A stretch of 64,000 nt of DNA from Geothrix fuzhouensis (GTDB lineage Bacteria; Acidobacteriota; Holophagae; Holophagales; Holophagaceae): contig NZ_JANHMQ010000001.1 of assembly GCF_024609325.1 (NCBI RefSeq), forward strand, positions 1,302,001-1,366,000, written 5' to 3'. This document shows positions 1-64,000 of the stretch, piece after piece; the stretch's first letter is position 1; each line of letters begins with the position of its first letter. A model generated the notes under the pieces. It worked only from the letters and a program-made list of their open reading frames with translations. It searched no databases and had not been told where the DNA came from. The translations under genes were made by a program, and so were the position numbers.

Positions 1-165
1 CACGCTGTAAGCTTCGGCGGCCTCCTTGAACTTCTCTTCCGCCTCCTTGTTGCCGGGATTGCGGTCGGGATGCAGTTCCATGGCCAGCTTGCGGTAGGCC
101 TTCTTCAGTTCATCCGCCCCGGCATCCTTCGCAACGCCGAGCACTTCGTAGTAGTCACGCTTCAT
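1..165 (-). CDS. dnaJ: Chaperone DnaJ, N-terminal fragment cut by window edge
   Basis: The first 55 codons encode a J domain starting [11 protein letters not shown] and carrying the HPD tripeptide in LHPDRNPGN, the motif that stimulates the ATPase of DnaK. The reading frame is open to base 1, so the rest of the gene lies outside the window. The ATG at 165 follows a GAGGATTG ribosome-binding sequence. It is the last visible gene of the minus-strand order hrcA, grpE, dnaK, dnaJ. A 210-base spacer separates it from dnaK, and I see no further gene or strong hairpin there. Confidence 0.95.
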
Positions 166-375
166 GTCTGGTCAATCCTCTGTCTTCAAATCTTCAGTCT
201 TAAGTCCTCGGCGTTCCGTGGCCTTCCTCACCAGGGCCGCCCGGCTCATTCAGGCATCTTGGCGAAAGCGTTGGCAAGCCCCACCACTCAGCGGGCCACT
301 TTCTGGGTCAACCCGATCAGATGTCTATTCTCTCCCAAAAAGCTCCACAGCCGGACCCTCTGGAATGGCCTGAGG

Positions 376-2241
376 CTAGTTCGGCCCGGCGGCGCCCTCG
401 TCTTCGCCATCCAGAGAGGCCATCATGGCTTCGCTGGCAGCCAGAACGGCGTCGGTGAGCAGATTCTGGGCTTCGAGCAGCTGCCCCTCACAGGCTCGCA
501 GGCCCGCGGGATCCTGGGCGGCCACGGCCTGCCGGGCCCGGGCGAGCACGTCGCGGATCATGAATTGCTGGTTCTCCTGCAGGTACTTCCCACATTCGGT
601 GAAGCTCTTGTCGCAGGAGAAGATCAGACCCTCGGCGGAGGCAATGTACTTCAGCGCATCCCGCTTCTTCACGTCGGTTTCGGCATTGGCCAAGGCCTCG
701 CGGATCATGCGCTGAATCTCCAATTCGGAGAGGCCGGAACTGGGGCGGATGCTCAGGCCCTGTTCCAGGCCGGTCATGAGATCCCGGGCCGACACTTTCA
801 CGATGCCGTTGGAGTCGATGTCGAAGGAGACCTCGATCTGGGGCACACCCTTGGGCAGCGGCGGCAGGTTGATGAGGTCGAAGCGGCCCAAGCTCTTGTT
901 GTGTTCCGCCAATTCGCGCTCGCCCTGCAGGACGTGGATCTCCACTCGGTTCTGGTTGTCCGTGACCGTGGTGAAGGTGCGGGAATCCCGAGTGGGGATG
1001 GTGGCATTCCGCTGAATGATTTTCACGAAACCGCCGCCCTGGGTTTCGATGCCGAGCGACAGCGGCGTGACGTCCAGGAGCACCAGATCCTTGATATCAC
1101 CCTTGAGGACGGCGCCCTGGATGGAGGCGCCGGTAGCCACGACCTCATCCGGGTTGATGCTCCGGTTGGGCTCTTTGCCAAAGAAATCCTTCACCAGCCG
1201 CTGCACCAGCGGCATGCGGGTCTGCCCGCCCACCAGGATGACCTCATCGACCTGCTTCGGCGTCTTGCCGCCTTGTTCAAGCGCATCTTTGATGGGCACA
1301 AGGGTCTGCTGCACCAGATCTTTGGCCATGCCCTCGAGCTGCTCGCGGGTGAGGGTGGCCTCGAGGTGCTGGGGACCACCGGCGGCCTGGGCGATGAAGG
1401 GAAGCCGGATCTCCACGCGATCCAGGGTGGACAGCTCGCATTTGGCCTTCTCGCTGGCCTCCTTGAGCCGCTGGAGCGCCATGCGGTCCGTGGACAAGTC
1501 GATGCCGGTCTTCTCGTGAAACTGCTCCACGAGCCAGTTCTGGACGGCCAGGTCGATGTCCTCACCGCCGAGGAAGGTATCGCCGCTGGTGGCCAGCACC
1601 TCGAAGACACCGTCATTCATCTCCATCAAGGTGAAGTCGAAGGTGCCCCCGCCGAAGTCGTAGATGGCCAGAATCTGCTTAAGGCCCTTCTTGTTGAAAC
1701 CATAGGCGAGGGCCGCAGCGGTAGGCTCGTTGATGATGCGCTGCACGTTGAGACCGGCGATCTTGCCCGCGTCCTTGGTGGCCTGGCGCTGGGCATCATC
1801 AAAGTAGGCGGGGACCGTGATCACAGCGTCCGTCACATCCTCGTGGAGGAAGGCTTCGGCAGCCTGCTTCAGGGAGCGGAGGACGATGGCCGTGACTTCG
1901 GGCGGCGCATAGTCGCGTTCGCCTACCCGCAGCCAGGCGTCGCCGTTGGGCGCGGAAACCACCGGGAAAGGCAGACGGCCCACGGCTTCCTGCACCTTCG
2001 GAGCCATGAACCGCTGCCCGATGAGGCGCTTCACGGCGAACAGGGTGCGCTGGGGGTTCGTCACGGCCTGGCGCTTGGCGATATGGCCCACCAGCACGTC
2101 GCCCTTGTCCGTGAAGGCCACCACCGAAGGGGTCGTGCGGCTTCCTTCGCGGTTGGGGATCACGCGCGAATCCCCGCTCTCCATCACGCAAACGCAACTG
2201 TTCGTCGTGCCCAGGTCAATGCCGATCAGTTTGCCTGCCAT
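376..2241 (-). CDS. dnaK: Hsp70 chaperone DnaK
   Basis: This 621-residue Hsp70 has the phosphate-1 motif [11 protein letters not shown] near residue 7 and the phosphate-2 region DFGGGTFDF near residue 195. The substrate-binding domain starts around residue 385 ([13 protein letters not shown]). It binds and releases unfolded proteins in the cytosol with DnaJ and GrpE, whose genes flank it. Some positions differ from the usual bacterial consensus: DFGGGTFDF for [16 protein letters not shown] for GGSTRMP, and the C-terminus ends [10 protein letters not shown] without the usual EEVK-like tail. Length is slightly below the E. coli protein. Operon context supports DnaK, but the divergence leaves open that another dnaK exists elsewhere. 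Confidence 0.93.
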
Positions 2242-2322
2242 GGGTGAAACTCCAGTGGGATCAATTACTTCATAACGAATGGGATGCCAGGGAGGGATCT
2301 CCAGTGCTGAGGCTGGACGCGA

Positions 2323-3012
2323 TTAGGGTTTTCCCGAGTCATGGAGTCGGTTCACCACCACCCGGGCTGGGCGCAGGAGCTGCCCCTTGAGGTTGTAGCC
2401 GCGCTCGTAGACGGCGGCCACGGCACCATCGGGGAGATTCGGATCGCTGAAGGTGGTAAGCGCCTCAGCGTGAAGGGCATTGAAGGTATCGCCGATCTGG
2501 AGCGGAAGCGGCTCGACGCTCATGCGGCGAAGGGCTTCGAGAAATTGTTTCTGGATCAGTTCGATACCGGCGCGGAAGGAATCGACATCCTGATAGGACG
2601 CCCCGAGTCCCCGTTCGAAGTTGTCAAGGACGGGCAGCATCTCCAGGAGGATCTTCCGCTCCGCCTGCTCCACGGCCATGGCGATGTCACGCTGAGCCCG
2701 GCTGCGGAAGTTGTTGAAATCTGCCGCGAGGCGCCGGTGCTGATCCATCAGTTCAGCCTCGCGGCGGAGCATCTCTTCCATCTGCCGCTCGGTTTCAGCG
2801 AGCGCCGATTCCAGGTCCACCCGCGAATCCACCGGCTCAAGTACGTCGGCCTCCTCACCCGTCGGGGCCGGATACTCCGAGGCCACCTCGTCGGCCACGG
2901 ACTGGAGATCCCCGTCCAGGGCATCATCCAGACTGAGGTCCACCACATCCTCGGGTTCTCCAGCAGGAGGAGCGGGCTTCGCTTGGGGCTCGCGGGGGGC
3001 ATCAGTGGTCAT
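2323..3012 (-). CDS. grpE: Nucleotide exchange factor GrpE
   Basis: This 229-residue protein has an acidic, proline-rich N-terminus (about residues 1-65), a long helical region (SALAETERQMEEMLRREAEL) and the GrpE core around PVLDNFERGL and the C-terminal beta domain. It releases ADP from DnaK. The frame is open upstream to 3120, but that would overlap hrcA. The ATG at 3012 (MTTDAPREPQ) avoids this. The start has no convincing Shine-Dalgarno sequence but lies 6 bases after a TATACT hexamer, so a leaderless transcript is possible. It is 81 bases from dnaK. Confidence 0.93.
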   Translation of the reverse strand: MTTDAPREPQAKPAPPAGEPEDVVDLSLDDALDGDLQSVADEVASEYPAPTGEEADVLEPVDSRVDLESALAETERQMEEMLRREAELMDQHRRLAADFNNFRSRAQRDIAMAVEQAERKILLEMLPVLDNFERGLGASYQDVDSFRAGIELIQKQFLEALRRMSVEPLPLQIGDTFNALHAEALTTFSDPNLPDGAVAAVYERGYNLKGQLLRPARVVVNRLHDSGKP

Positions 3013-3018
3013 CGCAGC

Positions 3019-3024
3019 AGTATA
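3019..3024 (-). promoter_or_regulatory. Candidate -10 element of grpE
   Basis: TATACT on the minus strand sits 6 bases before the grpE ATG. If transcription starts about 7 bases downstream of it, the mRNA would begin at or next to the start codon. No good -35 hexamer is visible 16-18 bases upstream, so the assignment is tentative. Confidence 0.35.
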
Positions 3025-3067
3025 CGCAGTCCGGGCCGGGAGCTGTTTTGGAAACCAACCCGGCCCC

Positions 3068-4117
3068 TCAGACTCCGCCCTGCCGCTGCTGGATCTGTCG
3101 GGACCACCAGCGCAGACCACCCATCACCCGGCCATAGTCCATGCGGAGCGGCCCCACCAAGGCAAAGGTCACATAGCCGGCCGGGCCCAGTCCGACGGTG
3201 CGCACCGCCGTGGCCAGAGGCCAGCCATCCAGATAGGGGTTCTCGGAGCCCAGGAGCAGCTGGATGTCCTGCGAGGCCCGATCTGCAAAGGCATTCAGGA
3301 GACGGGCCAGACGGCCCCGCTCCTCGAAGGCCGCCACGAGGCCCCGGAACCGGGTCACATCCTCGAATTCAGGAAGCCCACCCAGCCGGCCCAGGCCGGA
3401 GACAAGCACCGGCGGGTCCCCAGCAGGACCCTCCTCGGGCCAGCGGGAAGCCAAGTCCTGGAGCCGGGTCCGGAGGGACTCGCCCTCCTGGGCGCCGGCC
3501 TGGAGGGCTTCCAGGAGTCGGGACCGCATCTCGCTCAGGGTGAGACCCGCAAACTGGGCGGTGGCATAGTTCCCCAGCTCTGTGAGGACGGTGTCGGCGT
3601 AGTTCCAGGGGTTGTCCATGAGGCGGTGGTCGACTTCGCCCAGGCTCCCCACCCAGATCGCCACCAGGCGCCCCGGTCCCACGGGCACGAACTCAAGGCG
3701 CACCAGGCGGCTTTGCGTCAGGGGCAGCGGCAAAGCCACACAGACCCCGCCCATGACCTCCGCCAATGTCCGGCTGGCATGGCGGGCCCAGGATTCGGGA
3801 TCCAGTTCCAGGCCATCCAGGGCTGCGGCGAGGCGTCCCTCCAGCTCGGGATCCGGGGGCTGCGCCTTTAGCCAACGGTCGACATAGTAGCGATAGGCCC
3901 GCTCCGTGGGCACCCGTCCCGCGGAGGTATGGGGCTGCGCCACCATGGACTCATCCTCCAAGTCGGACAGCACGTTTCGGATGGTGGCGCTGGAAAGGGG
4001 CTCGGGAAACCGCTTGGCCAGCAGGCGCGACCCCACCGGCTCCCCCGCCTCGAGGTAGGCCTCGATGAGGGTGCGGAGCACGGATTCACCGCGGGGATTC
4101 AGGTTGGGAGTGGCCAT
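3068..4117 (-). CDS. hrcA: Heat-inducible transcription repressor HrcA
   Basis: This 349-residue protein has the HrcA winged-helix N-terminus (residues 1-80, including SSATIRNVLSDLE and the TSAGRVPTERAYRYYVD segment) followed by the GAF-like HrcA domain. The family represses heat-shock operons by binding CIRCE and is activated by GroEL. It is the first gene of the minus-strand hrcA-grpE-dnaK-dnaJ cluster and is divergent from a lipoprotein gene, with 51 bases between the starts. I could not find a CIRCE palindrome (TTAGCACTC-N9-GAGTGCTAA) in that gap or in the other spacers of the cluster, so its own operon may not be its target. Confidence 0.95.
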   Translation of the reverse strand: MATPNLNPRGESVLRTLIEAYLEAGEPVGSRLLAKRFPEPLSSATIRNVLSDLEDESMVAQPHTSAGRVPTERAYRYYVDRWLKAQPPDPELEGRLAAALDGLELDPESWARHASRTLAEVMGGVCVALPLPLTQSRLVRLEFVPVGPGRLVAIWVGSLGEVDHRLMDNPWNYADTVLTELGNYATAQFAGLTLSEMRSRLLEALQAGAQEGESLRTRLQDLASRWPEEGPAGDPPVLVSGLGRLGGLPEFEDVTRFRGLVAAFEERGRLARLLNAFADRASQDIQLLLGSENPYLDGWPLATAVRTVGLGPAGYVTFALVGPLRMDYGRVMGGLRWWSRQIQQRQGGV

Positions 4118-4168
4118 GGGGTAAACTTTGTCTAGTTGTCATACTATATACCCCCCGAAGGAGGTCCC

Positions 4169-5011
4169 ATGCGCCCTACCCTGACCCGCCTGTCCCTTGC
4201 TGCCGTGCTCATTCTGACGATCGCCTGCAACCGCAAGAGTGAAGCCGCCATTCAGGCCGATGAGGCCGCGAAGGCTGCAGAGGCCAAAGTTGCCCAACTC
4301 GAGCAGCAGCTCGCCGAGGCCAAGTCCGGCAAGATCACCGGAGAAGATGCCGACACCGTCAAGCAGGTGACCAAGTCGCAGGTGAAAGCCCTGGAACGGC
4401 AGGTAGCCGATGCGAAGAAGCGGGCTGAGGCCAAGAAGCAGGAAGCCGTCGTCCTCGCCTCCGCGCCGGCCGCCAAGGAAGCCCCCAAGCCCGTAGTGGT
4501 GGAGGTTCCCACCGGCACCAAGCTGGAGATCGCCCTGGCCCGCGACCTGGCCACGGACAAGGACCAGGCCGGGGATGCCTGGGACGGCTCACTGGCCTCG
4601 GACGTCGTGGTGGACGGCAAGCTGGTCTGGAGCGCCGGCAGTTCGGCCCGGGGTGTCGTGACCCAGAGCGCAGCGGCAGGCCGCCTGAGCAACGGCAAGG
4701 GTGCCCTGGGCATCCGCCTCACCGAGATCGCCGGTGTCGGCATCGATACGGACACCCATGTGGTGGTCGCCACGGCCCGGGGAGAACGCAATGCCAAATA
4801 CATCGGCGGTGGTGCGGCCCTTGGCGCCCTGGTCGGCCTCCTGTCCGACAAGAAGAACCAGGGTGATCACGCCCTCGGTGGCGCGGCTGTGGGCGCCGCC
4901 GCCGGCACCGCCGTGGCCGCCGGCACCGCCGACACTGTGATCAAGATTCCCGCCAGCAAACCCGTCGCCTTCAGCCTGACCTCGCCGGAGAGGGTGACGT
5001 TGAAGAAGTAG
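4169..5011 (+). CDS. Coiled-coil lipoprotein with glycine-rich C-terminal segment
   Basis: The 280-residue product starts with a lipoprotein signal peptide ending LTIAC, with Cys20 as the likely lipidated residue. Residues about 22-100 are an Ala/Glu/Lys-rich coiled coil. The remainder is a beta-rich domain, then a glycine/alanine-rich stretch (GGGAALGALVGLL, GGAAVGAAAGTAVAAG) resembling glycine-zipper outer-membrane proteins. The start at 4169 is chosen because of the AAGGAGG at 4158-4164 and the signal peptide; an in-frame TTG at 4136 lacks both. It probably sits on the inner face of the outer membrane. The exact function is not recognised. Confidence 0.8.
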   Translation: MRPTLTRLSLAAVLILTIACNRKSEAAIQADEAAKAAEAKVAQLEQQLAEAKSGKITGEDADTVKQVTKSQVKALERQVADAKKRAEAKKQEAVVLASAPAAKEAPKPVVVEVPTGTKLEIALARDLATDKDQAGDAWDGSLASDVVVDGKLVWSAGSSARGVVTQSAAAGRLSNGKGALGIRLTEIAGVGIDTDTHVVVATARGERNAKYIGGGAALGALVGLLSDKKNQGDHALGGAAVGAAAGTAVAAGTADTVIKIPASKPVAFSLTSPERVTLKK

Positions 5012-5032
5012 CGGTCAGCTGTCAGCCAAAAA

Positions 5033-5065
5033 AGAGAAGCGGGAGGCTGTGCCTCCCGCTTCTCT
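5033..5065. terminator. Bidirectional terminator between lipoprotein and prfA
   Basis: A perfect 15-bp stem (AGAGAAGCGGGAGGC with its complement) closes on a 3-base TGT loop. It is followed by CTTTT on the plus strand and has AAAAAA before it, giving a U-tract on the minus strand. It serves the two convergent genes. An imperfect outer stem (CTGTCAGC/GCTGACAG) extends it. Confidence 0.9.
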
Positions 5066-5093
5066 GCTTTTACTGAGAGCTGACAGCCCGTCC

Positions 5094-6167
5094 TTACGCT
5101 TCCAACGCCTGCAGCCGCTCTGCTTCGAACGCGGCCCGCAGGGGTTCGATGATGGGTTCGAGCTGGCCAGACATGAAGCTGTCGATCTGGTGGATGGTGA
5201 CGCCGATGCGGTGATCGGTGACGCGGCCCTGGGGGAAGTTGTAGGTGCGGATCTTTTCGCTACGGTCGCCACTGCCCACCTGGGACTTACGCAACGCCGA
5301 GTGGATCGCATCGGCTTCATCCTGGGCCTTCTGGAGCAGGCGACTGCGCAGCACCGTCATGGCCTTGGCCATGTTCTTGATCTGGCTGCGCTCGTCCTGG
5401 CAGCTCACCACAGTGTTGGTCGGCAAATGGGTGAGGCGCACGGCGGAGTAGGTGGTGTTCACACTCTGGCCGCCCTTGCCACCGGAGCAGAAGGTGTCGA
5501 TGCGCAGATCCTTCGGGTGGATCTCGATATCCACCTCCTCGGCCTCGGGCATGACCGCCACAGTGGCTGCGGACGTGTGGATGCGGCCCTGGGTCTCAGT
5601 CTTGGGCACACGCTGGACACGGTGTACGCCGCTTTCGAAGCGGAAGAGGCTGTAGGCGCCCTCGCCCTGGATCTCCGCCGTGGCCTCCTTGAGCCCGCCC
5701 GCGTCGGCGTCGCTTTCGTCTAGTACCGATACCTTGAAGCCCCGGCGCTCCGCGAAGCGGATGTACATGCGGAACAGCTCTGCGGCGAACAGCGCGGCTT
5801 CCTCGCCACCGGTGCCGGCGCGGACTTCGAGGATCACGTTCTTCTCGTCAGCCGGATCCTTGGGGATGAGCAGGCGCTTGATCTCCGCCTCGCCTTCGGC
5901 GATGGCCTTCTTGAGGTCGGGGATTTCCAGCTCCGCCATCTCCCGCAGTTCGGCGTCCATGGACTTGTCGCCCAGAATGAGCTCAGCCTCCTCCATTTGC
6001 CTCAAGCGGGTGCGCTGGGCCTGGAAGGCCAGCACCACCGGCTCCAGCTCGGCACGGAGCTTGGCCAGCTCGCGCAGACGCTTGGGATCCGACACCACAG
6101 TGGGATCCTGCAGCTGCGCCTCCACTTCCTGGAAGCGGGCTTCGACGGCTTCAAGCTGATCGAGCAT
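5094..6167 (-). CDS. prfA: Peptide chain release factor 1
   Basis: This 357-residue class I release factor recognises UAA and UAG in the ribosomal A site. The peptidyl-hydrolysis motif GGQ is present in SGGKGGQSVN near residue 228, and the RF1-type codon-recognition tripeptide appears as PKT in RVPKTETQGR. Length is typical. The ATG at 6167 has GAGGTG upstream. It lies downstream of rpmE on the same strand, with a strong terminator between them, so it probably has its own promoter. Confidence 0.96.
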   Translation of the reverse strand: MLDQLEAVEARFQEVEAQLQDPTVVSDPKRLRELAKLRAELEPVVLAFQAQRTRLRQMEEAELILGDKSMDAELREMAELEIPDLKKAIAEGEAEIKRLLIPKDPADEKNVILEVRAGTGGEEAALFAAELFRMYIRFAERRGFKVSVLDESDADAGGLKEATAEIQGEGAYSLFRFESGVHRVQRVPKTETQGRIHTSAATVAVMPEAEEVDIEIHPKDLRIDTFCSGGKGGQSVNTTYSAVRLTHLPTNTVVSCQDERSQIKNMAKAMTVLRSRLLQKAQDEADAIHSALRKSQVGSGDRSEKIRTYNFPQGRVTDHRIGVTIHQIDSFMSGQLEPIIEPLRAAFEAERLQALEA

Positions 6168-6288
6168 GGCTCACCTCGGGATCCGGCGCCCTATCTGGGG
6201 GCAAAAACCCTGGGCCGGCTGTGCCGGAACTGGGCGTGGGGGCCCGGGAGTGTGCGCGCAGCGCGGAACCCCCGGACAGCATAAACAA

Positions 6289-6318
6289 AAAGACGGGCCG
6301 ATCACTCGGCCCGTCTTT
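6289..6318 (-). terminator. Rho-independent terminator of rpmE
   Basis: A perfect 13-bp stem (AAAGACGGGCCGA and its complement) with a 4-base loop is followed on the minus strand by a run of five T residues. It lies 14 bases after the rpmE stop codon. Confidence 0.92.
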
Positions 6319-6331
6319 CGGAACTTCACAG

Positions 6332-6580
6332 CTAGGCTTCGGTGGTCTCGGTGGCCGCCTCAGCAGGGGCCGCAGGGGCCTCCTTCTTGGCGTACTTCTT
6401 GTTGAACTTCTCCACGCGGCCTTCGGTGTCCATCAGACGCTGCTTCCCGGTGAAATAGGGGTGGCAGGCCGCGCAGATTTCCACGCGCAACTCCTTCTTG
6501 GTGGAGCGCGTCATGAATTCGTTGCCGCAGGCGCAGTGCACCTTCACGTCATGCAGCTCGGGGTGAATCTTTTCCTTCAT
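6332..6580 (-). CDS. rpmE: 50S ribosomal protein bL31, zinc-binding type
   Basis: This 82-residue protein begins [12 protein letters not shown] and carries the C+ form of bL31, with CxC (CACG) and CxxC (CAAC) pairs that bind zinc. The core is followed by a 25-residue Ala/Glu/Pro-rich tail ([18 protein letters not shown]). The ATG at 6580 is preceded by AGGAGGAAGAC, so the longer open frame to 6667 is not used. Zinc-containing bL31 usually serves as the zinc-replete form; no C- paralogue is in the window. Confidence 0.95.
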
Positions 6581-6666
6581 GTCTTCCTCCTGGGACCGAC
6601 CGGATGCCCCCATGGGCGGGGTGAACGCACGCGGCTTGTCCACGCAAGACGAATAGCTTATCGCCA

Positions 6667-6691
6667 AATCCCCCGTTTCTCAAGGGGGATT
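6667..6691. repeat. Intergenic inverted repeat AATCCCCC/GGGGGATT
   Basis: An 8-bp perfect stem with a 9-base loop, upstream of rpmE and next to a second, longer hairpin. There is no U-tract, so it looks more like a dispersed palindromic element than a terminator. Confidence 0.5.
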
Positions 6692-6716
6692 CCCCAGGAG
6701 AGGGAAAGCCGGAATC

Positions 6717-6749
6717 CCGGCGTATGCGCGCGCTGCGCGCATACGCCGG
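6717..6749. repeat. Perfect 15-bp hairpin between rpmE and a membrane protein gene
   Basis: CCGGCGTATGCGCGC and its exact complement are separated by a GCT loop. On the minus strand it lies just after the stop codon of the membrane protein gene (6756) and may stop or protect its transcript, although no U-tract follows. Confidence 0.6.
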
Positions 6750-6755
6750 AGAGCA

Positions 6756-7514
6756 TTACCCCTGTTCCTGGGGAGTCAGGACCCAGCGCTCGGCCAGGAC
6801 GCGGCGGAGCTTCAAGGCCAGCATCACGCTGATCAGCAAGGTGGCGTTGAAACTGAGCTCCAGGGGCACCTGCCACCATTGGAAACGGATCCGACCGAGG
6901 AACCCAGTTTCGACGGCAAACATGAACGCCGTGAAGAGGACCGGCTCCAGGAGGGTCTGCCAGAGCGGACACTCCTGACTGTGCTGTTCCAGCAGGAACC
7001 CGGTGTAAGCGCCGTAGAACAGCCGGGTCGGCTTGAACCCATGGGCGCTGGTGAACCCCAGGGGGATGGAAAGCAGGGAAGTGAGCAGGACGGCGACAGC
7101 CATCCTCGCCCAGGGATCCAGCCGCAGCCAATGCCGCCTGGCCCAGAAATACCCTGCGCCCACAGCCAAACCCTGGGCTGCGGCAAAGGTCAGGCAGATG
7201 TACCAGCGCCAACCCTCGAACCACATGTGGCTGCCCGTGGCCAAGCCGATGATCATGCCTGCCGCCAATGCCGTGCCGCCGCGGTGATTGGCGTCTTGCC
7301 CTTCCCCCGCGGCGAGTTCCTCGGCCAGGCGGCCAGGACGCTCCTTGTCAGCGAGCAGGGCCGACATGCCCGATTCGCTGTGGATGCCCCGGGCCTCGGC
7401 CTCATCCAGCAGGTGGGCCTCCAACTCCCGCAGCAGCATGAGCCGCCGCCGTCGGGACACGCCCCTCAGGCCGGCAGCCACTTGCGAGAGGTAGCCGTCA
7501 AGGGCCCGGAACAT
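6756..7514 (-). CDS. Membrane protein with N-terminal HAAS-like helical domain
   Basis: This 252-residue protein begins with about 75 soluble, arginine-rich helical residues (LRGVSRRRRLMLLRELEAHL) similar to HAAS/DUF1700-type domains that accompany PadR regulators. The remaining residues hold about five to six hydrophobic segments from residue 80 to 240. It starts 13 bases after the padR stop codon and so forms a two-gene operon with it. Such pairs are often sensor or partner proteins of the regulator, but the activity of this one is not known. Confidence 0.75.
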   Translation of the reverse strand: MFRALDGYLSQVAAGLRGVSRRRRLMLLRELEAHLLDEAEARGIHSESGMSALLADKERPGRLAEELAAGEGQDANHRGGTALAAGMIIGLATGSHMWFEGWRWYICLTFAAAQGLAVGAGYFWARRHWLRLDPWARMAVAVLLTSLLSIPLGFTSAHGFKPTRLFYGAYTGFLLEQHSQECPLWQTLLEPVLFTAFMFAVETGFLGRIRFQWWQVPLELSFNATLLISVMLALKLRRVLAERWVLTPQEQG

Positions 7515-7527
7515 GGAGGCAAAACCT

Positions 7528-7881
7528 TCAGGCCCTAGGCCCGACGAAGGCCTGCACCATATCCACGAACTGGTTCCATTCCTTCTTCTTGGCGGTCAAG
7601 AAGGCTTGCCCGGCCGGCTGGATCGAGTAGTAGCGTCGTTCGCGGCCGTTCTCCTGGGTCTCCCAGTACGAAGTGATGAACTCCGTGGCCTCCAGCTTGT
7701 GGAGGGCCGGATAGAGGGCCCCTTCCTTCAGGGTGTACGTGCCACCGGTGCGCTGGCGAACGGTCTCGATGATCTGATAGCCATACATGGGCCCCTCGCA
7801 GAGCAGCGACAGCAGCAGCAGGGGAGTGCTGCCCTTCAGCAGTTCACGGTCCACGGGGTCCTCCGGTTTAGTCGATTTCAT
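7528..7881 (-). CDS. PadR family transcriptional regulator
   Basis: The 117-residue protein has the PadR winged helix: LLLLSLLCEGPMYGYQI, then LKEGALYPALHKLE as the recognition region, then the wing GRERRYYSIQPAG. The family represses its own operon and neighbouring membrane or efflux genes. The start at 7881 (ATG, with GCGAGG upstream) is chosen because the longer open frame runs into tandem repeat DNA. It is followed by a HAAS-type membrane protein gene, the usual PadR partner. Confidence 0.9.
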   Translation of the reverse strand: MKSTKPEDPVDRELLKGSTPLLLLSLLCEGPMYGYQIIETVRQRTGGTYTLKEGALYPALHKLEATEFITSYWETQENGRERRYYSIQPAGQAFLTAKKKEWNQFVDMVQAFVGPRA

Positions 7882-8045
7882 TGTGCCTCGCAAATTGAGG
7901 TCCGTCAAGGCCCACCCGGCGAGAAATCCTTCTGGTTCAAGGATACCAACGCATCGGCTGATGCCTCCTACGGTCCCTCCGAGGTCCGGCCCAGGCACCC
8001 GATTGCCCACGACCGAGACGCAGAGGGTCGAGCCAGGGCCTCGTC

Positions 8046-8395
8046 GCTGGTCCGACCCCAGGCCTTCAACAAATCCAGGGAGGCCGGACGGCCCAGAGGA
8101 GGTCGAACTGTGCCGCTTCGCGTCGGCGGCACATCTAATGCCGCCTTCGGCGATGCACTCGCTGGTCCGGCCCCAGGCCCTCAACAAGATCAGGGAGGCC
8201 GGACGGCCTCCCTGATCTTGTTGGTGTACCCGACTGGGGTCGAACTGTGCCGCTTCGCTGCACCGCCTCGCGTCGGCGGCATATCTAATGCCGCCTTTGG
8301 CGATGCACTCGCTGGTCCGACCCCAGGCCTTCAACAAGATCAGGGAGGCCGGACGGCCTCCCTGATCTTGTTGGTGTACCCGACTGGGGTCGAAC
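8046..8395. repeat. Tandem repeat containing the tRNA-Arg 3' end and its hairpin
   Basis: Three head-to-tail copies of one unit are present. Units begin at 8046, 8161 and 8311 (GCTGGTCCG...CAGGCC). The last two are spaced exactly 150 bases and the first is 115 because it lacks about 35 bases. Each of the last two carries a long palindrome followed by GTGTACCCGACTGGGGTCGA, the acceptor and T-arm of the adjacent tRNA-Arg. The middle copy therefore holds an orphan tRNA 3' end (about 8222-8242). Confidence 0.85.
8332..8373 (-). terminator. Long hairpin immediately after tRNA-Arg
   Basis: A 20-bp perfect palindrome (CAACAAGATCAGGGAGGCCG and its complement, almost no loop) starts within the CCA end of the tRNA on the minus strand. 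It probably ends the tRNA transcript and guides 3' processing. An identical copy lies at 8182-8223 behind the truncated tRNA end. Confidence 0.65.
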
Positions 8396-8448
8396 CAGCG
8401 ACCTTTGGCTTCGGAGGCCAACGCTCTATCCAGCTGAGCTACGGGTAC
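8372..8448 (-). tRNA. tRNA-Arg (anticodon CCG)
   Basis: A full cloverleaf can be drawn: acceptor GTACCCG pairing with CGGGTAC, D arm GCTC...GAGC, anticodon stem TTGGC/GCCAA with loop CTCCGAA (anticodon CCG, reads CGG), T arm CTGG-TTCGACC-CCAG, discriminator A, and an encoded CCA. It is on the minus strand, alone, between padR and an amidase gene. Confidence 0.95.
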
Positions 8449-8518
8449 TACGACTGTCCATCATGGCTTCGATCGGCTTTTCGTTCAAGGTTGACGCTTT
8501 GGCACCAGGGCTTGCAGG

Positions 8519-8555
8519 GCCTTTGGCTTCGGTGGCCAACGCTCCTTCAGCTGGG
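8519..8555 (-). pseudogene. Degenerate tRNA-Arg fragment (D arm and anticodon arm)
   Basis: GCCTTTGGCTTCGGTGGCCAACGCT... on the plus strand matches the anticodon arm and D arm of the intact tRNA-Arg 80 bases away, with a few substitutions and a small deletion. The anticodon loop has changed to CACCGAA and no acceptor or T arm follows, so it cannot be a working tRNA. The stop codon of the amidase gene lies inside it. Confidence 0.75.
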
Positions 8556-9332
8556 CCCGGCCACGGTCCTCCGGCGCACGCTGCCGTTGGCCTGGGCGAA
8601 GTAGCGGCGGACACCCCGGGTGATGGCATCGGCCACCTTGGCGCGGAACGCGGCGTCCTTGAGCTTCGCTTCCTCCTTCAGGTTGGAGATGAAGGCCACC
8701 TCCACCAGGACGGCTGGCATGGCAGCGCCCCGCAGGACGATGAAGGGGGCCTGTTTAACGCCACGCTCCTTGATGCCCGCCAGGCGGTTCAGTTGGCCCT
8801 GGATGGCCACGGCCAGCCGCTCGGAATCCTGGAGGAAGGCCTTCTGGGCCAGGTCGTCCAGGATGCTCGCCACCACGCTGTCCGCTCCAGCCGGGGCGGC
8901 CCCGGCGCCAGCGTTCTCGACGGCCACCACCTCCTCGTCGTCACCCTTCCCCAGGCTCAGGAAGTAGACTTCGGAACCCCGGGCGGCCCTAGTTCGAGCA
9001 GCGTTCAGGTGGAGGCTGATGAAGAGATCGGCGCCCTGGGCGTTGGCGGCCCGCGCCCGATCCCAGAGGGGAATGAACGTGTCGTCGTCGCGGGTGAAGA
9101 CGGCCTCGAAACCGGCAGCCTCGAGCTTGGCGGCCACCGCCCGGCCGATTTCCAGGGCAGCCGCCTTCTCTTTCAGGCCCTTGGGACCCTTGGCGCCGCT
9201 GTCGTCCCCGCCGTGCCCGGGATCCACCATGACCTTCAGCCGCGGGGGATGGACCGGCGGACCGGTAGGTTTGGGACTCTGGGCCCAAGACAGTAGGCTG
9301 AATGTGAGCAGGAGGCTCAGGAGTCGAATCAT
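8547..9332 (-). CDS. N-acetylmuramoyl-L-alanine amidase (Amidase_3)
   Basis: This 261-residue exported enzyme starts with a signal peptide (MIRLLSLLLTFSLLSWAQ). It carries the zinc amidase fold: VMVDPGHGGDDSG with the first zinc His, then the catalytic-domain motifs FISLHLNA and VLVEVAFISN. It cleaves the bond between MurNAc and the stem peptide during septum splitting or wall turnover. The ATG at 9332 overlaps the divergent hisS start codon; an alternative ATG at 9353 would place seven more residues before the signal peptide. The C-terminus runs into tRNA-derived sequence and ends RRRTVAGPS. Confidence 0.9.
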   Translation of the reverse strand: MIRLLSLLLTFSLLSWAQSPKPTGPPVHPPRLKVMVDPGHGGDDSGAKGPKGLKEKAAALEIGRAVAAKLEAAGFEAVFTRDDDTFIPLWDRARAANAQGADLFISLHLNAARTRAARGSEVYFLSLGKGDDEEVVAVENAGAGAAPAGADSVVASILDDLAQKAFLQDSERLAVAIQGQLNRLAGIKERGVKQAPFIVLRGAAMPAVLVEVAFISNLKEEAKLKDAAFRAKVADAITRGVRRYFAQANGSVRRRTVAGPS

Positions 9333-10572
9333 GGCCCAATCGGTAAAAGGCATGCGGGATCTGTTCGGGGCGGAGCTGCGTTGGTTCCAGCATATCGAAG
9401 ATACCGCCCGCCGGGTGTTCGGCCGCCACGGCTATGGCGAAATCCGCACCCCCATCCTGGAAGAACTGGATGTGTTCAAGCGCAGCGTGGGCGAAAGCTC
9501 CGACATCGTGAACAAGGAAATGTACCAGTTCACGGACAAGGGTGGGCGCGACGTGGTGATGCGCCCCGAGAACACCGCGGGCGTGGTGCGGGCCGCCATC
9601 CAGCACAAGCTGGTGGCCTCCAGCGATCCCGCCCTGTTCTATTACATTGGCCCTCAGTTCCGGTACGAGCGCATGCAGACAGGCCGGTACCGGCAGTTCT
9701 GGCAGATCGGCGCCGAGAGCTTCGGCGTGGCCTCCCCCGAAAGCGAGGCCGAGAGCCTGCTCATGCTCCACAGTTTCCTCAAGGAACTGGGTCTGAAGCA
9801 GATGGTCTTCTCCATCAACAGCGTGGGCACGCCCGAGTCGCGCCCCGCTTTCTACGCGGCTTTCCGCGCCTTCTTCGAAGCGCGGCAGGATCAGTTTTGT
9901 GCCGACTGCCACCGGCGCATCGAGTCCAATCCGCTGCGCGTCCTGGACTGCAAGAACGAAACCTGTCAGACGGCGCTCGCAGGGCACCCGGTGATCACGG
10001 ACTACCTGGATGAGGCCTCGGCCAAGCACCATGCGCGGCTCAAGACCCTGCTCACGGAACTGGGCATCCCCTTCGAAGAGAACCCGCGCCTCGTGCGCGG
10101 CCTGGACTACTACACCCGCACGGCCTTCGAGTTGCTCAGCTCCGACCTGGGCGCCCAGAGCGCCCTGCTGGGCGGCGGCCGCTATGACGGCCTGGTGAAG
10201 CAGCTGGGCGGTCCCGAGGTGCCGGCCTTCGGCTGGGCCATCGGCCTCGACCGTCTGGCCATGGTGCTTCAGCAGATCCGCGGCGACGCGCCCCACACCC
10301 CCCCGACCCTGCTCATCCCCTTGGGCGAACGAGCCGCCACAGAAGCCTTCAAGCTGGCCCGCAGCCTGTGGGACGCTGGCATCGCCCTGCAGTTGGAGAC
10401 CCGCGGCGGGGCCCTCAAGAAGGCCATGGCCACCGCCAATCGCATGGGCGTGCAAACAGTCCTCATCCTGGGTGAGGGTGAACTGGACAGTGGCACCGTC
10501 ACCGTCAAGCACATGGCCACCGGCGAGCAGGAGAGCTGGCCGTTGGGCGACGTGGTCACACGGCTGAGATGA
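9331..10572 (+). CDS. hisS: Histidine--tRNA ligase
   Basis: This 413-residue class II synthetase charges tRNA-His. It shows motif 2 (RYERMQTGRYRQFWQ), the histidine-binding signatures RGLDYYTRTAFE and GGGRYDGL, and the C-terminal anticodon-binding domain from about residue 325 (TLLIPLGERAATEAF). The start MAQSVKGMRDLF fits the family; AGGAG lies 8 bases upstream, inside the amidase gene. RPENTAGVVRA replaces the common RPEGTA. The stop codon is 10 bases from the convergent HTH/TPR gene. Confidence 0.96.
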   Translation: MAQSVKGMRDLFGAELRWFQHIEDTARRVFGRHGYGEIRTPILEELDVFKRSVGESSDIVNKEMYQFTDKGGRDVVMRPENTAGVVRAAIQHKLVASSDPALFYYIGPQFRYERMQTGRYRQFWQIGAESFGVASPESEAESLLMLHSFLKELGLKQMVFSINSVGTPESRPAFYAAFRAFFEARQDQFCADCHRRIESNPLRVLDCKNETCQTALAGHPVITDYLDEASAKHHARLKTLLTELGIPFEENPRLVRGLDYYTRTAFELLSSDLGAQSALLGGGRYDGLVKQLGGPEVPAFGWAIGLDRLAMVLQQIRGDAPHTPPTLLIPLGERAATEAFKLARSLWDAGIALQLETRGGALKKAMATANRMGVQTVLILGEGELDSGTVTVKHMATGEQESWPLGDVVTRLR

Positions 10573-10582
10573 CCCCTGGAAT

Positions 10583-12418
10583 CTAGGATCGGACAGCTTT
10601 CAGGAGGACCTTGAACCGGGGATCCTTCCGAATGGGGTCGGCCATGGGTTCGCGCTCGAGGTAGATCAGGTATTCGCAGCGTTCCTCCAGGGCCTTCTGC
10701 AGACTCTTGATTTCCCCCTCGCGATCCCCCAGGCCACCCTGGATCCCCGCCAGGTACAGGGCGGGAACGTAGAGGGGCTTGCCACCGAAATCGGGAGGGT
10801 GCCGGAGTAGGTCGAGCATCTCTTCGGCCCGCCGATGGTCGCCCTTCGCCGCATAGGCATGACCGAGGAAGAGCGTCATGCCTGGAGCCCGACCGGAAAG
10901 CTCCCAGCCCTGACGCAGGGCGGTGATGGCCTCGTCGAAGCGCCCCTGCATCTCCAGGGCCCGGCCCAGGTTCAGATATCCCAAGATGAAATTGGGGTCG
11001 AGCTCCAGAGCCTTTTGCGAGGCGGTGGCTGCTTCCCCGTAGCGCCGGGCGAAATAGTAGGCTTCGGCCACGGCGGACTTCACCGCGGGGGAGAGGGGGT
11101 CCAGTTCCTCGGCCTTCCGCAGCTCTGTCAGAGCATCTTCGCTGCGTCCACGGGCGTTCAGGTAGAGGGCGTACCACTGATGGGCCGTGGCGTAGCCAGG
11201 ATTCAATTCGATCGCCCGCCGGAAGGAGTCTTCGGCACCGCTCCAATCCCACTCGTAGATGAGGCGGATGTGCCCGAGGGAGGCGTGGGCCTCGGCCAGG
11301 GCCGGGTCGAGTGCCAGAGCGGCCATCACTTCCTGCTTGGCCAGAGGCATGGCCTCCTTGGGTGCCATGGTGCCCATCTCCGCGGAACCCAGCAGAGCAT
11401 AGCAATCCGCCATCCCCACATGGGTCGGCGCGAAGGTCGGATCCAGTTGGGCGGCAATCCTGAACTGTTCCAGGGCCCGGTAGAGGTCCTGTGGAGTGCG
11501 CTTGTTCCAGAGGAACCGCCCCTTTAGGTAGGCCACGTAGGCTTCCGGTTTCACCGCCCGGGGATGGGCGCGCCCAGGTTCCAGCCGGAGGCTGATGCCG
11601 TCGGCGATGGCATCCGCCACATCGCGTTGGAGCACGAGGACGTCACTGACATCGCGGTCATAGCTGTGGTCCCAGACGTGGGTCTCGTCGTAGCCCCGGA
11701 CCAGGTGCGCAGTGACTCGGACTCGATCGCCCACGCGCCGGACTGAACCCTGCAGCAAGTAGTCCACGCCCAGCTCCCGGGCGATCTGGCGAGGCCGTTT
11801 CGCGGTATTACGATAGTCCTGGGCAGAGCGCAGGGCCACCACCCGCGCCCCTTCGCCCTGCTGCTGCCCCAGCTGGGTGATCAACTCCTCGGTGAATCCA
11901 TCGCTGAAGAATTCCTGGTTCTTCTCCTCCCCGAGATTAACGAACGGCAGCACCGCCAGCGCGGGCCCAGGGCGTACATGACCGATGCGGCCGATCAGCA
12001 TCCAGGCCCCGGCGGTGAGGAGAAGCCCCAAGAGCGACCAGAGGACCAGGGGCCCAACCCGCGCGCCCCGCAGGGGCACCTTGGCCGGGATGGCCATGAG
12101 GTCGGGTTCATTCACCTCCCGAGGGGGCGCGGGTGAAGCTGGAGAGTCAGCCTCGTCTCCCGCCGTTCCGGGCGAATCGCACACCCCATGTTCCCCGTCT
12201 GGATCATTCCCATTCCCCGGCGAAAGGCGGCGTCCAGCCAACCAGAGGTCCACTTCGGAACGATGGGCGAACACGCTGCCCTGCTTGTCATGCAGGTGCC
12301 GGTGGATGGGCAGGCCTTCCGATTTCTCCCAGCGCTGGACGGTTCGGACGTCCCGGTCCAGGTAGGCCGCGATCTCCTTCCAGGATTCGAGGCGCGCCTC
12401 CAGGACTTCGTGTGCCAT
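10583..12418 (-). CDS. Membrane-anchored HTH regulator with TolB-like and TPR domains
   Basis: The 611-residue protein has a MerR/excisionase-like helix-turn-helix at residues about 10-60 (WKEIAAYLDRDVRTVQRWEKSEG). A linker and one transmembrane helix near residue 125-145 (LVLWSLLGLLLTAGAWMLI) follow. Next comes a TolB/FlgO-type domain (LAVLPFVNLGEEKNQEFFSDGF), and then at least six TPR units to the end. This is CadC-like architecture with a cytosolic DNA-binding head and an outside sensor or scaffold. The ATG at 12418 has GGAGAGG upstream and fits the HTH, so I prefer it to the first in-frame codon at 12484. Its targets are unknown. Confidence 0.85.
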   Translation of the reverse strand: MAHEVLEARLESWKEIAAYLDRDVRTVQRWEKSEGLPIHRHLHDKQGSVFAHRSEVDLWLAGRRLSPGNGNDPDGEHGVCDSPGTAGDEADSPASPAPPREVNEPDLMAIPAKVPLRGARVGPLVLWSLLGLLLTAGAWMLIGRIGHVRPGPALAVLPFVNLGEEKNQEFFSDGFTEELITQLGQQQGEGARVVALRSAQDYRNTAKRPRQIARELGVDYLLQGSVRRVGDRVRVTAHLVRGYDETHVWDHSYDRDVSDVLVLQRDVADAIADGISLRLEPGRAHPRAVKPEAYVAYLKGRFLWNKRTPQDLYRALEQFRIAAQLDPTFAPTHVGMADCYALLGSAEMGTMAPKEAMPLAKQEVMAALALDPALAEAHASLGHIRLIYEWDWSGAEDSFRRAIELNPGYATAHQWYALYLNARGRSEDALTELRKAEELDPLSPAVKSAVAEAYYFARRYGEAATASQKALELDPNFILGYLNLGRALEMQGRFDEAITALRQGWELSGRAPGMTLFLGHAYAAKGDHRRAEEMLDLLRHPPDFGGKPLYVPALYLAGIQGGLGDREGEIKSLQKALEERCEYLIYLEREPMADPIRKDPRFKVLLKAVRS

Positions 12419-12830
12419 CGCCTCTCCGCTCGAAGGCCCCTCATGGGCCAGAACTGAGTGCAAGAACTGACGACTGGATATCACGGAATTCTACATGAAC
12501 CTTCTTGCCTATGGGAACAAATCCCAGGAATCATAGGCATTGGAGACACGACAAAGGACGACATGCGCGCATTACCGCTGGCCGCCTACCCAGGGATCGA
12601 CCCACGTTATCCAGCGGACCCAGGCCGAACCGGGAGCCCAATGATGTCCCTGTCCCCTCCGAGGAATTTCTTCATTCTGCTCTGCAGTCTCAGCCTTGAA
12701 CCACCTGGGGGCCTGGGATTCGAAACCGGCGGGGCGGATCGAGTCATGGGCGCCCTCATGCCCCTGAGCATCGCCGGCTACATCTACCGCATCTGATGCA
12801 GACCCCGGGACAGCCCGGGCGGGAGGCAGC
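12419..12830. other. Intergenic region without convincing gene
   Basis: This 412-base divergent spacer must hold the promoters of the HTH/TPR regulator and of the activase fusion gene. A short plus-strand frame (12641-12796, 51 codons, starting MMSLSPPRNFF) has no clear ribosome-binding site or recognisable domain. I do not call it a gene. Confidence 0.5.
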
Positions 12831-15800
12831 ATGGCACGGTTCATCGGTCTCGACCTCGGCGCGGAGACCCTCAAGGCCGCGGAGCTGGTGCGGTCGGGGG
12901 AGGGCTGGACCTGGGCGCGGCGGGCCTGCATCACCCACGGAAAGGACCCCGGAGGAGCCCTCCTGCGCCTGCTCGGTGAGTGGGGCTGGGATGGGGTGGC
13001 TGGCGCGGCCGTGACGGGTCGCCTGGGCCGCCCGGTGGCCCTGGCGCGGGTGCCTGGACGCCAGGCCCTCGCCGCGGGCTTCCGGTTCAGGTACGGGATC
13101 GAACCCGCCACCGTCGTGTCCATCGGTAGCCGCGGCTTTTCGGTGCTGGAGCTCCGGGGTACCGGGCATGAGGTCTATCGGGAGAACGGTCGCTGCGCGC
13201 AGGGGACGGGGAATTTCCTGCACCAGCTGGTGGGGCGGTTCGGACTCACCGTCGAAGAGGCCTCGGCTCTCGCCCAGGGCGTGACCGATCCGGCTCCCTT
13301 GTCGGGCCGCTGCCCCGTGATCCTCAAAACAGACATGACCCACCTGGCCAACAAGGGGGAATCCCGCGAACGCATCCTCGCAGGGCTGCTCGACGCCATC
13401 GCGGAGAACGTGCAGGCCCTCATGAAGCCGAAGGTCTGTCCCGAGCGCCTGCTCCTGGCCGGTGGCGTGGCCCGTTCCGCCCGCATCCAGGCCCACTTCC
13501 GCCGCCACGCGGAGGCCCACGGGATGACCTTTCTGGAGGCCGCAGAGGAAGACCGCCTCTACCTGGAAGCCCTGGGTTGTGCCCTCCTGGCCGCCGAGGC
13601 CCCGGGACCACTGCCTGGACTGGAAGCCCTGCTGTGCCCGCCGGATCGCGCGGTGATGGAGGCCTCCGAACCGCTGTCGTTCTACCTCGACCGGGTCCGC
13701 CGCCTGCCGGGGCCCCCCGAGCCTCTGGCTGCGGGGCCCGTAGAGACCCTTCCCGTCGAGGTGATCGTAGGCTTCGACATCGGCTCCACGGGTTCGAAAG
13801 CGGTGGCACTGGAGCCCGAGAGCGGGACCGTGCTCTGGGAAGCCTACTTGCCCACCGATGGCGCGCCGGTGGCGGCCGCCCAGGCCCTCATGCGCCACCT
13901 CCTGGCGAGCCCCGCCGCCGCGCACCACCTCCGGGGCTTCGGCGTGACCGGGTCGGGCCGGGAGATCGTGGGTTCCTTGCTCTCCGTATGCTACGGCCGG
14001 GAGGCGGTGTTCGTGCTCAACGAGATCGCCGCCCACGCCACCGGCGCGCTGCAGTGCGATCCGCGGGTGGACACCATCTTCGAGATCGGCGGCCAGGACG
14101 CCAAATACATCCGGCTCGCCGACGGCAAGGTGGTGGACGCAGCCATGAACGAGGCCTGTTCCGCTGGCACCGGCTCCTTCATCGAGGAGCAGGGGCGCCG
14201 CTTCACCGGGATCGATTCCGTGGCGCAACTGGGCGAGGTGGCCCTGTCCGCGGACCACTGCATCTCCTTGGGCCAGCACTGCTCGATCTTCATGGCCGAA
14301 GTCATCGACGCGGCCGTGGCTGCCGGCCTTCCCCAGGCCACCATCATCTCGGGCATCTACGACTCCGTGGTGGCGAACTACCTGAACCGCGTGAAGGGCA
14401 GCCGTTCCGTGGGGCAGGTGATCTTCTGCCAAGGCATGCCCTTCGCCTCGGACGCCCTGGCCGCGGCGGTGGCCCGCCAGACTGGCGCCGAGGTCATCGT
14501 GCCGCCCAAGCCCGGCCTCATGGGCGCCGTGGGCATCGCCCTCTTGGCCGCCCGCGAGCTGGCCTGGGAGGAGGTGGACGACCTGGATGGCGCCCGCTTC
14601 CTCCAGGCTGAAGTGGCCGCCAAGGATCAGTTCGTCTGCACCGCCACGCAGGGTTGCGGCGGGGCCGGGAACAAGTGCCGGATCGACCGCCTCACCACGC
14701 GCGTGGACGGCACCAGCACCAAGTTCACCTGGGGGGGCGGCTGCTCCCTGTGGGACAAGGGCACCCGGCGGGCCAAGCTGCCGGACCGGGCCCCCGATCC
14801 CTTCCGGGAACACCGGGAGCTGGTCGCCCAGGTGTCCGCGCGACTCTCGGAGCGCCGGGGCCGGCCCCTCATCGGGATCAGCAGCGAGTTCCAACTTCAG
14901 GGCTCCTTCCCCTTCTTCGCCACCTACCTCCACGCCCTGGGCTTCGACCTCCAGGTGGCCCCCGCGCCGGGGCGCGACACCCTGAAGCGGGGCATCGAAG
15001 AAGCCGGCGCCCCGTTCTGCGCGCCCATGCAGCAGTACCACGGCCTGGTGGCCGGGATGGCGGACGCCAAACCGGACTATCTTTTCCTGCCCATGATGCG
15101 GGAGCTGCCGAGAGTGGGCGGGGAACCTCACGCCGTGGTCTGCCCCATCTCCCAAGGCGCCCCGGATGTGCTGCGCCTGGGCCTGGGCGACGGCGGACCG
15201 AAGGTGCTGTCCCCCGTCGTGGATTTCGGTCCCGGGGCCTATGACTCCCCGGCCTTCCTCACCGTTTGCCGGCGCCTGGCCGCGGACCTGGGCAAGGATC
15301 TGCCTTCTGAATGGCGCTCCGCCTGGCGGGCCGCCCGGTCCGCCCAGCTGGCTTTCGAAGCGGACCTGCAGGACCTGGGCCGCCGGGCCTTGGCCTACTG
15401 CCGGGAACGGAACCTCGTGCCCGTGGTGCTGCTGGGCCGGAGCTACACCCTGCACAACGACGTGCTGAATTCCAACGTCCCCACCATCCTCCGGGAGCAG
15501 GGCGCCATCGCCATCCCGCTGGATTGCCTGCCCATGGACGCGGGCGTGCCCATCTTCGACGAAGTCTTCTGGGGGCACAGCCAGCGCATTTTGCGAGCCG
15601 CTTGGCAGATCCGCCGGACAGCGGGGCTCTACAGCATCTTCTGCTCGAACTACGCCTGTGGGCCCGACAGCTTCACCGTCCCGTTCTTCGCCTGGCTCAT
15701 GGAGGGGCGCCCTTACGCCGTCATCGAAACCGATGGGCATGCGGGGGACGCCGGCACCAAGACGCGGGTGGAGGCCTTCCTCCACTGCGTCCGCGAAGAC

Positions 15801-17141
15801 CGGCTGCGCGAGGGCCAGCACGAACCCAGGCCCGCCGCGGACCTCTGCGTGGGAACCCGCACCTTCCAGGAAATCCACCGCAAAGGGGAACGCCTCCTGA
15901 TCCCGCCGATGGGTCCAGAGGCCGAAGCCGCCGCCGCGACCCTGCGGGGCTTGGGCGTGCGCGCGGAAGTGCTGCCACCTTCGGATGCGACCGCGCTCCG
16001 GTTGGGGCGGCGACAGACCTCCGGAAAGGAGTGCCTGCCCATGACCCTGGTGCTGGGGGGGCTCCTCGCCTACCTGGAGCGGCACCCGCAGGAGCGCGTG
16101 GTCCTGCTCCTCCCGGCCGCCTTCGGCCCCTGCCGCATGGGGGCGTACCGAACCCTGCACCAGCTGATCCTGAAGCGACTGGGCGAGGATGCGCGGGTGC
16201 GGATCTGGTCCCCGCCCTACGGCGACTATTTCCGCGGCCTGCCCACGGGCTTCAAAGCCCTCATCCTCGCAGGCATGGCGGCCTTCGGCACCCTGGAGCG
16301 GGCCCTCTGCCAGGTTCGGGCCGCGGAGCGGACGCCCGGCGCGGCCGACGCCATCCGGGATAAGTGGGCCGCATGCATCGCAGCCCATCTCGAAACCACG
16401 GCCGCAGGCGATCTCGGCGCCGCACGGGTCATCTCTGAAGTGGCCACGGGCCGCATCTATGGCCTCCCGGTCCTGCTTCGCCAGGCCCTCGCAGAACTCC
16501 GCCGGTCGGATACCGGTGCGGATCTGCCCCGGGTCCTGCTTACCGGGGAGATCTACGTGCGCCTCGATCCCTTCGCCAACGGCGAGATGGCGCGGGCCCT
16601 GGCCGCGCGTGGCCTCCGGGTGGATATCGAAGCCACCACCGACTTCATCGAATATTCCGAATACACCGAGCGGGCCCAGGGTGCCAAGACCGGCCCGGCT
16701 GCCTGGGTTGAGCGGTGGGTCCGGGAGCGGATCCTGGCTGTGGCCGAAGGGGCTCTGGAGTCCGAACTCGGGTGGCCGCGCCGTGGGACCCTGCCTCAGA
16801 TCCTGGCCACCGCCGCGCCTTACCTCCGCGAGGCGCTGGAAGGCGAGGCCGTGCTCACGATCGGCGCCCCTCTCCTGGGCTGGCGCCGCGGCGAGATCGA
16901 CGCTGCCGTCCTCGTGGGGCCCCTGGAGTGCATGCCCTCCAAATTGGCGGACGCGCAGTTCATCCATGCCACGGAACGGGAGGGCCTGCTGACCCTCTCG
17001 CTGCCCCTGAACGGGGAATCGTTGGACTTGGAGGCCCTGGACGCCTTCGCCTTCGAGGTCCGCCGACGGCACCTGCATCGCCGCCAGATCCGCCGTCCCG
17101 CGCCCCCGGATGACCTGCTCCGCACCGCCTCTTCCATCTGA
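12831..17141 (+). CDS. Fused acyl-CoA dehydratase activase / dehydratase-related protein
   Basis: This 1,436-residue protein joins two BadF/BcrA-type ATPase activase domains (about 1-285 and 311-590) to a DUF2229/2-hydroxyacyl-CoA dehydratase-like region. Each activase half has a glycine-rich phosphate motif (GLDLGAETLK; GFDIGSTGSK) and a cysteine pair spaced like the cluster ligands of the homodimeric activases: Cys122/Cys161 and Cys443/Cys484. The C-terminal half contains GAPFCAPMQQYHG and FCSNYACGPDSF, further candidate Fe-S ligands. Known activases use ATP to push one electron into 2-hydroxyacyl-CoA or benzoyl-CoA-type enzymes. No separate dehydratase subunits lie nearby and the substrate is unknown. 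GGGAGG precedes the ATG. Confidence 0.88.
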   Translation: MARFIGLDLGAETLKAAELVRSGEGWTWARRACITHGKDPGGALLRLLGEWGWDGVAGAAVTGRLGRPVALARVPGRQALAAGFRFRYGIEPATVVSIGSRGFSVLELRGTGHEVYRENGRCAQGTGNFLHQLVGRFGLTVEEASALAQGVTDPAPLSGRCPVILKTDMTHLANKGESRERILAGLLDAIAENVQALMKPKVCPERLLLAGGVARSARIQAHFRRHAEAHGMTFLEAAEEDRLYLEALGCALLAAEAPGPLPGLEALLCPPDRAVMEASEPLSFYLDRVRRLPGPPEPLAAGPVETLPVEVIVGFDIGSTGSKAVALEPESGTVLWEAYLPTDGAPVAAAQALMRHLLASPAAAHHLRGFGVTGSGREIVGSLLSVCYGREAVFVLNEIAAHATGALQCDPRVDTIFEIGGQDAKYIRLADGKVVDAAMNEACSAGTGSFIEEQGRRFTGIDSVAQLGEVALSADHCISLGQHCSIFMAEVIDAAVAAGLPQATIISGIYDSVVANYLNRVKGSRSVGQVIFCQGMPFASDALAAAVARQTGAEVIVPPKPGLMGAVGIALLAARELAWEEVDDLDGARFLQAEVAAKDQFVCTATQGCGGAGNKCRIDRLTTRVDGTSTKFTWGGGCSLWDKGTRRAKLPDRAPDPFREHRELVAQVSARLSERRGRPLIGISSEFQLQGSFPFFATYLHALGFDLQVAPAPGRDTLKRGIEEAGAPFCAPMQQYHGLVAGMADAKPDYLFLPMMRELPRVGGEPHAVVCPISQGAPDVLRLGLGDGGPKVLSPVVDFGPGAYDSPAFLTVCRRLAADLGKDLPSEWRSAWRAARSAQLAFEADLQDLGRRALAYCRERNLVPVVLLGRSYTLHNDVLNSNVPTILREQGAIAIPLDCLPMDAGVPIFDEVFWGHSQRILRAAWQIRRTAGLYSIFCSNYACGPDSFTVPFFAWLMEGRPYAVIETDGHAGDAGTKTRVEAFLHCVREDRLREGQHEPRPAADLCVGTRTFQEIHRKGERLLIPPMGPEAEAAAATLRGLGVRAEVLPPSDATALRLGRRQTSGKECLPMTLVLGGLLAYLERHPQERVVLLLPAAFGPCRMGAYRTLHQLILKRLGEDARVRIWSPPYGDYFRGLPTGFKALILAGMAAFGTLERALCQVRAAERTPGAADAIRDKWAACIAAHLETTAAGDLGAARVISEVATGRIYGLPVLLRQALAELRRSDTGADLPRVLLTGEIYVRLDPFANGEMARALAARGLRVDIEATTDFIEYSEYTERAQGAKTGPAAWVERWVRERILAVAEGALESELGWPRRGTLPQILATAAPYLREALEGEAVLTIGAPLLGWRRGEIDAAVLVGPLECMPSKLADAQFIHATEREGLLTLSLPLNGESLDLEALDAFAFEVRRRHLHRRQIRRPAPPDDLLRTASSI

Positions 17142-17192
17142 TCAAATCCCCCAACTCCACCGGCCCTTGGCCGACCTTGCACCGGAGTCACC

Positions 17193-18086
17193 ATGCACCT
17201 GTCCCTCCGCATCCTCGCCTTGGTGGCCTCCGCCACCGCCCTTCAGGCCTGGGGCCCGGGCACGCATACCTACGTGGCCTACCAGCTCAAGGAAGTCGGC
17301 ACGAACAAAGCGGAACTGCTGTACGGCGCCATTGCGCCCGACTTCAACCTGCTGAAGTCCATGTCCGCCACGGATCCCCTGTTCCTGGCCACCCACTATC
17401 AGGCCCTGGCCCCTTGGGAAGTGGCCGTCACCCCGCAGGAACGGGCCTTGGCCTGGGGCTTCGCCAGCCATAACGAGGCCTGGGGCGCGGACCACACCGC
17501 CCACATCGCCAGCCTCACCCTGGCGGACACCAGTCAGGGCTATGTGATCCAGAAGGCCGCGGTGCTCAAGGCGACCCTGGAGGCTCAGCTGACCGCCGCG
17601 GGCATGACCGGCTACCTCGGCCTGATCACACCGGACAACTGCCACTTCATCCTCGAATACGGCATCGACCTGCTGGCCCGGAACCTGGATCCGTACCTCG
17701 GCGCCAAGCTGGTGGAGGCCGCCTCTCACCGCAGCCCCGCCATGGGGTCGCTCATGGCCCGCGCCTATGCGCCCGGCGACCTCGGAGGTGGCGCCACCCT
17801 GGCGTACATGGAGGGGGTCTGGCGTACCTTCATGGTTCGCTACGGCCACATTTTGAAGGAACTCGAGGCCAAGGCCCTGCCGATGATGGCGGACTTCCTG
17901 GTGGACCTGGGCATCCAGCTCCAGGTCCTGCCCCCGGTCCCGCCGGACCAGCGCCCCGCCCTGGTGCAGCTCATTGGACTGGCCCTGACGGATTCCATCA
18001 CCATCTGCGCCTCCGACTACCCGGGTGAGATCGGCGCCACCATCCAATCCCTGCGGACCGGTCCGCTCAGCGGAATGGACCGTTAA
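17193..18086 (+). CDS. Exported zinc-dependent phospholipase C-like protein
   Basis: The 297-residue product has a 19-residue signal peptide ending LQA, after which the mature chain would begin with Trp20 ([10 protein letters not shown]). In zinc-dependent phospholipases C the amino group and carbonyl of the N-terminal Trp bind zinc, so this arrangement suits the family. His25, His93, Asp100, His101 and His104 are further candidate ligands. The rest is helical, as in that fold. It lies 51 bases after the activase fusion on the same strand. It may act on lipids outside the cytoplasm, but the substrate cannot be read from the sequence. Confidence 0.75.
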
Positions 18087-18288
18087 TTCTCGCTTTTTTC
18101 TAGGTGATGGACTGCCTGGGACTCGCCTGACGGAGATGGCTCGCCAAATCCTGACCATGGCGGTAGACTATTTCCTTCGCGATCGCAGGCGACCCCCGGT
18201 CTCCGCCTCTTCTCAATCCGAATCATCCCTTTTCGCCCTGACCGGGCCTCCGGAATCTTTCCGAGGGCGGGCCCCTTCAGGAGCGACC

Positions 18289-19587
18289 ATGTCCTTCGAA
18301 TCCCTCGGGCTGCTGCCCGAGCTGCTGCGCGCCGTACGCGAGCAGGGCTACGAACACCCCACCCCCATCCAGACCCAGGCGATTCCCCTGGTGCTGGAAG
18401 GCCGCGACCTCATGGGCCGGGCCCAGACCGGCACCGGCAAGACCGCCGGCTTCACCCTGCCCATGCTGCAGCTGTTGGCTCCCCATGCCAGCACCTCGGC
18501 CTCGCCCGCGCGCCACCCCATCCGCGCCCTCATCCTCACGCCCACCCGCGAGCTGGCCATGCAGGTGGAGGAGAGTGTCCGCACCTACGGGAAGTACATC
18601 CCCCTGCGGTCCACCACCATCTTCGGCGGCGTGAACATCAACTCCCAGACCAAGGCCCTCCGGGCCGGCGTCGAGATCCTTGTCGCCACCCCGGGCCGCT
18701 TGTTGGACCACCAGGGCCAGGGCAACCTGAACTTCAGCCAGCTCGAGATCCTGGTGCTGGACGAAGCCGACCGCATGCTCGACATGGGCTTCATCCGCGA
18801 CATCCAGAAGATCCTCGCCCTGCTGCCCGTCAAGCGGCAGACCCTGCTCTTCTCGGCCACCTTCACCGACGAGATCAAGCAGCTGGCCTCCAAGTTCCTG
18901 CGGGACCCGGCCACCGTGCAGATCACCCCGACCAACACCGCTGCCGAACTGGTTCGGCAGGTCGTCCATCCCGTGGATCGCGAGCGTAAACGCGCCCTGC
19001 TTTCCCACCTGATCACCAGCCGTAAGCTCGAGCAGGTGCTGGTCTTCACCCGCACCAAGCACGGCGCCAACCGCCTCTCCGAGCAGCTGGACAAGGACGG
19101 CATCAGTTCCATGGCCATCCACGGCAACAAGAGCCAGCCCCAGCGCATCAAGGCGCTGGAGGACTTCAAGAAGGGCGCGGTCCGCGTCCTGGTGGCCACC
19201 GATATCGCCGCCCGCGGCCTGGACATTGACATGCTGCCGCACGTGGTGAACTACGAACTGCCCCAGGTGCCCGAGGACTACATCCACCGCATCGGCCGCA
19301 CGGGTCGCGCGGGCAGCGAAGGCGAGGCCCTGTCGCTGGTTTGCGTCGATGAGCACCGGCTGTTGAAGGACATCGAGAAGCTGCTCCGCAAGGAATTGCC
19401 CAAGGATGTCATTCAGGGCTACGCCCCCGATCCCAGCATCCCCGCCGAGCCGATTCAAACCGGACGCCAGGGTGGTGGCGGTGGTCGCAGCCGCGGCCCC
19501 GCTCGTTCGGTTCGCCCCAGTTCGGGCCAGTCGCCTCGGGGCGAACGGGGGCGTCAGTCCACCCGGCCCAGTTCCCGAGGTAAATGA
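18289..19587 (+). CDS. rhlE: DEAD-box RNA helicase, RhlE type
   Basis: This 432-residue ATP-dependent RNA helicase has all core motifs: the Q motif (PTPIQTQAI), Walker A AQTGTGKT at 45-52, PTRELA, DEAD at 158-161, SAT, the motif [13 protein letters not shown] and [10 protein letters not shown]. After about residue 370 comes a Gly/Arg/Ser-rich tail ([10 protein letters not shown]...), which commonly binds RNA. It fits helicases of ribosome assembly and cold adaptation. AGGAG precedes the ATG at 18289; the open frame further upstream overlaps the phospholipase gene and is not used. Confidence 0.93.
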
Positions 19588-19676
19588 AGCGGCTGCAGTC
19601 CGAGGCCGGCAGGACTTTTGTGGGGAATAATCCGGGCTATACCCCTTGACACGAGGGTTGTACGGGCGCAGCCTTG

Positions 19677-19688
19677 TTGCTTATGCAA
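19677..19688. promoter_or_regulatory. Possible MarR operator palindrome
   Basis: TTGC-TTAT-GCAA overlaps the ATG of the marR gene. A TTGACA hexamer lies upstream at 19646-19651 without a good -10. MarR proteins often bind short TTGC/GCAA-like palindromes at their own promoters, so this is a candidate autoregulatory site. One short palindrome is weak evidence. Confidence 0.25.
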
Positions 19689-20180
19689 GAACATGCCCCC
19701 GACCCCCTCATTGAAGCCGGCCTCGGAACCCTGGCCGCTGCCGTCCGCCGCACCCTCAAGCAGGTCGTATGGGTCCGTTTGACCCCATATGGACTCAGCC
19801 CCCAGCAGTTCTGGGTGATGCTGGTGCTTCTTGAGAAGGGCCCTTCCTCCCTGCATCCACTGGCCCAGCAGGTGTGGATGGACGACCCAACGGCCAGCCG
19901 TCTGGTGAAGGCGATGGTCGCGCGCGGGTTGCTGACCACCAAGCCGGATCCCCGGCATGGCCGCCGGATTCTGATCGATCTGGCCCCAGGGGCAGTGGCC
20001 CTGGCCCAAGAACTGCAGCACTTGGCCACAGACCTCCACCAGTCCATGGCCGCCGGCCTGTCGCCCGCGGAGCAGGAGGCCCTGAGGGGCAGCCTCCTGA
20101 CCATGATCGGCAATCTGGAGGCCATGTATTCCGCCGCGCTGGCTGAGGGCGAGGCCAAGAGCCGGACCGCCGTGCCATGA
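19683..20180 (+). CDS. MarR family transcriptional regulator
   Basis: The 165-residue protein has the MarR winged helix: LSPQQFWVMLVLLEKGPSSL, recognition helix DDPTASRLVKAMVARGLL, and wing KPDPRHGRRILIDL. Flanking helices provide the dimer interface. It is followed 83 bases later by an RND efflux operon on the same strand, so it most likely controls those pumps in response to a small phenolic or drug-like ligand. The ATG at 19683 is preferred to the in-frame TTG codons at 19674 and 19677. Confidence 0.9.
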   Translation: MQEHAPDPLIEAGLGTLAAAVRRTLKQVVWVRLTPYGLSPQQFWVMLVLLEKGPSSLHPLAQQVWMDDPTASRLVKAMVARGLLTTKPDPRHGRRILIDLAPGAVALAQELQHLATDLHQSMAAGLSPAEQEALRGSLLTMIGNLEAMYSAALAEGEAKSRTAVP

Positions 20181-20263
20181 TCCGGCCCTAGAGCCGATTC
20201 TCCGCCCGGTGCGACCCGCCGGGCTCCTCCGCACCACCCGCTCGAAAAGGCATCGATTCCCGC

Positions 20264-21454
20264 ATGGACGCCACCGATCCCATCCAGTCTTTCGAATCCG
20301 GCGCCGGGCGCCCCGCTCTCCTCCGCGACTGGCGCCTATGGGCCATCCTGGGAACGGCTGCGGTCATTGTTCTGGTCCTCCTTCCCCGGGGAGGAAAGAA
20401 GGAGGCTGGCACCAATCCCGCGGGCGGGCGCCCCGTGCCCATCTTGGCCGCCCAGGCCCGCCAGGGCGACATGCCCGTCAGCCTCACCGGTCTCGGCACC
20501 GTCACCGCTCTGAACACCGTCACGGTGAAAAGCCGAGTGGACGGCCAGCTCATCCGCGTGGACTTCACAGAAGGCCAGATGGTGCGCCAAGGCCAGCTGC
20601 TGGCGGAGATCGATCCACGCCCCTTCCAGGTCCAGCTAATGCAGGCAGAGGGTCAGCTGGCGAAGGATCGGGCCGCCTATCAGAACGCCCAGGCGGATCT
20701 GAACCGCCTCCAGGGCCTGGTCCAGCAGGGCATCATCTCCCGGCAGCAGCTCGACACCCAGAACTCCTCCGTAGCTCAATACGAGGCCACCCTCAAGGCC
20801 GACCAGGCCCAGGTGGAGAGCGCCAAGCTGAACCTCGTCTACAGCCGCATCACCGCCCCCATCGCGGGCCGGGTCGGTCTCCGCCAAGTGGACGCCGGTA
20901 ACATGGTGCGGGCCAGCGACGCCGGCGGCCTGGCCGTCATCGCCCCGATCCAGCCCATCAACGTGGTGTTCTCAGTGCCCGCGGACGATATCCAGAAGGT
21001 GCTGGGGCAGACCGCCAAAAACGGGAAGCTGCCCGTGGAGGCCTGGGATCGCGACCTCAAGACGCGGCTCGCCACCGGCGCCCTCGCGGCCATCGACAAC
21101 CAGGTGGATCCCACCACCGGCACCGTGCGCCTCAAGGCCTTGTTCGCCAACGCTGACCGCACCCTCTTCCCCAACCAGTTCGTGAATGCCCGCCTGCTGG
21201 TCGACACCCTCCGGCGCGTGGTGATCGTGCCCACGGCTGCCGTGCAGCGAAGCCCGCAGGGCTCCTTCGTCTATGTCGTGAAGGCTGACAGCACGGTAGA
21301 GATGCGCGCCATCGAAGTGCTGACCACGAATGGCGATGAAACGGCCGTGAAGCAGGGCCTCGCGAGCGGTGAAACCGTCGTCACGGATGGCCTTGAGAAA
21401 CTGCGACCCGGCAGTAAGGTCGTGCTGCCCAAGCCCACTGGCACAAAGGGCTGA
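20264..21454 (+). CDS. RND efflux periplasmic adaptor subunit (MdtA-like)
   Basis: The 396-residue membrane-fusion protein has an N-terminal membrane anchor at about residues 25-42 ([16 protein letters not shown]). The biotinyl-lipoyl half-motifs ([16 protein letters not shown] and [12 protein letters not shown]) flank a coiled-coil hairpin with many Gln/Ala residues (about 130-190). The beta-barrel and membrane-proximal domains follow. It bridges the inner-membrane pump to an outer-membrane channel. No TolC-type gene is in the window. It is the first gene of the operon with two RND pump subunits. Confidence 0.93.
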
Positions 21455-21458
21455 GCCG

Positions 21459-24400
21459 ATGAATCCCTCCAGGCCGTTCATCCTCCGGCCGATCGCGACG
21501 TCGCTGCTCATGGCGGGGCTGCTGCTGGTGGGCATTCTGGCCTTCCGCCAGCTGCCCGTCTCGGCCCTGCCCCAGGTGGACTACCCCACCATCCAGGTGG
21601 TGACCTTCTATCCCGGCGCCAGCCCCGATGTGATGGCCTCGGCCATCACCGCTCCCCTGGAACGCCAGTTCGGTCAGCTTCCGGGCCTGAACCGCATGTC
21701 CTCCTCCAGCTCGGGCGGCAGCTCGATCATCACCCTCCAGTTCGTGCTGGACCTGAACATCGATGTGGCGGAACAGCAGGTACAGGCGGCCGTGAATGCC
21801 GCTGGGACCTACCTTCCCCGTGATCTCCCCAATCCGCCCATCTACAGCAAGATCAATCCGGCTGACGCACCCATCCTCACGATGGCCCTTACTTCGAGGA
21901 CCCTGCCCCTCTCCAAGGTGGAGGACTTCGCGGACACCCGCCTGGCCCAGAAGATCTCGCAGCTCCCGGGCGTGGGCCTCGTCAGCATCAGCGGCGGCCA
22001 GAAACCCGCCGTCCGCATCCAGGCCAACCCGTCGGCCCTGGCGGCCAAGGGTCTGACCCTGGGCGACGTGCGCACCGCCGTGGCCCAGAGCAACGTGAAT
22101 CAGGCCAAGGGCAGCTTCGACGGCCTGCGCCAGGCCTACGCCATCGGTGCCAACGACCAGCTGCTGTCCAGCGAGGACTACCGCCCCCTCATCATCGCCT
22201 ACAAGAACGGCGCCCCAGTGACGCTGTCCGACGTGGCCACCGTCCACGATGGCGTGGAGAACGCCCGCCTGGCCGCCTGGAAGAACACCACCCCCGCCGT
22301 CATCCTCAACATCCAGCGGCAGCCCGGTGCCAACATCATCGCCGTCGTGGACCGGGTGAAGGAACTGCTCCCCCAGTTGCGGGCCTCACTGCCCGCGGCC
22401 GTGGAGCTGACCATCCTCACGGACCGCACCACCACGATCCGGGCCTCGGTGGCGGACGTGGAATTCACCCTGATGCTCACCATCGCCCTGGTGGTCATGG
22501 TGATCTTCCTGTTCCTCCGGACCCTGGCCGCCACCATCATCCCCAGCGTGGCCGTGCCGCTGTCGCTGGTGGGCACCTTCGCGGTGATGTACCTGCTGGG
22601 CTACAGCTTGAACAACCTCACGCTCATGGCCCTCACCATCTCCACCGGTTTCGTGGTGGATGACGCCATCGTGATGATCGAGAACATCATGCGCTACATC
22701 GAAGAGGGCGAACCGCCCCTCCAGGCGGCGCTGAAGGGCTCGGGCCAGATCGGCTTCACCATCCTCTCCCTGACCGTCTCGCTCATCGCAGTGCTCATCC
22801 CCCTGCTGTTCATGGGCGACATCGTGGGCCGCCTCTTCCGCGAGTTCGCCGTCACCCTCAGCGTCACCATCCTGGTGTCCGCCGTGGTATCGCTCACGCT
22901 GACGCCCATGATGTGCGCCAAGCTGCTGAAGCACACCCCGGCGTCCGAGCAGGGCCGCTTCTACCAGTCCTCCGAGCGGGTCTTCCAGCGGATCATCGCC
23001 TTCTACGGTCGCACCCTCACCTGGGTGCTCAAGCATCAGACCGGCACGCTGGTCGTGGCCGTGGCCACCCTCGCCTCCACGGTCCTGCTCTACCTCGCCA
23101 TCTCCAAGGGCTTCTTCCCCGTGCAGGACACGGGCGTGATCCTGGGCATCTCCGAGGCGCCTCAGACCGTCTCCTTCCCCGCCATGGCCGAGCGACAGCA
23201 GGCTCTCGCGGCCGAGATCCTCAAGGATCCGGCTGTGGCGAGCTTGTCGTCGTTCATCGGTATCGATGGCACCAACACCACGCTCAACAGCGGTCGCATC
23301 CAGATCAACCTGAAACCGCTGGAAGAGCGCGGCCTGAGCGCCAGTGAAGTCATCCACCGCCTCCAGCCCGAGCTGGCCAAGGTCGAGGGCATCCGCCTCT
23401 ACCTCCAGCCCGTCCAGGACCTCACGGTGGAAGACCGGGTGAGCCGCACCCAGTACCAGTACACCCTCGAGGACGCCGATCCCAAAGAGCTGGGCGAATG
23501 GGTGCCGCGCTTCGTGGACAAACTCTCCTCCCTGCCCGAGCTGCGCGACGTAGCCAGTGACCAGCAGAATGCGGGTCTCCAGGTCCGCGTCACCCTCGAC
23601 CGGGCCACGGCCTCGCGCCTGGGCATCACGCCCCAGATGCTGGACGACGCGCTCTACGATGCCTTTGGCCAGCGGCAGGTCTCCACCATGTTCACGCAGC
23701 TGAACCAGTACCGCGTCGTGCTGGAAGCCCCCCCCGGCCAGTACCAGCGGCCCGAGGATCTCCAGGCCATCTACGTGCGTTCCGCCTCCGGCGGATCCGT
23801 TCCCCTCAGCGCCTTCACGCGCATCGAGACCATCACCTCCCCTCTGGCCGTGAACCACCAGGGCCAGTTCCCCACGGCCACCGTCTCCTTCAACTTGGCT
23901 CCCGGCGCATCCTTGGGTGATGCCGTGAAGGCCATCCAGTTGGCCCGCCAGGACGTGGATCTCCCGCCCAGCATCAAGACTGGTTTCCAGGGTACGGCGC
24001 AAGCCTTCGGCGCCTCGCTTTCGAACACGCCCTTCCTCATCCTCGCCGCGGTGCTGACGGTCTACATCCTGCTGGGCGTGCTGTACGAAAGCTACATCCA
24101 CCCCATCACGATCCTGTCGACGCTGCCTTCGGCCGGTGTGGGGGCGCTGCTTTCGCTCATGCTCTGCCGGACGGATTTCAGTGTCATCGCGCTCATCGGC
24201 ATCATCCTGCTCATCGGCATCGTGGAAAAGAACGCCATCATGATGATCGACTTCGCGCTGGAGGCCGAACGCAAGGACGGCAAGCCGCCTGAGGAAGCCA
24301 TCTATCAGGCCTCCCTGCTGCGCTTCCGGCCCATCATCATGACCACCATGGCGGCCTTGCTGGGGGGTGTGCCCCTGGCCCTGGGCACGGGCGTGGGCGC

Positions 24401-24548
24401 TGAACTGCGCCGTCCCCTGGGCATCGCCATCGTCGGCGGCCTCATCTTCAGCCAGATCCTCACGCTCTACACCACGCCCGTGATCTATCTGGCGTTTGAT
24501 CGCCTCGCACGCCGCCTGCGCGGCGTGCGCCGGGCCACTACCGAATGA
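21459..24548 (+). CDS. RND multidrug efflux transporter (MdtB-like)
   Basis: This 1,029-residue pump has twelve transmembrane segments and two large periplasmic loops, the HAE1 family pattern. The N-terminus is [19 protein letters not shown], and TM4 has the proton-relay aspartates in [16 protein letters not shown]. The repeat of the fold begins near residue 530. The start at 21459 lies 4 bases after the adaptor stop codon; an earlier in-frame codon inside the adaptor gene is unlikely. It resembles one half of heteromeric MdtBC-type pumps, with the paralogous partner directly downstream. Confidence 0.93.
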
Positions 24549-27500
24549 GCATCTCCACTCCCTTCATCCATCGTCCGGTAGCCACCACGCTGCTGACGAT
24601 CGCCCTGGCCCTGCTAGGTGCCATCGCCTACACCTTCCTGCCGGTCTCCCCCCTGCCTCAGGTGGAGTTCCCCACCATCCAGGTTTCGGCGGGGCTGCCG
24701 GGGGCCAGTCCAGAGACCATGGCCTCCTCCGTGGCCACGCCCCTTGAGCGCCAGTTCGGGCGCATCGCCGGCATCACCGAGATGACCTCGACCAGTTCCC
24801 TCGGAGGAACGAACATCACCCTTCAGTTCGACTTGAGCCGCAACATCGACGCGGCCGCACGCGACGTCCAGGCGGCCATCAACGCGGCCCGGGGCGACCT
24901 GCCCTCGAACCTGCCGAACAATCCCTCCTATCGGAAGGTGAATCCCGCGGATTCGCCCATCCTCATGCTCGCGCTGACCTCAAACCTGATTCCCCGTGAG
25001 CGCATGTATGACATCGCCTCCTCGGTGCTTCAGCAGAAACTCTCCCAGGTCCAGGGCGTGGGTCAGGTCTTCGTATGGGGCGGCGCGCTGCCGGCCGTGC
25101 GCGTGGATGTGAATCCCGCCGTGCTCAATGCCCAGGGCCTGGCCCTGGAAGACGTGCGCCTGGCCATCGCCGCGGCCAACATCAACCGGCCAAAGGGCGA
25201 CATCTCCAACAGCACCACCACCTGGTCCCTGGCCACCACCGATCAGCTGAGGACGGCCGCTGAATACCAGCCGCTCATCGTGAGGTACAGGAAAGGCAAT
25301 GCGCTGCGCCTCTCGGATGTCGCCAAAGTGACGGACTCGGTGGAGAACATCCGCAATCGCGGCTTGTCCAACGGCGTTCCAGCCATCATCGTGCCCATCT
25401 TCCGCCAGCCCGACGCCAACATCATCGACACCGTGGACCGGGTCCGGGCCATTCTCCCCCAGCTCCAGGCCTCGCTCCCGCCCACCATCGAGCTGAAAGT
25501 GCTCATCGATGCCACCCGCACCATCCGGGCCTCGGTGAGGGACGTACAGCTGGCGCTGAGCATCTCCATCGGCCTGGTGATCCTGGTGGTCTTCGTGTTC
25601 CTGCGCAGTGTTCGCTCCACGCTCATCCCCAGCGTGGCGGTGCCCATCTCACTTATCGGCACCTTCGGTGTCATGTATCTGCTGGGCTACACCATCGACA
25701 ACCTGTCACTGATGGCGCTTACCGTGGCCACAGGCTTCGTGGTGGATGACGCCATCGTGGTGGTGGAGAACATAACCCGCCATCTGGAAGATGGCATGCA
25801 GCCCATGGAGGCCGCCCTCCACGGCGCGAAGGAGATCGGTTTTACCGTGGTCTCCATCAGCATCTCGCTCATCGCCGTGTTCATTCCCATCCTGCTCATG
25901 GGCGGCATCGTGGGCCGCCTCTTCCGCGAGTTCGCCGTCACCCTCTCCGTGGCCATCGTGGTGTCCATGGTGGTGTCCCTCACCACCACGCCGATGATGT
26001 GCGCACGCTTGCTCCGGCCGCACAGCGAGGAACGCCATGGGCGGATCTTCCAGGCCACGGAGCGCGCCTTCCAGTGGATCATGGGGCACTACGAGACCTC
26101 GCTGGCCTGGGTGCTGCGGCATCAGCGCTTCACCCTGACCGTGGCTCTGGGCACCATGCTCGCCACCGTGGGCCTCTACGTGGTGATCCCCAAAGGCTTC
26201 TTCCCCCAGCAGGATACAGGTCGGCTTACCGGCTCGATCCAAGCCGCCCAGGACATCTCCTTCGCGGGCATGGAGAAGCTGATGACGGGGTACGTGGCCA
26301 TCGTGCAGGCCGATCCTGCCGTGGAGAGCGTCACGGCCTTCGTCGGTGGCGGTAATACTGGCCGCATGTTCTGTTCTCTGAAGCCCAACGACCAGCGGAA
26401 GGAGACCGGAGACCAGGTCATCGCCCGCCTGCGAGGAAAGACCGCTCACCTCCCCGGCGGCACCCTCTACATGCAGCCGGTCCAGGACATCCGCATCGGC
26501 GGACGCCCTTCCAGCTCCCAGTATCAGTACACCCTCCAGGGCGACGACGCCCGCGAGCTGTTCGATTGGGCCCCGAGGGTGCTCCAGAAGCTCCGCACGG
26601 TCCCCCAGCTGGCGGACGTCAACACCGACCTGCAGAACAAGGGCCTCGAAGCCTCCCTGACCATCGACCGCACCACGGCCTCGCGGCTGGGCATCACCCC
26701 CCAGGCCATCGACAGTACCCTGTATGACGCCTTCGGCCAGCGCTTCGTCTCCACCATCTACACCCCCCTGAACCAGTACCACGTGGTGATGGAGGTGGAC
26801 ACACCGTTCATGCAGACGCCCGATGGCCTGCGCCACACCTATGTGCGGTCCACCACCGGGGACCTGGTGCCTCTCAGCGCCTTCACCCATCTGGAGCGGC
26901 GGAACACGGCCCTCTCCGTGAACCACCAGGGTCAGCAGCCCTCCGTGACCCTGTCTTTCAATCTACCGGTGGGCGTGGCCCTGGGCGATGCTGTCACGGC
27001 CATCGACAAGGCCCAGCAGGAGATCCGCCTGCCCGGCACGATCCGGGGCAGCTTCATGGGGACAGCCCAGGCCTTCAAGGCCTCGCTGTCCAACCAGCCC
27101 CTCCTGCTGGCGGCGGCGCTCCTCGTGGTCTACATCGTGCTGGGCGTGCTGTACGAAAGCCTCATCCACCCACTCACGATCCTGTCCACCTTACCTTCCG
27201 CAGGTGTGGGCGCCCTGCTGGCCCTGCTGGCCTTCCGGACCGACCTCAGCGTCATCGCCTTCATCGGCATCATCCTGCTCATCGGCATCGTGAAGAAGAA
27301 CGCCATCCTCATGATCGACTTCGCCATCGAGGTGGAACGGCGGGAGGGCAAGACCCCGGAGGAATCCATCTTCCAGGCCTGCCTGCTGCGGTTCCGGCCC
27401 ATCACCATGACCACCATGGCGGCCATGCTGGGCGGCCTGCCGCTGGCCATCGGCATGGGCACCGGCTCCGAGCTGCGCCGCCCTCTGGGCATCGCCATCG

Positions 27501-27637
27501 TGGGCGGCCTCCTCTTCAGCCAGCTCCTGACCCTCTACACCACCCCCGTCATCTACCTCTACATGGACCGGGCCCGGCTGCGGTGGGAGCGGTACCGGGC
27601 CTCCCGGCGCGCCCTCCCCCCCGTCATCGAAAGCTGA
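24545..27637 (+). CDS. RND multidrug efflux transporter (MdtC-like)
   Basis: This 1,030-residue paralogue of the preceding pump starts [19 protein letters not shown] and has the TM4 aspartates in [16 protein letters not shown]. Its ATG overlaps the previous stop codon (ATGA), so the two are translationally coupled and probably made in equal amounts. Two RND subunits after one adaptor is the MdtABC arrangement, in which a mixed trimer exports bile salts, novobiocin or metal chelates in enterobacteria. The substrate here is unknown. Confidence 0.93.
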
Positions 27638-27644
27638 GGACGCC

Positions 27645-28178
27645 TTGGCCTCTGGCGACTGGTCCGGGGAAGCAACCCAACCGTCCGGCCAGGGCGCTTC
27701 CCTTGGCCTGCAAGTGGCGCTGGGGATTCTGGCCATCCCTATCGTCCTGGTGCTGTTCCTCTTCGGGCAATCGAAGACAGTCGAGGCCCAGGCCTGGCCC
27801 GTGATCCACCGAGTCGCCCTGGGACTGCAGACCGACGCTGGGGTGGAGCGGCTCTACCGGGCCAACCCGGCGCTAGCGAGCAGGTACCCCACCGAGGAGG
27901 CCTTCCTCGAACGGGTGCGGGCCTACCGACCCCAGTTCGCCAACCTGCCGGGCCTGCCGCCCAAGACCGGCCGCTACGAATGCCATGCGGGGCCCAACGG
28001 GTTCCGAGCTTCCGTGCAGGGCTCCGGCGGGTCCTGGGCCATCTTCGAGGTGAGGCAGGACATCCTCTTCGAGAAAGTGCCGGGGGAAGGCCTCCTCCGC
28101 CTGGAGTTCTCGCCAACCCGGGAGGCCAACGGCCATGAGCGGCGGGCCCTCCGGAAAACCAGGGCCGGGTCGGACTAA
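27645..28178 (+). CDS. Hypothetical single-pass membrane protein
   Basis: The 177-residue product has one hydrophobic segment at about residues 22-42 (LQVALGILAIPIVLVLFLFG) followed by a periplasmic-type domain with no family I recognise. It starts with TTG 7 bases after the RND stop codon, behind GAGGA. No ATG exists in the first 60 codons. The position suggests it is the last gene of the efflux operon. The C-terminus is rich in Arg and may run past the functional domain. Confidence 0.55.
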   Translation: MASGDWSGEATQPSGQGASLGLQVALGILAIPIVLVLFLFGQSKTVEAQAWPVIHRVALGLQTDAGVERLYRANPALASRYPTEEAFLERVRAYRPQFANLPGLPPKTGRYECHAGPNGFRASVQGSGGSWAIFEVRQDILFEKVPGEGLLRLEFSPTREANGHERRALRKTRAGSD

Positions 28179-28281
28179 GGGTGGGGCTGGCCACCGCACC
28201 CTCTCCGCGGGCCCTTGTGGCAGCTCTACCGTTGGCCTCGCCGCTTGAGCCAGCCCCCCTGGGATGCGATCCTGTAAGGCT

Positions 28282-30297
28282 ATGAAACTCGATCGGCTCG
28301 GCGACTTCCAACGCACCCACCGCAACGGCGACCTGCGCCTCGACCACGCAGGCCAGACGGTGCGCCTGTTCGGCTGGTGCCGGCGCGTGCGCAACCTGGG
28401 TTCCCTGGTGTTCCTGGACCTCCGGGACCGCTGGGGCCTGGTGCAGCTGGTGGCCAACGAGGAGACCGCCGATCCCGAGCTTCTGGCCAAGCTCAAGGCC
28501 GTGCGCAGCGAGTTCGTTCTGGCCGCGGAAGGCGTGGTGGCCGAACGCGAGAGCAAGAATCCCAACATGGCCACGGGCGACATCGAGGTGCGCCTCACGG
28601 GCCTGCGGATCCTGAATACCGCCGCTCCCCTGCCCTTCCCCCTGGAGGATGAGGGCGTGGGCGAGGATCTGCGCCTCACTTACCGCTTCCTGGATCTGCG
28701 CCGCGAGCAGCTCCAGCGGAACATGGTGCTCCGCAGCGAGGTGGCGAACCTCACCCGGAACCACTTCCGCGAGCTGGAGTTCATCGAGGTCGAAACGCCC
28801 ATCCTCACCAAATCCACGCCCGAAGGTGCCCGGGACTACCTGGTGCCCAGCCGCGTCCATGCCGGCGAGTTCTTCGCGCTGCCCCAGAGCCCCCAGCTTT
28901 TCAAGCAGCTGCTCCAGGTCTCGGGCTTCGAGCGCTACGTCCAGATCTGCCGCTGCTTCCGGGATGAGGACCTGCGCGCCGACCGCCAGCCCGAGTTCAC
29001 CCAGATCGACATCGAGATGAGCTTCGTGCGCCAGGAAGACGTCCAGGGTGTCATCGAGCCGCTGATGGTGAAGCTGGCCAAGATGGTCGGCAAGGATGTC
29101 ACCGCGCCCTTCCCCCGCCTGTCCTACCGGGACGCCATGGCGTGGTACGGCTCGGACAAGCCGGACCTCCGCTGCGGCGTGAAGATCCAGGATGTCACCG
29201 ACCTCTTCGCCACCAGTGGCTTCAATCTCTTCCGTGCCGCCGCCGAAAGTCAGGGCCAACGCCGCGTGCGGGCCCTGTTCTTCCCCGGGGAGGCGGCCAG
29301 CTCCCTCAGCCGCAAGCAGCTGGACGAATTGCAGGAAGTGGCCAAACAGATGGGCGCCGGCGGTCTGCCCTACGCCAAGTGGGGCAAGGACGGCCTCACC
29401 AGCAGCTTCAAGAAGTTCCTCATGCCCGAGGATGAAACGGCGCTCAAGGCCCAGCTCGGCGTTGGCGGTGAAGGTTTGGCGGTCTTCGCTGTAGGAACGG
29501 ATGCTCAGACCTCTCGGGTCCTCGGTGACCTCCGCCTGAAAATCTCCACGGACCTCGCGGCCAAGGAGAAAGACCCCGCCCTCGCCAAGCATCTCCTGGA
29601 CAAAAACGCTTACGTGTTTTTGTGGGTGGTGGACTTCCCCCTGCTGGAGTGGAGCGGCGACGACGACGGGGAGGGCGGACGCTACGTGGCCTGCCACCAT
29701 CCCTTCACCAGCCCGCACCCCGACGACCTGGGCCTGCTGGAGACGGATCCCGGTCGGTGCCGCGCCGTGGCCTACGACCTGGTGCTCAACGGCTTCGAGG
29801 TCGGTGGTGGCAGCATCCGCATCCACGACGCGGAGACCCAGAGCCGCATGTTCCGCGCCATCGGCATCGGCGAGGAGGAGGCCCGCGCCAAGTTCGGCTT
29901 CCTGCTGGACGCCCTCAGCTACGGCGCCCCGCCCCACGGCGGCCTGGCCCTGGGCCTGGATAGGCTCGTCATGCTGCTGGCGGGCGTGGACAACATCCGT
30001 GAGGTCATCGCCTTCCCCAAGACCGCCCAGGCCCGCTGCCTCATGACGGACGCGCCGAGCCCCGTGGACGAGCGCCAGCTCCGCGAGCTGCACCTTCTGC
30101 AGGATGCCAGGCAGACCTACCGCGTGGGCGCCGTGTTCTTCGAATCCGCCGAGGGCGGGAGCCCGGAACTGCGGGGCCAGGCCCTCCAGCAGATTGGCCA
30201 GCTGACACCTCGGCAGGCCCAGGGCCTCGTCACCCTCGACCCCAACGGCCAGATCCTTGATGCCCAGACGCTGAGCGGACCGACCTTCGAGTTCTGA
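28282..30297 (+). CDS. aspS: Aspartate--tRNA ligase with C-terminal extension
   Basis: This 671-residue class II synthetase has an N-terminal OB fold (residues 1-110), motif 2 (FRDEDLRADRQPEFTQID), a bacterial GAD insertion domain in the middle, and motif 3 (GLALGLDRLVMLL). Family members normally stop soon after the PSPVDERQLRELHL segment near residue 603. This one continues about 65 residues to SGPTFEF. I chose the ATG at 28282, which has TAAGG upstream, over 28264. A separate asnS at 58.5 kb means it need not make Asp-tRNA-Asn. Confidence 0.95.
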   Translation: MKLDRLGDFQRTHRNGDLRLDHAGQTVRLFGWCRRVRNLGSLVFLDLRDRWGLVQLVANEETADPELLAKLKAVRSEFVLAAEGVVAERESKNPNMATGDIEVRLTGLRILNTAAPLPFPLEDEGVGEDLRLTYRFLDLRREQLQRNMVLRSEVANLTRNHFRELEFIEVETPILTKSTPEGARDYLVPSRVHAGEFFALPQSPQLFKQLLQVSGFERYVQICRCFRDEDLRADRQPEFTQIDIEMSFVRQEDVQGVIEPLMVKLAKMVGKDVTAPFPRLSYRDAMAWYGSDKPDLRCGVKIQDVTDLFATSGFNLFRAAAESQGQRRVRALFFPGEAASSLSRKQLDELQEVAKQMGAGGLPYAKWGKDGLTSSFKKFLMPEDETALKAQLGVGGEGLAVFAVGTDAQTSRVLGDLRLKISTDLAAKEKDPALAKHLLDKNAYVFLWVVDFPLLEWSGDDDGEGGRYVACHHPFTSPHPDDLGLLETDPGRCRAVAYDLVLNGFEVGGGSIRIHDAETQSRMFRAIGIGEEEARAKFGFLLDALSYGAPPHGGLALGLDRLVMLLAGVDNIREVIAFPKTAQARCLMTDAPSPVDERQLRELHLLQDARQTYRVGAVFFESAEGGSPELRGQALQQIGQLTPRQAQGLVTLDPNGQILDAQTLSGPTFEF

Positions 30298-30418
30298 GAC
30301 CTCCGTGGAACCTTCCAGCGGGAGAGCCCACCATTCATGGGATCCTCCCCTTCGGCGAGAGAACCAGTCCACCCTTCAACCATGCCTTGGCCCTCGGGGG
30401 CTTTTTCTGGGAGGTTCA

Positions 30419-31810
30419 ATGATCCAGGGGTTCCCCAACCTTGGCGAGGGCTTTGTGGCCATGCGCGCGCTGCTTGCTTCAGCCGGGCGATCCATTCACA
30501 GCCTGCGAGGTTCCAGACTCCTCCTGCTTCCCATCCTGCTCCTTGCCCTCGGAGTCGGGTGTTCCAGCCACCATACCGATGCGTCTGCCCCCGGCACGCC
30601 ACCGACCATCACCGTACAGCCCTCGAGTGCCACCACGGTTTCCGGTCGCCCGGTCAGCCTTTCGGTCACCGCCACCGGGGCCGCCACCCTCGCCTACCAG
30701 TGGGCGAAGGATGGTCAGAACCTTCTGGGGGCCATCGGCTCCACCTTCACCCTCTACCAGCCCAAGGTCGAGGACGCTGGGAACTACACGGTGACCGTGA
30801 CCAATCCCAACGGCACAGCCACGAGTGGGGTGGCCACCTTGACTGTGCTTGCTGCGGTGGAGTTCACCTCGCCCGTGGGCCTGGTGTATGACGCTTCGGG
30901 CAATCTCTTCGTGGCCGACATGGACGATCACACCATCTGGAAAGTGGACGCCACGAACCAGAAGACCCTGGTGGCCGGGAGTTCGGGATTGCCTGGGGCC
31001 ACGGACGGGCAGGGCAGCAACGCCCGGTTCAACGCTCCAGGTGGCCTGGCCCTTGACTCCACCGGAAACCTGATCGTGGCGGATACGGGAAACCACACCA
31101 TCCGGCGCATCGCCCCAGATGGCACCGTGACCACCCTGGCCGGCGCTCCCGGCGTCCCGGGGGCGGTGGACGGCCCTGGAAGCCAGGCCCGCTTCAATGC
31201 CCCCTGTGGAGTGGCGGTGGATGGGACCGGCGGGACTTACATCGCCGACTCCCAGAACCACACCATCCGGTACCTGGCCGCGGATGGGACCGTGTCCACC
31301 TACGCGGGCCTGGCAGGAACTCCAGGCCTGGTCGATGGGACCGGCACCAGCGCCCAGTTCAACCAGCCAAACGGGATCGCTCTGGCCCCGAACGGCACCT
31401 TGTATGTCGCGGACTACGGAAATTCCTGCATCCGGGCGATCGCCCAGGGCGCCATCGTGACCCGACTGGCTGGCCAGGCCAACACCCACGGCTTCGCCGA
31501 TGGCAGCGCGCTGTCGGCGCTGTTCAACCTGCCCGTGGGCATCACCCTGGATGCCGCCGGCGTGCTGTGGATCGCCGACACCCACAACCACGCGATCCGA
31601 CGTCTCGGGACGGATGGCACCGTCAGCACCCCGGCAGGATCGGGCGGGAATTCCGGAAACGCGGATGGCACCGGCACGGCCGCCCTCTTCCGCCTGCCCT
31701 GCGGCGTCGTCTCGACACCCTCGGGCGACCTGGTGGTGGCGGACACGGGTAACCACTTGCTGAGGACTGTGACCCCCGCCGGCGTGGCCTCGACCTTCAC
31801 CACGCCCTGA
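30419..31810 (+). CDS. Lipoprotein with Ig-like domain and NHL repeats
   Basis: The 463-residue product has a lipoprotein signal ending LGVGC (Cys48 from this start). An Ig-like domain follows (about residues 60-140, PTITVQPSSATTVSGRPVSL to GVATLTV), then about six NHL-type beta-propeller blades with recurring LYVADYGN/IADTHNHAIRRL and DGTVSTPAGSGG motifs. It is probably a surface-exposed binding scaffold. The ATG at 30419 has GGGAGG 4 bases upstream. An ATG at 30461 would give a more usual signal-peptide length and cannot be excluded. Confidence 0.85.
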   Translation: MIQGFPNLGEGFVAMRALLASAGRSIHSLRGSRLLLLPILLLALGVGCSSHHTDASAPGTPPTITVQPSSATTVSGRPVSLSVTATGAATLAYQWAKDGQNLLGAIGSTFTLYQPKVEDAGNYTVTVTNPNGTATSGVATLTVLAAVEFTSPVGLVYDASGNLFVADMDDHTIWKVDATNQKTLVAGSSGLPGATDGQGSNARFNAPGGLALDSTGNLIVADTGNHTIRRIAPDGTVTTLAGAPGVPGAVDGPGSQARFNAPCGVAVDGTGGTYIADSQNHTIRYLAADGTVSTYAGLAGTPGLVDGTGTSAQFNQPNGIALAPNGTLYVADYGNSCIRAIAQGAIVTRLAGQANTHGFADGSALSALFNLPVGITLDAAGVLWIADTHNHAIRRLGTDGTVSTPAGSGGNSGNADGTGTAALFRLPCGVVSTPSGDLVVADTGNHLLRTVTPAGVASTFTTP

Positions 31811-31963
31811 GCTCTTCCTACCCCAACCCCTGAAGGAAGGGAGGATGGCGCCTCCGCAGGTCATTTGATGCCCTGCGGGTGGTGCTGGTTTCAGTGGAAG
31901 GTGGTTTCCAAAGATCCACCCTCGCCCCCTGGCCCGAACCGCCCCAGGGATTACCCTGGCGAC

Positions 31964-32800
31964 ATGGACACGACGATGGATGTCCGGACGGCTGCGGTGG
32001 CCGGGACTTTCTATCCGCGAGAGAGCGGTGAGTTGGGCCGCACCATCCAGGCAATGTTCGCCGATACGGCCGGGGCGAACCCCTGGCTCGGCCTGCCAAA
32101 AGCCCTCATCGTCCCCCATGCCGGCTACATCTATTCGGGACCCATCGCCGCCAGCGCCTATGCACCCCTGAGCCGGCTGCGGGGCATCATCCAGCGGGTG
32201 GTGCTGCTCGGTCCCACCCACCATGTGCCCGTCTATGGCCTCGCCCTCCCCGGGGCTTCGGCCTTTGACACGCCCCTCGGCCGGATCCCCGTGGATGGCG
32301 CCGCTACTGAGTCCCTCCGCCCTCTATCCATGGTGACGACGAGCCCGGCAGCCCATGCGCGGGAACATTCGATCGAAGTGCAACTGCCCTTCCTCCAACA
32401 GGCCCTTGGGGCGTTCCAGCTGATACCGCTGGCCGTGGGCCAAGCGGCCGCGCAGTCCGTGGCGGAGGTGATCGAGGTTCTCTGGGGCGGGCTGGAAACC
32501 CTGATCGTCGTGAGTTCGGACCTGTCCCACTACCATTCCTACGACCGAGCGCAGGAGCTGGATCGTCGGACCTGCGCCAGCATTGCGGACCTGGAGCTGC
32601 TGGCCAGCCACGACCAGGCCTGTGGCGCCACGGCCGTGAACGGGCTGCTGCTGGCCGCCCGCCACCACCGGCTGACCCCCCACCTGCTGGACTTGCGCAA
32701 CTCCGGGGACACCGCTGGGGACCGCGATCATGTGGTTGGCTATGCGGCCTTCGCATTCACCCAGGAGGCTGCCCATGACCCATCCGCACGCAACCATTGA
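31964..32800 (+). CDS. amrB: AmmeMemoRadiSam system protein B (Memo family)
   Basis: This 278-residue member of the Memo/LigB-like family has the conserved metal-site motifs PHAGYIYSG, GPTHHVP, EHSIEVQLPFLQ and SSDLSHYHSY. The fold resembles non-haem iron dioxygenases. Human Memo1 binds metal, but the bacterial reaction is not established. It is the first of three overlapping genes: the next start codon lies 26 bases inside it. Two nearby ATG codons (31964, 31976) could serve as start; neither has a strong ribosome-binding site. Confidence 0.9.
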   Translation: MDTTMDVRTAAVAGTFYPRESGELGRTIQAMFADTAGANPWLGLPKALIVPHAGYIYSGPIAASAYAPLSRLRGIIQRVVLLGPTHHVPVYGLALPGASAFDTPLGRIPVDGAATESLRPLSMVTTSPAAHAREHSIEVQLPFLQQALGAFQLIPLAVGQAAAQSVAEVIEVLWGGLETLIVVSSDLSHYHSYDRAQELDRRTCASIADLELLASHDQACGATAVNGLLLAARHHRLTPHLLDLRNSGDTAGDRDHVVGYAAFAFTQEAAHDPSARNH

Positions 32801-33356
32801 CCGGGGCCCGACCCTGTTGCTGATCGCCCGCGGCGCCATCGCCGAAAAGCTCGGCTTGGCGGGAGCGACTGTCCCGCTGGCAAGCTGGCTCGAAGAACCC
32901 GGGGCTTCTTTCGTCACCCTCAATCGTCATGGTTCCCTGCGGGGGTGCATGGGAACCCTTGCCCCCGTGGAATCCCTGGGGGAGGACGTGGCTGCCAACG
33001 CCCGGGCTGCCGCCTTCCACGATCCCCGCTTCCCACCCCTCGCGCTCAGCGAATGGCCCGATACCGACATCGAGGTCTCCTTGCTCTCGCCCCTCGAACC
33101 GATCCGGTACGAGAACAAGAACCACCTGCTGACGTTGCTCCGGCCCCACGTGGATGGCCTGGTCCTGGAGTGGGAAGGGCACAAGGGGGCGTTCCTCCCA
33201 CAGGTCTGGGATCAAATGCCCAACCCGGCCGAATTCCTCGCCCATCTCAGGCAGAAGGCGGGCCTCTCGCAGGATTTCTGGGACGACCGGATCCGGATCA
33301 CCCGATTCACCGTGGACCGGTTCCATGAAGAGGCAGGGGTCGGAAGCCGCAAATGA
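32775..33356 (+). CDS. amrA: AmmeMemoRadiSam system protein A (AMMECR1 family)
   Basis: The 193-residue protein has the AMMECR1 signature SLRGCMGTL near residue 57 and the downstream motif VLEWEGHKGAFLPQVW. The biochemical role of the family is unknown. CAGGAGG precedes the ATG at 32775 inside amrB. The ATGA overlap with amrS shows translational coupling, so the three proteins are probably produced together. Confidence 0.92.
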   Translation: MTHPHATIDRGPTLLLIARGAIAEKLGLAGATVPLASWLEEPGASFVTLNRHGSLRGCMGTLAPVESLGEDVAANARAAAFHDPRFPPLALSEWPDTDIEVSLLSPLEPIRYENKNHLLTLLRPHVDGLVLEWEGHKGAFLPQVWDQMPNPAEFLAHLRQKAGLSQDFWDDRIRITRFTVDRFHEEAGVGSRK

Positions 33357-34414
33357 AGGTGATCACCGCTCCCCATCCGGCCCGCTGGTGGCACCGCCTT
33401 GAAGACGGGCGCCTCCAGTGCGACCTCTGCCCCCGGGACTGCAAGTTGGGCGAAGGTCAGCGCGGCGTCTGTTTTGTCCGGCAGAACGTCGCGGGTGGGA
33501 TGATCCTGACCACCTACGGCCGCTCCTCCGGGTTCTGTGTCGATCCCATCGAGAAGAAGCCTCTGAATCATTTCCTGCCGGGCTCAAGGGTGCTGTCCTT
33601 CGGCACCACGGGCTGCAATCTCATGTGCAAGTTCTGCCAGAACTGGGATATCAGCAAGGCGAAGGACATGGACCGGCTGTTGGACCAGGCCTCTCCCAAG
33701 GACATCGCCAAGGCCGCCGAAGCCTCTGGGTGCCAAAGCGTCGCGTTCACCTACAACGACCCGGTGATCTTCGCGGAATACGCCATGGATACAGCCGACG
33801 CCTGCCATGAGCGCGGCATCCGGACTGTCGCCGTCACCGCCGGGTACATGCACGCGGAGCCCCGGCGCGCCTTCTACGCGAAGATGGACGCCGCCAACGT
33901 GGACCTCAAGGCCTTCACGGACACCTTCTATGCCAGGCTCTCCGCGGCCCATCTCCAGCCCGTCCTCGACACCCTCCGCTACCTCCGGCATGAAACGGAT
34001 ACCTGGCTCGAGATCACGACCCTCCTCATCCCCGGCCAGAACGATTCCAGCGACGAAATTGCAGCGCTGTCGGATTGGATCGCGCGAGAGCTTGGCCCGG
34101 ACGTCCCCCTGCACTTCAGCGCCTTCCACCCGGACTACAAGATGACCGACCTGCCGCGGACGCCCGCCGCCACCCTCACCCGGGCGCGGGGGATCGCCCG
34201 TGCCGCGGGGCTTCACTACGTCTACACCGGCAACGTACACGACCTCGACGGTGGAACGACCCGCTGCCCCACCTGCCAGACCCCGCTCATCGTCCGTGAC
34301 TGGTTCCGGATCGAGGTCAATCGACTCACCACCGATGGCCGCTGCCCCACCTGTGGCGCGGTGATTCCCGGACACTTCGTGCAAGCCGCCCAGGCTCCAC
34401 GCGTGCCGGCCTGA
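33353..34414 (+). CDS. amrS: AmmeMemoRadiSam system radical SAM enzyme
   Basis: This 353-residue radical SAM protein has the CxxxCxxC cluster ligands at Cys88, Cys92 and Cys95 (CNLMCKFC). Before it is a cysteine cluster (CDLCPRDC, residues 24-31) related to pyruvate formate-lyase-activating enzymes. At the end are two CxxC pairs (CPTCQTP, CPTCGAV) that look like a zinc ribbon. It would generate a 5'-deoxyadenosyl radical; the substrate is unknown, but AmrA or AmrB are obvious candidates. It is the last gene of the cluster. Confidence 0.93.
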   Translation: MKVITAPHPARWWHRLEDGRLQCDLCPRDCKLGEGQRGVCFVRQNVAGGMILTTYGRSSGFCVDPIEKKPLNHFLPGSRVLSFGTTGCNLMCKFCQNWDISKAKDMDRLLDQASPKDIAKAAEASGCQSVAFTYNDPVIFAEYAMDTADACHERGIRTVAVTAGYMHAEPRRAFYAKMDAANVDLKAFTDTFYARLSAAHLQPVLDTLRYLRHETDTWLEITTLLIPGQNDSSDEIAALSDWIARELGPDVPLHFSAFHPDYKMTDLPRTPAATLTRARGIARAAGLHYVYTGNVHDLDGGTTRCPTCQTPLIVRDWFRIEVNRLTTDGRCPTCGAVIPGHFVQAAQAPRVPA

Positions 34415-34487
34415 GGGAGATGCAGACTCCGGAATGACGGACCAGGAGGACGATCAGATCCTGCCGTCCCTGCTCCGAGCGCCTCGT

Positions 34488-35339
34488 TCAGGCCGTGGCC
34501 GCCTGCTTGGCAAACCAGTGGTACAGGGCGAGTACGCGGTAGTAGAAGCTCGTGCGTACCTGTTCTTCCATGCCGAGCACTTTCGTGGCGCCGATGCCGA
34601 CGTTGCCGTAGAAATAGAGGTATTTCCCATCGGCCGAAGCCTGGATCACCATGGTGAGCTTGAGGGCGCCTGGTCCCAGTACGGGCAGGATCCCCCACCA
34701 GACCCGCTCGACATTGCTCATGGTGAGCTCAATGGCTCCGCCTTCGTGGCCCTTTACCGTCACGGTGTACAGGTTCTTGCCGAAGGTGGAATCGTCCTGT
34801 TCCAGGAAGAGGTCATGGGTGGATTCGATGGCTGAATACTGAGGATCGCTCAGGGGGTGGCGGTCGCCCGGGGCCTGGACCACATGAGAAGTCGTGAACA
34901 GCGTCCGGACCTTGCCGTGGGTGGATGAAAAATACTGGATGCCTGCCATCGTGCGGAACTGATGGAGCCGGTTGTAGAGGACGAGGGTGCGGCCTTCCCG
35001 GGCCAAGAGGCTCGCGGGCATGGCTGCCACCACCAGCGTCTGGATGCCGATGTTGGGATGGCCGCTGCTCAAGGTGCGCGTGATGTCGGCGCCCGCAGCA
35101 GGATCGGGGCACAAATCAACCAGGGGCTGCCCTTTGGAAAAGGACGTGTAATGGCCAGAGGCCATGAGCTTCTGCTTGGCGATTGGATCGAGCACCACCG
35201 GGATCGCGTCGACAGCGGCCGCCGGAAGGGGGCTTGCGGCAATCCCGGCCGTGTCATCGGCATATAGGTAGCTCGCCGGAACGAGGAGCAGGAAGGCTGT
35301 GGCAAGGGGGAGGGTCCAAGATTGGCGGCATCGGCTCAT
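34488..35339 (-). CDS. Exported protein of unknown function
   Basis: The 283-residue product has a signal peptide (MSRCRQSWTLPLATAFLLLVP, cleavage probably near residue 27). The globular beta-rich domain (SGHYTSFSKGQPLVDLCPD, FRTMAGIQYFSS, VTVKGHEGGAIELTMSNVERV) has few cysteines and no catalytic motif I recognise. It is convergent with amrS, with 73 bases between the stops. It may be outer-membrane or periplasmic; nothing nearby indicates a role. Confidence 0.7.
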   Translation of the reverse strand: MSRCRQSWTLPLATAFLLLVPASYLYADDTAGIAASPLPAAAVDAIPVVLDPIAKQKLMASGHYTSFSKGQPLVDLCPDPAAGADITRTLSSGHPNIGIQTLVVAAMPASLLAREGRTLVLYNRLHQFRTMAGIQYFSSTHGKVRTLFTTSHVVQAPGDRHPLSDPQYSAIESTHDLFLEQDDSTFGKNLYTVTVKGHEGGAIELTMSNVERVWWGILPVLGPGALKLTMVIQASADGKYLYFYGNVGIGATKVLGMEEQVRTSFYYRVLALYHWFAKQAATA

Positions 35340-35839
35340 GGGGGATCCTAGGGTTGAACTTCAAGTGGTTGGGGGCTCTTCAAGGTTCGCGGTGGTCGAC
35401 GCCGTTTCACCTGAGTCCAGTGATGGGGGGTCACTCAAACGACCCAGAGATGTACAGGTTTTCTTTGGACACGCACCAACCACCTGTTGGTTCGAGCAAG
35501 CGCCATACCCATGCGTTAAAGCATTTCTTTTATCAACTTAAATACTTTCGCTTAATGGCTCGCAACCCGCAGTCAGATCAGAATGGAGTGGCCCCTCCTT
35601 CAAATGGATGGCCTGCTGCGGGAGAGACACCCCTGCATCTGCGGCCCGGGACGCTCCGGGCCACCTCCATCCAGGCGAGCGACAACGTGCTCGCGGCAGG
35701 GTTCCTCCACGTTCATTCCGGCAAACGACCGGGCGTGGCCCCCGGGCAGACGTACCTTGAGGGGATGATCATCGAGCTGCTGCTTCCCGTCCTGCTGGCC
35801 GTCCCACCAGCAGGCCCGGCGGCGCGGAAGGAGGCCCGC
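35340..35839. other. 500-base intergenic region with an AT-rich patch
   Basis: This divergent spacer includes a markedly AT-rich stretch at about 35510-35560 that probably holds promoters. It also has a short palindrome AACCA-CCTG-TTGGTT near 35480 and a GGCCCGG/CCGGGCC hairpin near 35642-35661. I see no supported gene. An ATG at 35765 is an alternative, less likely, start for the YbhB-like gene. Confidence 0.45.
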
Positions 35840-36295
35840 ATGGAACTCCGGATACCGGCCTTTCCCGATGGCGGCACCATTCCCCGCCCCCACACCGCCG
35901 ATGGTGCCGACCGGTCCCCGGCCCTCCAGTGGGGCGAGCCGCCCACAGGCACCGCCGCCTTCGCGCTGATCGTGGACGATCCCGACGCGCCCGTCGGCAC
36001 CTGGGTCCACTGGGTTCTCTATGATCTGCCGGGTACGGCGAGGTCCTTGGCGGAGGACCAGCCCCGCACGGCGGATCTCCCAGGCGGCGCCCACCAGGGC
36101 AAGAACAGCTGGGGCCGGCTGGGCTGGAACGGGCCGTCGCCACCGCCGGGGAAGCCCCATCGCTACTTTTTCTACCTCATCGCCCTCTCGGCACCCTCGG
36201 GCCTCCCGGCCGGTGCAACCCGAGGCCAAGTCGACGCAGCCGTGAAAGGTAAGGTCCTGGGCGAGGCCACTTGGATGGGCACCTACGGGAGGTGA
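35840..36295 (+). CDS. YbhB/YbcL family PEBP-like protein
   Basis: The 151-residue protein belongs to the phosphatidylethanolamine-binding protein family. It has ALIVDDPDAPVGTWVHWVLYDLP, then the GKNSWGRLGWNGPSPPPGKPHRYFF segment that forms the ligand pocket. The ATG at 35840 is preceded by AAGGAGG and gives the usual cytosolic length. Starting at 35765 would add a short hydrophobic leader. Bacterial members have no firmly known substrate. Confidence 0.88.
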   Translation: MELRIPAFPDGGTIPRPHTADGADRSPALQWGEPPTGTAAFALIVDDPDAPVGTWVHWVLYDLPGTARSLAEDQPRTADLPGGAHQGKNSWGRLGWNGPSPPPGKPHRYFFYLIALSAPSGLPAGATRGQVDAAVKGKVLGEATWMGTYGR

Positions 36296-36349
36296 GCGCC
36301 TAGGCCCTTGTATCAGCGGGCGTTCAATAAGAAGGGAAAGAACATTTTC

Positions 36350-36440
36350 CACCACCAAGGCACCAAGACCACCAAGACCACCAAGAACGGAAAAAGCACA
36401 TGGCCCTGGCTTTCCTTGGTGCTTTGGTGTCTTGGTGGTG
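36350..36440. repeat. Inverted repeat built of CCACCAAGA-type 9-mers
   Basis: The left arm has repeated CACCAAGAC units (period 8-9) and the right arm is their complement (CCTTGGTG, TTTGGTGTCTTGGTGGTG), separated by about 35 bases. It lies between the ends of two convergent genes and can fold into a long imperfect hairpin. Confidence 0.75.
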
Positions 36441-36468
36441 TTCTCTGCCTTTTGAAGGCGAGGTTGTA

Positions 36469-37002
36469 TCAGGGTTTGCCGGACTTCAACCGGATCGTCT
36501 GGCCATCCACCACGAAGACCCCATACCCGTGGTGGTGGAGGGTCTTCGGCTTCTTCTGCGCGGGATCGATCTAGGCCTGGACCACCTCCAGCACGAAGAG
36601 GTTGTACCGGTTCACGAAGCGCGTATCCACGACCCGGCACTCCAGGTTCGCGAAGCACTCGGCCACCCGCGGCGCGGCCACTTTCTTCGCCGGCAGGGGC
36701 GTGAGGCCAAAGACCGCAAACTTGTCGACATCCCGGCCCGAGGCGTTGCCCACCTTCACCACCTGCTTCGCCAGCCCGGCCGCGGGGATCGCGATCACGC
36801 ACTCCCGCGTTTTCCGCAGGGCCTCGAAGCTGTGGTTGGCGCCGCTCACCAGGCAGCCCACCAGGGGCGGATTGAACTCCATCATCATGTGCCAGGACAT
36901 GGCCATGACGTTGGCGCGCCCCCGGTGGGCCGTGGTGAGCAGCACCACGGGGCCAGGCTCCAGCAGGGTGTACACCTCCGACAGTGGAAGGGCCCTCCTC
37001 AT
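36469..37002 (-). pseudogene. Flavin reductase-like gene interrupted by in-frame TAG
   Basis: The first 143 codons (36571-37002; ATG with AAGGAGG upstream) encode a flavin reductase/FMN-binding split-barrel protein (VVLLTTAHRGRANVMAMSW, LVGCLVSGANHSFEALR, VNRYNLFVLEVVQA). At 36571-36573 the frame meets TAG. It then continues in the same frame for 33 more codons, IDPAQKKPKTLHHHGYGVFV and beyond, to TGA at 36469-36471. These residues match the expected end of the family, and a Trp codon (TGG) is usual at the TAG position. The gene therefore looks disabled by one base change, unless the amber codon is read through or the shortened protein still works. Confidence 0.8.
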
Positions 37003-37098
37003 GGCGCGCCTCCTTCCCTCCGCCACCCTTTCCAGGGTTGGCCCGATCCAAGCCTACGCCGGGCCGGAAGAGCTGGGTCTGCTCCCGATGGAGAAAAA

Positions 37099-37116
37099 TG
37101 CAACCAAGGGGTTGCA
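37099..37116. promoter_or_regulatory. Upstream operator copy for the SRPBCC-ArsR operon
   Basis: TGCAACC-AAGG-GGTTGCA is a perfect 7-bp inverted repeat with a 4-base spacer. It overlaps a weak -35-like TTGCAT, which stands 16 bases before TAACAT. ArsR-type dimers bind such palindromes, and the regulator gene is in the same operon. Confidence 0.6.
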
Positions 37117-37138
37117 TCAATTCCCGATTCGCCTAACA

Positions 37139-37156
37139 TGCAACCAGGAGGTTACA
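37139..37156. promoter_or_regulatory. Downstream operator copy for the SRPBCC-ArsR operon
   Basis: TGCAACC-AGGA-GGTTACA repeats the upstream palindrome with one mismatch, centred exactly 40 bases further on. It covers the AGGAGG ribosome-binding site of the SRPBCC gene, so binding there would block initiation as well. Confidence 0.6.
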
Positions 37157-37160
37157 CGTC

Positions 37161-37616
37161 ATGACATCAAGCACCGACTGCATCAGGAAGGAGATCCATC
37201 TCCGCGCGCCCCGGACGCGGGTCTGGAAGGCGCTGGTGGACGCCGAGGAGTTCGGCACGTGGTTCGGCATGAAGCTGGAGGGGCGTTTCCTCCCCGGCCA
37301 GCCGGTCTTCGGACGGATCACCCATCCCAACTACGAGCACATCCACCTGGAGATGCGGGTCGAACGCATGGAAGCCGAGAGCACTTTCTCCTACCGCTGG
37401 CATCCGTACCCCATGGATGCGAAGAAAGATTATTCGACGGAGCCCATGACCCTCGTGGAGTTCCACCTCGAATCAGCCGAGGGTGGCACCCTGCTCAAGG
37501 TGGTGGAGTCCGGCTTCGACCAGCTGCCGCCCGAGCGGCGCGACGAGGCCTTCCGCATGAACGATGCCGGTTGGGCGGGCCAGCTGCCCCGGATCGAACG
37601 CTATGTCACGGCCTGA
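37161..37616 (+). CDS. SRPBCC/AHSA1 domain protein
   Basis: The 151-residue protein has the activator-of-Hsp90 homology 1/START-like fold: IRKEIHLRAPRTRVWKALVD at the N-terminus, WFGMKLEGRFLPG, and a long C-terminal helix (DEAFRMNDAGWAGQLPRIER). Such proteins bind hydrophobic ligands in a deep cavity, and the ligand here is unknown. AGGAGG lies upstream. The next gene, an ArsR regulator, starts 14 bases before this one ends. Confidence 0.88.
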   Translation: MTSSTDCIRKEIHLRAPRTRVWKALVDAEEFGTWFGMKLEGRFLPGQPVFGRITHPNYEHIHLEMRVERMEAESTFSYRWHPYPMDAKKDYSTEPMTLVEFHLESAEGGTLLKVVESGFDQLPPERRDEAFRMNDAGWAGQLPRIERYVTA

Positions 37617-37947
37617 AGCCCTCTCCCCCGCGCGGCTGAAGGATGCGGCGCCGCTCTTCGCCGCCCTGGGGGATGCCACGCGCCTGGGCCTGCTCGTCAG
37701 CCTCTGCGCCGGAGGGCCGCTCACGGTCACGCGCCTCAGCAGCCAGTTCGACGTCACCAGGCAGGCCATCACCAAACATCTCGAAGTGCTCTCCGAGGCC
37801 GGACTCGTCAAGAGCAGCCGCCAGGGAAGAGAACGCATCTGGGCCTTCGAGCCCAAGCGCCTCGAGGACGCCCACCAGTACCTCGAACGCCTCTCGAAGG
37901 AGTGGGACGTCGCCCTGGCGCGCCTCAAGGCCTTCGTCGAAACCTAA
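37603..37947 (+). CDS. ArsR family transcriptional regulator
   Basis: The 114-residue winged-helix protein has LFAALGDATRLGLLVSLCAGG, recognition helix VTRQAITKHLEVLSEAGLV and wing RQGRERIWAFEP. It lacks the CxC metal site of arsenic-type members, so it probably does not sense metal directly. The ATG at 37603 overlaps the SRPBCC gene. ArsR genes normally precede their SRPBCC partner; here the order is reversed. It is the likely ligand of the two TGCAACC-N4-GGTTGCA sites. Confidence 0.9.
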   Translation: MSRPEALSPARLKDAAPLFAALGDATRLGLLVSLCAGGPLTVTRLSSQFDVTRQAITKHLEVLSEAGLVKSSRQGRERIWAFEPKRLEDAHQYLERLSKEWDVALARLKAFVET

Positions 37948-37972
37948 AAAACGGGCTTGCTCGTCTGCGATG

Positions 37973-37993
37973 GCCTTAAGTCCTGCTTAAGGC
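37973..37993. terminator. Hairpin after arsR
   Basis: GCCTTAAG-TCCTG-CTTAAGGC forms an 8-bp stem 25 bases after the arsR stop codon. No U-tract follows, so it is a weak terminator or a transcript-stabilising structure before the DinB gene. Confidence 0.4.
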
Positions 37994-38055
37994 AGGCGAA
38001 GCCATCTTCCCATTCAACCCGCACCCGGGCCACCGCGCCCCCCAAGGAGCAATCG

Positions 38056-38511
38056 ATGTCCCAACCCTGGACCGCCCTCTTCAACATCAATCGAGATGTC
38101 CTGCTGGAGAAGAACCTGGCCGACATCACCCAAAGCCAGGCCGATCTGCCTCCTTCTGACGACGTGAACAGCATCACGTGGATCCTCAATCACATCCTGG
38201 AATACCGCCACGAACTTCTCGGGGATGTTCTCAAGTCTGCCTATCGGCCGGCGGCGACCGAGCCCCAGGCCCTGGCGCAGTTCAAAGCTGCCATGGAGGA
38301 CACGCAGGCAGCCCTGAACACGGCCTTCGGCTCTGCCGACTGGGATGAATCGCATTTCCATCCCGCGTTCCAGGCCACCCTGCCACTGGCCCAGATCGTC
38401 GGCATCTATTTCATGCACGAAACCTACCACCTGGGCCAATTGGGCACCGCCCGAAAGCTCCTGGGCCTGCCCGGCGTGATCAAGCCGCCCGCGAAGACGA
38501 AGAAGGTCTAA
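38056..38511 (+). CDS. DinB family protein
   Basis: This 151-residue four-helix protein has DinB-type metal-ligand histidines in WILNHILEYRHELL and YFMHETYHLGQLG. The family includes thiol-dependent S-transferases and many proteins of unknown role. AAGGAGC precedes the ATG at 38056. It follows the SRPBCC-ArsR pair by about 110 bases and may be co-regulated with it. Confidence 0.87.
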   Translation: MSQPWTALFNINRDVLLEKNLADITQSQADLPPSDDVNSITWILNHILEYRHELLGDVLKSAYRPAATEPQALAQFKAAMEDTQAALNTAFGSADWDESHFHPAFQATLPLAQIVGIYFMHETYHLGQLGTARKLLGLPGVIKPPAKTKKV

Positions 38512-38594
38512 CGGAAGGGCCCGTACCGGCCAGGAGACACCTACGCCGGCACGAGCCCTCACAACCATCTCGTGCGACCAGGGAGGTATGGGAT

Positions 38595-39293
38595 ATGGCC
38601 CATCTCAAGATCGGAATCATCGGCACAGGCAGCATGGGAGAGGTCCTGGCCCGTCACCTCGCCAAGCTCGGCCACCGCGTCCTGATGGCAAACGCCCGCG
38701 GCCCCGAGAGCCTGAAAGAACTGGCGGAGAAGATCGGCGCGACGCCCGCATCCGTGGCCGATGCCGTCCAGGCTGGTGACATCGTCATCCTGGCGATTCC
38801 CACCAAAGCCGTCCCCCGGCTTTCGCCCGAGCTGTTCTCAAACCTGCCGGATCGCGTGGTCGTCATCGATATCGGCAACTACCATCCCAAACTCCGTGAT
38901 GGCCGTATCGAGGCCATCGACCAGGGCCAGCTCGACAGTCCCTGGGTCGCGCAGCAGATCGGTCATCCCCTGATCAAGGCCTTCAACAACATCTTCGCGA
39001 AAAGCCTCCTTGAGAAGGGCGCGCCCAAGGGAACGCCAGGACGGATCGCGCTTTCCGTATGCGGGGACGCACCGGATGCCAAGGCCACCGTGCTCCGCCT
39101 CGTCGACGATCTCGGCTTCGATCCCGTCGATGGCGGGACCCTGAAGGATTCCTGGCGCCAGCAACCCGGAACGCCAGCCTACTGCCGCGATCTTGACGCC
39201 GCGTCTCTCCGACGTGCGCTCGCCGAAGCTGACCGGAGCCGGATCGTCGAATACCGCACCGAACAGGAGGCGCGCATCAGGAGGTCCATGTAA
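38595..39293 (+). CDS. NADP/F420-type oxidoreductase
   Basis: The 232-residue protein has an N-terminal Rossmann motif (IGIIGTGSMGEVLARHLAKLG). AGDIVILAIPTKAV, VVIDIGNYHP and HPLIKAFNNIFAKSL follow, as in NADPH:F420 reductases and related NAD(P)-binding oxidoreductases. The SMGEV and NARGPES segments suggest NADP rather than NAD. Nothing in the window makes F420, so the second substrate is uncertain. GGGAGG lies 10 bases before the ATG. Confidence 0.85.
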   Translation: MAHLKIGIIGTGSMGEVLARHLAKLGHRVLMANARGPESLKELAEKIGATPASVADAVQAGDIVILAIPTKAVPRLSPELFSNLPDRVVVIDIGNYHPKLRDGRIEAIDQGQLDSPWVAQQIGHPLIKAFNNIFAKSLLEKGAPKGTPGRIALSVCGDAPDAKATVLRLVDDLGFDPVDGGTLKDSWRQQPGTPAYCRDLDAASLRRALAEADRSRIVEYRTEQEARIRRSM

Positions 39294-39599
39294 TGCAGCG
39301 GAGGATATTACCGCCAACGACTGGACCATCTAGGCCCTTGAGGTGGCTGGGGAGGCCGTCTCCCGATGAAACCGGGTTCCCGGGGATCGGCGTAGAAGTT
39401 CCTCCGCCCTCTCGCCGCTGGTGTAGGAGCGTCTCGACCTCCGACCATCGGATATCGAGAGCCATCGGCATCCGTCAATCGTGTCTGGACCGCTTCAAGC
39501 GCTCGAAGGCCAGGGTGCGGAAGGCCAAGGATTGAAGCCAACCTGTGGGCTCCCCCTTCGGGCTGCGAAAACACGCGAGATCTACTTCAGAATGAAAAC
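39294..39599. other. Intergenic region without supported gene
   Basis: About 306 bases separate the oxidoreductase from the SprT-like gene. Short open frames exist on both strands, but none has a ribosome-binding site or a recognisable domain. I see no strong hairpin or repeat. It could be a decayed gene. Confidence 0.4.
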
Positions 39600-40004
39600 A
39601 TGACGCTCACGCTCCGCCACAAGGCCCAGGCCATCCTCCGCGAGGCGGGGTGGAACCTCGCGCCGCCTCCGGTGATCTGGTCGCCCCGCATGGCGCGGTG
39701 CGCGGGGCTCTTCGTGATCGAGAAGGATTCCCGCGGCACATGGCATCCGGAGATCCGCCTCAGCATCCCCCTGCTGCGCCGCCGGGACTGGCCGTGGCCG
39801 CAGCAAGTGTGCGGGATGAACTGCCACGATCCGGAGGCCGTGCAGCTCCGAATCCTCGAGCATGAACTCATTCACTTCAAGCTCTGGATGGACCGGGAGA
39901 AGGACTGGGGCCACACGGAGCGGTTCCGGCAACTGGCGTGGGAGGTGTTCGGGCACCAGAGCATTACACATGGCATCGGACACGAAGAGCCCGAAAGAAG
40001 CTAG
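39600..40004 (+). CDS. SprT-like zinc metalloprotease domain protein
   Basis: The 134-residue protein has HELIH at residues 88-92 (the HExxH zinc protease motif) followed by KLWMDREKDWGHTERFRQLA, where the later His is the probable third ligand. This fits SprT/Spartan-type minigluzincins. It is shorter than SprT and lacks an obvious zinc-ribbon tail. The ATG has only a weak ribosome-binding site. It may process protein or protein-DNA adducts, which is inference from the family. Confidence 0.78.
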   Translation: MTLTLRHKAQAILREAGWNLAPPPVIWSPRMARCAGLFVIEKDSRGTWHPEIRLSIPLLRRRDWPWPQQVCGMNCHDPEAVQLRILEHELIHFKLWMDREKDWGHTERFRQLAWEVFGHQSITHGIGHEEPERS

Positions 40005-40005
40005 G

Positions 40006-40065
40006 TCCACAGATTCCACAGATTCTCCGTCCCTAGAATCTGTATCCATCTGTGGAATCTGTGGA
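40006..40065. repeat. Hairpin of CCACAGATT 9-mers
   Basis: TCCACAGATTCCACAGAT and its exact 18-base complement ATCTGTGGAATCTGTGGA are separated by 24 bases that include a further partial unit (AGAATCTGT). The 9-base period is clear. It begins just after the sprT stop codon. Confidence 0.85.
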
Positions 40066-40102
40066 TATCTTTACAGGCTTTCACTTGGAGTACGCTCAAT
40101 CC

Positions 40103-41590
40103 ATGACCGCCTGGGATCCCGCCCTGCTTGCCGCGCCGCCGCTGCTGCTGAACGGGGACGACCGGCTGCCGCCGGAGCGCAAGCTCTTCGCCCTGCGCAC
40201 ACTGCCCCTTGGTGAGATCAAGGCCATCGGCTTCGACATGGACCACACCCTGGCGCGCTACCGGGCGCCGGAGATCGACGAGCTGGCCTTCAAGAAGGCG
40301 GTGCGGTACCTGGTGCGGGACCGCGGCTACTCGGCTTGGCTCCTGGAGATCCCCTACGATCCGGCCTTCGCCGTGCGCGGTCTGCTGCTGGACGGGCTGC
40401 GCGGAAACGTGCTCAAGCTCAACCGCGAGCGCCAGGTGGTCCGGGCCTGCCATGGCACCCGGATCCTGCCCCGCACGGAGCTGGACGCCGTCTACGGGCG
40501 ACGCCGGCTGTCCATCACAGCCAAGGGCTTCCGCAACCTCGACACGCTCTTCGAGATTCCCGAGGGCTACCTCTACGCCCGGCTGGTGGACAGCCTGGAC
40601 CAGAGCCTCCTCAAGGCCGAGAACTACCTGCAGCTGTTCCATGACGTGCGCTGGGCCATCGACACCGCCCACCGGAACGGAGAGATGAAAACAGAGATCC
40701 TGGCCCACCGTGACTTCTTCATCCCGCATGATCCCCAGCTGGCGCTGGCCCTGGACCGGCTCAAGCGCGAAGGGAAGAAGCTCTTCCTCCTCACCAATAG
40801 CGAATGGAGCTTCACCGCGGGTGTCCTGGGCCATCTGCTGGATGGGCAGGACCCGGCCCGGCCCCGCTGGATCGACTACTTCGATCTGGTCGTGGTGAGC
40901 AGCCGCAAGCCCGCCTTCTTCCTTGATACGCCGGACCCCGTGCCCCTGGAGGGCTGGCCACGCTGCTTCACGGGCGGCCACGCCGCCTGGCTGGAGGCCC
41001 AGCTGGGAGCAGAAGGCGAGCAGATTCTCTACGTGGGCGACCACATCTATGGCGATGTGCTGCGCTCCAAGAAGAATGCCTCCTGGCGGACCCTGCTGCT
41101 GGTGCCGGAGCTGGAACATGAGATCAAGCTGCTGGAGGCTCGGAACCAGGACATGCGGGACATGCTGCGCATCGAAACCATTCGCCGCCGCACCCTCCGG
41201 CGAGCCTCGGTGCTCCAGGACCAGTGGAAACGCAACCGGATGCGGCGCCATGTGCTGGGGCCCCGCCTCAGCACCGAGGCCACCGCCGCCCTGGACCAGG
41301 AGGCCGTGCACCTGGCCAGCAGCGCCGAAGCTCTCCAGCGTCGGGCGGAGCTGCAGAGCCTCGAGCTGGACACTCTCACGAAATCCGTGGAGGCCGCCTT
41401 CAACCCCACCTGGGGGCCCATCTTCCGCGACCGGGACGAACAGACCCGCTTCGCCGACCAGATCCAGCAGTTCGCCTGCGCCTACACCGGCCGCGTGGGC
41501 AACCTCTACATGTACGATCCCCACGCGACGGTGTACGCGCCACTGCCCGCTTTGCCCCACGAGCGTCTGGGCCGCTGGATCACCCCGTGA
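40103..41590 (+). CDS. HAD superfamily 5'-nucleotidase (cN-II-like)
   Basis: This 495-residue enzyme has HAD motif I in GFDMDHTLARY (Asp45 nucleophile, Asp47), motif II in LFLLTNS, and motif III/IV in ILYVGDHIYGDVLRSKK. The pattern and length match purine 5'-nucleotidases of the cN-II family, which dephosphorylate IMP or GMP in the cytosol. The ATG at 40103 follows GGAG by 12 bases. The upstream frame runs through the CCACAGATT repeat and is not used. Its 3' end overlaps the convergent aminotransferase gene by 11 bases. Confidence 0.88.
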   Translation: MTAWDPALLAAPPLLLNGDDRLPPERKLFALRTLPLGEIKAIGFDMDHTLARYRAPEIDELAFKKAVRYLVRDRGYSAWLLEIPYDPAFAVRGLLLDGLRGNVLKLNRERQVVRACHGTRILPRTELDAVYGRRRLSITAKGFRNLDTLFEIPEGYLYARLVDSLDQSLLKAENYLQLFHDVRWAIDTAHRNGEMKTEILAHRDFFIPHDPQLALALDRLKREGKKLFLLTNSEWSFTAGVLGHLLDGQDPARPRWIDYFDLVVVSSRKPAFFLDTPDPVPLEGWPRCFTGGHAAWLEAQLGAEGEQILYVGDHIYGDVLRSKKNASWRTLLLVPELEHEIKLLEARNQDMRDMLRIETIRRRTLRRASVLQDQWKRNRMRRHVLGPRLSTEATAALDQEAVHLASSAEALQRRAELQSLELDTLTKSVEAAFNPTWGPIFRDRDEQTRFADQIQQFACAYTGRVGNLYMYDPHATVYAPLPALPHERLGRWITP

Positions 41591-42794
41591 TGAGGTGCTG
41601 GGCCTTGGCCCGGGCGATCACCTGGCGGATGGCAGCCACGGTCTGATCCTGGTCGGCTTCGGTGAGGCCCGGCCAGAGTGGCAGGCTCATGAGGCGCTCA
41701 CCGCTCCACTCGCTGTGGGGCAGGCCATCCTTGGGCAGGTGCGAAGGATGCGCCGCGTAGAAGTCCCGGTACCAGGGATGGATATGGGCCGGACGGTAGT
41801 GGATACCCGTACCGATGTTCTCCTCTTTGAGCGCGGCCACGAAGGTGTCGCGATCCAGGCCGATCTTCTCGGGATGGATGCGCAGCACGAAGAGGTGGAA
41901 GCAGTGGCCGTGGTCCGCGTCGCCGGGCCAGGGTAGCCGCACTTCCTCGATGTCCTTCATCAGCTCGAGGTAGCGGTGGAACAAGACACCGCGCCGCTCA
42001 TTGAAGCCGTCCAGCTTCTCGATCTGGTGGAGGCCCATGGCCGCCTGGAGGTCCATGAAATTGGCCTTGCGGGCGGGTTCATAGACCTCTGTGTGAGGGC
42101 TGCCCTCCTTGGCGAAGCGCTTCCACGCATCCCGGTCGATGCCGTGGAAGCGCAGGCGCTTGATGCGGCTCTCGTACTCGTCGTTGAAGAAGGCGATGGC
42201 CCCGCCCTCTCCCGTAGTCATATTCTTGTTCGGGTGGAAGCTGTACACGCTCATGATCGAGCGGGGATCGCCGCCGATCTTCGTGCCTTTGTAGTGGGCG
42301 CCCATGGCCTGGGCCGCATCCTCGATGACCCATAGGCCATGCTTCTCGGCCACGGCCCAAATCGCCTCCATGGGGCACGGTAGGCCTGTGAGATGCACCG
42401 GGATGATGCCCTTGGTGCGGGGCGTGATGGCGGCCTCGAGCCTGGCCGGATCGATGTTGAGGGTCACCGGGTCAATGTCCACCAGCACCGGCACGCCGCC
42501 TTGCAGCACCACCGTACTGAGGGTGCTCACCCAGGTGAGCGACGTGGTGATGACCTCATCGCCGGGCTGGATGCCCAGCACCTGCATGGTGATCTCCTGG
42601 GCCGTGGTGGCGCTGTTCATGGCCAGGCAGTGGGGCACGCCGTTGTAGACCTTCAGCTTCTCTTCGAACGCTGCGGACTTCGGCCCCGTGGTGAGCCACC
42701 CGCTGTGGATCGAGTCGATGATCTCCGTGATCTCTTCCTGCCCGACCATGGGACGGGTGAAGGGGAGGAAGTGGGGCCGGCGTTGGTAGGTCAT
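41580..42794 (-). CDS. DegT/DnrJ/EryC1/StrS family aminotransferase
   Basis: This 404-residue PLP enzyme has the PLP-binding Lys190 in HPNKNMTTGEGG, the cofactor Asp in VIEDAAQAMGA and the C-terminal HIHPWYRDFY. It is close to ArnB-type sugar aminotransferases, which aminate UDP- or dTDP-4-keto sugars for lipopolysaccharide or glycan modification. The ATG at 42794 has GGAG upstream; a GTG at 42809 is less likely. No other sugar-nucleotide genes are adjacent, so the product sugar is unknown. Confidence 0.9.
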   Translation of the reverse strand: MTYQRRPHFLPFTRPMVGQEEITEIIDSIHSGWLTTGPKSAAFEEKLKVYNGVPHCLAMNSATTAQEITMQVLGIQPGDEVITTSLTWVSTLSTVVLQGGVPVLVDIDPVTLNIDPARLEAAITPRTKGIIPVHLTGLPCPMEAIWAVAEKHGLWVIEDAAQAMGAHYKGTKIGGDPRSIMSVYSFHPNKNMTTGEGGAIAFFNDEYESRIKRLRFHGIDRDAWKRFAKEGSPHTEVYEPARKANFMDLQAAMGLHQIEKLDGFNERRGVLFHRYLELMKDIEEVRLPWPGDADHGHCFHLFVLRIHPEKIGLDRDTFVAALKEENIGTGIHYRPAHIHPWYRDFYAAHPSHLPKDGLPHSEWSGERLMSLPLWPGLTEADQDQTVAAIRQVIARAKAQHLITG

Positions 42795-42877
42795 GGAGGC
42801 TCCGTACACGAGCGATCATTTTCACATATCGCGGCGCGAAGCCTCGCGATCAACCACAGACCACCCGCGCCCCGATC

Positions 42878-44356
42878 CTAGGCGATCGGCATTGTGATCT
42901 TCAGGGTGCTGCCGTGGCCCATGCCCTCGCTGAAGAGAATGATGGTGCCGTTCATCATGCCCATGAGGTGCTTGCAGATGACGAGGCCGAGGCCGGTGCC
43001 GCCGTATTCCCGCGCATGGCCACCTTCGGCCTGGGCGAACTTCTGGAACAGACGGCTCTGGCCTTCGGCACTCACGCCGATGCCCGTATCCACGACCAGG
43101 AGCGCGATGACCCCGGGGTGCCGCTCCACGACGACGCTGACGGTCCCCTCCTTGGTGAACTTCAAGGCATTCGACAGCAGGTTGAGGAGCACCTGCTTGA
43201 GGCGGCTGGGATCCACCATCACTTCAGGAATGCCGCTGACGTCGGACCAGACCAGCTCCACGCCTGGCTTGCGGGGGTAAGCCTCCGCGATGGGCTTCAC
43301 CTCATCCAGCAGCTGGCCGAGACTCGTGGGGGTGGAATGAACCTCCAGGCGGCCGGATTCGATCTTCGCCAGGTCCAGGATGTCGTTGAGGAGCCCCAGC
43401 AGATGCTGGCCCGAGGTGTAGCTGTCCTGGAGCATGGACCGCATCTCCTCGGCATCATCGTAGAGGCCGTCCATGACCAGGCGCGTGAACCCGAGGATGC
43501 CCGTGAGTGGGGTGCGCAGCTCGTGGCTGGTGAGGGCGAGGAACTCGCTCTTGAGCTGATCGGCCTCACGCAGGGCGTCGTTCACGCGCTCCAGTTCGAG
43601 GGTCTGGCGCTGCAGCGCGTCCCGCTGCTCAGACAGATCCTTGAATAGCCAGGCGTTGTAGAGCGAGATGGCCGTCTGCCGCTGGAGGATGGAGATGGAA
43701 TCCAGTTCCTCCTCCTCCACCCGCCGGTCTGTGGGCATGGCCAGGATCACGAAGCCCATGAGGAGCAGCTGGTGTTCGAAGGGGACGAAGTAGAGGGCCG
43801 CGCCTTCGGGCCCCCGCAGCGTCGCGAAAGCGGCGCCCCCCGTGGGCGGGTCCAGCCACTGACTCTGGAACAGCACCAGGGGCATGTCCGGAAAGGGATT
43901 CGGGGCCGGCAACCGCAGGGCTGACCATTCGGCGCGCGTGAGCCCGGCGCCTTCCTTGGGCACATACCCGGAGCCGCCATCCTCCAACGTCCACACCACC
44001 GCGCGGGGGCAGCGGAACTCCTGGGCCAGCACCTCGAGGACCACGCTGACCACCTGGCCCCCCTTGGAAGTGGCTGCCAGGATCTCGGACACATGCTGGA
44101 GGACCTGCATCTGGTGAGAACGACGGCTCAGCTTGGCGCGCAGGTCCCGGACCTCATGCATGGCCAGGGTGGACTGCCGCTGAGCCTGCAACAACTCCGC
44201 CAGCAGCTCGGAGCCCTGGGACCGCTGGGCTGGAGGAGCGACCGGCTTGGGACCGGAACCAGCCATGGACCCGAAGGAAGCCGGTTTCGGGCCCGAGTCC
44301 GCCTTGGGCGGCTGCGGGATCGGCTTCGGGCCGGAAGGGGGGTTCGAGGTGGCCAT
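42878..44356 (-). CDS. Soluble sensor histidine kinase
   Basis: The 492-residue kinase has a Pro/Lys-rich N-terminus (about 1-45), a coiled coil, and a GAF-like sensor region (about 85-225). A second coiled coil leads into a HisKA domain with the phosphorylated His278 in TSHELRTPLTGI. The HATPase domain carries NLLSNALKF, VDTGIGVSAEG and GGTGLGLVICK. No transmembrane helix is visible, so it senses a cytosolic signal. GGAG precedes the ATG at 44356. It is divergent, 46 bases apart, from a membrane histidine kinase, and has no adjacent response regulator. Confidence 0.9.
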   Translation of the reverse strand: MATSNPPSGPKPIPQPPKADSGPKPASFGSMAGSGPKPVAPPAQRSQGSELLAELLQAQRQSTLAMHEVRDLRAKLSRRSHQMQVLQHVSEILAATSKGGQVVSVVLEVLAQEFRCPRAVVWTLEDGGSGYVPKEGAGLTRAEWSALRLPAPNPFPDMPLVLFQSQWLDPPTGGAAFATLRGPEGAALYFVPFEHQLLLMGFVILAMPTDRRVEEEELDSISILQRQTAISLYNAWLFKDLSEQRDALQRQTLELERVNDALREADQLKSEFLALTSHELRTPLTGILGFTRLVMDGLYDDAEEMRSMLQDSYTSGQHLLGLLNDILDLAKIESGRLEVHSTPTSLGQLLDEVKPIAEAYPRKPGVELVWSDVSGIPEVMVDPSRLKQVLLNLLSNALKFTKEGTVSVVVERHPGVIALLVVDTGIGVSAEGQSRLFQKFAQAEGGHAREYGGTGLGLVICKHLMGMMNGTIILFSEGMGHGSTLKITMPIA

Positions 44357-44402
44357 CGGACTCCAGGATGGCCTCATAGGGGGACACTGCCAAGATGGAG
44401 GC

Positions 44403-45626
44403 ATGGCCCAACGCGCCCAGACCTTCCCCCTGCAACGGATCATCTTTCTGTCCGTGTCTGTGGTGCTCTGTCTCCAGGTCGGCTGGTGGATCCGCCTGCA
44501 GATCCGGGATTCCGGTCGACTGCTGGAAGTCCGCACCCAAGCCCTGCAGGCGGCGCGGGCCCAAGCTTGGCAGATGGACACCCAGAAGATGCTTGACGTG
44601 CTCCATGCCCAGCGCGATCCCGCCTCTCCGAGCGGCACGGTGGTGGGCCAGCTCCCAGTCATGCCCGGCCTGGCCGAGCGCCGGCAGGCCATTCAGGAGG
44701 CCTACCCTCAGGTGGAGCTGATCCCACGCCCCATGGCACCGGATGACCCCCTCCTGTTGGACGGGACCGCCTACCTCACCGTGCGTCCCGCCCCCCTACA
44801 GGAACTGAAGGACCAGCGCTGGCACGCCGTCTTCCGCGCCAGCACGGAGGGCGCCTTCATGGTGTTCGCGGTGCTGTTCGGCTTCGTTCTCCTCTACCGA
44901 AAACTCTCGGAAGAACTGGACCTCAAGCTGCGGCAGCGGAACTTCACCTCTGCGGTCACGCATGAGCTGAAGACGCCCATCGCCTCCCTGCGGGTGTGGA
45001 CGGAGACCCTCTTCACCCGCGAACTGGGCCCGGAGCAGCGTCAGCGGATCCGCGGGCTCATGGAGAAGGATCTCGAGCGGCTCAACGAGTTGGTGGGCAA
45101 CCTGCTGGACGTGGCGCGGGCCGAATCGGGCAGCCTGGTGCTCCACCTGGCGCCGCTGGAGCTGGGGCCCTGGCTCAAGAACGTCTGCGAAGGCATGGAC
45201 CATCGCCTGGGCCCGGGCGCCCTCGGCCTCAAGCTGGAATGCACCCCCGAGTCCCTGTGGGTGGAGGCTGATCCCAAGGCCCTGGGCACCGTCGTAGAGA
45301 ACCTCCTCTCCAATGCCTACAAGTACTCAGCCGAGCCTCGACAGACCACCGTGACCTTGGATGGCGATGGCGAGGATGTCCTGATCGTGGTGAGCGACCA
45401 GGGCCACGGCATCAGTGCCAAGGACCTGCCCCGGGTCTTCCACCGGTTCTTCCGGGTGGGCGACGAGATGACCCGCCAGGTGGCGGGCACGGGTCTCGGC
45501 CTCTTCCTCGTGAAGGAGATCGTGACCCGCCATGGAGGCAAGGTGCATGTCTCCAGCCGCGGGCCGGGCTTCGGCTCCGCCTTCACCATCCGCCTGCCCC
45601 GGCGGACCGCTCCGGAGGCCGCATGA
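44403..45626 (+). CDS. Membrane sensor histidine kinase coupled to an ECF sigma gene
   Basis: The 407-residue kinase has TM1 at about residues 14-32 (IIFLSVSVVLCLQVGWWI), a periplasmic sensor of about 110 residues, and TM2 near 152-170 (AFMVFAVLFGFVLLY). A HisKA domain follows with His187 in THELKTPIASLRVW. The HATPase domain carries VENLLSNAYKY, DQGHGISAKDL and GTGLGLFLVKE. The stop codon overlaps the start of the ECF sigma gene (ATGA). No response regulator follows, which is unusual. GGAGG is very close to the ATG at 44403, so the start is a little uncertain. Confidence 0.9.
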   Translation: MAQRAQTFPLQRIIFLSVSVVLCLQVGWWIRLQIRDSGRLLEVRTQALQAARAQAWQMDTQKMLDVLHAQRDPASPSGTVVGQLPVMPGLAERRQAIQEAYPQVELIPRPMAPDDPLLLDGTAYLTVRPAPLQELKDQRWHAVFRASTEGAFMVFAVLFGFVLLYRKLSEELDLKLRQRNFTSAVTHELKTPIASLRVWTETLFTRELGPEQRQRIRGLMEKDLERLNELVGNLLDVARAESGSLVLHLAPLELGPWLKNVCEGMDHRLGPGALGLKLECTPESLWVEADPKALGTVVENLLSNAYKYSAEPRQTTVTLDGDGEDVLIVVSDQGHGISAKDLPRVFHRFFRVGDEMTRQVAGTGLGLFLVKEIVTRHGGKVHVSSRGPGFGSAFTIRLPRRTAPEAA

Positions 45627-46243
45627 GCCAGACTCCCGGCCACCCCGAGGCGGCCCTGGTGAACGCCGCGGCCACGGGCGACCCCGAGGCCTTCGAGGCC
45701 CTCGTCCGCCCCCACCTGGGCATGCTTTTCCGGGTCATCGACCGCATCCTCGGCAATGAGGCCGAGAGCCAGGATGCCCTCCAGGACGCCCTCCTCACCA
45801 TCCTGCGGGAGCTGCCGGGTTTCCAGGGTGCCAGCAAGTTCAGCACCTGGGCCTACCGCATCTGCGTGAACCAGGCCCTCATGGCCCGGCGGAAGCGGGT
45901 CCGGCGCCGGGAGGACGCCATCGAAGATCTGATGCCACGTTTCGGCGACGACGGGCATCACAAGGACGTGGACCTGCTTCTTGAATGGAGCGAGGACGCG
46001 GAGGCATTGATGAAGGTCGAACAGGATGAGCTGAAGGCCAGGGTCCGGCTGGGCCTGGACCGCCTGTCCGACGACCAGCGCGCCGTCTTTGTCCTGCGGG
46101 ACCTCGAGGGCTGGGACACAGACGAGATCAGCCGTCACCTGGGCATCACCCGCGAGCTGGTGCGCCAGCGGGTCCACCGGGCACGCCTGGCCCTGCGGGC
46201 CCTGCTCCCCGAATTCACCCCCCGGCATGCGGAGGACCGATGA
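45623..46243 (+). CDS. ECF-family RNA polymerase sigma factor
   Basis: This 206-residue sigma factor has region 2 at about residues 25-95 (ALVRPHLGMLFRVIDRILG, ALQDALLTILRELPGF, FSTWAYRICVNQALMARRKR). Region 4 is at about 140-195 (LDRLSDDQRAVFVLRDLEGW, ISRHLGITRELVRQRVHRAR). An acidic linker carries HHKDVDLLLEWSED. It directs polymerase to stress promoters and is overlapped by the kinase gene before it and the anti-sigma gene after it (both ATGA), which implies coupled synthesis. Confidence 0.93.
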   Translation: MSQTPGHPEAALVNAAATGDPEAFEALVRPHLGMLFRVIDRILGNEAESQDALQDALLTILRELPGFQGASKFSTWAYRICVNQALMARRKRVRRREDAIEDLMPRFGDDGHHKDVDLLLEWSEDAEALMKVEQDELKARVRLGLDRLSDDQRAVFVLRDLEGWDTDEISRHLGITRELVRQRVHRARLALRALLPEFTPRHAEDR

Positions 46244-47031
46244 CGTTGCTCATGCCCACCTGCGCCGAAGTCGTCGCCTTGCTCACGGACTACGAGGAGG
46301 GCGCCCTGGGGCCCTTCAGCTGGCTGGGGGTCAAACTGCACTTGAGTCTCTGCCCGCCCTGCCGGACCTTCCTGGACAGCTTCGAGCGGACCCCGGGCCT
46401 GCTCCGGCGCCTCTGGCCCGAACCCCCTGCCCCCCCCGCCGAGCGCGCCCTGGACAGCGCCCTGGCGGCCCTGCGGCAGGGCCGGGTGCCGCGCGGTCCC
46501 ATGCATCACCCCGAGGAGGCGGCCTGGCAAGCCCTGGAGCCGGGCGGCGATTCCCTCACGGCCCTGCTGCTGAAGGTGCACCTGGGGCATTGCGACGGCT
46601 GCCGAAGCCAGCACGCCACCGGTGAACCCATCCCCGCCGCGGGCCCTTCCGGCCAGGATGCCCTCGACCTTTTGCGGCCACACCTGCCCGCCGAGGATCG
46701 CTGGCGCTGGACCCGGAAGGGCCTCGGTGGCGCCCGCGTGGCCCGGCTCCTGCAGGATCCAGCCACCGGCGCCACGCTGAACCTGGCGCACATGCCCGGC
46801 GGCATGAGCATGCCCCTTCACAGCCATGGGGGGTCCGAGCTGTCCATGGTCCTGTCCGGCGTCATGCAGGACGGCCCCGCCCACCTCGGTCCCGGCGATT
46901 GGCTGGCCTGTGGCCCCGGCCAGCAGCACGGCCCGAGCACGGAGCCTGGCCTTGACTGCTGGGCCCTCCTCCGCATCGAAGGCGGCATTCGCTTCACTGG
47001 CTGGCGGCGGATTCTGGGGGCCGTGGGCTGA
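46240..47031 (+). CDS. Anti-sigma factor, zinc-finger plus ChrR-like cupin
   Basis: The 263-residue protein has two HxxxCxxC zinc motifs, at His34/Cys38/Cys41 (HLSLCPPC) and His114/Cys118/Cys121 (HLGHCDGC). A C-terminal cupin (about residues 165-260) has His194, His196, Glu200 and His230 as metal ligands. The first zinc motif is the anti-sigma domain that traps the ECF factor; the cupin resembles the sensor half of ChrR, which responds to singlet oxygen. The duplicated zinc motif is unusual. It is a soluble protein, unlike most anti-sigma factors. Confidence 0.85.
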   Translation: MTLLMPTCAEVVALLTDYEEGALGPFSWLGVKLHLSLCPPCRTFLDSFERTPGLLRRLWPEPPAPPAERALDSALAALRQGRVPRGPMHHPEEAAWQALEPGGDSLTALLLKVHLGHCDGCRSQHATGEPIPAAGPSGQDALDLLRPHLPAEDRWRWTRKGLGGARVARLLQDPATGATLNLAHMPGGMSMPLHSHGGSELSMVLSGVMQDGPAHLGPGDWLACGPGQQHGPSTEPGLDCWALLRIEGGIRFTGWRRILGAVG

Positions 47032-47065
47032 CGGATTTCGCGGCCAGTCGTGGTCCAATGGGCCC

Positions 47066-47941
47066 ATGACGGAACCGAGCGATCGGACGAAAGGCGCGGC
47101 CCTGGTGGCTCTGGCGGCCTTGCTGTGGAGCTCCAGCGGCCTCTTCATCAAGGTGTTGCCCCTGGGCGCCCTCCAAATCGCCTTCGCCCGCAGTCTGGTG
47201 GCGGCTCTCACCATCGCGCTGGTGGTGCGCCTGCGCGGCGGGCGGCCCTTCCCACGACCGGACGCGCTGGCCCTCGCCTGCGCCTTCTCGTATGCCGGTG
47301 TGCTGGTCTGCTTCGTGGCCGCCACCAAGCTCACCACCGCCGCGAACGCGATCTTCCTGCAATTCTCCGCCCCCATCTACCTGGTGTTCCTGGAGCCTCA
47401 CCTCGCCGGGCGCCCCGTGGCGAGGCGGGATCTCACCGCCGTGGTGGTCTGTCTCGGCGCCATGGCGCTCTTCTTCGTTGGACGTCTGAGCGCAGGCACC
47501 CTCGCCGGCAATCTCATCGGCGTGGCCTCGGGCCTCTGCCTGGCCCTTTTCTCCCTCACCCTCAAGCTGCAACGGGAGCGCCGACCGGAGGTCGATCCCA
47601 TCAGTTCAATCATCCTCGGGAACCTGCTGGTGGCCGCCCTCTGCGCCCCCCTGGCGCTACGTGGTTTCCGCCCCGCGCCCATCCACGCCGGCATCCTCCT
47701 CTACCTCGGCGTCTTCCAGATCGGCTTTGCCTACCTGCTGTTCAACGCCGGCATGAAGCACCTCTCCGCCACCGCCGCCGTGGTGACGGGAACGCTTGAA
47801 GCCGTCCTCAATCCCATCTGGGTGTTCCTGGGCATCGGCGAGCGCCCCTCGGCCTGGGCGCTGCTGGGAGGCGTGACGATCCTCGCCACCATCGCCTGGT
47901 ACAGCCTGCCGCCCAGGCTCAAGGCGGCTCAGGCGCGCTGA
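47066..47941 (+). CDS. EamA/DMT family transporter
   Basis: This 291-residue protein has ten predicted transmembrane helices arranged as two EamA repeats (first beginning GAALVALAALLWSSSGLFIK, second near GNLIGVASGLCLALFSLTLK). The family exports or imports metabolites such as amino acids and nucleotide-sugar precursors. The ATG at 47066 gives the standard length. It lies 34 bases after the anti-sigma gene and may belong to its regulon. Its 3' end overlaps the convergent MFS gene by 13 bases. Confidence 0.9.
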   Translation: MTEPSDRTKGAALVALAALLWSSSGLFIKVLPLGALQIAFARSLVAALTIALVVRLRGGRPFPRPDALALACAFSYAGVLVCFVAATKLTTAANAIFLQFSAPIYLVFLEPHLAGRPVARRDLTAVVVCLGAMALFFVGRLSAGTLAGNLIGVASGLCLALFSLTLKLQRERRPEVDPISSIILGNLLVAALCAPLALRGFRPAPIHAGILLYLGVFQIGFAYLLFNAGMKHLSATAAVVTGTLEAVLNPIWVFLGIGERPSAWALLGGVTILATIAWYSLPPRLKAAQAR

Positions 47942-49089
47942 GCCACTCGCATCTCCACGACCCCAGTGGTGAGGGGCACCAGCAGCACGCCCGCCGCCAA
48001 GGCCACCACACCGTGCCAGCCGCCCAGGTGATAGGCGTGGCCGCTGAGGGTGATGCCAGCAGCACCGCCCAGGTAGTAGAACAGCACGTAGAAGGCGTTG
48101 GCCCGGCCCCGACCGGCGCTGAGCTTGCGGTTGAGAGCGCCCGCCGCCGAGGCGTGGATGGTGAAAAAGCCCGCGCAGACCAGCGCGAGCGCCAGGGCCA
48201 TGGCCCAGCCCTGCGAGATGAGCGTGACCGCCAGTCCGACCCCGAAGACCAGCGACCCGGCCACCATGGCCGTGCCGTTGCCGATGCGGTTGCTGAGGCG
48301 GCCCGCCAGGGGCCCAGCCACCACGCCCACGATGTAGGACAGGTAGAGCAGCGTCACGGCCCGGGTGGACCAGTGGAAGGGTGCCCCGTGCAGGTAAAAG
48401 GGCATGTAGTTGAAGACCGACGAGAACACGAAAAAACCGCCGGCGCTCACGCAGTAGATGCGGAACAGATCATGCCGGAACAGCACGTCGCGGAAGCGTA
48501 CGACCTCGGCCTGGCGGGTCTCCTCGGGCTCCTCCGCCGGCAGCCCGGCGTAGGCCGCCAGGGTGGCGGCCAACAGCAGCGCCGCGGCCACCAGGAAAGC
48601 CCAGCGCCAGTGGGCGGGCGGAAAGACGAAGCCACCCAGCAGCCGGCCTGACAGCCCACCCACCACCGTGGCGGAGACGTAGGATCCCATCACCACGTTG
48701 AGCCGCTCGGCCGGCATCACCTTGGCCAGATAGGCGGCCAGGCAGGTGGTGAGGGCCGGCACGAAGAGCCCCTGGACGAACCGGGCCCCCACCAGCAGCG
48801 GCAGCGTCGGCGCCAGGGCCGAGACCACGCCTGCGGCGGCCACCACCAGCCCGCCCGTCAGCAGGATGGGCCGGATGGCCCTGCGGTCCGCCAGGGCGCC
48901 GAAGGGCAGGTTCGCCAGGGCGATGCCCAACACCACCGCGGAGACAGTCAGCGAGGCCGTGCCCTCGCCCACGCCGAAGGTCTGGCGCAGCACGGGTAGC
49001 ACGGGCTGCGGGATGTAGACCGTGGTGAACACCGCGCTGACCAGCGCGAAGACCAGCCACTGAAGGCGGGACAGCGGATCCCGGGGCAT
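47929..49089 (-). CDS. MFS transporter
   Basis: This 386-residue protein has twelve hydrophobic segments and an MFS loop 2-3 signature variant (LPFGALADRRAIRP). The repeat after residue 200 starts FRHDLFRIYCVSAGGFFVF. The pattern resembles YnfM/arabinose-efflux-type exporters. It is divergent from the 500-base repeat-rich intergenic region and ends inside the EamA gene. The substrate is unknown. Confidence 0.9.
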   Translation of the reverse strand: MPRDPLSRLQWLVFALVSAVFTTVYIPQPVLPVLRQTFGVGEGTASLTVSAVVLGIALANLPFGALADRRAIRPILLTGGLVVAAAGVVSALAPTLPLLVGARFVQGLFVPALTTCLAAYLAKVMPAERLNVVMGSYVSATVVGGLSGRLLGGFVFPPAHWRWAFLVAAALLLAATLAAYAGLPAEEPEETRQAEVVRFRDVLFRHDLFRIYCVSAGGFFVFSSVFNYMPFYLHGAPFHWSTRAVTLLYLSYIVGVVAGPLAGRLSNRIGNGTAMVAGSLVFGVGLAVTLISQGWAMALALALVCAGFFTIHASAAGALNRKLSAGRGRANAFYVLFYYLGGAAGITLSGHAYHLGGWHGVVALAAGVLLVPLTTGVVEMRVAQRA

Positions 49090-49198
49090 CAGACGGCAAG
49101 AACAAGAACAGGCACGGCGGCTCCGGGCGGTGCTTTCAGCATAGCGTCGCGCCTAACCCCGTGGCTCAGACAACCCCAAGCGCCAAAGAACCGAGGAA

Positions 49199-49560
49199 CC
49201 ACTGATGAACACCGATGAACAGAACGAGAACAGCAAGGGGGCCATGTAAGAATCGGCCCATACAGCAGTGGTGCGAGGATGCCCCAAGGCTGAGGATAAC
49301 TGCATCACGCAGAGGGCACAGAGCGGCGCCGACTCGCCGTGCATGGGCCCGCCGCAGGCGGCCTCCGGCGTGGCCGGAGGTCAGGGTTGACAAAGCACCA
49401 CCCCTTTTCAATCCGTGTGAATCAGCGAAATCCGTGGCTGCTTTCTGTTTTTACCTGCACCCCTTGCGGTTCAAAGCTTTTCATCGGTGTTCATCAGTGA
49501 TTCAAACCGCTTTTGCCTTTCTCTGTGCCTTCTGCGGCCCTCTGTGCCCTCTGTGTTCCA
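49199..49560. repeat. Composite short-period repeat element
   Basis: CACTGATGAACACCGATGAA (49200-49219) is exactly complementary to 49480-49499. GCAGAGGGCACAGAG (49309-49323) is matched by a CTCTGTGCC-type array with a 9-base period at 49521-49556. AATCCGTGTGAATCAGCGAAATCCGTG lies between. The order A-B-A'-B' does not form one simple hairpin. No gene is supported between 49090 and 49589. Confidence 0.8.
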
Positions 49561-49589
49561 GCTCTTCGGCCCTGGAACCGCGAACAAAC

Positions 49590-50441
49590 TCAGACTTCGG
49601 TGGCCATGCGGTAGAGGTCGGAGGCTGACACGCCCAGGTGCTTGGCGAGGGGCTTCACGGCTTCGCGGAGGGTCATGCCGCCTTCCCGGGCGGCGGCGAG
49701 GTAGGCCTTGGCCCAGTCCGGCAGCGTGCCCCCTTCCAGCGCCGCAGTGGATTCGGAGACCAGCCGCTTGGCCCCCGCGCCCGCCAGCACCAGCACCATC
49801 TCACCGCGATCTTCGCGACCCAGCTGCTCTTTGACCTGGGCTGGCGTGCCGCGGTACCAGGTCTCGTGCAGCTTGGTCAGCTCCCGACCCAGGGCAATCT
49901 CGCGATCCGGCAGCAGCGCCTCCAGGTCCGCCAGAGTCTCGTGGATGCGATGGGGCGTCTCGAAGACGACGACGGTCTCCTCCTCGGCGCCCAGCTTCTT
50001 GAGCAGGGTGCGCCGCGGTTCGCCGCGGTTGGGCAGGTAGCCCCAGAAGCTGAAGGCATGGCTGGGCAGGCCCGAGGCCACCACCGCCAGCAGCACCGCG
50101 GAAGCCCCCGGCAGCACCGTGACCTTGGCCCCCGCCGCCCGGGCGGCCCGGGCAATCTCGAAGCCTGGGTCATTGATGCCGGGCATCCCCGCATCGCTGC
50201 AGTAGGCCACGGTGCGGCCCGAGGCCAGCTCCAACCCGATCCGTTCGTAGGCCGCGGCTCCGGCGTGGTCGTCGAAGCGCAGCAGGGGCTTATCGATCCC
50301 CAGGTGCTTGAGCAGTCCGCCGGTGCGGCGGGTGTCCTCGCAGGCCACCAGGTCGGCTTCGGCCAAGGCCTCCTTCGCGCGGTCGGTGAGGTCACCGAGG
50401 TTTCCGATGGGGGTGGGGACGAGAATCAAGTGGCCGACCAT
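49590..50441 (-). CDS. rsmI: 16S rRNA (cytidine-1402-2'-O)-methyltransferase
   Basis: This 283-residue enzyme of the tetrapyrrole-methylase fold starts GHLILVPTPIGNLGDLT. It has the conserved ACEDTRRT, YCSDAGMPGINDPG and PGASAVLLAV segments and the FETPHRI motif. It 2'-O-methylates C1402 of 16S rRNA using SAM. The ATG at 50441 or 50447 could be the start; neither has a strong ribosome-binding site. The longer open frame to 50486 is not used. Confidence 0.94.
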   Translation of the reverse strand: MVGHLILVPTPIGNLGDLTDRAKEALAEADLVACEDTRRTGGLLKHLGIDKPLLRFDDHAGAAAYERIGLELASGRTVAYCSDAGMPGINDPGFEIARAARAAGAKVTVLPGASAVLLAVVASGLPSHAFSFWGYLPNRGEPRRTLLKKLGAEEETVVVFETPHRIHETLADLEALLPDREIALGRELTKLHETWYRGTPAQVKEQLGREDRGEMVLVLAGAGAKRLVSESTAALEGGTLPDWAKAYLAAAREGGMTLREAVKPLAKHLGVSASDLYRMATEV

Positions 50442-50506
50442 ATCCATCCAGTCTGGCAGCCCCCAGGGGAGTGCGGCACGGGGCATTCCTGGAACGGAGC
50501 CGGAAC

Positions 50507-51022
50507 CTACTTCACAGCCCCCCAGTCGTCGGCGGAGCTCTTGATGTTCTGGCAGAACTTGTCGATCTGCTCACGCAGGAATGCCGACGTAATGGCGTGA
50601 TTGTCCAGGACGCGATGGAGGTAAAGCTTGTTCAGCTTCCGATTGAAGTAGAAGCAGGATGGATCCACATCCTCGTTGTCCTGGAGCAGAGCCAGCCACA
50701 CGGAAGCTGGGAGGGTGGCCGGGTTGGCCGCGGTAGCCAGGTTGGCATTCATCCCGAGCTTGGTCTGATCCGGGCTCAGCACCAGCTGCACGTAGTAGGT
50801 CCAACTCTCCCGCTTGATCGCGATGAGGAATCCCTTGGAGAGCTTCTTCGGGGCGTAGCCCAGGCCATCGAGCAACTGGAGCAGCGTGGCGTCCGTGAGG
50901 GGTTGACCGACGGAAGGGAGTGCCGGCTGGGGCGCCTCCTGGACGGGCGAGGCCGCCGGCAGGGCGGCGGAACCTCCCAGAACCAAGGCTGCGCAGGCGA
51001 TGGTGGCGATCCAGCGGTTCAT
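50507..51022 (-). CDS. Exported protein of unknown function, YbjN-like
   Basis: The 171-residue product has a signal peptide (MNRWIATIACAALVLGGSAAL). A domain of about 130 residues follows (LLQLLDGLGYAPKKLSKGFL, YYVQLVLSPDQTKLGMNANL, AITSAFLREQIDKFCQNI) that resembles YbjN/type III chaperone-like folds. GGGAGG precedes the ATG at 51022. It lies upstream of rsmI on the same strand, with 65 bases between them. No function can be assigned. Confidence 0.65.
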   Translation of the reverse strand: MNRWIATIACAALVLGGSAALPAASPVQEAPQPALPSVGQPLTDATLLQLLDGLGYAPKKLSKGFLIAIKRESWTYYVQLVLSPDQTKLGMNANLATAANPATLPASVWLALLQDNEDVDPSCFYFNRKLNKLYLHRVLDNHAITSAFLREQIDKFCQNIKSSADDWGAVK

Positions 51023-51090
51023 GAACCCTCCCTTGGGTGCCAGGTGATCCCCTCCTATCGGCATCGGCTGATCCAAGTTCAATTCAGCCA

Positions 51091-51117
51091 CGGGCCGGGG
51101 TGGTTGCTCCCGGCCCG
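51091..51117. terminator. GC-rich hairpin between two exported-protein genes
   Basis: CGGGCCGGG and its complement CCCGGCCCG are separated by 9 bases, after the stop codon of the minus-strand gene at 51158. No U-tract follows, so termination is only possible, not certain. Confidence 0.4.
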
Positions 51118-51157
51118 CTCCCCCCGCGCCCGCGGCCCCAACCGGGTCCCGGAATCC

Positions 51158-51994
51158 CTACTTCGCGGCCGCCGAGGCCTTTGCAGCGGGCTTGGCCGTC
51201 CAGACCTTCCAGAACTCGGGGTCCGCGGCGATGTCGCCGGCAACCGGGTAGCTCATCTTCGGGTCCACGGCCAGCAACTGGGCGTCCTCCCGCAGGAAGC
51301 AATCGGCGGTGAGCTTGGCAAGGCCCTTGAGTTCCTCGGGCCCCGCGGTTTTGGCGATCTTCTCGTCGTCGGCCATGGTGGCGTCTGCGTCCGCCAGGCT
51401 GTGCAATGGCACCACCCAGAGGAAGGTGGGATTGGCGGTCCCGGCCAGGGCCTGGTACACACCCCAACGGGGTTTCAGCCCCGCCTTCTCATAGAGTTCG
51501 GCGTATTTCTTCGCGCCGGCCGTGAATTCGGCCTCATGACCCGGTTTCACCTGCATCGTGTAGGTCCAGTAGAAACGGGGCGCCAGGTCCCCAATCTCCC
51601 GGCTGAGATCTCCCCGCAGCACATAGGCCACGCTGCTGTAGTTGGTGATGAACTCGGCATCCTTGGTGGCCAGCGCCTCCATCTGGGCCTTGAGGGCGGG
51701 GTTCTTCTCCATGTAGGCCTGCTGCGCCTCCATGCCCGCCAGGGAGTCGTAGAACCACACCCAGGTGGCCTGGTTCGCGCCGACCACCGGCACCATGCCC
51801 AGGAAATGGTAGGGACTCTTGGCCTGGACAAACACCTTCGACCAGGCGAACTCGTTCTTCTGGTGGGCGGCCTCCTTGCCGGGTTTCACGTCCTCCACAC
51901 CAATGCGCAGGACCTTGGGCCAGGTCAGGGCCGGTGGATCACCAGCCACCAGGGTGGCCCCGAGGGAGAGGCAAAGCAGGATTCGGGTATCCAT
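51158..51994 (-). CDS. Exported protein with two ferredoxin-like (dimeric barrel) domains
   Basis: The 278-residue product has a signal peptide (MDTRILLCLSLGATLVAG) and two similar halves. The first begins KVLRIGVEDVKPGKEAAHQK and the second FYWTYTMQVKPGHEAEFTAG; both look like alpha/beta-barrel (ABM/NIPSNAP-type) domains. AAGGAGGAGCCC precedes the ATG. It is followed by the second exported protein on the same strand, and the two may work together. Function unknown. Confidence 0.68.
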   Translation of the reverse strand: MDTRILLCLSLGATLVAGDPPALTWPKVLRIGVEDVKPGKEAAHQKNEFAWSKVFVQAKSPYHFLGMVPVVGANQATWVWFYDSLAGMEAQQAYMEKNPALKAQMEALATKDAEFITNYSSVAYVLRGDLSREIGDLAPRFYWTYTMQVKPGHEAEFTAGAKKYAELYEKAGLKPRWGVYQALAGTANPTFLWVVPLHSLADADATMADDEKIAKTAGPEELKGLAKLTADCFLREDAQLLAVDPKMSYPVAGDIAADPEFWKVWTAKPAAKASAAAK

Positions 51995-52106
51995 GGGCTC
52001 CTCCTTGAGTTAGGCCCATGAGGCTACGCCGATTCGATCCGAAAATTATCTTTTTTTTAAGAGCGAACACCTGTAATCACAAATTGTTTCAGGATGTTAT
52101 CTGGAT

Positions 52107-52802
52107 TCATGTCACACGCTCGAGCTGCCGTTCGCTGCCGATCAGCCGGCTGTAGAACATGCCCGTATGGTACCAGTGCAGAAAGAAGGCCTCGAGGACC
52201 GCCCGCCGCCACCAGGCCAAGCTCCCGGACGCCGGGGGGCAGCCAGGCGAGGGGCTGCACCGCACCTCCAGCCCCAGGCCCACAGCGGTAGCGCGGGCAC
52301 GGGCCAGGTGCAGCGGGTCGGAAACCAACAGCAGGGTGCGCCAGCCTTCGGCACGGAGATGGGCCCGCACGTTGAAGAGATTCTCCAGGGTGTGCTGGCT
52401 GCGGTCCTCCAACAAAATGACGTCCGGGGGGACACCCCGGGCCAGCAGCCAGTCCCGGCCAGCCTCAGCCTCGCTGCGGGAGGCGCTCCCGGTGGTGCCA
52501 CCAGCCACAATGATGCGGGGGGCTAGGCCCTGCCGCCACAGACTCTCCCCGTGGGCCAGCCGTGCCTCGTACACGGGCGTGAGTTCGTCGCTTTGCAGCC
52601 GTCTCCCCAACACCAGGATGGCGTCGGCACACTCCAGCGGGTCACCCTCGGCGCTCGTCACCACGCGCCGCAGCCGGAAGCCCACGGGCACCAACAGCAA
52701 CCCCAAGGCGGTGGCCAGGGCCAGCCCCAGCGACGCGGCCCCGCCGGGGCCGAGCTTCTGGAGGAAGCTGGCACGGGGCGGGGCCTGATAGGGCTTGGGC
52801 AT
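52107..52802 (-). CDS. YdcF/ElyC (DUF218) family membrane protein
   Basis: The 231-residue protein has one transmembrane helix near residues 22-42 (AASLGLALATALGLLLVPVG). The DUF218 fold follows: ADAILVLGRRLQ, RIIVAGGTTGSASRSEAEAG, EDRSQHTLENLFN and LLVSDPLHLARA. ElyC and SanA relatives act in envelope polymer metabolism, but the chemistry is unclear. It lies just downstream of typA on the same strand (29 bases). Confidence 0.87.
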   Translation of the reverse strand: MPKPYQAPPRASFLQKLGPGGAASLGLALATALGLLLVPVGFRLRRVVTSAEGDPLECADAILVLGRRLQSDELTPVYEARLAHGESLWRQGLAPRIIVAGGTTGSASRSEAEAGRDWLLARGVPPDVILLEDRSQHTLENLFNVRAHLRAEGWRTLLLVSDPLHLARARATAVGLGLEVRCSPSPGCPPASGSLAWWRRAVLEAFFLHWYHTGMFYSRLIGSERQLERVT

Positions 52803-52831
52803 GGGAGAGCCCCCGAAGGGATCCGGTGAGC

Positions 52832-54658
52832 TTACGCTTCGGACCGCTTCTCCGACTTCTTTCTTTCGCTCGTGTCCAGCACCCGCTTGCGCATGCGGAT
52901 GAAGTTGGGGGTCACTTCCACCAGCTCATCCGCCTCGATGTATTCCAGCGCCTGCTCCAGGGTGTGCTCCCGGGGCGGGGTGATGCGGGTCGCCTCGTCG
53001 CTGCCGCTGGAGCGCATGTTCGACAGCTTCTTGGCCTTGGCCACGTTCACCACCAGGTCGTTCTCGCGGGCGTGCTCGCCCACGATCATGCCCTCGTAGC
53101 ACTTGGTCCCGGGCTGGATGAAGATGACACCCCGCTCCTCCAGGTTCATGAGGGCGAAGCCCACGGCCTCGCACTGCTCCATGCTGATGAGCACGCCGTT
53201 CTTGCGGCTGACCAGCTCGCCCTTGTGGGGGCCGTAGTGGCTGAATAGGCTGTGGATGAGGCCTTCGCCGCGGGTATCGGTCATGAACTCGTTGCGGAAG
53301 CCGATGAGGCCGCGGCTGGGGATCTTGAAGTGCAGGCGCAGGCGTCCGCCTTCGTTGCCCATGTCCTGCATCTCGGCCTTGCGGTTGCCCATGTGCTCCA
53401 TGGTCACGCCCATGTAGGCCTCGGGGATGTCGATGGTCACGTCCTCGTAAGGCTCGAGCTTCTCGCCGGTCACGGGGTCCGTGTGGAGGATCACCTCGGG
53501 GCGGCTCACGCAGAGCTCGAAGCCTTCACGGCGCATGGTCTCGATGAGCACGGAGAGGTGCAGCTCGCCGCGGCCGCTCACCTTGAAGGAATCCGGACTG
53601 TCCGTGTCCTCCACGCGCAAGGCCACGTTGTGCTGGAGTTCCTTCTGGAGTCGTTCGCGGATGCGGCGGCTCTGGATGAACTTGCCGTCCTGGCCGGCGA
53701 AAGGCCCGGCATTCACCATGAACATCATGGAGATGGTGGGCTCGTCGATGTCCACGTACTCAAGGGCGATCGGACTGGCGGCATCCGCGATGGTCTCGCC
53801 CACCCGGATGTCCGCGATGCCCGCGATGGCCACGATCTCGCCGGCACTGGCTTCCGTCTGCTGGATGCGGGACAGACCCTCGAAGCCGTAGAGCTGGGTC
53901 ACTTTGTGCTGCTGGATGCTGCCGTCGCGCTTCACCAGGGCCACCGCCTCGCCCACCTTGATGCGGCCGTTCACGATGCGGCCGATGCCGATCTGGCCCA
54001 CGAAGTCGCTCCACTCCATGAGGGTGATGAGCATCTGGAGGGGCGCGTCGGGGCTGCCCTTGGGGTGGGGGCAGTGCTTCACGATGGTGTCGAAGAGGGG
54101 ATCCAGGGTCTCGCTGGCATCGTTCATGTCCAGCATGGCGTAGCCCATCTTGGCGCTGGCGAAGACGCAGGGGAAATCCAGCTGTTCCTCGGTGGCGCCC
54201 AGCTCGATCAGCAGGTCGAAGACCTGATCCTGGGACCACACGGGGCGGGCGCCGGGGCGGTCCACCTTGTTGATGACCACGATGGGCCGCAGCCCCAGGG
54301 CCAGCGCCTTGCGGGTCACGAACTTGGTCTGGGGCATGGGGCCGTCGAAGGCATCCACCACCAGCAGCACGGAATCCACCATGGAGAGCACACGCTCCAC
54401 CTCGCCGCCGAAGTCGGCGTGGCCGGGGGTGTCCACAATGTTGAAGCGGTAGCCGCTCCAGTGCAGGGAGGTCGTCTTGGCCAGGATGGTGATGCCGCGT
54501 TCACGTTCCTGGTCGTTGCTGTCCATGGCCCGTTCCTGGACCCGCTGGTTGTCCCGGAACATGTGGGCGCCCTTGAACAGGGCGTCCACGAGGGTGGTCT
54601 TGCCATGATCGACGTGAGCAATGATGGCGATGTTGCGGATCTTTTCGAGGGGGGTCAT
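52832..54658 (-). CDS. typA: Translational GTPase TypA/BipA
   Basis: This 608-residue ribosome-binding GTPase has G1 AHVDHGKTT (14-22), the switch region [19 protein letters not shown] and NKVDRPGA. The EF-G-like domains and the BipA C-terminal domain follow. It helps 50S assembly at low temperature and stress. The ATG at 54658 has GGGAG upstream and is preferred to 54682. Downstream is the ElyC-like gene, probably co-transcribed. Confidence 0.96.
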
Positions 54659-54701
54659 CTTGCTCCCGGGCAGCCCAGGCATAGGCCGGGCAGAACCTTC
54701 G

Positions 54702-54710
54702 ATTTTACCA
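54702..54710 (-). promoter_or_regulatory. Extended -10 promoter element of typA
   Basis: TGGTAAAAT on the minus strand, an extended -10 (TGn-TAAAAT), lies about 44 bases before the chosen typA start. There is no strong -35, as is common for extended -10 promoters. Confidence 0.4.
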
Positions 54711-54802
54711 GATTCCCCGGCCTTTTCCGAGTCTTAAACACCAGCCCCTTCCCTTCCCCTGCAAGGGGTCTAAGATAAGCGGACCCTTACCGGGAGAACC
54801 TC

Positions 54803-56041
54803 ATGCATATCAACGAACTGCTCACCGTGGTCTGCGAGCAGGGCGCCAGCGACCTCCACCTCAAGGTCGGCAACCACCCCATCGCCCGCATCAAGGGGAA
54901 ACTCACCCCCATGACGCAGTTCAAGCGGCTGGTGCAGGAGGACACCATCGCTATGGCCTACGCCATCATGGCTAGCGAAAAACAGAAAGTGAAGTTCAAG
55001 GAGAACCTCGACCTCGATATCGCCTATTCCGTGCCGAGCCTGGGCCGCTTCCGCTGCAACATCTTCAACCAGCGGGGCACCGTGGGTCTGGTGCTGCGCG
55101 TGATTCCCCGGAAGATCTACACCATCGACGACCTCATGCTCCCCAAAGTGCTCAAGACCATCTGCCAGGAACAGCGCGGCTTGGTGTTGGTGACGGGCAC
55201 CACCGGCTCCGGCAAGTCGACCACCCTCGCCGCGATGATCGATCTCATCAACGCCACCCGATCCGAGCACATCCTCACCATCGAGGACCCCATCGAATAC
55301 CTGCACCGGGACAACCTCAGCATCGTGAACCAGCGCGAGGTAGAAGCCGACTGCAAGACCTTCGCCACCGCCCTCAGGGCCGCCCTCCGCCAGGATCCCG
55401 ACGTGATCCTCGTGGGTGAGATGCGCGACCTGGAGACCATCGAGACGGCCCTGCACGCCGCGGAGACCGGCCACCTGGTCTTCAGCACCCTGCACACCCT
55501 GGACGCCACCGAGACCATCAACCGCGTCATCTCCGTGTTCCCGCCCCACCACCAGAAGCAGATCCGCCTCCAGATGGCCGCGGTGCTCAAGGGCATCATC
55601 TCCCAGCGACTCGTGCCCCGGGCCGACGGTCAGGGCCGCGTCCCCGCCGTGGAGGTCATGGTGGCCACGGAGACCGTGCGCACCTGCATCGAGGACAAAG
55701 ACAAGACCAAGATGCTGAAGGACGTCATCGCCCAGGGCACGGCGCAATATGGCATGCAGACCTTCGATCAGAGCCTCTACTTCCTGCTCAAACAAGGGCT
55801 CATCACCGAGGAGGAGGCCCTGCTCCGCGCCACCAACGTGGGCGAGTTCAAGCTGCGCCTCGAAGGCGTCATGGGTTCCTCCGACATGGCCAAAGCCAAC
55901 ATGGAACGCAGCATGTCCATTTCCCAGGGCGGTGGCCGGGAAGGGGGTGGGGGCCAAACACCCCAGGTCCATCCCCCCGCGCCCGGCATGCCCATGGCCA
56001 TGCCTCCTACCACAGACGTGAAAATCACCCTGGCACGTTAG
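54803..56041 (+). CDS. pilT: Type IV pilus retraction ATPase PilT
   Basis: The 412-residue secretion ATPase has an N-terminal PAS-like domain (1-100), Walker A TGTTGSGKST with Lys138, an Asp box (ILTIEDPIEYLH), the His box and Walker B (DPDVILVGEMRDLET), and the AELxxG-like C-terminal motif. It depolymerises type IV pili for twitching motility. The last 45 residues are Gly/Pro/Met-rich (GGGREGGGGQTP). No other pilus genes are in the window. GGGAG lies upstream of the ATG. Confidence 0.93.
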   Translation: MHINELLTVVCEQGASDLHLKVGNHPIARIKGKLTPMTQFKRLVQEDTIAMAYAIMASEKQKVKFKENLDLDIAYSVPSLGRFRCNIFNQRGTVGLVLRVIPRKIYTIDDLMLPKVLKTICQEQRGLVLVTGTTGSGKSTTLAAMIDLINATRSEHILTIEDPIEYLHRDNLSIVNQREVEADCKTFATALRAALRQDPDVILVGEMRDLETIETALHAAETGHLVFSTLHTLDATETINRVISVFPPHHQKQIRLQMAAVLKGIISQRLVPRADGQGRVPAVEVMVATETVRTCIEDKDKTKMLKDVIAQGTAQYGMQTFDQSLYFLLKQGLITEEEALLRATNVGEFKLRLEGVMGSSDMAKANMERSMSISQGGGREGGGGQTPQVHPPAPGMPMAMPPTTDVKITLAR

Positions 56042-56090
56042 GCTCTCTTCCCCTTATCCTGGCTCTCCCACTCCCGAACCGAGGTCGCCG

Positions 56091-56366
56091 ATGATCAAGA
56101 TCGACATCGCCAATTCGCTGATGAAGGTTCATCCCTGCTCGCGCGCCACCGCCCTCCAGGTGGTGGACCTGCTCACGGAGCGACTCAAGGACGCTCTCCT
56201 GAACGGCCACCGCATCGAGATCCGCGGCTTCGGCGTCTTCGAGCCCCGTCCCCGCAAGCGCGGCATGGGCCGGAACATCAAGACCGGTGCCAGCGTCCAG
56301 ATCCCCAAGGGCAAGAGCATCCGCTTCAAGCCGGGGAAGGATCTGCGAGAGATCGAGGTCGGTTAG
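56091..56366 (+). CDS. HU/IHF family DNA-binding protein
   Basis: The 91-residue histone-like protein has the family core IEIRGFGVFEPRPRKRGMGRN and the beta-arm GRNIKTGASVQIPKGKSIRF, where GRNI replaces the usual GRNP. It bends DNA as a dimer. HU- versus IHF-type cannot be settled. It lies 49 bases after pilT on the same strand. Confidence 0.93.
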   Translation: MIKIDIANSLMKVHPCSRATALQVVDLLTERLKDALLNGHRIEIRGFGVFEPRPRKRGMGRNIKTGASVQIPKGKSIRFKPGKDLREIEVG

Positions 56367-56369
56367 CCG

Positions 56370-56393
56370 CGCGCCACGCTTACACGTGGCGCG
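56370..56393. terminator. Hairpin between HU/IHF gene and convergent decarboxylase
   Basis: CGCGCCACG-CTTACA-CGTGGCGCG begins 4 bases after the HU/IHF stop codon and lies between two convergent genes. It lacks a U-tract on either strand. Confidence 0.5.
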
Positions 56394-56409
56394 GTGGCAA
56401 AGGTTGCGA

Positions 56410-57846
56410 TCAAGCCAACCTGGCGGCTTCCGTTTGGAGGCGCTCCAGGGCTTCGTCCACTTCGTCCTTGTGGGTGCGCGCCGCGAGGATAGCTAGGCGC
56501 AAGTGGAAAGCTCCGTTCAGGCGAGTGCCACTGAGGAAGACCCGGCCCTGGGCCGTGAGGCGCTGCAGCAAGGCCTGGTTGAAGGCGTCCGCGTCGCCGG
56601 AGGAGGGCAGAAACCGGAAGGCCAGCACGCTGAGCTGGGGGGCGGGGCCAGGGTCCACCCCGGGCACCCCCTGAAGGCGCCCGTAGGCGTACCTGGCCAG
56701 GAGCAGCTTTTCCTCCAGAGCCGCCCGAAAGGCCGCTACGCCGTGGAGTTGCAGGGGCAGCCACAGCCGCAGGGCCCGTGCGTGCTTGCTGAACTCCAGC
56801 GTGGTTTCCGAGGGGCTCAGTTCCTCCAGGTCCTCCGGCGGCGAGGGCAGGTAGTCCGCCTGGAAGGCGTGGGCCTTCCGCAGAGGCTCCAGGTGGCGCG
56901 TCAGCAGGGCCCCCAGGCCCAGGGGCGCGAACAACCCCTTGTGGGGGTCCAGCACCAGGCTGTCACTGCGGTCCAAGCCCTTAAGCGCGGCCTTCCCCAG
57001 GTCCGTCAGGGCGAAGGAGGCTCCGTAGGCCCCATCCGTGTGCATCCAGAGGCCATGGCGGGCAGCCAGGTCGGCACAGGCTTCCAGGGGGTCCACCGCC
57101 CCGGTGTTGGTGGTGCCGGCGGTGGGTACCAGCAGCCAGGGGCGCAGGCCCGCGCGGAGGTCCGCCTGGATGGCCGCCTCCAGCGCCTCGGGCCGCAGGC
57201 GGAAGTCAGCGTCCGTGGGGATCTCGCGCACCGGCGCCTCGCCCATGCCGGCCACCCGGAGGGCCTTCACGAGGCAGTGGTGGGCCTGGTCCGACAGGTA
57301 CACGCAGGCCCTCGGATAATCCGCCGCCTTGAGGCCCGCCGCCTCCCGGGCCGTGCAGACCCCCACCAGGTGGGCCATGCTACCGCCGGCGGCCAGATTG
57401 CCCGAGCTGCCCTCGGGCAGGCCCATCTCCCGGGCCAGCCAGGCGAGGACCTGGTTCTCCATGCGCACCGCGCCGGGGCCGGCAAAGAAGTAGGCCGCGT
57501 AGCGGTTGGTGAGCGCCGCCAGCAGGTCCCCCAAGGCGCCCGCGAAAAGCGAGGAGGGCGGAATGAAGGCCAGGTGACGGCCCGAGGCCCCGTTGGCCCC
57601 GACGCCATCCACATGTTCGGCCAGGGTGTCCAGGATGCTGAGGAAAGGCCGCCCAGCCTCAGGAATGGGGAACTCCGCCAACCCTGCCCCGGGCCGGTCC
57701 TTCAGCACGAAAGCCGGAGCCTCCGAGAGGGCCTGGAGGAAGGTTTCGCCGTACGTCCGTGTGGCCTCCCACAAGGCGGCCCGGTCCTCCGCGCCGGGGT
57801 CCAGCCTCCGGGAGGTCACTTCCAGGTCCTTCAGACGATCCAGCAC
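56410..57846 (-). CDS. PLP-dependent decarboxylase, aspartate/aromatic amino acid type
   Basis: This 478-residue group II decarboxylase has the cofactor Lys303 in LVLDPHKGLFAPLG, the pyridine-stacking/cofactor segments AAGGSMAHLVGV and VPTAGTTNTGAVDPL, and the Asp/Ala pair MHTDGAYGA. It resembles aromatic or glutamate decarboxylase-like proteins, and the substrate is unclear. The GTG start at 57846 has GGAGG 7 bases upstream. It is divergent from the YbeD/DUF493 gene with 47 bases between starts. Confidence 0.85.
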   Translation of the reverse strand: MLDRLKDLEVTSRRLDPGAEDRAALWEATRTYGETFLQALSEAPAFVLKDRPGAGLAEFPIPEAGRPFLSILDTLAEHVDGVGANGASGRHLAFIPPSSLFAGALGDLLAALTNRYAAYFFAGPGAVRMENQVLAWLAREMGLPEGSSGNLAAGGSMAHLVGVCTAREAAGLKAADYPRACVYLSDQAHHCLVKALRVAGMGEAPVREIPTDADFRLRPEALEAAIQADLRAGLRPWLLVPTAGTTNTGAVDPLEACADLAARHGLWMHTDGAYGASFALTDLGKAALKGLDRSDSLVLDPHKGLFAPLGLGALLTRHLEPLRKAHAFQADYLPSPPEDLEELSPSETTLEFSKHARALRLWLPLQLHGVAAFRAALEEKLLLARYAYGRLQGVPGVDPGPAPQLSVLAFRFLPSSGDADAFNQALLQRLTAQGRVFLSGTRLNGAFHLRLAILAARTHKDEVDEALERLQTEAARLA

Positions 57847-57880
57847 GAGAGGCCCTCCAACGCTTCAGCCTAGCAAACGG

Positions 57881-57886
57881 TAGAAT
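57881..57886 (+). promoter_or_regulatory. Candidate -10 element of the YbeD/DUF493 gene
   Basis: TAGAAT stands 7 bases before the ATG at 57894, so transcription could begin at the start codon itself. GGAG lies between them and would serve as ribosome-binding site if the mRNA starts earlier. The -35 (TTCAGC) is weak. Confidence 0.35.
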
Positions 57887-57893
57887 GGAGACT

Positions 57894-58163
57894 ATGGAAG
57901 CTTGCCGCCGCCCCGAGATCACCTACCCAACCCGCGTCCCCATGAAGATCATCGGGCGCCAAGAGGAACTGCGCCCCGACATGGTCATGGAGCTGATCCT
58001 CGCCCACCTGGGCCCCCAGGCCGAAGGCGACGAGCAGCACACCGCCAACTGCAAGGGCTCCTTCATCAGCTACACCTTCTGGATCACCCTGCCCGACGCC
58101 ACGAAGGAAACTCCGCTGCGGGAGGCGATTCAGAAGCTTCCTGGGGTTGTAATGCAGTTGTGA
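57894..58163 (+). CDS. YbeD/DUF493 family protein
   Basis: The 89-residue protein has the family pattern YPTRVPMKIIGRQEELRPDM and the beta-alpha core LREAIQKLPGVVMQL. E. coli YbeD is small and of unknown function. I chose ATG 57894 because GGAG lies 3 bases upstream, over the in-frame ATG at 57885. A good terminator follows 5 bases after the stop codon, so it is a monocistronic unit. Confidence 0.82.
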   Translation: MEACRRPEITYPTRVPMKIIGRQEELRPDMVMELILAHLGPQAEGDEQHTANCKGSFISYTFWITLPDATKETPLREAIQKLPGVVMQL

Positions 58164-58168
58164 GGGCG

Positions 58169-58188
58169 AAAATCGCTGCGCGATTTTT
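58169..58188 (+). terminator. Terminator of the YbeD/DUF493 gene
   Basis: AAAATCGC-TGC-GCGATTTT with T's at the end: an 8-bp stem with a 3-base loop and a U-tract, directly after the stop codon. Confidence 0.75.
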
Positions 58189-58255
58189 GTAGGCGCGTTC
58201 CGCGCGAAACGACAAGCGCGGCCTCATTCACCGCACACCAGCTTGCCTCTTCGAC

Positions 58256-58276
58256 GAAAACCGCGCAGCGGTTTTC
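58256..58276. repeat. Hairpin GAAAACCGC/GCGGTTTTC
   Basis: A perfect 9-bp stem with a 3-base GCA loop. It lies downstream of asnS on the minus strand, past the duplicated asnS end, and ends with TTTTC, so it may be a terminator of that unit. Confidence 0.5.
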
Positions 58277-58316
58277 ATACGCACAGGCGCAGCCCGCGCG
58301 CTGGGAATCAGGCTGG

Positions 58317-58376
58317 TCAGGTCCTCAACGTCCCCATCATGCGGGGAAACGGAATGGTCTCGCGCACGTGCGGCGA
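58317..58376 (-). pseudogene. Duplicated fragment of the asnS 3' end
   Basis: In the minus-strand frame this encodes [18 protein letters not shown] followed by TGA. It matches the final residues of AsnRS ([18 protein letters not shown]) at 16 of 18 positions. It lies 198 bases beyond the true stop codon and lacks the rest of the gene. Confidence 0.85.
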
Positions 58377-58396
58377 GGGACGAAGCGGGTCGCAGA

Positions 58397-58464
58397 GCGG
58401 GCTGCATCGGCAGCCCGCGGCGCGGGGACCCGCTGGCCCGAGTCGGAGCAGGGCGCAGCCCTGC
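58397..58464. repeat. Two strong hairpins between asnS and its duplicated 3' end
   Basis: GCGGGCTGC-ATCG-GCAGCCCGC (58397-58418) and GCAGGGC-GCA-GCCCTGC (58448-58464) are both perfect. The whole stretch from the YbeD/DUF493 stop to the asnS stop (about 351 bases) holds only hairpins and the duplicated asnS fragment, with no supported gene. Confidence 0.7.
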
Positions 58465-58514
58465 GGAGGCTGCCGCCCGCGATCGCGTTGCGGGAGCGGA
58501 TTCGTGGCCGAGCG

Positions 58515-59816
58515 CTACGGCCTGAGTGTCCCCATCATGCGAGGGTACGGAATGGTCTCTCTCACGTGCGGCAGCTTGCAGATCCACGCCACGGCGCGCT
58601 CGAGGCCCATGCCGAAGCCGGCGTGGGGGACGCTGCCGTACTTGCGGACGTCCAGATACCACTCGTAGTCGGCGCGGTTCAGGCCTTCGTGCTCGATCTG
58701 GTCCAGGAGGTACTGGAGGCTTGAGGCGCGCTCGCCGCCGCCGATGACCTCGCCGTAGCCTTCAGGTGCCAGCAGATCGGCGCCCAGGGCCAGCCGGGGG
58801 TCCTGGGGATCGGGCTCCATGTAGAAGGCCTTGAACGCCTTGGGGAAGCGGTGCACCCAGAGGGGCTTGTCCGTGGCGTTCATGAGCATGGTCTCGTCGT
58901 CGTTGCCGAAGTCCTCGCCCCAGTTGATGTCGCTGCCGAGCGCCTTCAGCTTCTCCACGGCCTCGGTGTAGGTCATGCGGTCGAAGGTGGTGCTCACGGC
59001 GGTTTCCAGGGGCGCGAGGTCGCGCTCGAGGATCTTCAGCTCCTCCTGGCGGCTTTCCAGCACGCGCTGGATCAGGAACTTGGTCATGCGCTCGCCCAGG
59101 GCCATCACGTCATCCAGGTGGGCGAAGGCCACTTCGGGCTCCACCATCCAGAATTCCGTGAGGTGGCGGCGGGTCTTGCTCTTCTCGGCGCGGAAGGTGG
59201 GACCGAAGCAGTAGACCTTGCCGAAGGCGGCGATGCCCGGCTCCTGGTAGAGCTGGCCGGACTGGCTGAGGAAGGCCATGCCCTCATGGAAGTATTCCGT
59301 CCCGAACAGCGTGCTGGTGCCTTCGCAGGCGCTGGGCGTGAGGATGGGCGCGTCCAGCAGCGTGAAGCCGTCGCCGTCGAAGAAATCGCGGATGCCCTTC
59401 ACCAGGGTGTGACGGATGCGGAGGATGGCCCATTGGCGCTTGCTGCGCAGCCAGAGGTGGCGGTTCTCCATGAGGAACTCGGTGCCGTGCTCCTTGGGCG
59501 TGATGGGGAAATCGGTGCTGCCGCCGATGAGTTCCAGGGACTTCACCAGCAACTCGGGCTGGCCGGTCTTCGGATGCAACTGGACGACGCCCGTCACGGC
59601 GATGGCGGCCTCCTGGGTGAGCTTCCCGGCCAGTTCGTAGCTCTCAGGATCGGCCTCGGCGGCGCCCACCACGCACTGGACGAAGCCGGAACCATCCCGC
59701 AGGTCGATGAACCGGGTCTTGCTGGTGCGGGCATTGCGGACCCAGCCCCGCAGCCGGACGGTCTCGCCGACCTGGCCGGCGAGGAATCGGACTTCGGTGA
59801 AGGGCTGGCTGCTCAC
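58515..59816 (-). CDS. asnS: Asparagine--tRNA ligase
   Basis: This 433-residue class IIb synthetase has an N-terminal OB fold ([20 protein letters not shown]), motif 2 in [20 protein letters not shown], and motif 3 near [11 protein letters not shown]. It charges tRNA-Asn directly, so the organism need not use the transamidation route for it. The start is GTG (59816) with GGAG upstream. The C-terminus reads [12 protein letters not shown]. It lies downstream of a CheY-like gene on the same strand. Confidence 0.95.
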
Positions 59817-59914
59817 GGGGACTCCAGGGCCAAACCTCTATTGTGCCCGGAGCGGCGGGATGGCTCCAGGGCCCGTCGTTCCGGCAGGCTGCGCCTGGGC
59901 CCCGGGTCCGGCCC

Positions 59915-60271
59915 CTACTCGAAGAGCGAGTTGATCTTCGCCTGGAGCCCCTCCAGGGTGAACGGCTTCACCACGTAGGTGTTCACGCCGGCCTGGAGGG
60001 CCTGGAGGATGTCCTCCGTGGCCGCATGGGTGGTCACCATGAGGATGGGGAGGGTGGTGTCCTGGCTCCGCACCGCCCGGACGAACTCCAGCCCGTTCAT
60101 CTCCGGCATGTCCCAGTCGGTGATGATCAGGTCCACGCCGCCCTGGGCGAGCTTTTCCAGTCCGACCCGGCCGTTCTCGCCCTCCACCGCGTCCGGGTGG
60201 CCCATACGGACGAGGTTGCCGATGATGATGCGCCGCATCGTCGGGGAATCGTCCACCACGAGGATTTTCAC
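59915..60271 (-). CDS. CheY-like response regulator
   Basis: The 118-residue receiver domain has the acidic pair Asp7/Asp8 (VVDDSPTMRR), the phosphorylation site Asp52 in ITDWDMPEMNG, and Lys102 in VVKPFT. There is no output domain, so it works like CheY through protein contacts. The start is GTG with GGAG upstream. No chemotaxis genes are near. It could serve either of the two orphan kinases in this window, but that is speculation. Confidence 0.93.
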   Translation of the reverse strand: MKILVVDDSPTMRRIIIGNLVRMGHPDAVEGENGRVGLEKLAQGGVDLIITDWDMPEMNGLEFVRAVRSQDTTLPILMVTTHAATEDILQALQAGVNTYVVKPFTLEGLQAKINSLFE

Positions 60272-60479
60272 GAGGTCTCCAGGAAGGGAGGGCTGGATCG
60301 CCGGAGTGGCGGTGCCACCTCGGCGAGAGGAAGGACGGGAAGGCTTACGAATTGTCGCCTCACGGCGGCGGATTGGGAACGGCTTCAAATCTGGGGCTCT
60401 GGGGCCCCCGGCCCGGGTCCGGCCTCGGCTAGACTTGAGACCGCGCGCGCGCCCCGCGGGGGCGCACCCCGGAGGTTCC

Positions 60480-61022
60480 ATGCCCGACGCCCAAGGCCCC
60501 TGCCCCATGGACCCCGGCCAGATGGAAGCCACCCTCCAGCGCTTGGCCGCGGATCTGGTGGCCCGTCTGCAACCAGAGGAGGAAGTGGTCCTTCTGGGCA
60601 TCCGCTCCCGCGGCTTGCCCCTGGCCGAGCGGTTGGCCACCCTGCTACGGGCCCAAACCGGGACGCAGGTCCCCGTGGGCGCCCTGGACATCACCCTCTA
60701 TCGGGACGACCTCACGGAGATGGTGGGCAGTCCCATCGTTCGCCCGACGGAGATCCCCTTCACCCTGAAGGAGCGCACGGTGGTGCTGGTGGACGACGTG
60801 CTCTACACGGGCCGCACGGTCCGGGCCGCCCTGGACGCCCTGCTGGATCACGGCCGCCCCCGCCGGGTGATGCTGCTGGTGATGGCCGATCGCAGCGGCC
60901 GGGAGCTGCCCATCCAGGCCGACTTTGCCGGCCTGCGGGTGGAGGTGCCCCCAGGCCACCGGGTGGCGGTGCGGCTGAAGGAAATTGATGGCGAAGACGG
61001 TGTGACCGTGGAGACCTGCTGA
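60480..61022 (+). CDS. pyrR: Bifunctional pyr operon regulator/uracil phosphoribosyltransferase
   Basis: The 180-residue PRTase-fold protein has the PRPP loop VVLVDDVLYTGRT (101-113) and the family motif LLGIRSRGLPLAERL. PyrR binds pyr mRNA when UMP is abundant and also makes UMP from uracil. CGGAGG precedes the ATG. I could not find a convincing anti-antiterminator leader in the 208 bases upstream. The stop and the pyrB start share one base (TGATG). Confidence 0.93.
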   Translation: MPDAQGPCPMDPGQMEATLQRLAADLVARLQPEEEVVLLGIRSRGLPLAERLATLLRAQTGTQVPVGALDITLYRDDLTEMVGSPIVRPTEIPFTLKERTVVLVDDVLYTGRTVRAALDALLDHGRPRRVMLLVMADRSGRELPIQADFAGLRVEVPPGHRVAVRLKEIDGEDGVTVETC

Positions 61023-61981
61023 TGACGTCCGAACGCTACGTCTTCCCCCACAAGCACCTGCTGGGCATCGAGCCCCTCAGCCCGCAGGACATCACCGCCA
61101 TCCTTGACCAGGCCCGGGCCTTCGAGGAGGTCTGCGAACGTCCCAGCATCAAGATCGTCCCCGCCCTGCGCAAGAAGCTGGTGGTGAACCTGTTCTTCGA
61201 GAACAGCACGCGCACCCGCAACAGCTTCGAGATTGCCGAGAAGCGCCTGTCCGCCGAAATCATCAACTTCGACGCCGACACCAGCAGCCTCAACAAGGGC
61301 GAGACCCTCATCGACACGGCCATGAACCTGGAGGCCATGCACCCGGACCTCATCGTCATGCGCCACAGCGCCCCCGGGGCGCACGCGCTGCTGGCCCGGC
61401 ACATGAAGGCCAGCATCGTGAACGCAGGGGACGGCGCCCACGAGCATCCCACTCAGGCCCTGCTGGACGCCTATACCCTCCGCAAGCACTTCGGCAGCCT
61501 GGAGGGCCTGCGGGTGGCCATCGTGGGCGACATCCGCAATAGCCGCGTGGTGCGCTCGAACCTCTGGCTGCTCACCCGCATGGGCGTCAAAGTCACCCTG
61601 GTGGGTCCGCCGACGCTGGTGCCCCAGGAGTTGAAGGCCACCTGGCCGGGCATCGCGATCAACCACGACTTTGACGCCGTAATTCCCGAACAGAACGCCA
61701 TCATGATGCTGCGCGCCCAGTTCGAGCGTGGCACCGGCGCGTACATCCCCGGCCAGGGCGAGTACAGCCGGTTCTTCCAGCTCAACCCCGCTCGCATGAA
61801 GCAGGCCAAGAAGGATGTGGTGGTGCTGCACCCCGGCCCCATCAACCGCGGCCTGGAGATCACCAGCGACGTGGCCGATGGCCCCAACAACCTGATCCTC
61901 GACCAGGTGACGAACGGCGTGCCCGTCCGCATGGCCGTCCTCTACCTGCTGTCCCATCCGCATGGGGAGCAGGTGCCCTGA
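61022..61981 (+). CDS. pyrB: Aspartate carbamoyltransferase catalytic subunit
   Basis: The 319-residue enzyme joins carbamoyl phosphate to aspartate. It has the phosphate-binding STRTR at 62-66 ([13 protein letters not shown]), the [12 protein letters not shown] motif and [11 protein letters not shown] near the end. Length is typical for the class that works without PyrI. It is coupled to pyrR before it and, through TGATG, to the ORF6N gene after it. Confidence 0.96.
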
Positions 61982-62484
61982 TGGCCCTCCCCGCAGAGCG
62001 GATCCTCCACTCCATCCACCTCTTCCGGAAGGAGCGGGTGTTATTAGATGCGGACCTTGCAACCCTTTATGGCGTTGAGACGCGGGTCCTCATCCAGGCG
62101 GTTAAACGGAATAGCCAGAGATTTCCCGTCGATTTCATGTTCCAACTCAGCGAAGACGAGTGGGCGGACTTGAAATCACAATCTGTGATTTCAAGTTCCT
62201 GGGGTGGCAGGCGCACCCCACCCTACGCCTTCACCGAACTGGGTGTGGCCATGCTCTCCAGTGTGCTCAACAGCGAACGTGCCATCCAGGTCAACATCTC
62301 CATCATGCGGGCGTTCACCCTGCTGCGTACCATGCTGGCTACGCATGCAGACCTCGCCCGAAAGCTGGAAGCCCTGGAGCGTAAATATGATGGCCAGTTC
62401 CGGGTGGTTTTCGAGGCGATCCGGGACCTGATGGAACCCCCACTCCCAGCCAAGAAGCCCATTGGCTTCCGTCCGAAGAAATAA
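61981..62484 (+). CDS. ORF6N domain DNA-binding protein inside the pyr operon
   Basis: The 167-residue protein has the ORF6N domain in residues 6-105 ([49 protein letters not shown]). A helical tail follows ([20 protein letters not shown]) ending [12 protein letters not shown]. Such domains occur in phage and plasmid regulators. The start overlaps the pyrB stop (TGATG). Part of it (GTGTTATTAGATGCG, GTTAAACGGAAT) is AT-richer than its neighbours, which suggests acquisition. Function in this operon is unknown. Confidence 0.88.
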
Positions 62485-62493
62485 GAGATAGCC

Positions 62494-62988
62494 ATGGCCG
62501 CTCCCGTCGAAATTCTCTCCCGCCTGCTCTGGGTCAGGGATGCCGCTGCCCTGCCGGACAAGGCCTTGGCGGATCAGCTGGGCCTGGAACTCAAGGACCT
62601 GACCGCCCTGGTGGCGGCCCATCCCGATCGCTTCCCCGAGACGCTGGTCTTCCACCTCACAGCCGAGGAACGCCAACACATCCCCGACGCGCCGGTGCTG
62701 GCCTTCACCGAGGCCGGGGCGGCCCTGCTGACGGGCCTGGTCCCCACTCATGAGCCGGCCCTGCTGGTCCTCATCCCCGCCTTCGCCGAGGCGCGCCACG
62801 TGCTGACCGGACAGGCGGAGCTGTCCCTGCGGGTGACCGCCCTGGAGCAGAAGCTGGAGATGGTCCTGAAGATCATCCAGGGTGAGGAGGTCGAGGGTGT
62901 CCCCCCGCAGCGCCCCATCGGCTTCATCACGGAAGAGAACCTTCCGCACGGGCTGAAGAGCCGCCAGCGCGACGCGAAGAAAGGATGA
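62494..62988 (+). CDS. Divergent ORF6N-like paralogue
   Basis: The 164-residue protein follows the ORF6N gene by 9 bases and resembles it throughout: ILSRLLWVRDAAALPDKALA, DRFPETLVFHLTAEE, LAFTEAGAALLTGL, a helical tail LRVTALEQKLEMVLKII, and PPQRPIGFITEEN near the end. The first copy has equivalent [22 protein letters not shown] and KKPIGF. Identity is low and its composition is GC-rich, so the two genes split long ago or this one was adapted to the host. No function is known. Confidence 0.75.
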   Translation: MAAPVEILSRLLWVRDAAALPDKALADQLGLELKDLTALVAAHPDRFPETLVFHLTAEERQHIPDAPVLAFTEAGAALLTGLVPTHEPALLVLIPAFAEARHVLTGQAELSLRVTALEQKLEMVLKIIQGEEVEGVPPQRPIGFITEENLPHGLKSRQRDAKKG

Positions 62989-62995
62989 ATTTCCC

Positions 62996-64000
62996 ATGAT
63001 CTCCGGCCCCATCACCCTGCTCATCCTCGATGGTTTCGGCGATGGCCCCCGGAATGCCTTCGATGCCACCTTCGTGGCGGCCATGCCGCGCTTCAACGCG
63101 CTGCGGAAGGCCTACGCGACGACGCAACTCCTCACCAGCGGCGAGGCCGTGGGCCTGCCGGACGGGCAGTTCGGCAACTCGGAAGTGGGCCACATGAACC
63201 TCGGCGCGGGTCGCGTGGTGTGGCAGGAGCTCACTCGCATCGATGCCGCCATCCGACGGGGCACCTTCCGGGAGAACCCCGCCATGGGCGCCCTGCTGGC
63301 CAGTCTCAAGGCTTCGGGCAAGCGCCTGCACCTCATGGGCCTGGTGAGCGACGGCGGCGTCCACAGCCACCAGACCCATCTGGCCGCCCTCGCCCAGTGG
63401 GCCCAGGCGGAGGGCGTGCCGACGACCATCCACGCCATTACCGATGGCCGCGACACCGGCCAGAAGAGCGCCGACGGCTTCCTCCAGTGGCTCACCTTCC
63501 AGCTGCGGGCCTGCCCCCTGGTGACCATCGGTTCCGTCTGTGGGCGCTACACAGCCATGGACCGGGACAAGCGCTGGGACCGCACGGAACAGGCCTGGAG
63601 GCTCTACGTGGATGGCGAAGCCCCCCACCAGGCGCCGGACGCCCTGGCGGCCATCGCCGCCGCCTACGCCCGGGGCGAAACCGACGAGTTCGTGGCTCCG
63701 ACCAAGCTCGAGGCCTTCCACCCCATCGTCGATGGCGACGGCGTGCTGTGGTTCAACTTCCGCGCCGACCGGGCCCGCCAGATGTGCCACGCCCTGGTGC
63801 ATCCCGACTTCGCGGGCTTCGTGCCGAAACACCGCCCCAAGGTGCAGCTCGTGACCTTCACCGCCTATGACATCGAGTTGGCGCCCTACATCTCCGTGGC
63901 CTATCCGCCCCAGAGCCTGGACCACATCCTCGGCGAGCTCATCAGCGAGCAGGGCTGGCGGCAGTTCCGCACGGCCGAGACGGAGAAGTACGCCCACGTC
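62996..64000 (+). CDS. gpmI: 2,3-bisphosphoglycerate-independent phosphoglycerate mutase, 3' end cut
   Basis: The first 335 codons of an alkaline-phosphatase-superfamily mutase are present. They include Asp12 in LLILDGFGDG, the catalytic Ser62 in FGNSEVGHMNLGAGR, SDGGVHSH, DGRDTG and GRYTAMDRDKRWDR. It interconverts 3- and 2-phosphoglycerate and needs Mn. The frame is open to the window edge. It follows the ORF6N pair by 7 bases and is probably read from the same transcript as pyrRB. Confidence 0.95.
   Translation, partial: MISGPITLLILDGFGDGPRNAFDATFVAAMPRFNALRKAYATTQLLTSGEAVGLPDGQFGNSEVGHMNLGAGRVVWQELTRIDAAIRRGTFRENPAMGALLASLKASGKRLHLMGLVSDGGVHSHQTHLAALAQWAQAEGVPTTIHAITDGRDTGQKSADGFLQWLTFQLRACPLVTIGSVCGRYTAMDRDKRWDRTEQAWRLYVDGEAPHQAPDALAAIAAAYARGETDEFVAPTKLEAFHPIVDGDGVLWFNFRADRARQMCHALVHPDFAGFVPKHRPKVQLVTFTAYDIELAPYISVAYPPQSLDHILGELISEQGWRQFRTAETEKYAHV

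Follow-up and report, generated by a model that had tools for sequence, protein, structure and literature searches.

An in-frame amber codon in a Geothrix flavin reductase-family gene is most likely an ordinary, very young nonsense allele

Among the first steps of gene decay in bacteria, base substitutions that turn a sense codon into a nonsense codon are assumed to be one of the most frequent (PMC13345370), and young nonsense pseudogenes of this kind combine a single such change with a near-intact frame and intact copies in relatives. An in-frame TAG followed by conserved downstream sequence is likewise a feature of amber recoding and programmed read-through, for example at pyrrolysine codons. 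The flavin reductase-like gene analysed here, which lies in a 64,000-nucleotide stretch of the genome of a Geothrix soil bacterium (the whole stretch is referred to as the window), resembles both. It differs from amber recoding in that no amber tRNA or PylS was found in its genome, its TAG is not conserved and release factor 1 (RF1) is present. It differs from the described young pseudogene in that its loss of function is judged from the lost conserved tail.

The closest counterparts of the gene product comprise an intact orthologue in Geothrix oryzisoli SG189, a member of the PF01613 (Flavin_Reduct) family that resembles the window copy over its full length, past the stop, at 95% identity, and PDB entry 3e4v ('NADH:FMN oxidoreductase like protein'), in which Trp144 and a His-His pair align. 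Where both of these have Trp144, the window copy has TAG. No published report on this flavin reductase gene was found in the literature.

The interrupted gene and its homologues

The genome carrying the locus (Geothrix, 3.3 Mb) is assembled in 6 contigs and is 97% complete. The features of the gene are as follows.

Window 36469..37002, minus strand: PF01613 flavin reductase-like gene of 177 codons plus TGA, broken by an in-frame TAG
Window 36571..36573, minus strand: in-frame TAG at codon 144, which is TGG in close relatives (translation and homologue comparison)
Window 36472..36570, minus strand: 33 post-stop codons encoding the family's conserved C-terminal tail, which holds the invariant His156-His157 (homologue comparison)
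Window 36667..36669, minus strand: codon 112, read as Arg (CGG); the site is Leu in 77 of 80 homologues (homologue comparison)

The minus-strand frame from 37002 to 36469 translates as M...VVQA*IDPAQKKPKTLHHHGYGVFVVDGQTIRLKSGKP*, with its final TGA at 36471-36469, 33 codons past the TAG. When scored with X placed at the stop, it matches the Pfam profile of PF01613 at 108 bits (cut-off 27) over residues 16-158, so that the stop at codon 144 falls within the domain. These data bear out an earlier note on this DNA, which had described one amber codon inside a flavin reductase frame with conserved sequence beyond it. The similarity after the TAG is also real rather than due to chance, as all 177 residues align to intact orthologues; those of the same genus are 95, 94, 91, 84 and 81% identical over their full length and are all stop-free.

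When aligned at the nucleotide level with five close relatives in Geothrix, the coding region was gapless, ended at the same TGA and differed at codon 144 by a single G-to-A change. The relatives thus do not end at that TAG, and TGG was found at codon 144 in all seven aligned orthologues of the Geothrix group, as the earlier note had anticipated in proposing a tryptophan codon at this position. Among 116 distinct homologues, the window gene included, codon 144 was TGG in 106 and TAG in two; the other eight proteins, most of them distant, have Tyr, His, Ser or Cys there. TGG therefore occupies the position in 106 of the 115 homologues other than the window gene. In a set of 80 homologues drawn from GTDB species genomes, the tail after position 144 was 33 residues long in every one, and His156-His157 was invariant (80/80). 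The TGG of the relatives and the fixed length of the conserved tail indicate that the tail is genuine protein sequence and the TAG derived; TGG in all close relatives is also what marks the stop of a recent nonsense pseudogene as derived. Barring a sequencing error, these comparisons establish a G-to-A nonsense mutation of Trp codon 144.

A second TAG at the same codon, again with the tail intact, was found in a metagenome-assembled genome of the Acidobacteriaceae, PLGM01000382.1 (locus L172/L233; positions 799-1332 of L172). The closest relatives of that gene (94 and 93% identical) have TGG at codon 144, so its TAG is a second, independent and recent event. Judged by these alignments, the TAG shared by two unrelated genomes is not a conserved recoding site. 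No CTA anticodon was present among the 32 tRNAs found in the PLGM01000382.1 genome, the assembly of which is fragmented. Across 396 genomes surveyed from the phylum and 398 from the second carrier's family, no flavin reductase copy with a stop was seen besides the two TAG carriers, nor any lineage with a fixed short form.

Recurrence of the TAG was considered as a sign of function and rejected as being compatible with chance. Three stops were seen across the 116 homologues, two of them at codon 144; with only ~5.5 stop-prone codons per gene (those one transition from a stop), and with two such routes open to TGG, this share fits a chance expectation. That a second lineage has acquired TAG at this very Trp codon is accordingly a small curiosity. 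A further homologue is interrupted elsewhere, by TGA at codon 29 (CAIQIR010000174.1; locus L111, 2001-2522).

Decoding of UAG in this genome

The window itself contains the gene for the release factor that acts at UAG.

Window 5100..6170 (contig 1307100-1308170, offset 1302000), minus strand: prfA, peptide chain release factor 1 (RF1), intact, terminates at UAG (family match above cut-off)

The search for an amber suppressor tRNA or pylS that the earlier note had recommended was run, and neither was found. None of the 46 tRNA genes of the Geothrix genome has a CTA anticodon, a count that an unusual tRNA might escape, and the best match to the PylS profile in the 97% complete assembly reached 22.5 bits, where the cut-off is 178; matches at about this level also occurred in 13 of 14 control genomes. 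UAG closes other reading frames that are conserved in relatives, such as one ending at window 40004. RNA around the stop folded no better than shuffled sequence (z-score -0.71), giving no sign of a stimulatory structure. Over the ~29 kb of the window that can be aligned to relatives' frames, the flavin reductase TAG is in our judgement the only stop that interrupts a true coding frame. Inspection of the other apparent internal stops placed them in antisense shadow frames or at differences in start or end, and they were set aside.

Amber recoding was rejected on the presence of RF1 and the absence of a CTA tRNA and of a PylS match above cut-off. Programmed read-through is recognised by a conserved stop together with a conserved extension; here the extension is conserved and the relatives of both TAG carriers have TGG. 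Conserved read-through was likewise rejected, the TAG being confined to two genes in the surveys of 396 and 398 genomes. Special decoding of this TAG is thus not supported, and amber recoding in Geothrix should not be argued from this stop.

A probable young nonsense allele and its alternatives

The reading that we favour, at a probability of roughly 80%, is a recent G-to-A change of Trp144 (TGG) to TAG in this Geothrix lineage, giving a young loss-of-function allele. A single-base change would have converted the codon in a flavin reductase-family gene, RF1 would end translation there, and the resulting 143-residue product would be without the end of the last long strand and the conserved His-His tail, with activity presumably lost. 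The low level of decay at other positions would reflect the short time since that loss. The strands come from a structure model of low confidence (mean pLDDT 56), which was taken as a hint only and predicts them at residues 135-146, 155-159, 162-165 and 168-171; on this model, the truncated product would lack the end of the last long strand. In the alignment with 3e4v, the closest solved sequence, which reaches residue 174, both the Trp and the His-His pair are kept. Loss of the tail with its invariant His-His, together with the end of the strand, suggests that the shortened protein probably misfolds or has no activity.

The remainder of the gene is consistent with a recent event. Its dN/dS of 0.11-0.17 against five Geothrix relatives points to purifying selection until recently. 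The earlier note had stated that there was no other damage; this holds for the intact downstream frame and the low level of decay, and it overlooked L112R at a site that is 96% Leu (Leu in 77, Arg in two and Met in one of the 80 homologues). We regard L112R as another suspicious change in this copy, one that two homologues share. A general GC-to-AT excess marks the window branch, in this gene as well as in its neighbours (a comparison that leaves out the PEBP gene), and the TGG-to-TAG change agrees with this trend. As a sign of decay of the flavin reductase gene, the excess was rejected, since neighbouring genes on the same branch behave alike. The gene is patchy across the genus, suggesting that it is probably dispensable. 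A plasmid search with the locus gave no near match.

Of the three explanations that the earlier note had left side by side (nonsense change, sequencing error and read-through), the TGG of relatives favours a recent nonsense change, while read-through gained no supporting feature. An error of sequencing or assembly in a gene that is really intact would fit a case that hangs on one base with everything else in place. This is the main reservation about the favoured reading, yet it is quite unlikely, given an assembly of 6 contigs at 97% completeness, the unusual L112R in the same gene and the match of the change to the branch's GC-to-AT trend. It is also unlikely that the stop is tolerated because the last 34 residues are dispensable and a 143-residue protein still works. 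The low dN/dS ahead of the stop and the matching TAG of the unrelated Acidobacteriaceae genome would be expected on that account, but the stop cuts the Pfam domain, tail length and His-His are kept in 80/80 homologues, the genomes surveyed revealed no fixed short-form lineage, and two stops at one of ~5.5 stop-prone codons are compatible with chance.

Near-cognate tRNAs might instead insert a residue at UAG and yield enough full-length enzyme. The intact and similar post-stop frame in two independent genomes is consistent with such read-through, as are the few distant homologues with Tyr, His, Ser or Cys, which imply that residues besides Trp can be accommodated at position 144. Any young mutation would likewise be expected to leave the tail intact, however, and with RF1 present, no amber tRNA, no RNA structural signal and the TAG conserved in neither carrier's lineage, we consider this very unlikely. 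Even more doubtful is a combination of the two ideas, in which Acidobacteriota would repeatedly tolerate an amber at codon 144 and make a fraction of full-length enzyme by near-cognate read-through. A reassignment of UAG to sense in this organism, through pyrrolysine, a suppressor tRNA or a code change, is scarcely credible: its sole support is the in-frame TAG itself, set against an RF1 match above the family cut-off, the missing CTA anticodon, a PylS score at the level of most controls and the conserved frames that TAG terminates. The flavin reductase gene, from a known enzyme family, is therefore most likely an ordinary nonsense allele of very recent origin. The gene should be annotated as interrupted, a correction of little importance beyond annotation.

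Repeats flanking the gene

A palindromic repeat with CACCAAG / CTTGGTG arms occupies window 36332-36451, between the end of the flavin reductase gene and a convergent PEBP-like gene. It is missing at this site in the five close Geothrix relatives, and similar sequence occurs at ~20 places of the same genome, so that it belongs to a dispersed and probably mobile family. On the other side, between the flavin reductase gene and a divergent SRPBCC-ArsR pair, two operator-like repeats of the type ATGCAACC-N4/6-GGTTGCAT lie 40 bases apart (window 37095-37156). They are conserved in three other Geothrix genomes and are possibly binding sites of that pair's ArsR-type regulator.
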